Below are positions 1-33,715 of a stretch of DNA of 33,715 nucleotides, piece after piece. The stretch comes from Solirubrobacteraceae bacterium (GTDB taxonomy: Bacteria; Actinomycetota; Thermoleophilia; Solirubrobacterales; Solirubrobacteraceae). A program made the translations under genes and the position numbers. Under the pieces are notes generated by a model that saw nothing but the letters and a program-made list of their open reading frames with translations, had not been told where the DNA came from and made no database searches. The stretch is from assembly GCA_024711025.1 (NCBI GenBank), contig JANJTP010000036.1, positions 1 through 33,715 on the forward strand. The letters run 5' to 3'. Position 1 is the first letter of the stretch. The number at the start of each line of letters is the position of its first letter.

Positions 1-32
1 GACTGGAGTTCAGACGTGTGCTCTTCCGATCT
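1..32 (+). other. Illumina TruSeq adapter remnant (not genomic)
   Basis: These 32 bases match, from memory, the 3' part of the TruSeq read-2 adapter, ending in the familiar GCTCTTCCGATCT. They are sequencing-library DNA left at the contig edge. The reading frame of the first gene runs back into them, so an apparent GTG start at 18 and the residues MLFRS after it are artefacts. Genomic sequence begins at or very near 33. Confidence 0.97.
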
Positions 33-1283
33 GCCGGGCAGATCCTCGCCGGCTCGCGCACCGCCGTGGCGGCGGCCCGCCTGGCGGGTGCGGCGGGCCG
101 CTCCGTGCGCGCCGTCGCTCGTCGCGCGCTCGGCACCGCTCTCGCCCGTCCGGGGCGGGTCGTCGCGGTCGCGGCCGCGCTCGCCGCCCTCGGCTGGGCA
201 CTCGACACGCAGACGCGGGTCGAGTCCGACGTCCAGCGACTCGTGCCCCAGGACCTCGTGGCGCTGCGCGACCTGCGTGACCTCCAGCGCATCAGCGGCG
301 TCGGCGGTGAGGTGAGCGTGCTCGTCGAGGGCAGCCGCGTCACCGACCCGGAGGTCGTCGCCTGGATGACCGACTACCAGGCGCGCGTCGTCGAGCGCCT
401 GGGCTTCACGCCGCAGCGCGGCTGCGGGCGCGCCGACATCTGCCCGGCGCTGTCGCTGCCGGACCTCTTCACCACGAAGGCCTCGCTCGCTTCGCGAAAG
501 CGCATCGAGAGCCTGCTCGACGCCGTTCCCCCCTACTTCTCGCAGAGCGTCATCGCCTCCGACCGGCGCGCCGCGACGCTGTCCTTCGGCCTGCGCCTCA
601 TGCCCCTCGACCGCCAGGTGGACGTCCTGCGCACGATGCGCAGCGAGCTCGACCCGCCACCCGGCGTACGTGCGCGCCTCGCCGGCCTGCCGGTGCTGGC
701 CGCCGAGGCCCACGAGCGCATCGCATCGCCGTGGCGGCGGGCGACGACGCTGGTCGTGGGGCTGCTGGGGGTCGCGCTGGTCCTGCTCGCCGCGCTGCGC
801 AGCCTGCGGCGGGCGCTCCTGCCGCTCGTGCCGATCGTGCTCGCGACCGGCTGGTCGGCGCTCGTTTTGTTCGCGCTGCGGATCCCCCTGAACCCGATGT
901 CGCTTGTGCTCGGGGCGCTCGTGATCGCGATCGCGACCGAGTTCAGCGTGCTGCTCGCCGAGCGCTATCGGGCGGAGCGCGCGGACGGGCACGGCGTGGA
1001 GCGCGCGCTGCGCCGCACCTATCGCTCGACCGGTGCCGCCGTGCTCGCCTCCGGCGTCACGGCGATCGCCGGCTTCGCCGTGCTCGTCGTCTCCGACGTG
1101 CGGATGCTGCGCGACTTCGGCTTCGTCACCGTCGTCGACCTCGCAGTGGCGCTCGTCGGCGTGCTTGTGGTGCTCCCCGCCGTGCTCGTCCTCGCCGAGC
1201 GCCGCGCCGCTGCTCCGGTCCGGGCCGGCGCCGGGCTGCGGGGGCGCCTCGCCGCGCCGGCGCGCGGGGCGGGGGAGGGGTGA
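33..1283 (+). CDS. RND/MMPL-family transporter, C-terminal part (5' truncated)
   Basis: This is the C-terminal half of an RND-superfamily exporter of the MMPL / HAE3 type, which uses proton flux to move lipids or hydrophobic compounds across the membrane. The fragment (416 residues) opens with a cytoplasmic linker and a membrane segment (about residues 40-55), followed by an extracellular loop of about 180 residues. Five closely packed hydrophobic segments follow (about residues 235-400), matching TM8-TM12, and the protein ends in an Arg/Ala-rich cytoplasmic tail. The N-terminal half lies beyond the contig edge and the first codons seen upstream are adapter. The stop overlaps the GTG of the next gene (GTGA), so the two are probably co-translated. 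Substrate cannot be told. Confidence 0.85.
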   Translation, partial: AGQILAGSRTAVAAARLAGAAGRSVRAVARRALGTALARPGRVVAVAAALAALGWALDTQTRVESDVQRLVPQDLVALRDLRDLQRISGVGGEVSVLVEGSRVTDPEVVAWMTDYQARVVERLGFTPQRGCGRADICPALSLPDLFTTKASLASRKRIESLLDAVPPYFSQSVIASDRRAATLSFGLRLMPLDRQVDVLRTMRSELDPPPGVRARLAGLPVLAAEAHERIASPWRRATTLVVGLLGVALVLLAALRSLRRALLPLVPIVLATGWSALVLFALRIPLNPMSLVLGALVIAIATEFSVLLAERYRAERADGHGVERALRRTYRSTGAAVLASGVTAIAGFAVLVVSDVRMLRDFGFVTVVDLAVALVGVLVVLPAVLVLAERRAAAPVRAGAGLRGRLAAPARGAGEG

Positions 1284-1927
1284 GCTCGGAGATCGTCGTC
1301 GAGCGGGGCTGGCTGGCGCCCGACCTCGCGGAGGAGCACCCCGGCCTCGGGCTGCTGAGCTGCGGCTCGGCGATCGCCTCGGCGTCGGCCGAGCCCGGCG
1401 TGCGGGCGCGGCTGGAGTCCCTCGCCGACCGGCTGCGCGGAGCGCGGGCGCTGGAGCTGCGCCGCGAGCCCGTGCCGGCCGCGTACCGCGTCTTCTACCG
1501 TCACATCGGCATCGACCCCGACGTGACCCGCACGCCGGTCGAGCGGGAGGTGCTCGAGCGGCTGCTCCACGGTGGGCTGCGGTCGCGCGGGCGGATCGCC
1601 GACGCGCGGGCGCTCGCCGTCCTCGAGACCGGCGTCGCCGTCGACGCCCTCGACGAGGTCGCACTTGCCGGGGCCCTCGGGCTGCGCCCGGCCGCCCGCG
1701 GCGAGCGGCTCGGCGCGGGGGCCGGCGCGCGCCCGCTGCGGCCGGGACGGATCGTCGTCGCCGACGGCGAGCGCGCGCTCTACGAGCTGTTCGGAGCCCT
1801 GCCCGAAGGTGTGGCTCCGCATCGTCGTACGCGCTCGCTGCGGCTCGTCGCCGTGCAGGTCCCCGGCGTGCCGTCGATCCACGTCGAGGAGGCGCTGTGG
1901 ATCGTGCGCGAGGCGCTCGGGCACTGA
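1280..1927 (+). CDS. B3/B4 tRNA-binding-domain protein
   Basis: A 215-residue protein that is essentially one B3/B4 domain, the fold found in the beta subunit of phenylalanyl-tRNA synthetase and in stand-alone proteins. The hallmark is visible at residues 70-97: YRVFYRHIGIDPDVTRTPVE, then a Leu-rich helix and a Gly. Stand-alone members are suspected of acting on aminoacyl-tRNA or amino acids, but no function is established. The start is taken at the GTG whose last two bases begin the TGA of the transporter gene; no other start fits the domain. A short repeat tract follows the gene. Confidence 0.8.
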   Translation: MSSEIVVERGWLAPDLAEEHPGLGLLSCGSAIASASAEPGVRARLESLADRLRGARALELRREPVPAAYRVFYRHIGIDPDVTRTPVEREVLERLLHGGLRSRGRIADARALAVLETGVAVDALDEVALAGALGLRPAARGERLGAGAGARPLRPGRIVVADGERALYELFGALPEGVAPHRRTRSLRLVAVQVPGVPSIHVEEALWIVREALGH

Positions 1928-1947
1928 GCACGGGTCGCGCGCATGTA

Positions 1948-2046
1948 CCCAGCGCGGGCCTCGTCGCGTACGCGGCGTCCGGGACGGGCGCTGGAGGGAA
2001 GTCGTGCGTCGCGTACGCACCCGGCGCGGGCCTCGTCGCGTACGCG
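1948..2046. repeat. Two 27-bp direct repeats with three GCGTACGC palindromes
   Basis: Positions 1948-1974 and 2020-2046 are the same 27-mer with a single mismatch, starting 72 bp apart. Each ends in the 10-bp palindrome CGCGTACGCG (1965-1974, 2037-2046), and a third near-copy of the palindrome lies at 2010-2019. A TAGGCT box (2047-2052), matching the -10 element seen elsewhere in the window, abuts the last palindrome. The tract could be an operator array for the gene at 2070 or a dispersed genomic repeat. It does not code for a convincing protein. Confidence 0.7.
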
Positions 2047-2069
2047 TAGGCTCTTGCGGGGGAGAGGGG

Positions 2070-2573
2070 ATGAGCGCCGCCGCGACAGCCGCCGTCGCCG
2101 TGCCGCACCGCCGGACGGCGCAGGACGAGGGGCGCGGCGACCGGCCGCGCCCGGCGCGCGACGCCGAGCGCGAGGCGCGCCGGTCGCTCCGCGCCCAGAT
2201 AGCGCGACTCGATGCCCAGCTGGCGGCCGCCGTCGCCGCATCGATCCCGGACGGCGGGATCGACACCGCGGTCCCGGCGCTCGACGGCCCGCGGCTCCTT
2301 GCGCTCGGTGAGCTCGAGGCGCTTCGCGACGCGCTCGCCGGTCGGGTCGCCGAGGCGCACGACCGCCTCGCGGCGCGCGCGCGGCGGCACACGGCGGCAC
2401 GTGCGGAGCTCGACCGGATGCTCGCCGACCCCGCTGCGAACCGCCGCCGGCGGATCAGCCTGCGCGAGCTCGGCGAGCCCGGCTGCGGGGTGTGGCAGGT
2501 GCGTCCGCATCGCGGGCTGATCGGGATGCTGCTCGGCTGGTGGCGCGTGACGCTCTCATCGGGCTGTCCGTAG
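2070..2573 (+). CDS. Hypothetical protein, 167 aa
   Basis: No family recognised. The first 40 residues are Arg/Ala-rich and probably disordered. Residues about 35-125 are helical with heptad-like Leu/Ala spacing (two likely coiled-coil arms). The C-terminus has a distinctive stretch, VWQVRPHRGLIGMLLGWW, followed by RVTLSSGCP at the very end, which looks like a conserved signature. ATG 2070 follows GGGGAGAGGGG and a TAGGCT box at 2047-2052. Codon use is typical for the contig. Not a predicted membrane protein; the W-rich end could pack on a partner. Confidence 0.65.
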   Translation: MSAAATAAVAVPHRRTAQDEGRGDRPRPARDAEREARRSLRAQIARLDAQLAAAVAASIPDGGIDTAVPALDGPRLLALGELEALRDALAGRVAEAHDRLAARARRHTAARAELDRMLADPAANRRRRISLRELGEPGCGVWQVRPHRGLIGMLLGWWRVTLSSGCP

Positions 2574-2617
2574 CCGCCGGCGGCGCGCGCTCGCGATCGC
2601 TGCCATCCTGCACGTCG

Positions 2618-3157
2618 ATGGGACGGCGCAGCCGCAAGCGCACCGCAGGCACGCCGGCCGCTGTCGAGCGCGTCGAGGCGTCGATCGACCGGCGACCGGC
2701 GGCTCCCGCCGCGGAGCGGCCGGCGCGCGGACGGCCGGCGGCCGCGGCCGCGGAGCGGCCGGCGCCCCGGCGGCGCGCGCGGCTCGACGAGGCGCCCAAG
2801 CCGCCGTGGGCTCCCGTCCCGCTGACCGAGCTGTGCCTCCTCGTCGGGCTCGTCGTGCTCGGTGTGGCGATGCTCGCGCCCGGCGGGCGCCGCAACCTGC
2901 TGCTCGCCTTCGGCCTCGGGCTCGTCACGCTGGCAACGCTCGAGGTCTCGCTGCGCGAGCACCTCGCCGGCTTCCGCTCCCACTCGGCGCTGCTCGCCGC
3001 GCTCGCCGCGATGGCCGCCGCCGTGCCGGTCGCGCTGGTGCTCTCGGCGCCGAAGGCGGTCGTGCTGATCGTCTTCGCGCTCGTCTTCCTGCTCGCCCTT
3101 CAGGCGCTGCGCGCCGTCTTCCGTCGCCGCGCCGGCGGCGTCGGCTGGCGGGCCTGA
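2618..3157 (+). CDS. Small membrane protein, hypothetical, 179 aa
   Basis: A basic, Ala/Arg/Pro-rich N-terminal third (residues 1-60, with repeated AAERPA-type words) precedes three hydrophobic segments: about 67-85, 92-105 and 125-165, the last long enough for two passes. The protein ends in an RRR-rich cytoplasmic tail. The start ATG is chosen because the upstream extension of this frame overlaps the preceding gene and has poor composition. Function unknown; it is plausibly an integral membrane protein with a cytoplasmic basic tail. It shares strand and close spacing with its neighbours, so co-transcription is likely. Confidence 0.6.
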   Translation: MGRRSRKRTAGTPAAVERVEASIDRRPAAPAAERPARGRPAAAAAERPAPRRRARLDEAPKPPWAPVPLTELCLLVGLVVLGVAMLAPGGRRNLLLAFGLGLVTLATLEVSLREHLAGFRSHSALLAALAAMAAAVPVALVLSAPKAVVLIVFALVFLLALQALRAVFRRRAGGVGWRA

Positions 3158-3195
3158 GCGCGGGGCACCCGGACGATCGTGTTCCATACATCACC

Positions 3196-3720
3196 GTGAC
3201 CGACGAGTCGAGCAAGCCCCCGCACCCTCCCGCCGAGCCGTTTCGCGGGGCGCAGCCAGAGCAGCCGGCCGACCGCGAGGCGGCCGAGACGCCGCAGCCG
3301 CCGACTCCGCGGCGGATGCGCATCGCCGGGATCCACCACGTGACGCTGATCAGCGCCGACCTCCACCGCACGACCGGCTTCTACCGGGACGTGCTCGGGC
3401 TGGCGCTCTGGCGCGAGGCCGCCAACGACGACGACCCGGGCGCGCGCCACTTCTGGTTCTCCGCCGACGGCCAGGGCTCGCCCGGGACGATCCTGTCGTT
3501 CCTCGAGTACCCGCAGATGGGTGCGGGCAGCCAGGGAACCGGGACGACCCACCACATCGCGCTGGCCGTCGACTCGCCCGACGAGATCGGCGCGTGGCGC
3601 GACTATCTGCGCTCCCGCGACATCCCGACGACCGAGGTCTTCGACCGCAGCGGGCTTGTCTCCATCTACCTGCGCGACCCCGACGGGCACATCCTCGAGA
3701 TCGTCTCCGGCGGCGCCTGA
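3196..3720 (+). CDS. VOC-superfamily (glyoxalase/dioxygenase-fold) protein
   Basis: A single-chain protein with two beta-alpha-beta-beta-beta modules of the vicinal oxygen chelate fold, as in ring-cleaving dioxygenases and glyoxalase I. From the internal Met (3316) the fold starts IHHVTLISADLHRTTGFYRDVLGL; the second module starts THHIALAV and ends with DPDGHILEIVS. Candidate metal ligands are the His after IH, the His of THHIA and the Glu of HILEI, the usual two-His-one-Glu set. The GTG at 3196 adds a Pro/Glu-rich, probably disordered 40-residue extension; the alternative ATG 3316 gives a bare 134-residue domain. No good ribosome binding site decides between them. Substrate unknown. Confidence 0.75.
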   Translation: MTDESSKPPHPPAEPFRGAQPEQPADREAAETPQPPTPRRMRIAGIHHVTLISADLHRTTGFYRDVLGLALWREAANDDDPGARHFWFSADGQGSPGTILSFLEYPQMGAGSQGTGTTHHIALAVDSPDEIGAWRDYLRSRDIPTTEVFDRSGLVSIYLRDPDGHILEIVSGGA

Positions 3721-3729
3721 CGCCGCGCC

Positions 3730-3761
3730 CGCCGGCCGGGCCCGTGTGAGCCCGGCCGGCG
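3730..3761. terminator. Strong GC hairpin between convergent genes
   Basis: Arms 3730-3741 and 3750-3761 are perfect 12-bp reverse complements with an 8-nt loop. The hairpin sits in the 58-bp gap between the convergent VOC and mIHF genes, where a bidirectional terminator is expected. There is no U-tract on either strand, which is common in high-GC actinobacteria. Confidence 0.6.
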
Positions 3762-3778
3762 CGGGGCTGGCGTGCGCG

Positions 3779-4132
3779 TCAGGCTGCGCCGACGCCGGCG
3801 AGCTCGCAGAGGCGGTGCGCCTCGGGCGGCTCGGGTCGCCGGCCGAGTAGCGCGGCGACCGCGGCTCGCTGGCGATCGGTCAGCGTGCCGATCGTCTTGC
3901 TCTCGGACACCGGGATCGCCTGTACGAACCGGCGCGCGCGGGTGTGGCCCCAGCGGCGCTGGCTTGTCAGCAGCTCGGCGATCGGCATCGACTCGGCCTC
4001 CCACGGTGAGGCGAGGACAACCTCGGCAACGCTGATCTCCCCGGATGCGATCCGTCGCTTGAGCTCGGCGCGAGCGAGCCGTACGGCATTCGCTCGTTCG
4101 AGTGCGCGCAGATGCTGCGGCGCAGGGGACAT
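3779..4132 (-). CDS. mihF: Integration host factor, actinobacterial type (mIHF)
   Basis: A 117-residue nucleoid-associated protein of the mycobacterial IHF family, which bends DNA and is unrelated to enteric IHF. The family pattern is clear: ALERANAVRLARAELKRRIASGEI (long N-terminal helix), VVLASPWEAESMPIAELLTS, RRWGHTRARRFVQAI (helix-hairpin region with the Gly-x-x-x-Ala turn) and IGTLTDRQRAAVAALL. The ATG at 4132 is preferred because AAGGAG lies 5 nt upstream; a second ATG six codons earlier (4150) has GGAGG only 4 nt away. A C-terminal tail of about 25 residues exceeds the usual family end. It is transcribed from its own promoter with a long leader. Confidence 0.9.
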   Translation of the reverse strand: MSPAPQHLRALERANAVRLARAELKRRIASGEISVAEVVLASPWEAESMPIAELLTSQRRWGHTRARRFVQAIPVSESKTIGTLTDRQRAAVAALLGRRPEPPEAHRLCELAGVGAA

Positions 4133-4320
4133 CGTTGCTCCTTGCGTCATGAATCCTCCAGTGCCGTCCAGGTCGTGCCCGGACGAGCTCCTACTTGGTG
4201 TGTCGAGTGGCACCGGCAGCCTTCGGGCGCGTGGAGCTCCTCCAAAGCCTCGCGGCTCCTCTGAGCGCGCTCGCGCGCTCTTGGTGCCGGCTTCTCCGGG
4301 CGCCCTGCCGGTGGGCATCC
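4133..4320 (-). other. Long mIHF 5' leader with GC hairpin
   Basis: About 180 nt separate the predicted transcription start (near 4314) from the mIHF start codon. The leader contains the 7-bp inverted repeat GAGCGCG/CGCGCTC with a 4-nt loop at 4262-4279 and further GC-rich pairing potential. It shares the 11-mer CTGAGCGCGCT with the hairpin at 4361-4391. No known riboswitch class was recognised. In-frame extension of mIHF into it has non-family composition. Confidence 0.4.
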
Positions 4321-4350
4321 AACCTAGGCAATCGCCGCACGGAACGTCAA
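4321..4350 (-). promoter_or_regulatory. Predicted promoter for mIHF
   Basis: On the minus strand TTGACG (4350-4345) is followed after 18 nt by TAGGTT (4326-4321), close to the vegetative sigma consensus and matching the TANNNT boxes used elsewhere in this window. It points at mIHF and lies just below the hairpin that ends the upstream gene. Confidence 0.55.
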
Positions 4351-4360
4351 CGAGCCGTTA

Positions 4361-4391
4361 ACGAATAGCGCGCTCAGAGCGCGCTATTCGT
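4361..4391. terminator. Perfect 14-bp hairpin downstream of the SPT-like gene
   Basis: Arms 4361-4374 and 4378-4391 are perfect reverse complements (14 bp) around a 3-nt loop. It lies 55 nt past the stop of the minus-strand SPT-like gene and just upstream of the mIHF promoter, so it is best read as the terminator insulating mIHF. On the minus strand it is followed by TTAACG, a weak T-tract. A regulatory palindrome is the alternative. Confidence 0.6.
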
Positions 4392-4445
4392 CACGCTGCA
4401 CGGTCGATCTGCGGCGACGCTACGAAGAACGTCCGGCGCCGCGCG

Positions 4446-5756
4446 TCAGGGGTGCAGCGCGCCGCGCTCGGGCAGCGCGCCGTGCTCGCTCTCGAAGGTC
4501 GCCTTGACGTGAGCGAAGCGCGTCAGGGCCTCTTCGATCGTCGACTCGTCGTGCGTCGCCATCACGCTGGTTCGCAGCAGCGCGCCGCCCGGGGGGACCG
4601 CTGGGTGCAGTGCCGTGTTGACGAACACGCCGGCGTCGTAGAGCGCCTTCCAGAGCAGCACGGCCTTCCAGTCGTCGCCGACGAGCACCGGCACGATCGG
4701 CGTCACGATCGTCCCGTCGACGACGCCGGGGGCGTCGAGCTGGGCGCCCGGGACGTCGATCGACTGCGACGGCACGACCGCGAAACCCAGCCGCTCGAGG
4801 CCGTCGCGCAGCAGTCGCGCGTTGTTCAGCAGGCGCTCCAGCAGGGGCGGGCCGTCCGGTCCGCGCAGCACCCGCAGCGCGGCGAGCGTCGCACCGACCG
4901 CCGCGGGGACGCCGGACGCCGTGAACAGGTAGGCGCGCGACTGGATCCGCAGGAAGTCGATGACGTCGGCCGGTCCCGCGACGAAGCCGCCGCACGCGGC
5001 GAGCGACTTGCTGAACGTCCCGACGCGCAGGTCGACGCGGTCCTCGAGACCGAGCAGCTCGGCCGTGCCGGCCCCGCGGCGTCCGAGCACGCCCGCGGCG
5101 TGCGCCTCGTCGACGAGCAGTCGGGCGCCGTACCGCTCGCACAGCGCGCAGATACGGGTCAGCGGAGCGATGTCGCCCTCCATGGAGAAGACGCCGTCGA
5201 CGACGACGAGCACCCCGCCGCCGTCGTCGGCCGCCCGCTGGAGGGCACGCTCGAGCTTCTCCACGCGGTTGTGGCGAAACGGGCGCAGCTTCGCGCGCGA
5301 CAGCAGGCAGCCATCGAGGATCGAGGCGTGATCGCCCGAGTCGGCGATCACCGTGTCGCGCGGCGCGAGGATCGTGCCGATGACGCCGAGGTTGGCCTGA
5401 TGGCCCGTCGTGAAGACCAGCGCGTCCTCGGTCCCCATCCACTCGGCGAGCTCGTGCTCGAGCTCCAGGTGCAGCGGGATCGTGCCGTTCAGCAGCCGTG
5501 AGCCGGTCAGCCCGGTGCCGTAGCGCGCGAGCGCATCGCGCGCTCCCTGGACAACGCGCTCGTCGCCGGTCAGCCCGAGGTAGTTGTTGGAGCCGAGCAT
5601 GATCCGCTCGGCGCCCTCCATCTCGACCACCGGGCGGGCGGGACCCTCCAGGAGGCGGAAATACGGCAGGACGTCGGCTTCTCGCGCGGCGCGAAGCTGT
5701 GCAAGGCGCTCGTGGGTGCGCGCCTTCTCGAAGACGTCGATCGGGGTCTCGGGCAT
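4446..5756 (-). CDS. Serine palmitoyltransferase-like alpha-oxoamine synthase
   Basis: A PLP enzyme (436 aa) of the alpha-oxoamine synthase family, which condenses an amino acid with an acyl-CoA/ACP and releases CO2. Visible landmarks: GSNNYLGL (55-62), GSRLLNGT (85-92), the PLP-stacking His of GDHASI (143), DEAHA (216-220) and the Schiff-base lysine in TFSKS (K250). GSRxLNGT and TFSKS are the forms I associate with serine palmitoyltransferase; BioF, Kbl and ALAS use TLGKG, TLGKA or TLAKA. So first-step sphingoid-base synthesis is favoured over biotin synthesis, and no bio genes are nearby. It is divergent from a large GNAT-fold acyltransferase whose start is 15 bp away. The 8-amino-7-oxononanoate synthase label often given to such proteins is the alternative. 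Confidence 0.85.
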   Translation of the reverse strand: MPETPIDVFEKARTHERLAQLRAAREADVLPYFRLLEGPARPVVEMEGAERIMLGSNNYLGLTGDERVVQGARDALARYGTGLTGSRLLNGTIPLHLELEHELAEWMGTEDALVFTTGHQANLGVIGTILAPRDTVIADSGDHASILDGCLLSRAKLRPFRHNRVEKLERALQRAADDGGGVLVVVDGVFSMEGDIAPLTRICALCERYGARLLVDEAHAAGVLGRRGAGTAELLGLEDRVDLRVGTFSKSLAACGGFVAGPADVIDFLRIQSRAYLFTASGVPAAVGATLAALRVLRGPDGPPLLERLLNNARLLRDGLERLGFAVVPSQSIDVPGAQLDAPGVVDGTIVTPIVPVLVGDDWKAVLLWKALYDAGVFVNTALHPAVPPGGALLRTSVMATHDESTIEEALTRFAHVKATFESEHGALPERGALHP

Positions 5757-5771
5757 GTAGGGTGCGGCGCC
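5757..5771. promoter_or_regulatory. 15-bp divergent start region with leaderless -10 box
   Basis: Only 15 bp separate the start codons of two divergent genes. On the plus strand TAGGGT (5758-5763) stands 8 nt before the GTG at 5772, the layout of a leaderless actinobacterial promoter. The promoter for the minus gene must therefore lie inside the plus gene or overlap this box, so the pair is probably regulated together. Confidence 0.5.
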
Positions 5772-6992
5772 GTGAGCGTCGAGGCCGGCCCCGTCTCAAC
5801 GCGCCGGGACCTGAGGGAGTTCATCGACCTCCCGTTCCGGCTGCATGCTACCGCCACGCAGTGGACGCCTCCCCTGCGCCTCGAGCGCCGGATGTTCCTC
5901 AGCCCGCGCTTCAACGCGTTCTTCCGGCACGGCGAGGCGCAGCTCCTGCTGGCCCGCCGGGGCGGGCGGGTCGTCGGGCGCATGAGCGCACACATCGACC
6001 ACGCCTTCAACGAGCACCACGGCACGCGCTGGGGGTCGTTCGGCTTCCTCGAGGTCGAGGATGACCAGGAGGCGCTCGACTCGCTTCTCGCGGCCGGCGC
6101 CGACTGGCTGCGCGACCGGCGCTGCGACCGCATGGTCGGCCCGATGGACTTCACGATGAACGACGAGAGCGGGATCGTCGTCGAGGGCGGCGAGCTGCCG
6201 GCGATGATCCGCCAGCCGTGGCAGCCGCCCTACTACCGGCGCCTGTGCGAGGGTGCCGGCCTCGACAAGGCGATGGACATGCTGATGTGGCGCCTGCACA
6301 TCGCGGACCGGGCGAAGGTCCTGCCGATCATCACGCGGCTCGCCGAGCGCCTCGAGCCCGACCACGGCATCCGCATCCGCCACATGACCCGTCGCACGCT
6401 GCGCCGCGACATGAACGCCTTCGCGGAGATCTACAACACCGCCTGGCGGCGCAACTGGGGTTTCGTCCCCTACGGCCCCGCGGACCTCGACGCCTATGCC
6501 CATGAGCTGCAGCTCGTCTTCGACCGCAGGTGGTTCATGGTCGCCGAGCGGATCGACACCGGCGAGCCCGTCGGCGTGGGGATCACCGTCCCGGACATCA
6601 ACCAGGTGCTCGCCCGGATGAACGGCCGGCTCCTGCCGGCGGGCTGGCTGCACTACCTGCGTCGCAAGCGGATCATCGACCGCTGCCGCGTCGGCTTCCT
6701 CGGGGTCAAGCCCGAGTACCAGCACACCGGCGTCGCCGCGGGGCTCTACATCGAGCACTTCGACATGGCCGAGGCCGGTCACGTCAAGTGCGGCGAGATG
6801 GGCTGGATCCTCGAGACGAACGTCTCGATGAACCGGGGGATGGACGCGATGGGCGGCGAGGTCGTCAAGCGCTATCGGATGTACGAGCGGCGCCTCGAGC
6901 CGGATGCGCAGCCGGCGTTCCCCGTCGGAGCGCGGATCTGGAACCCCGACATGCGGCGCGGCGCGATCGCCCCGGAGCCCGACGCGTCATGA
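5772..6992 (+). CDS. Large GNAT-fold N-acyltransferase, bacterial ceramide synthase-like
   Basis: A 406-residue protein of the long GNAT-related family that begins with an FIDLPFRLH-type motif and a WTPPLRLERRMFL segment. The acyl-CoA-binding signature is in the C-terminal GNAT domain: VGFLGVKPEYQHTGVAAGLY (about residues 315-334), preceded by the beta-strand pair around PVGVGITVPDINQVL. The N-terminal half carries a second, degenerate GNAT-like unit (GRVVGRMSAHIDHAFNEHHG). Proteins of this general type include Caulobacter bacterial ceramide synthase, which N-acylates the product of the SPT pathway; that assignment here is inference from family shape plus the divergent SPT-like gene. The GTG start is 8 nt after a TAGGGT box, suggesting leaderless expression. 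Confidence 0.7.
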   Translation: MSVEAGPVSTRRDLREFIDLPFRLHATATQWTPPLRLERRMFLSPRFNAFFRHGEAQLLLARRGGRVVGRMSAHIDHAFNEHHGTRWGSFGFLEVEDDQEALDSLLAAGADWLRDRRCDRMVGPMDFTMNDESGIVVEGGELPAMIRQPWQPPYYRRLCEGAGLDKAMDMLMWRLHIADRAKVLPIITRLAERLEPDHGIRIRHMTRRTLRRDMNAFAEIYNTAWRRNWGFVPYGPADLDAYAHELQLVFDRRWFMVAERIDTGEPVGVGITVPDINQVLARMNGRLLPAGWLHYLRRKRIIDRCRVGFLGVKPEYQHTGVAAGLYIEHFDMAEAGHVKCGEMGWILETNVSMNRGMDAMGGEVVKRYRMYERRLEPDAQPAFPVGARIWNPDMRRGAIAPEPDAS

Positions 6993-7016
6993 GCGCTCGG
7001 TAGCCTTCCGGGCTCG

Positions 7017-7316
7017 ATGTCCGCTCAGCCGACAGCCGACGTCAGCGTGGTCGAGGAGGTCGACGCGATCGTCGTCAGCGAGCCGCGGCCGCTTCCGGCG
7101 CGCCGCATCTCGACTCAGCTCGTGGCGGCCCAGGCCGCGGTCGGGGCGGCTTCGTTCGTCGCGGGGGCGGCGGCGGTCGTCGTCGTGAGTCGTCGGCGGG
7201 CGGCCCGGCGCGGGATCGTGCGCGGTCGCGGTCGCGGCCGGCGGGGCAAGCGCGGCCCCGACATCGCCTCCACGAGATCGTTCCTGGTCGACGTCCACCT
7301 GCTCGACAAGCAGTGA
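7017..7316 (+). CDS. Small single-pass membrane protein, hypothetical
   Basis: 99 residues: an acidic N-terminus (1-30), one hydrophobic segment (about 35-57, QLVAAQAAVGAASFVAGAAAVVVV) and a strongly basic RRRAARRG...RGRGRGRRGKRG stretch that should stay in the cytoplasm and could bind nucleic acid or the membrane surface. No family recognised. A TAGCCT box (7001-7006) lies 10 nt before the ATG. The stop overlaps the GTG of the DNA glycosylase (GTGA), so the two are translationally coupled. Confidence 0.55.
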   Translation: MSAQPTADVSVVEEVDAIVVSEPRPLPARRISTQLVAAQAAVGAASFVAGAAAVVVVSRRRAARRGIVRGRGRGRRGKRGPDIASTRSFLVDVHLLDKQ

Positions 7317-8299
7317 TCGAGCTGCGCCGGGAGGTCAGCCCGGCGTGGCCCGTGCGCCTGCCGCGTGCCGGGCTCGACGGCGTGGCGCGCCGCCGCGGGC
7401 AGGTGTGGGAGCGACTGGTCCACGTGGACGGCGCCCCGGCCGTCGTGCGCGCGGCCCAGCGCGGCGGCGCGAGCGGCCCGGTGCTGCTCGCGGCGCGCGC
7501 CTCGAGCGCGGCCGTCGCCGAGGAGGCGATCGCGCGCGTGCGCTTCGCGCTGGCGCTCGACGACGATCTGCGCCCCTTCTACGAGGCCTTCCGCGACGAT
7601 CCGCTGATCGGTGCGTCCGTGCGCGCCCGCCCGGAGCTGCGCGTTCCGCGCCGCCCGGAGCCGTTCGAGGCGCTCGCGTGGGCGATCTGCGAGCAGCTCA
7701 TCGAGTTCCGCCGCGCCGCGGCGATCGAGCGCCGGCTCGTGCACGCGCACGGCCGGAGCTGCGCCGATACGGGACTGCGCGACGTGCCGAGTGCGGAGAG
7801 CCTCGCGGCGCTCGCGCCGGCGCGGCTCGAGGCCGCCGGGCTCAGCCCTTCGCGGGCGCTGGCGCTGCGGCGCGCGGCGGTCGAGGTCTCGACGGGGCGC
7901 GTCGACCTGCGCGCCGGCGACCAGGAGCGAGGCTGGGCGCGCCTGGCGAGGATCCCCGGCATCGGCCGCTGGACGATCGACGTCCTGGCGCTGCACGGCC
8001 AGGGCCGCTACGACCGCCTGCCGGCCGGCGACCTGGCATACCTCAAGCTCGTCGGGCGGCTGCTGCGTGGGCGCCCGAGCGCCCGCGCAGACGAGCAGGA
8101 GGTGCGTGAGCTGTTCGTCCCGTACGGGCGCTGGGCCGGCCTGGCGGGGGCGCACGCGCTGGGCGTGCCCGCCGGGCTGGGCAGCCTGCGCGCCGCCGGC
8201 TCGATCAGCCTGCGGTCGGCCCCGCGCCTGACGTCCCCACGCCCTCGCCCGGAAGGAACTCGTTCGTCGCCGCCTGCCCGACGTCGACGGGCCGCTTGA
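7313..8299 (+). CDS. AlkA-like HhH-GPD DNA-3-methyladenine glycosylase
   Basis: A base-excision-repair glycosylase of the HhH-GPD superfamily. The helix-hairpin-helix is at LARIPGIGRWTIDVLALHG, followed by RYDRLPAGDLAYLKLVGRLL, where the Asp of GDLAY matches the catalytic aspartate of AlkA. The N-terminal part (about 1-110) resembles the AlkA N-terminal sheet domain and PFEALAWAICEQLIEF is the family's central helix. GTG 7313 overlaps the upstream TGA. The last 32 residues (Arg/Pro/Ser-rich) run past the normal end of the fold and are encoded opposite the 3' end of thiY, a 95-bp convergent overlap. Confidence 0.85.
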   Translation: MIELRREVSPAWPVRLPRAGLDGVARRRGQVWERLVHVDGAPAVVRAAQRGGASGPVLLAARASSAAVAEEAIARVRFALALDDDLRPFYEAFRDDPLIGASVRARPELRVPRRPEPFEALAWAICEQLIEFRRAAAIERRLVHAHGRSCADTGLRDVPSAESLAALAPARLEAAGLSPSRALALRRAAVEVSTGRVDLRAGDQERGWARLARIPGIGRWTIDVLALHGQGRYDRLPAGDLAYLKLVGRLLRGRPSARADEQEVRELFVPYGRWAGLAGAHALGVPAGLGSLRAAGSISLRSAPRLTSPRPRPEGTRSSPPARRRRAA

Positions 8300-9335
8300 T
8301 CAGGCTCGAGCGCAGCATCCAGTCGGCGTAGTCCTCCCACTGGCGCAGGTCCTGGAAGCCGAACGGGCGCTGCGCGTCGGACGGGAGCAGCACCGGCAGC
8401 GTCGCGCGAACGCTCGCCTCGGTGAACCGGCGGCCGAGGTCCGGCTCCGCCGCGAGCAGCGCGTCGACGCCGACCTTCGGGGTCTCTCGCGCGGTCGCGG
8501 TTCCGCGCTGCAGCGCCTGCACGAAGCGGCGGATCAGCGCGCCTCGATGCTGGATCGTGTCGGCGCGGGCGACGAGCACGAGCTCGTCGTACGTCGGGAC
8601 GCCCGCCTCGTCGACCGGCAGGATCCGCGGGCGGCGGTCGTCGAGCTTCAGCTGCACGCCCTCCACGTTCCAGAACGCTCCGAGCGTCGCGTCGACGCGG
8701 CCGGAGAGCATCGCCGGGACGAGGTTGAAGCCTACGTTGACCTTTGTGACCGACTTCGGGTCGACGCCGGCGCCGTCGAGGATCTCCTGGAGGTAGGCGT
8801 CCTGGTAGGGGATCCCGGCGGTGCCGATCCGCTTGCCCGCCAGGTCCTTGGGCTCGACGGGACGGCCCTTGACGGACATGAGCGAGGTGAGCGGGCGCTG
8901 CGCGAGCGCCGCGACGCTGAGCACCCTCGCGCCCTTGTCCCGTGCGAGGAGGACCTCCGGCTCGTACGAGATCGCCAGGTCGGCGCGCCCGGCCGCGACC
9001 AGCTTCAGCGGCGCCGCGGGGTCGCTCGGCGTGCGGATCGTCACGTCGAGGCCGGCCTTCTCGAATTCGCCGGTCGCCTGCGCGGTGTAGATCCCGACGT
9101 GGTCGGGGTTCGGGAGGTAGTCGAGGACGAGGGTCAGCTTGCGCGGCTGCGCCTGGCCGCTCTGCTCGGGCTTGCCGGCGCAGGCCGTGAGCGTGCCGGC
9201 GGCGAGCGCGAGCGTCGCGAGCGCCGCGAGCAGGCGGGAGAGCCCGAGCCGGGCGGCTCGGCGCGGTCGCCGTGCGGGCGCGGGGCCGGCGCTCCGTGCG
9301 GGCGCGGACCGGGGGTGGCGGGGGAGGTCGGTCAT
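8205..9335 (-). CDS. thiY: Thiamine-precursor (HMP-type) ABC substrate-binding lipoprotein
   Basis: A 376-residue NMT1/THI5-like periplasmic binding protein. A basic N-terminus precedes the hydrophobic LLAALATLALAAGTLTAC, a lipoprotein signal with lipobox LTAC. The mature part begins KLTLVLDYLPNPDHVGIYTAQATGEF, the family's typical first strand and helix, followed by GRADLAISYEPEVLLAR and RIGTAGIPYQDAYLQEIL. It should capture a thiamine pyrimidine precursor (hydroxymethylpyrimidine or N-formyl derivative) for the adjacent permease. The substrate class is supported by the TPP riboswitch at the head of this operon. ATG 9335 overlaps the permease stop (ATGA). Its 3' end overlaps the glycosylase gene. 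Confidence 0.88.
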   Translation of the reverse strand: MTDLPRHPRSAPARSAGPAPARRPRRAARLGLSRLLAALATLALAAGTLTACAGKPEQSGQAQPRKLTLVLDYLPNPDHVGIYTAQATGEFEKAGLDVTIRTPSDPAAPLKLVAAGRADLAISYEPEVLLARDKGARVLSVAALAQRPLTSLMSVKGRPVEPKDLAGKRIGTAGIPYQDAYLQEILDGAGVDPKSVTKVNVGFNLVPAMLSGRVDATLGAFWNVEGVQLKLDDRRPRILPVDEAGVPTYDELVLVARADTIQHRGALIRRFVQALQRGTATARETPKVGVDALLAAEPDLGRRFTEASVRATLPVLLPSDAQRPFGFQDLRQWEDYADWMLRSSLIKRPVDVGQAATNEFLPGEGVGTSGAGPTAG

Positions 9336-10084
9336 CGTCGGGTGCTCCAGTCGGGGTCTCGGTGGGCCCAGGGCACGAGCAGACGCTCGGCGAGGGAGAG
9401 GAGGGTGAAGAGCAGAACCGCGAACGCCGCGAGCAGCGCGGCGGCGGCGTAGGCGCGGGCTGTCTCGAGCTGGGGGATCGCCTGCAGGATCACGTTCCCG
9501 AGTCCTTCGCTCGAGCCCGCGTACTCGGCGAAGACGGCGCCGATCACGGCGACCGCGACGGCGATCTTCGCGCCGGAGAGCGCGCCCGGCAGTGCCGCCG
9601 GCAGCTCGACCCAGCGCAGCTCCTGCAGTCTGGTCGCGTCGAGCGTGCGCAGCAGCTTGCGCTGCTCGGGGTCGACGGCGGCGAGCGCGTCGAGCGTCGT
9701 CACGACGACGGGGAAGAAGCAGATCAGCGTGATGATCGCGAGCTTCGGCGCGATGCCGAAGCCGAGCCAGACGATCAGCAGCGGCGCGACGATCACGATC
9801 GGCACGGCCTGCGAGCCGACGAGCAGCGGGTAGAGCGCGCGGCGCAGCGGCGGGCTGAGGTGGATCGCCAATGCGAGCGCTGCCCCGGCCAGCAGCGCCG
9901 CCACGATCCCCAGGCCGACCTCCTGCGCGGTCACGAGCAGGTTGTCGGCGAGCAGGCCGCGATCGTCCCACAGCGCCGCTCCGACCTCGCTCGGCGCCGG
10001 CAGGACGAGGTCGTCGACGGACCCGAGGCGCGCGTACGCCTCCCAGGCACCGAGCAGCGCGATGACGATGAGCGCGGCGATCAT
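9332..10084 (-). CDS. thiX: Thiamine-precursor ABC transporter permease
   Basis: 250 residues with about six hydrophobic segments and the BPD_transp_1 layout of SsuC/ThiX-type permeases. The EAA-like loop that docks the ATPase is around TLDALAAVDPEQRKLLRTLDATRLQELRWVELPAALPGALSGAKIAVAVAVIGAVFAEY. LPAPSEVGAALWD near the N-terminus is typical of this class. The chosen ATG makes a short N-terminus and overlaps the TGA of a 20-codon micro-ORF lying between it and thiZ. It belongs to the riboswitch-controlled operon. Confidence 0.88.
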   Translation of the reverse strand: MIAALIVIALLGAWEAYARLGSVDDLVLPAPSEVGAALWDDRGLLADNLLVTAQEVGLGIVAALLAGAALALAIHLSPPLRRALYPLLVGSQAVPIVIVAPLLIVWLGFGIAPKLAIITLICFFPVVVTTLDALAAVDPEQRKLLRTLDATRLQELRWVELPAALPGALSGAKIAVAVAVIGAVFAEYAGSSEGLGNVILQAIPQLETARAYAAAALLAAFAVLLFTLLSLAERLLVPWAHRDPDWSTRR

Positions 10085-10151
10085 GCGCGCAGTGCGCTTT
10101 GCGCCTGTTGGCCGGTGAGCAGAGGCTGGACGTCGGCGATCATGCGCGCAG
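10075..10151. repeat. 18-bp direct repeat spanning the thiZ-thiX junction
   Basis: CGGCGATCATGCGCGCAG occurs at 10075-10092 and again at 10134-10151, a 59-bp period. Read on the minus strand each copy encodes the same end-and-restart: codons for Leu-Arg-Ala, TGA, with an ATG overlapping that stop. Because 59 is one short of 60, the duplication preserves ATGA coupling at both junctions. Confidence 0.8.
10081..10143 (-). CDS. 20-codon micro-ORF linking thiZ and thiX
   Basis: An ATG overlaps the thiZ stop (ATGA) and opens a frame encoding MIADVQPLLTGQQAQSALRA; its TGA overlaps the ATG of thiX. It has no Shine-Dalgarno of its own and no recognisable family. It may be a coupling peptide that lets ribosomes pass from thiZ to thiX, or simply the product of a 59-bp duplication of the stop/start junction. 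A frameshifted N-terminus of thiX is the other reading, since the micro-ORF joined to thiX would give a plausible longer permease start. Confidence 0.35.
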   Translation of the reverse strand: MIADVQPLLTGQQAQSALRA

Positions 10152-10919
10152 CGCCTCCAGCGCGCGCTCGCGGATCGCGAGCGTCGCGGGGTCGGTGGCG
10201 CTGCGCGGCCGCGGCAGCGGCACCTCGATCGTCGCCCTCACACGAGCCGGGCGGGCCGACAGCACGACGATCCGGTCGGCGAGGATCGCCGCCTCCTCGA
10301 CGTCGTGCGTGACGAGCAGCGTCGTGCGCGGCTCGCGGGCGAGAGCCGAGGCGAGCCAGTCGCGCATCTCGGCCCGGGTCAGCGCGTCGAGCGCCCCGAA
10401 CGGCTCGTCGAGGCACAGCACCGGCTTGCCGGAGAGCAGCGTGCGCAGGAACGCGACCCGCTGGCGCATCCCGCCGGAGAGCTCATAGGGGCGCGAGCGC
10501 TCGAAGCCGCCGAGGCCGAACGCCGCGAACAGGGGGTGGGCCTGCGCTCGCGCCCGGACGCGCGGTGCGTGGCGCAGTCGCGCGGGCAGCGCGGCGTTGT
10601 CGAGCGCGTCGAGCCACGGCAGCAGCAGGTCGCGCTGCGCCATCAGCACGGCGGGGGCGCCCTCGAGCGTCCCGCCGTCCGGCTCGCGCAGCCCGCAGAC
10701 GACCTCGAGCAGGGTCGTCTTGCCGCACCCGGACGGGCCGACGAGCGCGACGAGCTCGCCCGGGGCGGCGCTCAGTGAGACGTCCTCGACGGCGAGCAGC
10801 GCACGCCCGCCACGTCGGCGCGGCGGGTACGACACGCGCACCGCGTCCAATCGCACTGCGTCCGGCCGGGTCGCGCCCGGCTGCCGCGGCGCCGACGGCA
10901 TCCCGAGGCTGCTTGTCAT
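10140..10919 (-). CDS. thiZ: Thiamine-precursor ABC transporter ATP-binding protein
   Basis: 259 residues with all ABC ATPase motifs: Walker A GPSGCGKTT, Q-loop near LMAQRDLLLPW, signature LSGGMRQRV, Walker B VLCLDEP, D-loop GALD and switch histidine in LVTHD. ATG 10919 is chosen over the ATG at 10937. The earlier ATG lies inside the conserved TPP-riboswitch core, while GGAGGGA (10929-10923), 3 nt from 10919, is the ribosome binding site and also the 3' strand of riboswitch stem P1. It powers import of a thiamine precursor with thiX and thiY. Confidence 0.9.
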   Translation of the reverse strand: MTSSLGMPSAPRQPGATRPDAVRLDAVRVSYPPRRRGGRALLAVEDVSLSAAPGELVALVGPSGCGKTTLLEVVCGLREPDGGTLEGAPAVLMAQRDLLLPWLDALDNAALPARLRHAPRVRARAQAHPLFAAFGLGGFERSRPYELSGGMRQRVAFLRTLLSGKPVLCLDEPFGALDALTRAEMRDWLASALAREPRTTLLVTHDVEEAAILADRIVVLSARPARVRATIEVPLPRPRSATDPATLAIRERALEALRA

Positions 10920-11013
10920 CGCTCCCTCCGCGGGCATTACCCCACAGGTTCAACGGGTCCGCGCCGGATCTGGACGCGATCTCAGCCGGCCTCCGCCAGC
11001 TCCCCGGGTGAGT
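10920..11013 (-). promoter_or_regulatory. TPP riboswitch (THI element)
   Basis: Read on the minus strand the conserved order is present: CCCGGGGAGC (near 11008), the stem CTGGC/GCCGG, CTGAGA (10985-10980), GACCC then TTGAACCTG (10953-10945), GGGTAATGCC (10943-10934) and GCGGAGGGAGC at the end. CTGAGA, GAACCTG and the TAATGCC-GCG-AGGGA block are the TPP-binding core. The final AGGGAG both closes stem P1 and serves as the ribosome binding site of thiZ, so ligand binding should block translation directly. It gives strong functional evidence for the thiZXY assignment. Confidence 0.96.
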
Positions 11014-11029
11014 TTCGTTTCGTAAGCGG

Positions 11030-11035
11030 ATCGTA
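11030..11035 (-). promoter_or_regulatory. Predicted -10 box for the thi operon
   Basis: TACGAT on the minus strand (11035-11030) would start transcription around 11022, about 9 nt before the riboswitch aptamer begins. No convincing -35 was found. Confidence 0.4.
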
Positions 11036-11103
11036 GCGACGGGCGCGGCGGAGCGACGGCATCCACGCGTCCGGCAGCGGTGCGACCGACCCGGCTGTCA
11101 TGA

Positions 11104-11721
11104 ATGGGATGGTCGCCCATCCGCATTGCGCGTCCGCAACCCATCGTGCCCGCCTCGTCTTCGCATCGGCTCCTTCCACTACCGCTCGTGCTCGTCGCGG
11201 CACTGGCCGCCGGCGGCTGCTCCGGGCTCGGTCCGGCGGGCGGGCCGGCCGACTCGCCGCCCGCGTCAAGCGCGGACGCGACGTCGCGCACCACCGTGCG
11301 CATCGTGCGCGTCGTCGACGGCGACACGTTGAAGGTCCGCCTCGCCGACGGGCGCCGTCGCTCGGTCAGGCTGATCGGGATCGACACGCCCGAGACGGTC
11401 AAGCCGGGCACGCCGGTCCAGTGCGGTGGTCCGGAGGCGTCGGCGGCGATGCGGGTGCTGGCGTACTCACGCATCCGGCCGCGGGCGATCGGGCGCGCCG
11501 CGACGCTCGTCGCCGACCCGACGCAGGATCGGGCCGATCGCTACGGCCGCCTGCTCGCGTACGTCGAGGTCGACGGCCGCGACCTCGGCCGCTCGCTCGT
11601 CGAGCAGGGCTGGGCACGGGTGCGCGTCTACGCCGGCCCGTTCGCGCGGCTGGGCGACTACCGCGGGCAGGAGCGTCGCGCGCGGGGCGCCGGGCGCGGC
11701 GTCTGGGGTCGCTGCGGCTGA
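11104..11721 (+). CDS. Secreted thermonuclease-like (SNase) lipoprotein
   Basis: A staphylococcal-nuclease-fold phosphodiesterase exported as a lipoprotein. The signal LPLPLVLVAALAAGGC ends in a lipobox (Cys39), followed by a Ser/Pro linker. The SNase domain spans about 62-205: VVDGDTLKVRL (calcium-site Asp72 and Asp74), VRLIGIDTPE (Arg89, Asp94 and Glu97 in catalytic positions) and RYGRLLAYV (second catalytic Arg, 149). Calcium-dependent cleavage of DNA/RNA outside the membrane is expected. ATG 11104 is given; GTG 11146 would make a more typical 25-residue signal peptide and is a real alternative. The ATG is followed by a GGATGG/CCATCC inverted repeat (11107-11122). It converges on the DoxX gene with a 9-bp gap. 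Confidence 0.85.
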   Translation: MGWSPIRIARPQPIVPASSSHRLLPLPLVLVAALAAGGCSGLGPAGGPADSPPASSADATSRTTVRIVRVVDGDTLKVRLADGRRRSVRLIGIDTPETVKPGTPVQCGGPEASAAMRVLAYSRIRPRAIGRAATLVADPTQDRADRYGRLLAYVEVDGRDLGRSLVEQGWARVRVYAGPFARLGDYRGQERRARGAGRGVWGRCG

Positions 11722-11730
11722 CGGGGCTCG

Positions 11731-12123
11731 TCAGCGTCGGGAGGCGCGGTGCTCGAGCGCCGCGACGGCGATCAGTCCGCCGGCGAGCGCGACGTTCTTC
11801 AGCAGCTCGTTGCGCGCGATCATCCGCTTGACCGGATCCTCGCGCTTCCAGAACGGATGGCCCGCGTAGGTCGTCGGGCCGAGCATCGCGGCGACGGTCA
11901 GGGCGCCGACTCGGGGGGCCAGGCCGGTCGCCACGGCTGCGCCGCCGGCCATCATCGCCGCGCCGTTGACGAGCACCGCGGTCCGCGCGTCGACCGGCAG
12001 CGGCAGGCCGGAGCGCTCGACGACGGGCGCCAGCGGGTCCGGCCTGCGCACGAGGTTCGAGCCGAGCACGATGAACGGCACGCCGACGGCGAGGCGGGCC
12101 AAGGCTGTGAGCAGGCGGCGCAT
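11731..12123 (-). CDS. DoxX-family membrane protein
   Basis: 130 residues with four hydrophobic segments: about 5-21, 47-65, 70-85 and 108-123. The pattern ALARLAVGVPFIVLGSNLVRRPDPLAPVV, then an Ala/Gly-rich helix, then ARNELLKNVALAGGLIAVAAL is typical of DoxX/SURF4-like quinone-linked or redox membrane proteins; the NELLKNVALAGG motif is the best marker. ATG 12123 is 9 nt after TACGCT, consistent with a near-leaderless transcript. The precise reaction is unknown. Confidence 0.75.
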   Translation of the reverse strand: MRRLLTALARLAVGVPFIVLGSNLVRRPDPLAPVVERSGLPLPVDARTAVLVNGAAMMAGGAAVATGLAPRVGALTVAAMLGPTTYAGHPFWKREDPVKRMIARNELLKNVALAGGLIAVAALEHRASRR

Positions 12124-12747
12124 CGGGGCCGGAGCGTAGAGGGTGGACCTGCCGGCGTGTGTTGCGGGCGAATACCTCCCGGTTCTCGACAGGGCCACTC
12201 CGCCAGGCGACGCCGTTCGGTCACAAGACTCGCAGTCGTGCAACGTGAGGACATGCGACCGTCCTCGCAGGCCCGTCCGAGCTCGATGCGGACGAACTGG
12301 CCGACCGCGCTTCGGAACTGCGGGGCCGTGGCGACCGAGGCGCCTCAGGCTGTCCGCCGCGACGCCGTGGCATCGAAGACGCGCCGGCACATGAGGTGGC
12401 CGCCCTCGGGCGGATCCTCACCGCGCTCATCACTAACGCTGGCGCCAGACCCGACGCCGAGGGAACTGGTCGGCATGTTTCCGTACGTACTACGTAATCG
12501 GCTTACGGGGTTGATTACGCGGCCGATTCATAAGAGGGTAAGACCGGGAGCACCAAGATCGACCGTAATGCAGCTACTTGCGGGTTAAGGAGGCCTTGTC
12601 GGACTCGGTGAGCGTCATCGCCGTGGTGTGTTCTCAGCGCAATGTCACCGGTGTCCTTCCGATGCTGCGGCCGGACGCAAGTTTCGGGCACGCCAAGAGG
12701 TTGGGTGGTAGGGCACCGTACGAACCCTCAAAGGAAGGGTGGCCATC
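12124..12747. other. Long intergenic region with gene remnant and inverted repeats
   Basis: No complete, convincing gene is seen over about 620 bp. The plus-strand frame 12249-12497 reads like real actinobacterial coding sequence (PSELDADELADRASELRGRG, then EVAALGRILTALITNAG) but lacks any start codon after an upstream in-frame TGA, so it may be a decayed gene piece. From about 12440 GC drops and short AT-rich inverted repeats appear. A small ORF (12608-12751) leads into the next gene. Other frames here are low-complexity Arg-rich shadows. Confidence 0.4.
12493..12528. repeat. Nested inverted repeats
   Basis: CGTAATC (12493-12499) pairs with GATTACG (12513-12519), and the overlapping AATCGGC (12496-12502) pairs with GCCGATT (12522-12528), so two mutually exclusive stems are possible. 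TACGTACTACGTA lies immediately to the left. This could be a terminator-like structure, a protein-binding site or a recombination site at the left edge of the low-GC stretch; the sequence does not decide. Confidence 0.5.
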
Positions 12748-12751
12748 GTGA
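12608..12751 (+). CDS. Possible 47-aa small ORF
   Basis: GTG 12608 opens a 47-codon frame whose TGA overlaps the GTG start of the next gene (GTGA), the coupling seen at many real gene pairs in this window. AAGGAGG lies at 12587-12593, which is 14 nt from the GTG and 2 nt from an in-frame TTG (12596), so neither spacing is ideal. No domain or membrane segment is recognised; codon bias is moderate. Confidence 0.25.
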   Translation: MSVIAVVCSQRNVTGVLPMLRPDASFGHAKRLGGRAPYEPSKEGWPS

Positions 12752-13347
12752 AGCGATACTGGCGTCAGATAGGCCTTCTGACGGGGCTGGTTGTCTTGGT
12801 GAGTGGGCTCATCGTCAATATCGAGATAAGCGGTCGTGAGTCGGCCAGGGCTCAGTCGCCGCCGCCAAGTCCAGTCGGCGGTGTGGTGGCACATGCCGAG
12901 TGGGTCAACAGGCCGGCCACCATAAGCGAACTCACCGACATTACTACTGTGGCTGTTGTTGCGCGGGTCCTGGGGATCACGGAGGGTCCTAGCCTTTCCA
13001 GCGACGCGCCCGATGTGCCGCCCATTCCCACACAGCGAATCACACTCAGCGTCGAGGAGCGGTGGCTCAGTTCCTCCGTTCCAGATGAGATCGTCGTGTT
13101 CAAGACTGGTTCCGAGAGTGAGTGGATCGAAGGAGATCCGCCGTATCGCCTCGATCAAAGGTATGCGCTCTTTCTCCAGCAGCGACCAGATGGCGCCTAC
13201 ATACCAGCCGCACCAGACGGTCGATTGGAGATCGTAAGTGGGAAAGCGCAACCCGTAATCTCAGGGCCACTGGGTGAGCAGTTGCGCGGTAAGCTAGCAG
13301 TAGAGCTGCGAGGGCTGGCAGAGACAGCTAGTCGAAAGGATGGATGA
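12748..13347 (+). CDS. Secreted or membrane-anchored hypothetical protein, 199 aa
   Basis: A short basic start (VKRYWRQ) and one hydrophobic segment (about 8-26, IGLLTGLVVLVSGLIVNIEI) anchor or export the protein. A Pro/Ser linker follows, then a beta-rich domain. The pattern ITLSVEERWLSSSVPDEIVVFKTGSESEWI...YRLDQRYALFLQQRPDGAYIPAAPDGRLEIVSGKAQ resembles the extracellular 'expressed-with-a-G-rich-loop' proteins common in Actinobacteria and Firmicutes, function unknown. GTG 12748 is preferred because AAGGAAGG lies 9 nt upstream; GTG 12739 is too close to it. GC is clearly lower than in neighbours. Its stop overlaps the next ATG. Confidence 0.6.
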   Translation: MKRYWRQIGLLTGLVVLVSGLIVNIEISGRESARAQSPPPSPVGGVVAHAEWVNRPATISELTDITTVAVVARVLGITEGPSLSSDAPDVPPIPTQRITLSVEERWLSSSVPDEIVVFKTGSESEWIEGDPPYRLDQRYALFLQQRPDGAYIPAAPDGRLEIVSGKAQPVISGPLGEQLRGKLAVELRGLAETASRKDG

Positions 13348-13691
13348 CGATGGCTGGCGACGCGAGGGCGAGATGGAGCACGATCGTGATCGAGTGTGCT
13401 CTTGTGACTAGGCTGTTCGCCGCACCCGCTGCCGAGGCCCATATTGCTACCGACGGCGCTGGTCGCTTCATGCACCAGTCGCACTCGCGCGACCTCAATT
13501 TCTATAATGGCGTGGACGACGCTAGTTGGCACGTCGAAATGCGTGATGCCCAGCTGGATGTGCATGGCACGATGGATGGCAGCCTACGCTACTACAGCAC
13601 CCCCCACGATGATGCGGTCATCCACGCAGTGGATGTCAACTACGATAAAACGGGCTGGGTGGGGTATTCCTACAATTGGGGATACGTCTGA
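13344..13691 (+). CDS. Probable secreted orphan protein, 115 aa
   Basis: ATG 13344 overlaps the previous stop and follows AAAGGA. Residues about 12-32 (STIVIECALVTRLFAAPAAEAH) are a plausible if weak export signal. The rest is rich in His, Asp, Asn, Tyr and Trp (HQSHSRDLNFYNGVDDASWHVEMRDAQLDVHG), typical of an extracellular beta protein or the propeptide-like part of a secreted hydrolase. No family was recognised. The C-terminus stops at a GWVGYSYNWGYV stretch, where the next gene already starts in another frame, so a truncation or frameshift is possible. GC by hand count over 13441-13560 is 68/120. Confidence 0.45.
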   Translation: MTMAGDARARWSTIVIECALVTRLFAAPAAEAHIATDGAGRFMHQSHSRDLNFYNGVDDASWHVEMRDAQLDVHGTMDGSLRYYSTPHDDAVIHAVDVNYDKTGWVGYSYNWGYV

Positions 13692-14062
13692 TCCTGATCT
13701 GTCTCATCGCGTCGTTCTCGTTCGGCGCGATCGTAGCCACGGCGTTCGCCACTCACTATCATTCGACAAACGGCATCGATCACGGCTTTGTGCATGGCTC
13801 AAGCAACACCGATGGCTCGTTCTTCTCACGCGTCTCCTCGGGTACCGGCCCGAGGAGCTGCCAGCTCGATACCGTGAATCACCCGGAGGGGTATCGAACC
13901 ATCACTATCGGCGACTTCACTACGACTTGCAATCTCTGGTCGCGCGACATTTGGGAAAGCGCTACCGAGTGCCGGTATCGCGCCGATACATACGCCGGCT
14001 GGAGCACGTTGTCGGCCGGGTTCGACTGGCACGTGCATCGCCCTGTCAACTATTGCGGCTAG
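13676..14062 (+). CDS. Small secreted Cys-containing protein, 128 aa
   Basis: A clear signal peptide (LILICLIASFSFGAIVATAFA) with the cleavage region ATAFA-THYH precedes a roughly 105-residue mature domain. It has four Cys (SCQLD, TCNLW, ECRYR, YCG) that could form two disulfides, and abundant Tyr, Trp, His and Ser. The only start near the signal is TTG 13676, which has no good ribosome binding site and overlaps the previous gene by 16 nt, so coupled translation is likely. No family recognised. Lower GC than the contig. Confidence 0.5.
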   Translation: MGIRLILICLIASFSFGAIVATAFATHYHSTNGIDHGFVHGSSNTDGSFFSRVSSGTGPRSCQLDTVNHPEGYRTITIGDFTTTCNLWSRDIWESATECRYRADTYAGWSTLSAGFDWHVHRPVNYCG

Positions 14063-14074
14063 ATCGGAGCGTCC

Positions 14075-14662
14075 ATGGGCATCAGGCGACATCGAAAGTT
14101 GCTGCTCTTCATTGTGGGGATGTCTGTCACGCTGGTTGCGGGCGTCGCCTTTGCCGGAGCCGTGATCGTCGCGGACGATCCCGTGGGCGACGCGGAGGCG
14201 CCGCCATCCCTGGCGCCGAAGGCGGGCTCCCGGTCGCTCGACGTCAACGGCACGTCTCCCGGCGGCGATCCTTGGGCTGTCGAGATCAGCGAGAGCCAAA
14301 CCGGGAAGACGTGCTTCTTCGCCGGACGCGTCCGTGACGGCAAGATCGGCAACGTCGACGCCGACGGGATGTTTCGAGAGCGCGACGACGCGCCATCGGA
14401 GACCTGCGGCGATCTGAATGCCGAGCCCGCTCTCGTCGGCGCGACGGCGCAGGATGGCGTCGTCGCGATTCACGGAGTCGCCGGCGAGTCGGTCGTGTCG
14501 GTGTCGATCGGGGGCGACCGGGTCGCGCTCGGACCACGCGGCGGGTTCATCGGCGTTCGGTCCGGCGAGTCGAAGGATCTGCCCAAGTGGCCGGTCGGAG
14601 TCGCCCTGAAGGACGGGCGGCAGATCGTCTATCCATGGACCGGGCCGCCTGAGACGAAGTAG
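14075..14662 (+). CDS. Membrane-anchored or secreted hypothetical protein, 195 aa
   Basis: Starts MGIRRHRKLLLFIVGMSVTLVAGVAFAGAVIV, a strong signal peptide or anchor, after a GGAG box 6 nt upstream. The exported part is Asp/Gly/Pro-rich beta sequence with a two-Cys region (GKTCFFAGRVRDGKIG and ETCGDLN). No known domain. Its opening MGIR matches the start of the preceding gene's product and both are exported, so they may be old relatives with different mature parts. GC rises back toward the contig norm in this gene. Confidence 0.6.
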   Translation: MGIRRHRKLLLFIVGMSVTLVAGVAFAGAVIVADDPVGDAEAPPSLAPKAGSRSLDVNGTSPGGDPWAVEISESQTGKTCFFAGRVRDGKIGNVDADGMFRERDDAPSETCGDLNAEPALVGATAQDGVVAIHGVAGESVVSVSIGGDRVALGPRGGFIGVRSGESKDLPKWPVGVALKDGRQIVYPWTGPPETK

Positions 14663-14761
14663 AAGCGCAGATACGCGGTACCGAGGACATGTCTCGGATG
14701 CAGACCGATACGTATCCGCGAGCGAGGACCTCGTCCGGTCGGCCAGTCGGCCGCGGCGCGT

Positions 14762-14795
14762 GCGGTGAGAGCGATCTTGCGGTGAGAGCGATCTC
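14762..14795. repeat. Tandem 17-bp duplication
   Basis: GCGGTGAGAGCGATCT is present at 14762-14777 and again at 14779-14794, making two adjacent 17-bp units that differ only in the last base. It lies just before the beta-propeller gene in the 141-bp gap after 14662 and could be a replication-slippage duplication or a two-site operator. Confidence 0.75.
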
Positions 14796-14803
14796 GAGAC
14801 CGC

Positions 14804-15631
14804 GTGCCGCGGTCGGCGCGGCTCTGCTGGCCGGGGCGGGTGAGCGTCATCGTCGGCGTGGCCCTCGTCGGAGCGACGGGTGCGCAGGCCCCTCCTGCTG
14901 GGGATCAGCTCGCTGTCGAGTGGGCACCGACGACGGTTGCGCGGCATGGCGGGATCGCTGCGTGGAGCTCGCTCGATCCAGGAACCGGTCGGTACAACCT
15001 CGTGGTGCACCGGCGCGGCGGGCTCCATCGACCCCCGGTCGCTTCGAGGGGCGTGCCGTTTGACGTCGACGTCGGGGTGGATCGACGCGGCGATCCGATT
15101 CTCACCTACTCGCGATGCCGCGTCGAGCCGCGTCTCGGTCGCCGGGCGCCGCGAGGGATCCCGCTGTGGGATACCGCGCGGGGCTGCGACATCTACGTCC
15201 TGTCGCTGGCAAGGGCTGCGAACGCGGCTGAGACGAAGGTCGACCACGTCAGCAGCGGCGGAGCGTCCGAGTTCCTCCCGTCAGTCTCCCGCGGGAGCAT
15301 CGCGTTTGCGCGGAGGTACGAGAACGGGGGTGGGCGCGGGCGCGTCGTGACACACGTGTACGTCGGCCGGCTGCGTGGCGGATCGTCGCGGCAGCGCAGG
15401 CGGCTTGGGGGCCCGGGAGGGCGCGGGTCTGTGGCGTTCGTTGCCGGCGGTGAGCATCTCGTCTGGTCAGCGCCGAGCGGGGTGGATGCCGTCGATGTGA
15501 GGGCACGCGCCACCACCGGGGTCGTCGACGGCCAGATGAGATGCCGGGCGCTTGAAGACCCGAGGCTCGACACCGAGCCCGGTTGCAGGATCGTGCGTGA
15601 GCCGCTGCGCTTCGGGCCCCCGAGCGCGTGA
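14804..15631 (+). CDS. TolB-like beta-propeller secreted protein, possibly decaying
   Basis: A 275-residue exported protein. VSVIVGVALVGATGAQA is the hydrophobic core and A-x-A cleavage site. The mature part has TolB/WD-like blades: IAAWSSLDPGTGRYNLVVHRRG, FDVDVGVDRRGDPILTYSRCR, GCDIYVLSL, FLPSVSRGSIAFARRYE and SVAFVAGGEHLVWSA. Members I know of this architecture are usually longer with more blades, so the C-terminus may be truncated. Upstream, another frame encodes AISRPRAAVGAALLAGAG right up to the GTG at 14840; a single-base indel in GGGGCGGG would join it to the signal peptide. GTG 14804 is therefore a provisional start. Sugar or glycan binding is typical of such propellers but not shown here. 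Confidence 0.55.
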   Translation: MPRSARLCWPGRVSVIVGVALVGATGAQAPPAGDQLAVEWAPTTVARHGGIAAWSSLDPGTGRYNLVVHRRGGLHRPPVASRGVPFDVDVGVDRRGDPILTYSRCRVEPRLGRRAPRGIPLWDTARGCDIYVLSLARAANAAETKVDHVSSGGASEFLPSVSRGSIAFARRYENGGGRGRVVTHVYVGRLRGGSSRQRRRLGGPGGRGSVAFVAGGEHLVWSAPSGVDAVDVRARATTGVVDGQMRCRALEDPRLDTEPGCRIVREPLRFGPPSA

Positions 15632-15724
15632 GACGCAGGCGTGAGCGGCGACCGGGGTGAGGCCGGATGCCGCTCAGGCGAGAACAACGGACGGCACGCC
15701 GTGCGCTCGTGCGCCGAGGGGACC

Positions 15725-17188
15725 TCAACCCCGTGCCGCGTCCGGCTGAGTGAGCGCCTTGACGAACTCCTCGAGGTGGGCGGCCGTCCAGCACTCGAAC
15801 GCCTCGCAGTGCTGCTCGTAGGCCGCGATCACGCTGTCGCCGTAGTTCCAGTAGAGCCGCGGCTCGGGGTTGAGCCAGTACGTCCGGCCGGCCTTGGCGG
15901 CGATCTGGCCGAAGACGTCGGCGGCGGGGTCGCGGCCGTTGGTGCGCGCGTCGCCGAGCACGATGAGCGTCGCGCGCGGATGCAGCTCGTCCTCGATCAG
16001 GTTTCGCAGCTCGCGCCAGACGCGGCCGTAGTCGGTGTAGCCGGAGACGTCGGCGACCCCGGCGTTGCGGCCGATCGCCTCGCTGACCGCCTTGAAGTCG
16101 CGCTCCTGCTCGAACAGCTCGGTGACCTCGCTGATCCGCTCGATGAAGACGAACGAGCGCATCTTGCGGAACGAGTCGTGCAGTGCGTGGAGCACCGAGA
16201 GGAAGAACACGGAGGCGCTCGTGACCGATGTCGAGACGTCGCACACGACGAAGATCTCCGGCCGGCGCGGCCGGGTCGGGCGGTACTTGAGGACGACCGG
16301 CACGCCGCCGGTCTCCAACGAGGCGCGCATCGTCCGCCGCACGTCGACGTGGGCGTGGCGCTTGTGTCCACGGCGCTCGGCGCCCTGTGTCTTGAGTCGC
16401 CGCTTGAGCTGCCGGGTGACGCGGTGCACGCTCGCGAGGTCGGCGAGCGGGCTGCTCGGCAGCGCGCGATCCAGCTCGTTCAGCGGCCGTGCCGGCGGGA
16501 GCTGCTCGGTGCGCTGGATCTGGCGCCGCTCGAGCTCCTCGCGCAGGAGCTGCTCGAAGCGGCGCAGCCCGTCGCGCGGCAGGCCGTCGCGCCGCGGGTC
16601 GCCGTCGGCGAGCTGCGGCTGCGGATCGGTGCGCAGGCCGAGCTGACGGCGGATCCGCTGCACGTCGACGCCGATCACGCCCGAGCCCTCGGCGTGCCGG
16701 CCGAAAGCCGCGATCGCCAGGCGAGCGAGATCGCGCAGCGCCGCCTCGTCGCCGGCGGCGATCATCCGCGCGATCTGCTCGCGCAGCGTCTCGGGGTCGA
16801 GCTCGCCTTCGGCCTCGCCCGGCGCGCCGGCCGCCCCGGCGTCGCGCACGCCCTCCCGTACGGCCGCGATCTCGGCGGCCCGGAAGAAGAACCGGTCGAA
16901 GACGAGGTCGAAGACGCGCCGGTCGTCCGGCGACTTCGCGAGCGTGGTGGCGAGCGTCTCACGGAACGCCGTCGGCTCCGTCCAGGCGATCTCGCCGAGC
17001 GCGCCGAACGCGTCGAGCAGCTCGCTCGTGCCGACGGCGACGCCCTCGCCGCGCAGCTCCTCACCGAACTGGACGATCTGCGCGGCGAGGGTCTGCGGCA
17101 AGGCGTCCGCGCCGTCCCCGCCGAAGAGCGCGGCGCTGCGCGAGGACCGCGGACGGCGCTCGGCCGGCCTACTCCCTCGCTCCGGCAC
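15725..17188 (-). CDS. CoxE-like VWA-domain protein
   Basis: A 487-residue protein of the VWA/CoxE family, partner of MoxR-type ATPases in metallo-cofactor insertion or protein-complex remodelling. The N-terminal half is helical (LPQTLAAQIVQFGEELRGEGVAVGTSELLDAF; FDLVFDRFFFR). The VWA domain starts near residue 311 with the MIDAS motif DVSTS (Asp317, Ser319, Ser321), followed by the TDYG and GDARTN loops. GTG 17188 has GAGGAGG 6 nt upstream and lies 20 nt inside the ATPase gene, so the two are coupled. Residues 270-290 (ERRGHKRHAHVDVRRTMRASLETGG) are the conserved basic stretch before the VWA. No CO-dehydrogenase genes are nearby, so the client is unknown. Confidence 0.88.
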   Translation of the reverse strand: MPERGSRPAERRPRSSRSAALFGGDGADALPQTLAAQIVQFGEELRGEGVAVGTSELLDAFGALGEIAWTEPTAFRETLATTLAKSPDDRRVFDLVFDRFFFRAAEIAAVREGVRDAGAAGAPGEAEGELDPETLREQIARMIAAGDEAALRDLARLAIAAFGRHAEGSGVIGVDVQRIRRQLGLRTDPQPQLADGDPRRDGLPRDGLRRFEQLLREELERRQIQRTEQLPPARPLNELDRALPSSPLADLASVHRVTRQLKRRLKTQGAERRGHKRHAHVDVRRTMRASLETGGVPVVLKYRPTRPRRPEIFVVCDVSTSVTSASVFFLSVLHALHDSFRKMRSFVFIERISEVTELFEQERDFKAVSEAIGRNAGVADVSGYTDYGRVWRELRNLIEDELHPRATLIVLGDARTNGRDPAADVFGQIAAKAGRTYWLNPEPRLYWNYGDSVIAAYEQHCEAFECWTAAHLEEFVKALTQPDAARG

Positions 17189-18074
17189 CGAGCGCCTCCT
17201 CGGGCGCGGCGAGCTTGACGCCGACGCGCTCGGCGACGAGGTCGAGGTCGGTCCGGTGCTTGACGATGATCGACATCGTCCGGCGGAAGGTCTCGGCGTC
17301 GATGTCCCGAGCGCCGAGCAGCAGCAGGGCACGAGCCCAGTCGATCGACTCGGCGATCGACGGCGGCTTCTTCAGGTCGAGCTCGCGGACCATCGCGACG
17401 ACCTCGACGAGGCGGCGCGCGATCCGCTCGTCGAGCTCGGGGGTGTGGAGGCGCACGATCGCCAGCTCGTGCTCGGGGCCGGGGTAGTCGATCCACAGGT
17501 ACAGACAGCGGCGCTTGAGCGCCTCCGTCAGCTCGCGCGTGTTGTTCGAGGTCAGCAGCACGACCGGCATCGTGCGCGCCTCGATGCGGCCGAGCTCCGG
17601 GATCGTGATCTGGAAGTCCGACAGCAGCTCGAGCAGCATCGCCTCGAACTCCTGGTCGGTCTTGTCGATCTCGTCGATCAGCAGGACGACCGGCCGCTCG
17701 CTGCGGATCGCCGCGAGCAGCGGACGCTCGAGCAGGAACTCCGCGCCGAAGATGTCGTCCTGGACCTCCTGCCAGCCGGCGCCCTCGCCCTCGGCCTGGA
17801 TGCGCAGGAGCTGCTTGCGGTAGTTCCACTCGTAGAGCGCCTTGGCCTCGTCGAGCCCCTCGTAGCACTGCAGGCGCACGAGGTCGCGGCCGAGCGTCTC
17901 GGCGAGCGACTTGGCGAGCTGGGTCTTGCCGACCCCGGCCGGGCCCTCGACGAGGACGGGCTTGCCGAGCCGCGCGGCGAGGAAGGCGACGAGCGCCGCC
18001 GCCTCGTCGGCCAGGTAGCCGACGGAGCGCAGGCCCTCCTCCAGGTCGTCGACGGAAGCGGGCAGGTCATTCAT
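17169..18074 (-). CDS. MoxR-family AAA+ ATPase
   Basis: 301 residues with Walker A GPAGVGKT (44-51), Walker B VVLLIDEID (129-137), sensor 1 in VLLTSNNTREL and the arginine-finger region LKRRCLYLW. The sequence YEGLDEAKALYEWNYRKQLL is typical of the CoxD/MoxR branch. It acts as a chaperone-like remodeller with the VWA protein encoded next. ATG 18074 is chosen because TATGAT (18088-18083) stands 8 nt before it (leaderless layout); a GTG one codon upstream is also possible. Probably the first gene of a two-gene operon. Confidence 0.92.
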   Translation of the reverse strand: MNDLPASVDDLEEGLRSVGYLADEAAALVAFLAARLGKPVLVEGPAGVGKTQLAKSLAETLGRDLVRLQCYEGLDEAKALYEWNYRKQLLRIQAEGEGAGWQEVQDDIFGAEFLLERPLLAAIRSERPVVLLIDEIDKTDQEFEAMLLELLSDFQITIPELGRIEARTMPVVLLTSNNTRELTEALKRRCLYLWIDYPGPEHELAIVRLHTPELDERIARRLVEVVAMVRELDLKKPPSIAESIDWARALLLLGARDIDAETFRRTMSIIVKHRTDLDLVAERVGVKLAAPEEALGAGARE

Positions 18075-18082
18075 CACTGCGG

Positions 18083-18088
18083 ATCATA
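18083..18088 (-). promoter_or_regulatory. Leaderless -10 box for the MoxR gene
   Basis: TATGAT on the minus strand is a near-perfect -10 element 8 nt before ATG 18074 and 5 nt before the alternative GTG 18077. No clear -35 box is visible. Confidence 0.55.
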
Positions 18089-18156
18089 GGAAGCGGCGTT
18101 CGTCGCACTGAGAAGACGTTCCTCGCACCGCGGTCGCGATCGGTCGGCGGGCCCGG

Positions 18157-19080
18157 TCAGGGGTCGACGGGGTCCTCGAAGCTGAGCTGGTCGCCCGGCG
18201 GATCGTCCGTGCGCCGGGCCCGTCCGCCGCCACGCGGCAGACGTCGCGTCGGGCGCTCGTCGGGCGGGACCGGGGCCGTCGGCCGGTCTTCGATGCGGGC
18301 CGCGCGCGTCGGGCGCTCGTCCGCGGGGACGGCCGCCGTCGGCCGGTCTCCGCCGGCGGCGCGCGTCGGCCCTTCGCCCCGCGGCTCCGCGCCCCCCGGG
18401 CGTCCACCGCGCCGGCGGACCGCGGTCGGCGCCTCGTCAGGGGCGAGGCCGTGTGCGCGCGCGGCGTCCGGGTCGGGGACCGAGACGACCGATGCGGCGT
18501 CGCCCTCCATTCCCGCCGTGCGCGGGTCGTCGCCGTCGATCGCCGGCTCGGGGCGCCGCAGGGAGTGCATGCGCCAGCCGGCCGACGCCAGCAGCGCACC
18601 GAACGCGAACGCGACGAAGATCCCCCAGCTGACGCCCATGCTCACGCTCGCCGCGCCGGGCTCGCTCACGTTCGGCTTGTCGAGCTGGCGGAAGAAGACG
18701 AGGAACATCACCCAGGCGCCGCCCGTGAGCAGCACGATCCCGTCGCCGAACGGCAGGTGGAAGGCGCGCCGCTCGCCGCGCGCGAAGACCAGCGCCAGCA
18801 CCGCCACGGCCACGAGCAGGATCGACGCCTCGACGAACGACCAGACCTGGAAGGCGATCAGCGAGTCCTCGACCTTGCGCCCCGCGCCGGTGACGACCGT
18901 CTGCGCGTACCACGGCAGGAACATCGACCCGATCAGCCCGATCGCGGCGACCGCCGCGAGACGCTGCTCGCCGTAGAGGGCGCGCCAGGCGCGCCGGATC
19001 CGCGTGGCGACGGCGCCGGCGCGCGGGCTGTCCGGCCCCGCGGCGGCGCGACGCGGACGCGGCGCCGGCGCGGTGCTCAT
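18157..19080 (-). CDS. Membrane protein with repetitive Arg/Pro/Thr tail
   Basis: 307 residues. An Arg/Ala-rich start, then four hydrophobic segments (about 45-60, 82-103, 112-132, 150-170) form the membrane part. Residues from about 190 on are soluble and low-complexity, with tandem 20-residue units of the form [E/G]DRPTA[A/P]VP[A/P]DERPTR. The DNA shows the 60-bp period (the same 17-mer at 18245-18261 and 18305-18321). The evenly spaced RPT words look like a flexible tail that could carry phospho-threonines or bind an acidic surface. Start ATG is followed by an Ala/Pro/Arg stretch and overlaps the EVE-protein stop (ATGA). No family name can be given. Confidence 0.65.
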   Translation of the reverse strand: MSTAPAPRPRRAAAGPDSPRAGAVATRIRRAWRALYGEQRLAAVAAIGLIGSMFLPWYAQTVVTGAGRKVEDSLIAFQVWSFVEASILLVAVAVLALVFARGERRAFHLPFGDGIVLLTGGAWVMFLVFFRQLDKPNVSEPGAASVSMGVSWGIFVAFAFGALLASAGWRMHSLRRPEPAIDGDDPRTAGMEGDAASVVSVPDPDAARAHGLAPDEAPTAVRRRGGRPGGAEPRGEGPTRAAGGDRPTAAVPADERPTRAARIEDRPTAPVPPDERPTRRLPRGGGRARRTDDPPGDQLSFEDPVDP

Positions 19081-19544
19081 GCCGCCGCGCCGGCCGCCGC
19101 GCGCAGGCGCTCGACGAGGACGTCGGCGTCGGCGTCCGACACGGTGCGGAGCTGGCCCTGGAAGGCGAGCTTCCAGTGCTCGGCCGGCCACTTGCGCACG
19201 TGCTCGAGCCGGTCCTTGACCTCGTCGGCGGGGACCCACGCGGGCTCGTCGAGCACGACCTCCGGCTCGGTCCGAAAGCGCCACGGGTATGGATCGGGGC
19301 TGCCCGGCTTGCCGGGCCAGACCGGCTCGCGATCCTCGTAGAGCTCGGAGACGATACGTACGGCGCCGCCGAACGCGCCGACCTTCGTCAGGTAGAAGAC
19401 GATGCGGTCGCCGGGCTCCATCTCCATCGCCTGCCGCCGGCGGCGCTCCTTCATCCCGATCACCGTGAAGCCGCGCTCACGGGTGACCGCGAAGTTCTCG
19501 GGCGAGCCGGTCAGGATCCAGGTCGTCGGGCGCTCCTCGGCCAT
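19077..19544 (-). CDS. EVE-domain protein
   Basis: 155 residues forming one EVE domain, a PUA/YTH-like fold that reads modified bases in RNA or DNA. Diagnostic pieces: WILTGSPENFAVTRERGFTVIG (first strand and loop), MEMEPGDRIVFYLTKVGAFGGAVRIVSELY (central barrel with the hydrophobic pocket) and RKWPAEHWKLAFQGQLRTVS (C-terminal part). EVE proteins often accompany restriction or stress genes, but none is seen here; the coupled neighbour is a membrane protein. ATG 19544 sits 6 nt after TACACT, a leaderless promoter. Confidence 0.85.
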   Translation of the reverse strand: MAEERPTTWILTGSPENFAVTRERGFTVIGMKERRRRQAMEMEPGDRIVFYLTKVGAFGGAVRIVSELYEDREPVWPGKPGSPDPYPWRFRTEPEVVLDEPAWVPADEVKDRLEHVRKWPAEHWKLAFQGQLRTVSDADADVLVERLRAAAGAAA

Positions 19545-19550
19545 GGGAGA

Positions 19551-19556
19551 AGTGTA
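19551..19556 (-). promoter_or_regulatory. Leaderless -10 box for the EVE gene
   Basis: TACACT on the minus strand lies 6 nt before ATG 19544. It should drive the EVE gene and, through the ATGA overlap, the membrane-protein gene. Confidence 0.5.
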
Positions 19557-19653
19557 AGGCGGGGCGCGACGGCTCGGGCGGTCGCGCGGCCCGCCCGCCG
19601 GCGGCGGCGCTGGCGCTGGCCGACGATGAAGCCGCGCGCCGGGCCCACCGTCA

Positions 19654-20376
19654 TCACGGCTCTCCGAAGACGTCACGCAGCACCTCGTTGAACTCGAGCA
19701 GCGTCCGCCGGCCATCGCCGACGTACGTCGAGCCGTGCATCGCGGCCAGGGTTTGCGGCTCGAGCTCCGCGAGCGCTTGCATCACCGCGTCCGTCCGCGC
19801 GGTGTAGGGAATGTAGTCGGCGAGCGCGCCGGCCTCGTACTCGAGCAGTGACGCGCGCGCCCGCTCGATGACGTCGTCGCCGGTCACCGCCGGCACGTCG
19901 CCGTTCTGGTGCAACAGGTCGGAGCACAGCAGGGTCCGGTCGCACTCCTCGAACAGCAGTCCCGCGTCCCATCCGTGCGGGAGCTGCGGCGTACGGCGGA
20001 AGCTGAAGCGGTGCGTCCCGGTGACGAGCAGCTCGCCGTCGTCCATCCCGCGTGCTCGGCCGGTGACGAAGTCTGCGTTGACCTGCGCGCCGAGTCGGCT
20101 GCACACGGGCACAGCGTGCGGGGCGACCTTCAGCCACTCACCGAGCGCGCCGCATTCGTCGGCCTCCACGTGGCTGAACCCGATCCAGCGGATCGTCGCC
20201 GGATCGAGGATGCGGGTGACCGCGTCCCGTACCTCGCCCCAGAACGCCCTCGTCCCGGTGTGATAGAGCAGCGGCTCCTCGTCGCGGACCACGAAGTGGT
20301 TGAACTGCAGGTCGATCTCCGGGACGAAGACCGAGATCCGGAAGATGTCCGGGGCAATCTCCGTCGTGCTGGCCAT
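19654..20376 (-). CDS. Stand-alone flavodiiron-type metallo-beta-lactamase protein
   Basis: 240 residues with the MBL fold of flavodiiron proteins (oxygen-binding diiron domain). All six expected diiron ligands are present: His69, Glu71 and Asp73 in SHVEADE, His134 in LPHGWDAG, Asp153 in LLCSDLLH and His214 in AAMHGST. The HxExD motif, rather than HxHxDH, marks the ODP/flavodiiron branch. The flavodoxin domain that supplies FMN in classical O2/NO reductases is absent, so an electron donor or a different role (O2 sensing, hydrolysis) must be supposed. ATG 20376 follows GAGGAG. It belongs to a cluster with a TrmB regulator and two other MBL proteins. Confidence 0.8.
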   Translation of the reverse strand: MASTTEIAPDIFRISVFVPEIDLQFNHFVVRDEEPLLYHTGTRAFWGEVRDAVTRILDPATIRWIGFSHVEADECGALGEWLKVAPHAVPVCSRLGAQVNADFVTGRARGMDDGELLVTGTHRFSFRRTPQLPHGWDAGLLFEECDRTLLCSDLLHQNGDVPAVTGDDVIERARASLLEYEAGALADYIPYTARTDAVMQALAELEPQTLAAMHGSTYVGDGRRTLLEFNEVLRDVFGEP

Positions 20377-20582
20377 CCTCGCTCCTCTCTCGCCGGCTCG
20401 GACTTGGCCGGGCGGGATTCCCGGTCCCGACCAGTCCGCGTATGTGCAAGATGATCAAATATGCCGGATGGCGCAAGTAGTCGGCGGCGCGGCGACGCGG
20501 GCGGCAGGCGACTGGCTGCCGCGAAAGCCGTCGCCCGGTCGCGGACTGGGGATCGCCGGACGCGACCGGCCGATGCTCGCGA
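20377..20582 (-). promoter_or_regulatory. Promoter region with ATTTGATCA word
   Basis: A 206-bp gap upstream of the flavodiiron-type gene. On the minus strand CATATTTGATCA (20463-20452) lies about 75 nt before the start codon, in an AT-rich patch unusual for this contig. The 9-mer ATTTGATCA recurs at 26170-26178 in the promoter spacer of the ABC importer of the same cluster. No confident -10/-35 pair was assigned here. Confidence 0.4.
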
Positions 20583-21446
20583 TCAGCTCGACGGGAGCCG
20601 CGGCTCGGGCCGTGCTCGCTCCGTGCCGGCGAGCTCGTTCGCCTGGCGCCACTGCCGGTTGAACAGCAGCTGGAAGGGGGCGGCGAGCTCCGGGTGGTGG
20701 ACCGAGACGCTGGTCGCCACGAACTCGCCGTCGGTGGTGTCGACGAGCGAGACGACGGCCTCGGCGCCGTCGTCGCGGACGATCATCTTCAGCGGGACGT
20801 TGCTGGAGGTGCGCACCTCGGCGCCGCCGTCGAGCAGCGGTCGGTAGCGCTCCGAGTCGTCGACGAGCTCGGCGCCGTATATGACGCGGATGCCGACGCC
20901 GCGCTCCAGCGCGCGCAGCTCGCTGTTGTGCCACTCCGAGCGCGGCTGGATCACCGGTGTGGTGACCACGATGTCGAGCCGGTTCTCGGCTCGCTCGACG
21001 ATGTCGACGAGCATCTGGAGCGTCGCGTCACGGCCAACCTTGGCGTGCATGTACCGGGCATCGAGGGCGTCATCCTCGACGCCGCGCGGAAGCGCCTTGA
21101 GAAGGCCGCCCACGAGCCGCTCGTCGCGCTGCGTCGACATCCTGCGCTCGTGCTCGCGCCGGCGGGCCCACTCGGGAAGCGCGACGTCGGGGCTGACCGG
21201 ATGGAAGCGTGCGACCCGGTCGCCGCGCACGAAGCAGAACCCGCGCTGCTCCAGCGCCTTGAGCGCCTCGTAGACCTTCGGGCGTGCGATGCCGGCGGCG
21301 TCGGCGATCTCGGCCGCCGTGGCCGGCGCCAGTCGCAGGAGCGCCGCATAGGCGCGCGCCTCCTTGGACGTCAGGCCGATGTCGACGAGCGCGCGAACGA
21401 TGCCGTCGCCCGTCTCTGCCCGCTTGCCTCCGTTGCCTTCGCGCAC
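20583..21446 (-). CDS. TrmB-family transcriptional regulator
   Basis: 287 residues. Residues 20-85 form a winged helix of the TrmB type: LVDIGLTSKEARAYAALLRLAPATAAEIADAAGIARPKVYEALKALEQRGFCFV, with the recognition helix at ARPKVYEAL. The remaining 200 residues match the TrmB effector domain (phospholipase-D-like fold; VEDDALDARYMHAKVGRDATLQMLVDIVERAENRLDIVVTTP), which binds sugars in archaeal members. GTG 21446 lies 6 nt after TAGCCT, so it is probably leaderless. It is divergent, by 64 bp, from the MBL pair and most likely regulates that module. Confidence 0.85.
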   Translation of the reverse strand: MREGNGGKRAETGDGIVRALVDIGLTSKEARAYAALLRLAPATAAEIADAAGIARPKVYEALKALEQRGFCFVRGDRVARFHPVSPDVALPEWARRREHERRMSTQRDERLVGGLLKALPRGVEDDALDARYMHAKVGRDATLQMLVDIVERAENRLDIVVTTPVIQPRSEWHNSELRALERGVGIRVIYGAELVDDSERYRPLLDGGAEVRTSSNVPLKMIVRDDGAEAVVSLVDTTDGEFVATSVSVHHPELAAPFQLLFNRQWRQANELAGTERARPEPRLPSS

Positions 21447-21510
21447 GAGATCAGGCTAGCGCCGGGATGGGGGCTGGACTGTGCCCCCTGATCGGGGGTA
21501 CAATCGCCCG
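21447..21510. promoter_or_regulatory. Divergent leaderless promoters with palindrome
   Basis: Plus strand: TACAAT (21499-21504) lies 6 nt before ATG 21511. Minus strand: TAGCCT (21458-21453) lies 6 nt before GTG 21446. Just upstream of TACAAT is an imperfect palindrome, CCCCTGATCGGGG (21485-21497) around a GATC centre, placed between -35 and -10 where a repressor would act. The divergent TrmB regulator is the obvious candidate to bind it. Confidence 0.55.
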
Positions 21511-22416
21511 ATGAGCGACGCGTGCCACCGGGGGATCTTCACGATTTCGGGCGATCTGCCCGCCCTCGAGTTCCCCCCGACGATCGACTACGAGCCGCTG
21601 CGCGGGCGTATCTGGACCGCCGCGGACGGGACCTACCGGACGATCTTCCTCGAGGGTGACCACGGGGTCGTCTGCTTCGACACCTTCTACTCGCCGGGGG
21701 CCGCGCGCTCCTACCGCGGGGCGGTCCATCGACTCTTCCCGGACAAGCCCGTCCACACCATCGTCTACTCGCACGATCACCTCGACCACACCGGCTACGC
21801 GCTGGATCTCGCAGCCGACGCCAACGTGATCGCCCACCGCGACTGCGCGGAGGTCGTCGCGCTGCGTGCGTCCGACGGGCAGAAGCCCGCCGACGAGGTC
21901 TGGGATGGCGAGCGCCGGACGTTCGAGATCGACGGCGTGGCCTTCGAGCTCGTGAACCCCGGGCCGACCCACGGCACCGGCAACGTGGCGGCGCACTTCC
22001 CCGACGTCGGCATTCTGTTCATGGTCGACACCGTCATCCCGGGCGTCGGCTACACCTTCTTCCCCGACTGGCATCTGGCCAGCTACGTCAAGACGATGCG
22101 CCGGCTGGAGTCGCTGGAGTGGGACCTCTTCGTCCCCGGGCACTTCTGGCCGGTCGACAGGGCCGGGTTCCGGGAGAACCTCGACTACTACGAGTTCATC
22201 GCCGACGCGGCGCAGCGGGCGCTCGTCGAGGAGGTCGACCCGGACGACTACCCGCAGATCCGGGCGTACGCCGAGGACCGCTACCGCGACAGCCACGGCC
22301 GGACGTTCCGGTTCGGCGAGTACTTCCCGATGAACCTGATGCGCGCGATGGCGCACTTCCGCACGGGCGGATGGGGCCTCGAGGACAACACAGGCGTGCC
22401 GGCGGGCACGCTGTAG
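21511..22416 (+). CDS. Metallo-beta-lactamase-fold hydrolase (intact metal site)
   Basis: 301 residues. The metal ligands are complete: HDHLDH (His88, His90, Asp92, His93), His154 in GPTHGTGN, Asp173 in FMVDTV and His211 in VPGHFWP, giving a dinuclear Zn/Fe site. N-terminal CHRGIFTISGDLP and C-terminal FRTGGWGLEDNTG are shared with the next gene and mark a distinct subfamily whose substrate I cannot name. ATG 21511 is chosen over the in-frame GTG/ATG at 21481 because TACAAT sits 6 nt before it. It forms an operon with its paralog (21-bp gap, AAGGAG box for the second gene). Confidence 0.85.
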   Translation: MSDACHRGIFTISGDLPALEFPPTIDYEPLRGRIWTAADGTYRTIFLEGDHGVVCFDTFYSPGAARSYRGAVHRLFPDKPVHTIVYSHDHLDHTGYALDLAADANVIAHRDCAEVVALRASDGQKPADEVWDGERRTFEIDGVAFELVNPGPTHGTGNVAAHFPDVGILFMVDTVIPGVGYTFFPDWHLASYVKTMRRLESLEWDLFVPGHFWPVDRAGFRENLDYYEFIADAAQRALVEEVDPDDYPQIRAYAEDRYRDSHGRTFRFGEYFPMNLMRAMAHFRTGGWGLEDNTGVPAGTL

Positions 22417-22437
22417 ACCGGCAGTGAAGGAGAAGAG

Positions 22438-23349
22438 ATGAGCGGCTTTCACCGCGGCCTGTTCACCATCGACGTCGCCGACCACCAGCGGCACGAGCCC
22501 GACCTCGAGGTGGAGTCCGTGGGCGACGGCGTCTGGACCGTCTCGGACGGCGACCATCGCACGATCTTCGCCGGCGGCCACGACGGCGTGGTCGCGTTCA
22601 ACACGTTCGGCACGCCCGGGGCGGCGCGCGCCTACCGGCGGGCGATCGAGCGCACAGTGCCCGGCGCGAGGATCGGCACGGTGGTCTGCACCATCGACCA
22701 CCTCGACCACGCCGGTTACGCCGCCGACCTCGCCCCAGACGCGGCGCGCGTGGGTCACGAGCTGACTGCGACCGTGATCGAGGGCCGCCGTTCCGATGGG
22801 CAGCTCCCGTTGACCCGGGTCGTCCGCGGTGGCGGAGAGGATCTCGAGCTCGACGGCGTCCGGATGAGGCTCCGCTACCCGGGACCGACGGTGGGCACCG
22901 GGAACCTCGCCGTCCACCTGCCCGACCAGCGCCTGCTCTTCATGGTCGGCCCTCGCGCCGACGCCCGCTACGGCCTCTTCTCGGACTTCCACCTGCGCCA
23001 CTACGCCGGCAACGTTCGGTCCCTGCTCGACATGGAGATCGATCGCTTCGTCCCCGGCCGCTCCCGGACGATGTCGGTCCACGAGGCGGCGTGCGCCTGC
23101 GACTACGTGGAGGCCGTCCAGGAGGCCAGCCAGCGCGCGTTCGCCGGGGGCGTGCCGATATGGGAGTACGAGCCGATGGAGCGTTACGTCGCCGAGGCCC
23201 TGCGCGAGGACTTCGGATCGCTCGAGGGCTTCGAGCGGCACATCGGCATCGGCGCGCTGCGCGTCGTGCACCACTACCTGACGGGTGGCTGGGGGCTCGA
23301 GGACACGACCGGGCCCGAGCGGCTGGCGGCGTCGGCCGGGCGCGCCTGA
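22438..23349 (+). CDS. MBL-fold paralog with degenerate metal site
   Basis: 303 residues, clearly paralogous to the gene before it (FHRGLFTI, HRTIFAGGHDGVVAFNTFGTPGAARAYRRAI, LTGGWGLEDTTG). Metal ligands are largely lost: His88 becomes Ile86 (TIDHLDH), His154 becomes Val152 (GPTVGTGN), Asp173 becomes Gly171 (FMVGPR) and His211 becomes Arg208 (VPGRSR); only the DH-type half (His88, Asp90, His91) remains. The frame is open and codon use normal, so it is not a pseudogene but probably a pseudoenzyme, perhaps the non-catalytic subunit of a heterodimer with its neighbour. Its Shine-Dalgarno AAGGAG is ideal. Confidence 0.8.
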   Translation: MSGFHRGLFTIDVADHQRHEPDLEVESVGDGVWTVSDGDHRTIFAGGHDGVVAFNTFGTPGAARAYRRAIERTVPGARIGTVVCTIDHLDHAGYAADLAPDAARVGHELTATVIEGRRSDGQLPLTRVVRGGGEDLELDGVRMRLRYPGPTVGTGNLAVHLPDQRLLFMVGPRADARYGLFSDFHLRHYAGNVRSLLDMEIDRFVPGRSRTMSVHEAACACDYVEAVQEASQRAFAGGVPIWEYEPMERYVAEALREDFGSLEGFERHIGIGALRVVHHYLTGGWGLEDTTGPERLAASAGRA

Positions 23350-23382
23350 TCCGAAGCGGTCGCAGCCGCTCCGTGCGGCGCC

Positions 23383-24216
23383 TCAGACCTTGACCGCGAA
23401 CCGGCCAAGGCCCTTGACGGCGATCAGACGGATGATCCGGTCGAAGACGAAGCCCAGGATCCCCAGGGCGATGATCCCCACGAAGACCCACTCGGTGCGC
23501 CCGTAGTTGCGCGAGGTCCAGATCAGCGCGCCCAGGCCCTCCCGCGCCGCGACGATCTCGGCGGAGACGATCGTCAGGAACGAGTTGCCCATCGCCAGCC
23601 GCGCGCCGGTGACCATGTAGGGAACGGTCGCGGGAATCACCACCTCGACCATCGTTCGCAGCTTGCCCGCTCCCAGCGCCGCCGCGGCCCGCAGCTTGAG
23701 CTCGTCGACGGCGAGCACGCCCGCCATCGTGCTGATCGTGACCAGGAAGACCGTGGTGTAGAAGATCAGCACGACCTTCGATGCCTCGCCCACCCCCAGC
23801 CAGATGACGGCGAGGGTGACGAATGCGATCGGCGGGATGAAGCGGAAGAACTCGATGTAGGGATCGAGCAGGCGCCGCACGATCGTGATCCGGCCCATGA
23901 GCAGTCCCACCGGGATGCCGACGACCAGGCCGAGACCCCAGCCGATGAGGATGCGGCGGGCCGACGCCACAGTCGAGGTGAGCAGCGTCCCGTCCTTTGC
24001 GAGCTCGCGCGTCGCGGTCCACGTCTCGGCCGGGGACGGCAGGAAGTTGACGCTGTACCGCATGCTGAGCAGTTGCCAGGCGAGCAGGCCGAACGCCAGC
24101 GAGAGGACGAACATCCCGATGGCACGCCACGGCACGCGCATCCGCCACCACGCTCGCCGGGTGGTGATGGTCGTCAGGGCCCCCGAGATGTCCTGGCCCT
24201 GCTGGTATCCGCTCAT
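23383..24216 (-). CDS. NitT/TauT-type ABC transporter permease
   Basis: 277 residues with a cytoplasmic N-terminus and six membrane segments starting at about residue 33. The class motif LPSPAETWTATRELAKDG follows TM1 and the ATPase-docking loop is GVLAVDELKLRAAAALGAGKLRTMVEVVIPATVPYMVTGARLAMGNSFLTIVSAEIVAA. It should import a small organic anion or related compound (nitrate, sulfonate, riboflavin and aromatic acids are all known for the class). It is the last gene of a three-gene operon and converges on the MBL pair with a 33-bp gap. Confidence 0.88.
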   Translation of the reverse strand: MSGYQQGQDISGALTTITTRRAWWRMRVPWRAIGMFVLSLAFGLLAWQLLSMRYSVNFLPSPAETWTATRELAKDGTLLTSTVASARRILIGWGLGLVVGIPVGLLMGRITIVRRLLDPYIEFFRFIPPIAFVTLAVIWLGVGEASKVVLIFYTTVFLVTISTMAGVLAVDELKLRAAAALGAGKLRTMVEVVIPATVPYMVTGARLAMGNSFLTIVSAEIVAAREGLGALIWTSRNYGRTEWVFVGIIALGILGFVFDRIIRLIAVKGLGRFAVKV

Positions 24217-24226
24217 TTGCCCCTCC

Positions 24227-25087
24227 TCACTCCAGGCCCTGCGCGCGCAGGGTCTTGGAGACCTCGATCCCGATGTCCTGCCGGATGCGCCGGTGAAGCT
24301 CGATGGCGCCCACGTCGGTCTCGTCGCGCGGGCGCGGAAGCTCGACGGGATACACGGCCTTGATCTGCGCGGCCGGGCCGGCCGTCATGGTCACGATGCG
24401 GTCGGCGAGCAGGATGGCCTCGTTGAGGTCGTGGGTGACGAAGAGGATCGTCGCGCCCGCGTCACGCCAGATGCGCTCGATCTCGCGTTGCATGACCTCG
24501 CGCGTCTGTGCGTCCAGCGCGCCGAACGGCTCGTCCATCAGCACCACGGACGGCTCGTTGGCCAGGACGCGCGCGATCTGAACGCGCTGGCGCATCCCCC
24601 CCGACAGCTCGTCGGGGAAGCGCTCGGCCGAGTGCGCCAGCCCGACGAGCTCGAGGTGGCGATCGGTCAGCTCGCGGACCTGCGCTCGGTCGAGGCCGCG
24701 CATTCGCGGCCCGAATGCCACGTTCTGCCGCACGCGCAGCCAGGGGAACAGCGACTCGCTGCTCTGGAAGACCACGCCGCGGGAGACGCTCGGGCCGCGC
24801 ACGCGGGCATCGCCGACGAGCACGTCGCCCATGGCAGGCTGGACGAACCCGGCGACCGCGTTGAGCAGCGTCGACTTCCCGCACCCGCTGGGACCGAGGA
24901 GGCAGACGAACTCACCGGGCGCGATGTCGAGCGCCGCGCTCTCGACTGCGACGAAGGACCCGAAGTGGATCGACACGTCGCGTATCGAGATCGGCTCCCC
25001 CCGCCGCGGCGCGCCCGCTCGATGCGGGCGCGCCGAAGGCGAGGCGGGCTGGTTCGCGGTGGAGTGCACGCGCGAAGGACCTGTCAC
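24227..25087 (-). CDS. NitT/TauT-type ABC transporter ATP-binding protein
   Basis: 286 residues with Walker A GPSGCGKST, Q-loop in VVFQSSESLFPWL, signature LSGGMRQRV, Walker B VVLMDEP, D-loop GALD and switch His in FVTHD. GTG 25087 is taken because it overlaps the stop of the binding-protein gene (GTGA); GTG 25069, six codons later, is equally possible and neither has a strong ribosome binding site. The first 30 residues are Ser/Pro/Arg-rich linker before ISIRDVSIHFGSFVAVESAALDI. Confidence 0.88.
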   Translation of the reverse strand: MTGPSRVHSTANQPASPSARPHRAGAPRRGEPISIRDVSIHFGSFVAVESAALDIAPGEFVCLLGPSGCGKSTLLNAVAGFVQPAMGDVLVGDARVRGPSVSRGVVFQSSESLFPWLRVRQNVAFGPRMRGLDRAQVRELTDRHLELVGLAHSAERFPDELSGGMRQRVQIARVLANEPSVVLMDEPFGALDAQTREVMQREIERIWRDAGATILFVTHDLNEAILLADRIVTMTAGPAAQIKAVYPVELPRPRDETDVGAIELHRRIRQDIGIEVSKTLRAQGLE

Positions 25088-26058
25088 GAGCCGGAGGAGC
25101 TCGGCCGCACGATCAGGTCGTCGAGCGATGGCTTCTCCTTGATGACCTTGCGCGCCGCCAGGTAGTCGACGATCGCCTGGAAGCTCTCGCGATCCTTGTC
25201 CGTGAAGTCGCGGACCTGGAAGTCGATCTCGCCGATCGCGCTCTCGGTCAGAGGCTCGGGCAGCTTCGCGGCCTTTGCCGCCGCCTTCGCCGCAGCCGCC
25301 GGGTCCTGCTCGGTGAGCTTCGTTGCGGCGTCCATCACGCGCCGGAGCGCCGCGGCCTCCTGCGGGTGGCCCTTCAGCCACTCGTCCTTGGCGGCGATCG
25401 TGAGCACCGTTCCCAGCCCGTATTCGCGGGTGGGGTAGAGGATCTTCCCGCCGGACTCCTCGCCGCGCGTCGTCCACGGCGGCCAGATGACGTAGCCGTC
25501 GATGTCGCCCTTCTCGAGGAGCGGCGGCAGCTCCGGCGGGCCGGCGGGCACGAACTTGACGCTCGAGGGATCGATGTTCGCGCTCTCGAGCAGCTTCGCC
25601 GCCGCGTACTCGCTGTACGTGCCGGGGACGATGCCGATCTTCTTCATCTCCTCCGGGCCGGATATGCCCTTGCCCGCGACGACCTTCACGTAGTCGCCCG
25701 GATCCTCGGCGAAGATCTCCATCGCCGCGAGGTTCGCGCGTGGCGCGCGGGCGAGCAGGTTGTAGTCCGGCACGCCCGCAACGTCGGCGCTGCCCGCGAT
25801 CAGCGCGTCCGCCGCCTCTCCCGCGTTGGCGTATTGCTGAACGTCGACCTGTAGACCCTCCTTCTCGAAGAGGCCCTCTTCCAGCGCCACGAAGATCGGC
25901 GTGAACACCGGGTCCACGCCGACGGCGAGCGCAAAGGGCTTGCTTGCGGAGGCGGCACTGTCGCCGCCTCCCCCACCATTACCACCACTGTCGTCGCCTC
26001 CGCAGCCGGCGAACACGGCCGCGACGACGGCGACGACAAGCATTGCTCGGAAAGGCAC
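25084..26058 (-). CDS. NitT/TauT-type substrate-binding lipoprotein
   Basis: 324 residues. VPFRAMLVVAVVAAVFAGC is a lipoprotein signal with lipobox FAGC, followed by a Gly/Ser/Asp linker. The binding domain starts PFALAVGVDPVFTPIFVALEEGLFEKEGLQVDVQQYANAGEAADALIAGSADVAGVPDYNLLAR, the SsuA/NMT1-like pattern, then KKIGIVPGTYSEYAAAKLLES. GTG 26058 is chosen for its AAGGAGG box 6 nt upstream and because it begins the signal peptide cleanly. PPWTTRGEESGGKILYPT should line the pocket. The ligand is unknown; the cluster's enzymes suggest a small organic compound. It heads the importer operon. Confidence 0.88.
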   Translation of the reverse strand: MPFRAMLVVAVVAAVFAGCGGDDSGGNGGGGGDSAASASKPFALAVGVDPVFTPIFVALEEGLFEKEGLQVDVQQYANAGEAADALIAGSADVAGVPDYNLLARAPRANLAAMEIFAEDPGDYVKVVAGKGISGPEEMKKIGIVPGTYSEYAAAKLLESANIDPSSVKFVPAGPPELPPLLEKGDIDGYVIWPPWTTRGEESGGKILYPTREYGLGTVLTIAAKDEWLKGHPQEAAALRRVMDAATKLTEQDPAAAAKAAAKAAKLPEPLTESAIGEIDFQVRDFTDKDRESFQAIVDYLAARKVIKEKPSLDDLIVRPSSSGS

Positions 26059-26157
26059 TGACGTCCTCCTTGCTCCGTCTCTCCACACCCTCGCCCCGTT
26101 GTCGGAGCGGCGGCTCTGACTCACGTCCCGAAAACCGTCCCTCCAGACGGGAGGTAC

Positions 26158-26186
26158 ATTCTCGACCAAATTTGATCAGATGTCAA
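26158..26186 (-). promoter_or_regulatory. Sigma70-type promoter with operator for the ABC importer
   Basis: Minus strand: TTGACA (26186-26181), 17-nt spacer, GAGAAT (26163-26158). The spacer is filled by the 16-bp palindromic element CGACCAAATTTGATCA read on the plus strand (26163-26178; arms agree at 6 of 8 positions), a classic repressor position. It contains ATTTGATCA, also found at 20452-20463. The transcript would carry a leader of about 90 nt with a CCGTC/GACGG hairpin at 26135-26150. Confidence 0.7.
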
Positions 26187-26206
26187 TCCTTGCGGCAGCG
26201 TGGGGT

Positions 26207-26260
26207 TTGACAGGGCACCCCCGTAATCGTAGGCTCATGTACTACTAGATGGGTAGTACA
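26207..26260 (+). promoter_or_regulatory. Sigma70-type promoter with perfect palindrome for the FAD oxidoreductase
   Basis: TTGACA (26207-26212), 17-nt spacer, TAGGCT (26230-26235). Immediately downstream, over the expected start of transcription, lies a perfect inverted repeat TGTACTAC-N7-GTAGTACA (26238-26260). It differs from the ATTTGATCA element of the divergent importer promoter, so a second regulator may control this gene. A GntR- or TetR-type dimer site is the likely kind. Confidence 0.75.
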
Positions 26261-26285
26261 AATCCGAACATACGAGGTGGGCGCG

Positions 26286-27851
26286 GTGCATGAGTTCGAC
26301 GTGATCGTTGTCGGCGGCGGACTGTCGGGCGGACTTCCGGCCGCCGCGTACCTCCAGCGTGCGGGCGCGTCCGTGGCGCTGGTCGAGACGCGCGACCGCA
26401 CGGCGAGCTTCTTCAGCTCGTACGAGCGTGGGCCCGGCGTTCGCTTCGACGTCGCGCCGGTGAACTTCTCGTGCGTCTCGCCGGCGCTCGCCGACCTCGA
26501 TCTCGCCGCGCACGGCTACCGCTTTGACGTACCCGACGTGCTGCACTCGACGCTCGACGGCTCAGGCAACGCCAGCACGATGTACGGCGACCTGACGCGG
26601 ACCGTGAACGATCTGGCGCGGTTCTCCGAGCGTGACGCGGCGCGGTTCGCCGAGCTGATGACCGCGCTGAGCTCCCGCGCGCGAGAGATCCTCGCCGTTG
26701 CGTTCTTCACTCCTGCGCCGGATCTGGACCGCGCGCTGGAGCTCACGTCGCAGGCCGTCGGGATCCCGTCCGCCGAGCTCTGGGAGCTGAACGGGCCGGA
26801 CGTCGTCGAGCGGCTCTTCGAGAGCGACGCGGTACGCGTGGCGCTCACGGCGCTTCCGGCGATCAACCTGTTCGGCGAGCTCCTGCTTCCCGGGGAGGGC
26901 GCGATGGCCTGGCTGTGGTCGTTCCTGCTCAGCAGCTGCCGCGCCCCGGATGGCTCGTCCTCGCTGTCGGCGGCGCTCGAGCGAGCGTTCATCGCTCACG
27001 GCGGCACGCTGTTGCTCAACACGACCGCCCAGGGGTTCGTGCGCGACGACGACGGCGTGTGCCGCGGCGTGCAGGTCGAGATCGGGCGCCAACGCGACGT
27101 GCTGATCGCCCGCCATGCCGTCATCAGCAACTTGGGCGCCGACCTCAGCGCGCAGCTGCTGGGCGAGGAGATCCGCCCCGGCTGGCGATCGGCGGGCCGC
27201 ACGGTGTTCACCGCCGACCTGGTCCTGGATCGCCCGATCGCCTGGCCTCACGAGGGCTTCCGCGACGCTCAACGCGTCTATCTCGTCTGGGAGGACTGGG
27301 ACCGGTGCCTGCAGTGGCTGAGGGCCGCCCGCGAGGAGCGCGAGGAGGTGTTCCTCGGCCACCTGGAGCTCACGCAGTTCTCGGTCCTATATGGAAGCGG
27401 CGAGGCCGGCACGCCGCTTCGCGTGCGCTTCGGCACGGGGCCGTTCGTCGACGAGGACTGGCCCGCCCGGATCGAGCGCTACGAGCAGGCCGTGCGCGAG
27501 CGGATCGCCGAACTCGATCCGCACGTCACGATCCGCTCGCTCGATCTCGGCACGCCGCTCGACTACTGGCGGCTGAACCCCGCCGCGCGCCACGGCAATC
27601 CGGTCGGCGGCGACTTCGGTGAGGGCCAGTGGATGCACGAGCGCCTCCCTTACCGCAGCGAGGTCCCCGGCCTGTACTTCTCGAACTCCGTGTGGCCGAC
27701 GTCGATGTCGTGGATGGCACCCGGCTGCAACGCGGCGAGCGCGGTCGCCGAGGACATGGGGATCCGCGATCAGGTCTGGTGGTCGAGCCCGCCGCTGCCG
27801 GAGATCGCCGTCGCGAGCGCGGCCGCTGGTAGGGAGCGCCTCGACGGCTGA
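26286..27851 (+). CDS. Phytoene-desaturase-like FAD-dependent oxidoreductase
   Basis: 521 residues. The Rossmann dinucleotide motif is at the very N-terminus (FDVIVVGGGLSGGLPAAAYLQRAGASVALVE) and the C-terminal FAD contact is SNSVWPTSMSWMAPGCNAASAVAEDMG, as in CrtI/COG1233 amine oxidase-like enzymes. The middle (about 100-250) is the variable substrate domain. GTG 26286 is preferred because GAGGTG lies 6 nt upstream; the GTG three codons earlier overlaps that box. There are no carotenoid genes around, so desaturation or oxidation of some other lipophilic or organic substrate is inferred, perhaps the compound taken up by the divergent ABC importer. Confidence 0.82.
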   Translation: MHEFDVIVVGGGLSGGLPAAAYLQRAGASVALVETRDRTASFFSSYERGPGVRFDVAPVNFSCVSPALADLDLAAHGYRFDVPDVLHSTLDGSGNASTMYGDLTRTVNDLARFSERDAARFAELMTALSSRAREILAVAFFTPAPDLDRALELTSQAVGIPSAELWELNGPDVVERLFESDAVRVALTALPAINLFGELLLPGEGAMAWLWSFLLSSCRAPDGSSSLSAALERAFIAHGGTLLLNTTAQGFVRDDDGVCRGVQVEIGRQRDVLIARHAVISNLGADLSAQLLGEEIRPGWRSAGRTVFTADLVLDRPIAWPHEGFRDAQRVYLVWEDWDRCLQWLRAAREEREEVFLGHLELTQFSVLYGSGEAGTPLRVRFGTGPFVDEDWPARIERYEQAVRERIAELDPHVTIRSLDLGTPLDYWRLNPAARHGNPVGGDFGEGQWMHERLPYRSEVPGLYFSNSVWPTSMSWMAPGCNAASAVAEDMGIRDQVWWSSPPLPEIAVASAAAGRERLDG

Positions 27852-27877
27852 CCGGGCGAGCCGCCCGCCGGTGGCCG

Positions 27878-28246
27878 TCAGCGGACCGGGACGACCTCGA
27901 CCGGGCCGGGCGGCGCGGCGGGCGGCGCGAGCCACTCGGCGAGCCGGTCGACGAGCTCTCGGAGCAGCAGCAGGATCTGGCGGGCGAGCTCCGCGAGCTG
28001 CTCGCGCAGCTCCTCGGGGAGGAGGGTGCCGAGCGTGCGCAGCAGATCGGCGAGCGCCGCGAGCTGCTCGCCGCTCTGCGCGCGCTCGCCGGCCGTCCGC
28101 CATCCGGGGCCGGGGTCGGCGCCCCGCTCGTGCGCGGCGCGGGCGGTCGCGGCCTCGTCGGCGAGCCGCTCGGCGGCGGCGCGGGTCTCGCGGACGCGCT
28201 CGCGCAGGTCGGCAAGCGGGTCGCGCAGTGGAGCGTCGTCAGCCAT
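27878..28246 (-). CDS. Small helical hypothetical protein, 122 aa
   Basis: Highly charged, nearly all-helical: ADLRERVRETRAAAERLADEAATARAAHERG (likely coiled coil) and EQLAALADLLRTLGTLLPEELREQLAELARQILLLLRELVDRLAEWL (amphipathic Leu repeat), ending in a Pro-rich tail. No family recognised. The ATG overlaps the stop of the ArsA-like gene by 8 bp, so it is translated with it and may be its partner, for example a membrane or client adaptor. Confidence 0.6.
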   Translation of the reverse strand: MADDAPLRDPLADLRERVRETRAAAERLADEAATARAAHERGADPGPGWRTAGERAQSGEQLAALADLLRTLGTLLPEELREQLAELARQILLLLRELVDRLAEWLAPPAAPPGPVEVVPVR

Positions 28247-29312
28247 CGGCGGTCCTCGCGGGCGGGTCGAAGGTCACGTGCAGAACGCCGTCGCGCAGCT
28301 CGGCGCCGGCGGCACGATACCCCGCCAGCGCCGGCGGGAGGTCGATCGCACGGCGCTCGCCGTCGACGGCCACGAGCAGACGGTCGCCCTCGCGTCGTAC
28401 GAGGATGCGCTCGCGCGAGGCCAGCGGCGTCGCGAGCCGCAGCGTCGCTCCGCCGGCGCCGACCTCGAGCTCCTCGACCCGGTGCTCGCGCAGCACGGCC
28501 GCCGGGTCGCGGCCGGCCAGCAGCCGGGCGCCGAGAGCATCGAGCGCGGAAACGCCGACAGGCTCGCCGGCGAGCAGCGGTGCGACGAGGACCGGCGCAG
28601 GGGCCAGCAGCGCTGCGGCACGTTCGAGCGGCTCTGGTCGGCCGGGCGGCAGACGCGCGAGGATCGCGGCATCGGCCAGCACGCCGCGCAGCGCCAGCCC
28701 GGTCCACGCGCGGCGCGCCTGCGCAAGCGAGGCGCGCCCGGGGTCGAGCACGACGCGGGCCGTCGTGGCCTCGTCGTCGCGGAGGATGTCGTCGACGTCG
28801 AGCAGCGCGCGAAGCGCCCGGGAGGCCAGCCAGGCGGGGACGCGATCGGCGCTGCGCCGGCTGCGCTGCGGCACTCGGCGCGCGAGGACGCCGCGTGCGA
28901 GCTGGGCCAGCGCGAGCGTGCGCAGCGCGACGGCAACCGGCCCGAGGTCGACGACGATCGCGGTCCAGCGCTCTTCGGCGTGCGCGCGGCGCAGCGCCAG
29001 CAGCCCCGCCAGCTCGTCGAGGCCGGGCGCCGCGGGCAGGCCGTCGAGCATCGCGAGGAGGTCCGCCGGCGAGCCGCCGGCCTGCTCGAGCTCGCTCTCC
29101 ACGCTCGGCGCGATCACGTCGAGCCGCTCGCCGGCGCGGACCGGCTGCGGCCCGGCATCGACGCCGAGCGGCTCACTCGGGCATGCGCCCGGCCCGATAC
29201 CGAGCAGCAGCGTGCGGTGGCCGGCGGCGGCGAGGCGCACGGCGCTCGCCGCGGCGATGGTGCTCGTCCCGGCGCCGCCCTTGCCGGTGTGGAGGATCGT
29301 GCGCGGCGTCAC
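28239..29312 (-). CDS. ArsA/Get3-like ATPase with altered P-loop
   Basis: 357 residues of the ArsA/GET3/MinD SIMIBI class. The N-terminus is ILHTGKGGAGTSTIAAASAVRLAAAGHRTLLLGI: the signature lysine (Lys11) of the deviant Walker A is kept, but the second, canonical P-loop lysine is Thr16. Central parts such as RWTAIVVDLGPVAVALRTLALAQL match the family's switch region. The C-terminal 100 residues (VGVSALDALGARLLAGRDP..., then VEVGAGGATLRLATPLASRERILVRREGDRLLVAVDGERRAIDLPPAL) form an added beta domain seen in actinobacterial ArsA-like proteins. GTG 29312 follows TATCCT by 9 nt. Arsenite export is unlikely; no arsB or arsR is nearby. Confidence 0.8.
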   Translation of the reverse strand: MTPRTILHTGKGGAGTSTIAAASAVRLAAAGHRTLLLGIGPGACPSEPLGVDAGPQPVRAGERLDVIAPSVESELEQAGGSPADLLAMLDGLPAAPGLDELAGLLALRRAHAEERWTAIVVDLGPVAVALRTLALAQLARGVLARRVPQRSRRSADRVPAWLASRALRALLDVDDILRDDEATTARVVLDPGRASLAQARRAWTGLALRGVLADAAILARLPPGRPEPLERAAALLAPAPVLVAPLLAGEPVGVSALDALGARLLAGRDPAAVLREHRVEELEVGAGGATLRLATPLASRERILVRREGDRLLVAVDGERRAIDLPPALAGYRAAGAELRDGVLHVTFDPPARTADG

Positions 29313-29338
29313 GCCGGCACGAGGATAAGCCCGAAAGC

Positions 29339-30682
29339 TCAGCCGCGCGCGCTCGAGCGCTCCTTCAGGTACCGGTTGAACGCCTGCCACGTCTCGCAGT
29401 AGGGCGCCGGATCCGGCCAGCTCTCGAAGTCCTCGAGCACCGCGTCCGGGTCGCCGGTGCGCTCGCGCAGCGCGGCCTCCTCGCGGTCGCGGTCGTCGAG
29501 CATCCGCGTGCAGAGCCCACGCACGAAGTCGCGCAGCAGCTCGTGGTAGCCGGTGTCGGACAGCTTCCCCGGCCGGTAGTAGGACCAGGAGCCGCTGTCC
29601 GCGCGGCGGACCGCGACGCGCGCCTCGCGCTCGCCGTCGAGCCAGAGCCGGCGCGCGGCGCCGTCGCCTGCGATCTGCGCGAAGTCGTGCAGGCCGATCA
29701 GCGACTGGAAGAACATGTTGTAGATGAGCGTGCCGGGCGCGTACGAGTAGCCGGCGTACTGGGAGCCCGCCGCGACGCGGACCCGCAGGCCCGACGGCGG
29801 CGCGGCACGGAACGCGCCGAGCGCCTCGTGCGCGTGCGCAAACAGCTCCGGGCGCCGCAGTCGCTCGCCGGCGCGCGCCAGTGCCTGCAGCGCGGTCCCC
29901 TGCGAGATCGAGCTGATCCATGGCGGCCGTCCGCCGCCGAAGCGGAACTGGTACTCCCAGGCGATGCCCCCGGCGCGGTCGCTCGCATAGCGGAGCACCT
30001 CGTCGGCCATCGCGCCGAGCGGCGCGTCGTAGCCGCGGCGGTCGGCGAGGTACAGCTCGTTCATCCGTCCGAGCGTGCCCAGCCACTGGATCTGCACGCC
30101 CTGGCCTGGATAGGCCTGCCAGACGAGTCGGCTGCCGGCGAAGCGCAGGCGCTGACCGTAGGCGAGCACGCCCTTGCCGGAGCGCCACCACTGCGCGTTG
30201 CGCCGCAGCGTCTCGAAGGCGACGGGCAGACGCGAGGGCGTCAGTCGCCGGGCCGCGGCCAGCGCGTCGACGTTCGCGATCACGGCACGCAGCTCGCGCC
30301 GGCGCGAGCCCTTCAGCCGCCGCGCGTCGCGCCGGGCCCGCGCGTGCACCGCGGCGTACCGTCGCTCGTCGGCGGCGCTGATCGCCTTCGCGCGGCGAAG
30401 CCGGCGCAGCTCGCCGGCAACCGTCCGCTTGCGGCGCTTGCGGCTGCTCGCGGCGCGGGGCTCGCCGGCACCGGGCCGGCTCGACGAGCCCGCCGGCGCC
30501 GGCGCGCGCCAGTGGCTCGGCGCCTCGGCGGGGCTCGGCGGGGGCAGGAAGCGGTCCTGCTGCGCGCGCACGCGGCCATGCCCGTCGACGACGAGGATCG
30601 TTGCGGCGGACGCCCGCGTTGCGCCCGCGTGAAGCGCGAGCAGCAGCAGTGCGAGCGCCGCGAGGACCGGCGAGCGGCGCAC
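29339..30682 (-). CDS. D-glucuronyl C5-epimerase-like secreted protein
   Basis: 447 residues. A signal peptide (SPVLAALALLLLALHAGATRASA) is followed by a basic linker and then an alpha-toroid-like domain from about 170 on. Diagnostic parts resemble the C-terminal domain of D-glucuronyl C5-epimerase: GGGRPPWISSISQGTALQALARAGE, YAGYSYAPGTLIYNMFFQSLIGLHDFAQ and SWSYYRPGKLSDTGYHELLRDFVRGLC. It may modify or bind an extracellular uronic-acid polysaccharide. The third of three tandem GTG codons (30682) is chosen as start because TAGCAT lies 7 nt before it; GTG 30688 and 30685 are alternatives. Divergent from a lipoprotein gene. Confidence 0.75.
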   Translation of the reverse strand: MRRSPVLAALALLLLALHAGATRASAATILVVDGHGRVRAQQDRFLPPPSPAEAPSHWRAPAPAGSSSRPGAGEPRAASSRKRRKRTVAGELRRLRRAKAISAADERRYAAVHARARRDARRLKGSRRRELRAVIANVDALAAARRLTPSRLPVAFETLRRNAQWWRSGKGVLAYGQRLRFAGSRLVWQAYPGQGVQIQWLGTLGRMNELYLADRRGYDAPLGAMADEVLRYASDRAGGIAWEYQFRFGGGRPPWISSISQGTALQALARAGERLRRPELFAHAHEALGAFRAAPPSGLRVRVAAGSQYAGYSYAPGTLIYNMFFQSLIGLHDFAQIAGDGAARRLWLDGEREARVAVRRADSGSWSYYRPGKLSDTGYHELLRDFVRGLCTRMLDDRDREEAALRERTGDPDAVLEDFESWPDPAPYCETWQAFNRYLKERSSARG

Positions 30683-30689
30683 CACCACG

Positions 30690-30699
30690 ATGCTACGGT
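30690..30699. promoter_or_regulatory. Overlapping divergent -10 boxes
   Basis: TAGCAT on the minus strand (30695-30690) serves the epimerase-like gene and TACGGT on the plus strand (30694-30699) could serve the lipoprotein gene. Sharing two base pairs, the two promoters cannot fire at once. Confidence 0.4.
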
Positions 30700-30742
30700 G
30701 ACGCGCTCGCGCCGGTCGCAGCCCCCGTTGCAGCCCAGCCCG

Positions 30743-31723
30743 ATGCTCCGTCGCCCGCGCCGTCAACCACCCGCCCAGCGTCGTGCCGTCGGCGCCCTGC
30801 CCCGGCGGGCCTTCGTCGCCGCGCCCGCTCTGCTCGCGTCGTTCGTGCTGGCCGCGCTGGCCGTGCTGCCCGGCTGCGGCGACGGCGGCTCCGGGCAGGG
30901 CGTCGAGCGTCTGCTGAGCGACACGTTCTCATCCGACCGCCCGCTGCGCAGCGGGCGGCTCGACCTCTCCTTGAACGTCCGCGGGGCGGGCGTCGAGGGG
31001 CTTCCGTCGAGCCTGCGACTCGACGTCGACGGCCCGTTCGAGGGCGCCCCGGGGGCGGGCACTCCGCGTTTCGACCTGAAGCTCGCCCTGGCGACGCAGG
31101 ACGGGCGGCTGCGCGCCGGGCTGATCTCGACCGGCAGGCGCGGCTGGGTGGTGCTTGGACAGCGCGCGTACACGCTGCGGGCCGAGCAGCTCGCGCAGCT
31201 CGCCCCTCCCACGGGCGCGCAGCGGGATCGCCCGCCCGGCATCAGCCCGGCGTCGCTCGGCGTCGACCCACGGCGCTGGCTGCGGGGCGTCCGCGACGAG
31301 GGCGTCGAGCAGCGATCGGGGGAGCGGGTCGTCCACCTGCGCGGCGAGGTCGACGTCCCTCGGTTGCTCGCCGACGCCGAGCGTCTGCTGGGCACCACGG
31401 CGGGGGCCGCCCTCGTCGACGCCGCCGGTCGGGCGCGGCTCGCGGCCGCCGTGCGCGACGCGCGGCTCGAGATCTGGACAGGCGAGCGTGACCACCGCCT
31501 GCGTCGCCTGCTTCTCGTCGTGCGCCTGGCCGGGCGAGACGGGCGAGACGGCGCGATCCGGCTGGACGTCGGGCTGTCGGCCCTCGACCGCCGCCAGCCG
31601 ATCGCGGCGCCGGCCGATCCTCGCCCGCTGAGCGAGCTGACGGCGGCTCTCGGCCTGCTCGCCCGGCAGCGCGGCGGCGACGGTGCGCCCGACGGGGGCG
31701 TCCCTATGCTGCAGGCGCCGTGA
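30743..31723 (+). CDS. Hypothetical lipoprotein, 326 aa
   Basis: An Arg/Pro-rich start, then the hydrophobic AFVAAPALLASFVLAALAVLPGC with lipobox LPGC, and a Gly/Ser linker. The mature part looks like a lipid-binding or LppX/LprG-like fold: LSDTFSSDRPLRSGRLDLSLNVRGAGVEGLP, FDLKLALATQDGRLRAGLISTGRRGWVVLGQRAYTL and later GERVVHLRGEVDVPRLLADAERLL; the resemblance is loose and inferred. ATG 30743 is the first good start; no strong ribosome binding site is seen. The stop overlaps the antiporter start (GTGA). Confidence 0.65.
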   Translation: MLRRPRRQPPAQRRAVGALPRRAFVAAPALLASFVLAALAVLPGCGDGGSGQGVERLLSDTFSSDRPLRSGRLDLSLNVRGAGVEGLPSSLRLDVDGPFEGAPGAGTPRFDLKLALATQDGRLRAGLISTGRRGWVVLGQRAYTLRAEQLAQLAPPTGAQRDRPPGISPASLGVDPRRWLRGVRDEGVEQRSGERVVHLRGEVDVPRLLADAERLLGTTAGAALVDAAGRARLAAAVRDARLEIWTGERDHRLRRLLLVVRLAGRDGRDGAIRLDVGLSALDRRQPIAAPADPRPLSELTAALGLLARQRGGDGAPDGGVPMLQAP

Positions 31724-32850
31724 GCGCGCCGCCCGCCCTGCCGAAGCCGACGTCGTTCCTGCGGACCGCGTCGGGCTGGCCGTACCTGCTGGTGCCGTGC
31801 ATCCCGCTCGCCGTCGTGCTCGAGCTCGCGCACGCCTCGGCGGTGCCGACGTTCGTCGCCTCGGCGCTGGGCGTGATCCCGACGGCCGCCCTGATGGGCC
31901 GCGCGACCGAGGAGCTCGCCGCCCGCTCGGGCCCGGGCGTCGGCGGCCTGTTGAACGTGACGTTCGGCAACGCGCCGGAGCTGATCATCGCGCTGTTCGC
32001 GCTCGGTGCGGGCCTGCACGAGGTCGTCAAGGCGTCGATCGTCGGCTCGATCGTCGGCAACGTGCTGCTCGTGCTCGGCGCGTCGATGTTCTTGGGCGGG
32101 CTCGGTCGCGACCGTCAGCGGTTCAGCGCCACCGCCGCCAGCGCGCAGTCCTCGATGCTGCTGCTCGCCGTCGCCGCGGTCGTGATGCCCGCGATCTTCG
32201 AGCTGGTCAGCGGCACGGGCCTGCCGTCGGTCAGCGCCGAGCGAATCGACTACGACGCGACCGTCGAGCACCTCTCGCTCGCGGCGGCCGGCATCCTGAT
32301 CGCCGCCTACCTCGCCGGCCTGCTGTTCTCCCTGCGCACCCATCGCGACCTCTTCAACCCGGTCGGGGGAGAGGAGCTGGAGGGCGAGCCGTGGAGCGTG
32401 CGCCGCTCGGTGGCGATGCTCGCGATCGCGGGCGTGGCGGTCGCCGCGATGTCGGAGATCCTCGTCGGCTCGATCACCGAGACCGCGAAGCAGGCGGGCC
32501 TCAGCCAGTTCTTCATCGGCGCGATCGTCGTCGCGATCATCGGCAACGCGGCCGAGCACTGGGTCGCCGTGCTCGTCGCGCGCAAGGACAAGATGGATCT
32601 GGCCGTGAACATCTCGATCGGCTCGAGCGCCCAGGTCGCGCTCTTCGTCGCGCCGGTGCTCGTCTTCGCCTCCTATCTCATCGGGCCGAACCCCATGGCG
32701 CTCGTCTTCAACGGCTTCGAGCTCGCCGCTCTCGCGCTCGCCGCTCTGATCGCCAGCCAGGTCACCCAGGACGGCGAGTCGACCTGGTTCGAGGGCGCCC
32801 AGCTGCTCGCGCTCTACGGGCTCGTCGGCGCGGCGTTCTTCTTCGCATGA
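31720..32850 (+). CDS. Ca2+/H+ antiporter, CaxA/ChaA type
   Basis: 376 residues with about 11 hydrophobic segments. The two inverted alpha-repeats carry the expected acidic motifs: GLLNVTFGNAPELIIALFAL (first) and GAIVVAIIGNAAEHWVAVLVARKDKMDLAVNISIGSSAQVALFVAPVLV (second). It exports calcium (or another cation) in exchange for protons. GTG 31720 overlaps the lipoprotein stop. A TerC-family gene follows 17 bp later, so membrane ion handling seems to be the shared theme. Confidence 0.93.
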   Translation: MSAPPALPKPTSFLRTASGWPYLLVPCIPLAVVLELAHASAVPTFVASALGVIPTAALMGRATEELAARSGPGVGGLLNVTFGNAPELIIALFALGAGLHEVVKASIVGSIVGNVLLVLGASMFLGGLGRDRQRFSATAASAQSSMLLLAVAAVVMPAIFELVSGTGLPSVSAERIDYDATVEHLSLAAAGILIAAYLAGLLFSLRTHRDLFNPVGGEELEGEPWSVRRSVAMLAIAGVAVAAMSEILVGSITETAKQAGLSQFFIGAIVVAIIGNAAEHWVAVLVARKDKMDLAVNISIGSSAQVALFVAPVLVFASYLIGPNPMALVFNGFELAALALAALIASQVTQDGESTWFEGAQLLALYGLVGAAFFFA

Positions 32851-32867
32851 CCTCGCGGGGCAGCTAG

Positions 32868-33715
32868 ATGCCGTCGGTTCCCCTCGCCGCGCTGGGCGAC
32901 GACCCGGGCGCGATCGCGGTCGTCGTCGCGGTGGTCGGCGCGCTGCTGCTCGTCGACCTGCTCGTCTTCGCCAGGGGGCGCGAGCCCTCGCTGCGGGAGA
33001 GCGTCGCCTGGAGCCTCGGCTGGCTGGTCGTCGGGTTGATCGCGACGATCCCGATCGCGCTGCTCTCGAGCAGCGAGGAGGGGATCAACTACGTGACGGT
33101 CTACCTGATCGAGCGCACGCTGTCGCTCGACAACCTCGTCGTGTTCCTGTTGATCTTCGGCTCGTTCGCGGTGCCGCCGGCACAGCGCGGGATCCTGCTG
33201 TTCTGGGGGATCGTGCTGGCGCTCGGGATGCGCGGCGTCGCGATCGTCGTCGGCGTCGAGCTGATCGACCGCTTCCACGTCGTCATCTACATCCTCGGCG
33301 CGACGCTGCTCGTGCTCGCCTGGCGGATGTGGCAGGGGGGCGCCGAGGAGGTCGATCCCCAGCGCAACCCGCTCGTGCGGCTCGCCGGGCGCGTCTGGCC
33401 GGTCGGCGGCTACGAGGGATCGCATTTCTGGGTGCGGCGCGAGGGCCGCGCCGTGCTGACGCCGCTGGCGCTGGCGCTGGCCGCGATCGTCGCGGCCGAC
33501 ATCGCCTTCGCGATCGACTCGATCCCGGCGGCGTTCGCGATCACCGACAACGCGCTGGTGATCTGGGCGGCGAACGGCTTCGCGCTGCTCGGCCTGCGGG
33601 CGCTGTTCGTGCTGGTGACGGCGCTCGTCGCGCGCTTCCGCTACCTCAACCAGACGGTCGCGATCGTGCTCGGCGTGGTCGCCGTGAAGCTGCTCGTCGA
33701 GGACGTCTACAAGGT
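32868..33715 (+). CDS. TerC-family membrane protein (3' truncated)
   Basis: The open frame runs off the right end after 282 codons. Membrane segments begin at about residue 16. The two TerC/Alx landmarks are present: YLIERTLSLDNLVVFLLIF and AADIAFAIDSIPAAFAITDNALVIW, whose acidic residues (ERTLSLDN and DIAFAIDS) define the family, implicated in metal homeostasis (manganese efflux for Alx) and tellurite resistance. Only the last segment or so is missing. Likely co-transcribed with the antiporter. Confidence 0.9.
   Translation, partial: MPSVPLAALGDDPGAIAVVVAVVGALLLVDLLVFARGREPSLRESVAWSLGWLVVGLIATIPIALLSSSEEGINYVTVYLIERTLSLDNLVVFLLIFGSFAVPPAQRGILLFWGIVLALGMRGVAIVVGVELIDRFHVVIYILGATLLVLAWRMWQGGAEEVDPQRNPLVRLAGRVWPVGGYEGSHFWVRREGRAVLTPLALALAAIVAADIAFAIDSIPAAFAITDNALVIWAANGFALLGLRALFVLVTALVARFRYLNQTVAIVLGVVAVKLLVEDVYK

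Follow-up and report, generated by a model that had tools for sequence, protein, structure and literature searches.

A residual Illumina adapter at a contig edge lies in frame with an MMPL-family transporter gene divided between two contigs

The stretch analysed here (hereafter the window; 33,715 bases) is the whole of contig C59 in a genome assembly of 3,137,022 bases (3.14 Mb) comprising 72 contigs. At its left edge, bases 1–32 of the forward strand match the end of an Illumina TruSeq adapter, and they run directly into the C-terminal part of an MMPL-family transporter gene (33–1283, forward strand; 416 codons and a stop). The next gene downstream (1280–1927, forward strand) encodes a 215-amino-acid protein with a weak resemblance to the B3/4 domain (PF03483, E = 1.1e-05; 25.6 bits, under the cut-off of 29.3) and likewise follows the transporter in 15 of 19 loci from relatives. 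After this second gene, a near-identical pair of stretches around GCGGGCCTCGTCGCGTACGCG could be made out by eye at 1951–2046, while a perfect two-copy tandem repeat of the 17 bases TGCGGTGAGAGCGATCT lies at 14761–14794. The right end of the contig cuts through a gene for a TerC-family membrane protein (32868–33715; PF03741, E = 2.9e-41), and adapter sequence is absent there. Neither tRNA nor Rfam RNA was found in the window.

The 32 bases at the 5′ edge, GACTGGAGTTCAGACGTGTGCTCTTCCGATCT, are identical at all 32 positions to the Illumina TruSeq read-2 adapter at its insert-side end. The match occupies the very extremity of the contig (C59:1–32, forward strand) with its insert side (..GATCT) towards base 33, where the genomic sequence of C59 begins. 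When up to three mismatches were tolerated, the window gave a single hit to the 32-mer and 100 shuffles gave none, and under an equal-base estimate about 3e-13 exact 32-base matches would be expected in the genome; a chance match is ruled out by these two results. The GC content of bases 1–32 is 53% versus 72.5% in the window, although composition alone would be insufficient to reveal the adapter because 2.4% of the 33,651 other 32-base stretches are as low in GC or lower. Moeller et al. (2024, PMC11536531) give the universal adapter 12-mer as AGATCGGAAGAG and its forward-specific continuation as CACACGTCTGAACTCCAGTCA; joined, these two strings make up 33 letters, and window positions 1–32 are the reverse complement of letters 1–32 among them. 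An earlier sequence-only reading had named these bases as TruSeq read-2 adapter, and the exact match, the shuffles and the published letters all bear this out. Bases 1–32 of C59 are leftover Illumina adapter, an ordinary assembly artefact without new biology.

The reading frame of the first gene is open at the left edge (3–1283), as expected from the earlier proposal that it continues into the adapter. Its bases 3–32 translate to LEFRRVLFRS and its bases 18–32 to VLFRS, or to MLFRS if GTG 18, the first in-frame start codon, initiates; GTG and four further adapter codons (18–32, forward strand) would then head a frame of 421 amino acids (18–1283). Since bases 18–32 lie within the adapter, MLFRS was rightly described as an artefactual N-terminus, and the same holds for LEFRRVLFRS: both are adapter-derived, and the start at GTG 18 is false. 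The sequence-only reading had also anticipated that the start would be called at GTG 18. An in-frame GTG giving MLFRS does exist, but it is one possible call and not a certain one; with open ends permitted, a gene caller would probably return a 5′-partial gene from base 3, carrying ten adapter residues instead of five. A literature search for the string VLFRS yielded, in the titles and abstract openings listed, work on plant light responses and no description of adapter-derived VLFRS peptides.

Adapter contamination of this assembly is slight, because adapter sequence stands at only 1 of its 144 contig ends. The 13-base core common to both adapter arms is present in the genome as a single copy (C59:20–32), and the read-1 arm is absent from the genome at up to three mismatches. 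In the published 12-mer Poisson count test, which gauges the contamination level of an assembly and not the identity of one copy, the probability of at least one copy is 0.17, not significant for this genome; the case for an adapter therefore rests on the full 32-mer together with its position. One residual adapter escapes count-based screens, and such a copy is detected by full-length match and edge position.

Exact searches with the 32-mer in contigs of GTDB species and in viral contigs returned at least 120 loci in each collection, with distances taken to locus ends, not contig ends. Among the matches listed for GTDB species (123 in 120 loci), all 123 had the outer end of the adapter towards the nearer locus edge and 120 lay within 250 bases of a locus end; among those listed for viral contigs (121 in 120 loci), orientation and proximity held for 120 each. 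The orientation exception among the matches listed, L219, covers just 280 bases of a contig of 36,870 bases, too few to tell. In a sample of the phylum, 4 of 396 genomes contained the 32-mer, the present genome counted. One genome in that sample (G302) holds 109 exact copies and is a heavily contaminated assembly.

The part of the transporter carried by C59 matches the MMPL family (PF03176) at E = 2.5e-30 and 106 bits, compared with a curated cut-off of 20.5, and a protein search found a match in 31/31 genomes (its own and 30 relatives). Homology to relatives sets in with the residue immediately following the adapter (residue 1 of the query in the genomes G005 and G015, residue 1 in the loci L003, L004 and L006), and the homologous DNA in relatives runs on upstream without adapter. 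When open frames were scripted for ten relatives, the transporter measured 878–965 amino acids in nine; the tenth, of 501 amino acids, comes from G015, where the contig (C45, taken from its first base) begins inside the transporter gene. Because the open frames of relatives are about 880–965 amino acids long, gene 1 represents the C-terminal half of the transporter.

The protein search of its own genome with the C59 half also gave a weaker match near the end of contig C7 (18,781 bases), whose terminal 513 codons form an open frame homologous to MMPL (PF03176, E = 1.1e-16), so that one MMPL repeat resides on C59 and one on C7. In 16 of 19 relative loci, the C7 half immediately precedes the C59 half, with 445 or more residues aligned; one further locus (L006) retains 63 residues of it, and the two that are without it (L017 and L019) stop near where the C-terminal match begins, as would be consistent with a contig edge. 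The C7 half matches the relative loci that the C59 half matches, and in 13 same-genus loci it does so at 61–69% identity over 445–504 residues. The gene upstream on C7 likewise precedes the transporter in three of four relative loci tested (L263, L264 and L265); the fourth, L266, is without it and begins inside the transporter. Gene 1 is thus not complete, as its N-terminal half forms the end of C7 in the same genome, and the earlier warning that annotating it as complete would be wrong is justified.

We read the junction from the DNA, because a multiple alignment had misaligned the final C7 residues inside the variable linker. C7 ends in ..GCC GCC TGG CG and C59 resumes after the adapter with GCC GGG CAG. 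In all six relatives with DNA printed (seven were given to the script), exactly two codons part the Trp from the following Ala, and on this basis a gap of about 4 bases is predicted between C7 and C59, across which the reading frames would agree. No exact overlap was detected between the end of C7 and C59, and no adapter at the end of C7 itself. Most likely, the gene in the organism is one continuous reading frame. C7 and C59 are to be treated as neighbours, bases 1–32 are to be trimmed and gene 1 is to be marked 5′-partial.

We conclude, with a confidence close to certainty, that bases 1–32 are an untrimmed library adapter kept by the assembler and that C59 breaks inside an MMPL gene whose N-terminal half lies at the end of C7. 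In the sequence of events that we envisage, a short library insert would have ended at the present base 33, and sequencing would have continued beyond it into the adapter at its opposite end; left untrimmed, this adapter would have been retained by the assembler as the terminal bases of the contig. The break may have been made by the adapter reads or by thin coverage of a GC-rich repeat. Given that the end of C7 has neither an adapter nor an exact overlap with C59, the adapter may be a marker of the contig break and not its cause.

That repeat, a 30-base GC-rich tandem array of 2.9 copies, fills the last 86 bases of C7 (18696–18781; 2697–2782 of locus L262). It lies in frame within the linker that joins the two MMPL repeats, with its first 2.2 copies 97% alike, and by itself it could reduce coverage. 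One alternative, compatible with our explanation and differing from it in the cause of the break alone, is therefore that the repeat made the break and the adapter merely sits on an end that would have arisen without it. The reach of the array to the last base of C7 and the clean end of that contig speak for it; against it, the repeat is confined to the C7 side, with no further copies in its own genome at up to three mismatches beyond two in the array, so that ordinary reads should span it, and contigs are reported to merge once adapters are removed (PMC11536531). We rate this alternative as a serious contender that falls somewhat short of an even chance. A further reading, that the break meets a lineage-specific expansion of the 30-base repeat in the MMPL linker and that the adapter flags a spot where library fragmentation or amplification is poor in this organism, seems to us rather unlikely. 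If this reading were true, assemblies may recurrently misjudge the MMPL linker. The end of C7 shows no unusual single-strand folding (z = 0.56).

Much less probable is a reading that accepts the adapter as artefactual and denies that C7 and C59 are neighbours, the gene either beginning on C59 or having its 5′ half elsewhere. It can draw on contig ends that do not overlap and on other MMPL matches in the same genome, on contigs C22 and C45, but it has to contend with a C7 half that ends at a conserved Trp from which relatives continue with the first residues of C59, with frames that fit the 4-base gap, with the matches of both halves to the same relative loci (61–69% identity for the C7 half in 13 same-genus loci) and with the shared upstream gene in three of four loci; on this evidence we regard it as very improbable. 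The least tenable proposal, whose probability we put at practically nil, is that the 32 bases are native, adapter-like by chance or biology, and that gene 1 encodes, from GTG 18, a short but complete MMPL protein: the frame is indeed open through these bases and single-domain MMPL-like proteins are possible in principle, but the chance expectation of about 3e-13 and the fact that 16 of 19 relative loci carry the missing half contiguous with that of C59 leave it hardly any room.

With the adapter and the divided gene taken as we read them, the significance of this locus is one of data hygiene alone. An annotated protein would start with 5–10 adapter residues and be short of about half the transporter, and one transporter gene would be counted as two. 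Once the adapter has been detected, protein homology can name the neighbouring contig.

In common with MMPL-family (PF03176) transporter genes, both halves match PF03176, and relatives carry both in one open frame; in the present case the assembly has distributed the gene across two contigs, which shows no biological difference. Adapter contamination as a general phenomenon is already published: Moeller et al. (2024, PMC11536531) describe it at contig ends of public microbial assemblies, with clustering at edges and loss of contiguity. The C59 case agrees with that account in its universal adapter with the forward-specific part, its position at a contig extremity, its orientation and the broken contiguity. 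It differs from that account in three respects: the assembly has a single copy, too few for the paper's count test (P = 0.17); the adapter is in frame with coding sequence; and the neighbouring contig is named here from protein homology despite the lack of overlap.

Follow-up and report, generated by a model that had tools for sequence, protein, structure and literature searches.

A tandem pair of metallo-β-lactamase-fold genes

We analyzed a 33,715-nucleotide stretch of DNA from a Solirubrobacteraceae bacterium (the window in its entirety), whose genome assembly consists of 72 contigs. Two adjacent genes, termed A and B, lie in the same reading frame of the forward strand and are separated by a TAG stop codon (22414-22416) and 21 nt (Table 1). 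Their products share 42% identity across 291 residues (E 1e-67). In A, the ligand set of a metallo-β-lactamase (MBL) metal site is complete (H88, H90, D92, H93, H154, D173, H211). The residues of B aligned to these positions are I86, H88, D90, H91, V152, G171 and R208, and hence four of the seven ligands are replaced. A first-pass annotation of the window had named the same four losses, and its numbering is exact by our A/B alignment. It had also described frame, length and C-terminal motif as kept in B, and indeed the reading frame is open, the lengths are 303 aa in B versus 301 aa in A, and the C-terminal motif TGGWGLED is common to both.

Table 1. Genes and sequence features at the A/B locus of the window; the intervals of genes A and B run from the ATG to the end of the stop codon.
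Feature	Position	Strand	Basis
TrmB-type regulator, divergently oriented 64 nt from A; may regulate the pair	20583-21446	-	PF01978, 64.5 bits
Gene A, MBL-fold hydrolase with intact active site, 301 aa, C-terminal helical extension (helices 217-285)	21511-22416	+	PF00753, 45.9 bits (cut-off 22.7); AlphaFold2 model
A, metal motif HDHLDH (H88, H90, D92, H93)	21772-21789	+	Alignment of copies
A, ligand H154	21970-21972	+	Alignment of copies
A, bridging ligand D173	22027-22029	+	Alignment of copies
A, H211, the last ligand (all B copies have Arg)	22141-22143	+	Alignment of copies
A, R267 of the C-terminal helical part, replaced by Gly in B (B codon 23227-23229)	22309-22311	+	Fixed A/B difference
A-B intergenic gap, 21 nt, with ribosome-binding site GAAGGAGAAGAG	22417-22437	+	ORF coordinates
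Gene B, MBL-fold paralog of A with degraded metal site, 303 aa	22438-23349	+	Alignment to A; model fold match Z 25
B, IDHLDH: I86 in place of the first His; H88, D90, H91 retained	22693-22710	+	Alignment to A
B, V152 in place of ligand His	22891-22893	+	Alignment to A
B, G171 in place of bridging Asp	22948-22950	+	Alignment to A
B, R208 where A has its last His; 28/28 B copies have Arg	23059-23061	+	Alignment of copies
NMT1/SsuA-type ABC transporter, convergent with B; candidate substrate importer	23383-26169	-	Profile matches
Transporter permease	23383-24216	-	
Transporter ATPase (within)	24227-25477	-	
Transporter binding protein	25084-26169	-	
FAD oxidoreductase (CrtO/phytoene-desaturase-like); similar ORF adjoins the pair in L023	26277-27851	+	Profile matches

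Gene A matches the Pfam Lactamase_B model above its cut-off of 22.7 bits; the window's B scores 19.0 bits against the MBL model and thus falls below it, and 23 of 25 B orthologs have a Pfam MBL match at E<=0.01. The B half of our structural model (see below) superposes on solved MBL structures with Z ~25 (rmsd 1.9, 209 residues), and we therefore conclude that the window's B has retained the MBL fold. A complete HxHxDH + His + Asp + His site is present in all 27 readable copies of A and absent from B, where the proteobacterial copies lack the last His only. A and B are thus a pair of MBL-superfamily proteins. Several more specific assignments were rejected. The pair scores 25.4 bits against the class B β-lactamase core model and 27.7 bits against the subclass B1 model, for which the NCBIfam curated cut-offs are 100 and 200. 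It does not belong to the SdsA1 alkylsulfatase family, whose members have ~650 aa, and only Lactamase_B-type and ODP Pfam models match. Pfam models for β-CASP domains and RNA metabolism gave no match to either protein, excluding an MBL/β-CASP nuclease, and PADLOC returned no defence-system match for A or B. The window contains a third MBL-fold gene (19654-20376, reverse strand) of the ODP family (PF19583), in whose motif HVEADEC the His expected after the Asp is missing.

Distribution and divergence of the pair

We searched ~85,000 species genomes with a two-motif scan and found 27 relatives of the pair in Actinomycetota, Gammaproteobacteria/Proteobacteria and Poribacteria. Three are actinobacterial (L014, L023, L035), one is a Poribacteria MAG, and the others are Gammaproteobacteria or Proteobacteria that their titles place no further. 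All 27 have A followed by B on one strand, although in L039 a contig edge cuts A and leaves its tail visible. The A-B gap is mostly between -11 and +21 nt; in L014 and L035 the two genes overlap by 4 nt. Neither an orphan A nor an orphan B was seen among these relatives, and an additional pair is present in genome G1221 (L088), from the same family as L024. The tandem arrangement that the first-pass annotation had proposed to look for is therefore found throughout, but the four-ligand loss expected to accompany it is not a family rule, as the last ligand alone is missing from most B copies. We also looked for relatives in which B is absent or broken, the result that the first-pass annotation had named as refuting its reading, and it was not obtained: none is without B, and B evolves under purifying selection, with dN/dS values of 0.03-0.20 (0.03-0.10 for A) in close proteobacterial pairs, to which the estimate applies rather than to the window's own B, which has no close enough relative.

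The pair is rare within lineages. It is absent from all 16 same-genus genomes searched, and in a sample of the window's class only two other genomes (G617, G549) carry it at E<=1e-20; vertical inheritance within the genus is not supported. It is likewise no Nocardia-wide trait (1 of 150 genomes), and plasmid matches are MBLs of only 25-31% identity that do not form a pair, speaking against plasmid carriage. Rarity within lineages together with spread across phyla suggests that the pair moves horizontally as one unit.

In a maximum likelihood tree all A sequences fall on one side and all B sequences on the other side of a branch with 100/92 support, which indicates one duplication before the spread. 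The distances among A and among B proteins are correlated (r 0.91, 27 loci; none of 10,000 shuffles was equally high), and the correlation is 0.78 within the proteobacterial/Poribacteria set. By descent the pair thus falls into the enzyme-pseudoenzyme class, with a single duplication, catalytic residues kept in A and lost in B, and co-inheritance of the two genes, full loss of the site being confined to the actinobacterial branch.

The loss of metal ligands in B is graded. All 28 B copies have Arg at the last-ligand column (211), and in 24 of the 28 loci this is the sole loss, leaving B with six of seven ligands (the L019 copy is partly masked). Accordingly, gammaproteobacterial B retains H88, H90, D92, H93, H154 and D173. 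Actinobacterial B (four copies) has additionally lost H88, H154 and D173, and these three are the only columns replaced in all four among 50 columns conserved in A and in proteobacterial B. The chance that three columns picked from 50 would all fall into the six ligand columns is 20/19600, or ~0.001; this shared-column count is the only strong signal, as a Fisher test for excess ligand loss in single B sequences is weak (p 0.017-0.46). The L023 B differs in its losses (H88N, H93R, H154S, D173E) and groups with proteobacterial B, which points to a second independent loss. Two independent losses of the actinobacterial B site are thus suggested by their better fit to the tree, in which a single actinobacterial clade was not rejected (AU p 0.20). 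Because only one of the seven ligands is missing from B in 24 of 28 loci, the term pseudoenzyme used in the first-pass annotation is safe for the actinobacterial branch only. A and B are separated by just two fixed differences, H211R and R267G: the C-terminal helical part has lost an Arg and the metal site has gained one, and the two changes may represent a reciprocal arginine exchange.

In two Candidatus Thiodiazotropha species gene A contains an in-frame TAA (L024:8370-8372 and L026:8370-8372) next to an intact B, which counts against the heterodimer proposed below. The same gene is open in G1221 of the same family. The TAA separates the two halves of the MBL fold, and the sequence on both sides of it is under strong purifying selection (dN/dS 0.026 at dS 0.26), which would not be expected if the gene were decaying. 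The stop may be read through, or the protein may be split.

Genomic context and coenzyme F420

We compared the gene content of pair-bearing genomes with that of controls. An F420 ligase gene is found in 24 of 28 pair-bearing genomes, including 21 of the 23 proteobacterial ones, versus 10 of 184 other genomes from the class of L024 (Gammaproteobacteria), a contrast that is inflated by host relatedness and clear in direction. None of these 10 ligase-positive control genomes contains the pair, ruling out that F420 implies the pair. The pair clearly tracks F420, and the converse does not hold. CofD (PF01933) was dropped as an F420 marker because it also matches in E. coli and other controls. In the window's own genome the F420 ligase is encoded on a separate contig. 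F420 biosynthesis genes (CofC/D/E, FbiC-type radical SAM) are located upstream of A in both Thiodiazotropha loci (L024, L026) and in L034 and L037. They also occur near the pair in L029, providing a lead to the role of F420 in Gammaproteobacteria, where the cofactor is uncommon (10/184). The pair marks F420-linked gene sets in this class, and a 2021 review lists the reason why newly found producers such as Proteobacteria make F420 as an open question (PMC8498797).

In L014, L025, L029 and L033, genes for luciferase-like oxidoreductases adjoin the pair or lie close to it; in L033 the pair also has a molybdenum hydroxylase gene next to it, with a related ORF in L025. Other recurring neighbors are acyl-CoA dehydrogenase, M24 peptidase, ketopantoate-reductase-like and MFS genes. 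A conserved protein of ~190 aa is encoded directly 3' of B in L026 (9854-10420), L037 (9834-10433) and L039 (1150-1806); the copy in L026 matches no Pfam model at 1e-3, and the protein could possibly be a third component. Elsewhere in the window, the reverse strand encodes a CoxE-like VWA protein (15725-17332) and a MoxR-type AAA ATPase (17169-18077), a combination of the type that acts in molybdenum hydroxylase maturation. A second NMT1-type binding protein (8205-9971) and ABC ATPase (10140-10937), also on the reverse strand, bring the number of similar importers on the contig to two.

Predicted A-B assembly and its relation to known MBL proteins

We modeled A and B as one chain by reading the window's TAG as Gln, a purely computational device that fuses the proteins through an eight-residue natural linker. 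The AlphaFold2 input alignment contained the window's A-B chain and 37 relatives positioned on the correct halves. The resulting model has a pTM of 0.89 and a mean pLDDT of 88, with low confidence in the linker and two tips, and a gammaproteobacterial pair whose B has six of seven ligands (L038) gave a pTM of 0.81. A and B each terminate in a helical extension, part of which recurs in full-length matches such as chlorothalonil dehalogenase, PDB 8D2Z and SdsA1. By the definition of pTM, a value of ~0.9 for two ~300-residue halves needs their confident mutual placement, with ~0.5 expected otherwise; the models thus imply a defined A-B interface, as read from the pTM of a fused chain with a short linker that may itself favor contact. 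The interface prediction proposed in the first-pass annotation hence returned a confident placement in both models. Its obligate heterodimer is backed by co-conservation and by this predicted interface, and, with these two as its basis, is not fully supported.

Taken together, we consider it probable that A and B form a heterodimeric MBL-fold hydrolase in an F420-linked catabolic pathway, with A as the catalytic and B as a structural or allosteric subunit. Here the interface is predicted, and we infer the division of labor, the metal content and the substrate class. A would carry a working dinuclear-type metal site and supply catalysis. B would be a diverged copy that has been retained to complete the dimer, providing stability, a substrate channel or allosteric gating. 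Its site would first have been changed by the fixed His-to-Arg substitution at the last ligand and then dismantled in Actinomycetota. The heterodimer may hydrolyze a small organic molecule, probably imported (or F420-processed), as part of catabolic gene sets that employ coenzyme F420 together with luciferase-like oxidoreductases. As the model for B we took chlorothalonil dehalogenase, whose subunits form a head-to-tail homodimer with a Y-shaped substrate channel that opens at their interface and is common to both sites (PMC12784990). By analogy, B may contribute half of a shared channel or gate.

The main rival, which we regard as unlikely, is that A and B are separate proteins of one pathway that share an operon and form no obligate complex. 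B would then be a second enzyme with a mononuclear site and Arg for the last His or, in Actinomycetota, a binding or sensor protein. The six ligands kept by gammaproteobacterial B would be consistent with an activity of its own, and an incomplete ligand set is enough for certain MBL-fold enzymes, among them chlorothalonil dehalogenase (PMC12784990). However, actinobacterial B has lost most of its remaining ligands yet stays beside an intact A, the two genes are never apart in the loci found, and both models place A and B confidently. Clearly less probable still is B as a regulatory decoy, where A would work as a homodimer that B modulates through mixed dimers or ligand sensing. Chlorothalonil dehalogenase, a close solved relative, is a dimer, and the C-terminal helical part common to A and B could swap partners, but the strict 1:1 tandem order and short gaps suggest stoichiometric rather than modulatory expression, and no locus has A alone. 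That B is a decaying, functionless duplicate in the window's genome is very improbable: four of seven ligands are lost, actinobacterial B is the fastest evolving group with long branches in the tree, and the window's B scores below the Pfam cut-off, but its frame is open, third-position GC is 0.93 (0.95 in A) with a similar codon-position pattern, the predicted fold has a pLDDT mostly >90, D183, H185 and the C-terminal GGW are strictly kept in B, and the purifying selection in relatives, together with the open frames and this conservation, led us to reject a pseudogene.

A fuller version of the heterodimer reading, to which we would give an even chance, is that of an ancient, horizontally spread MBL hydrolase in which a ligand of B was replaced by Arg and the change became fixed, with a reciprocal Arg-to-Gly change at another position; in one phylum B would then have lost its full site while still being required by A. 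Such a pair would be a bacterial record of a stepwise enzyme-to-pseudoenzyme transition in an undescribed F420-dependent catabolic pathway. Our searches of open-access papers gave no bacterial example of an MBL enzyme paired with a pseudoenzyme, and the newness claimed in the first-pass annotation thus holds against those papers, not against all literature.

We compared the pair to other MBL proteins. Chlorothalonil dehalogenase (PDB 6UXU) and PDB 8D2Z, at 15-20% identity, rank with the closest folds over the full length, and the similarity extends into part of the C-terminal helices. Dimers of the dehalogenase type have a structural Zn at a head-to-tail interface, and the resemblance of A/B to them is one of fold. 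In contrast to A/B, chlorothalonil dehalogenase is a homodimer without a paralogous inactive partner and has a mononuclear catalytic site, where each monomer has a single catalytic Zn coordinated by Asp116, His117, His257 and Asn216 (PMC12784990). The best PDB sequence matches are the alkylsulfatases SdsA1/PisA1 (E 5e-7 for A, 5e-6 for B), mostly over the N-terminal metal region, and SdsA1 is also one of the nearest solved folds at full length; these are proteins of ~630-660 aa, whereas A and B have ~300 aa and match neither the alkylsulfatase dimerization nor the C-terminal domain. The long form of tRNase Z (ELAC2 type) arose by tandem MBL duplication, and one half keeps the active site while the other binds substrate (PMC5646807). 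It resembles A/B in its duplicated MBL with one site kept, but is a single eukaryotic polypeptide acting in tRNA processing. Heterodimerization with an inactive partner has been described for CPSF73/CPSF100 and INTS11/INTS9 and is tied to activity for the latter (PMC4819959). Like A/B, these pairs combine an active MBL subunit with a paralog that has no metal site, but they are eukaryotic RNA nucleases with β-CASP domains in large complexes, whereas A and B are small, operon-encoded bacterial proteins, putative hydrolases in a small-molecule context. A and B have no β-CASP match, and together with their different context this places them outside that group. Inactive MBL partners are thus already known from eukaryotic RNA-processing nucleases; A/B, if our reading is true, would be a bacterial small-molecule pair with living intermediates, from one ligand lost to most lost, in which the transition from enzyme to pseudoenzyme is testable with two soluble 300-residue proteins.
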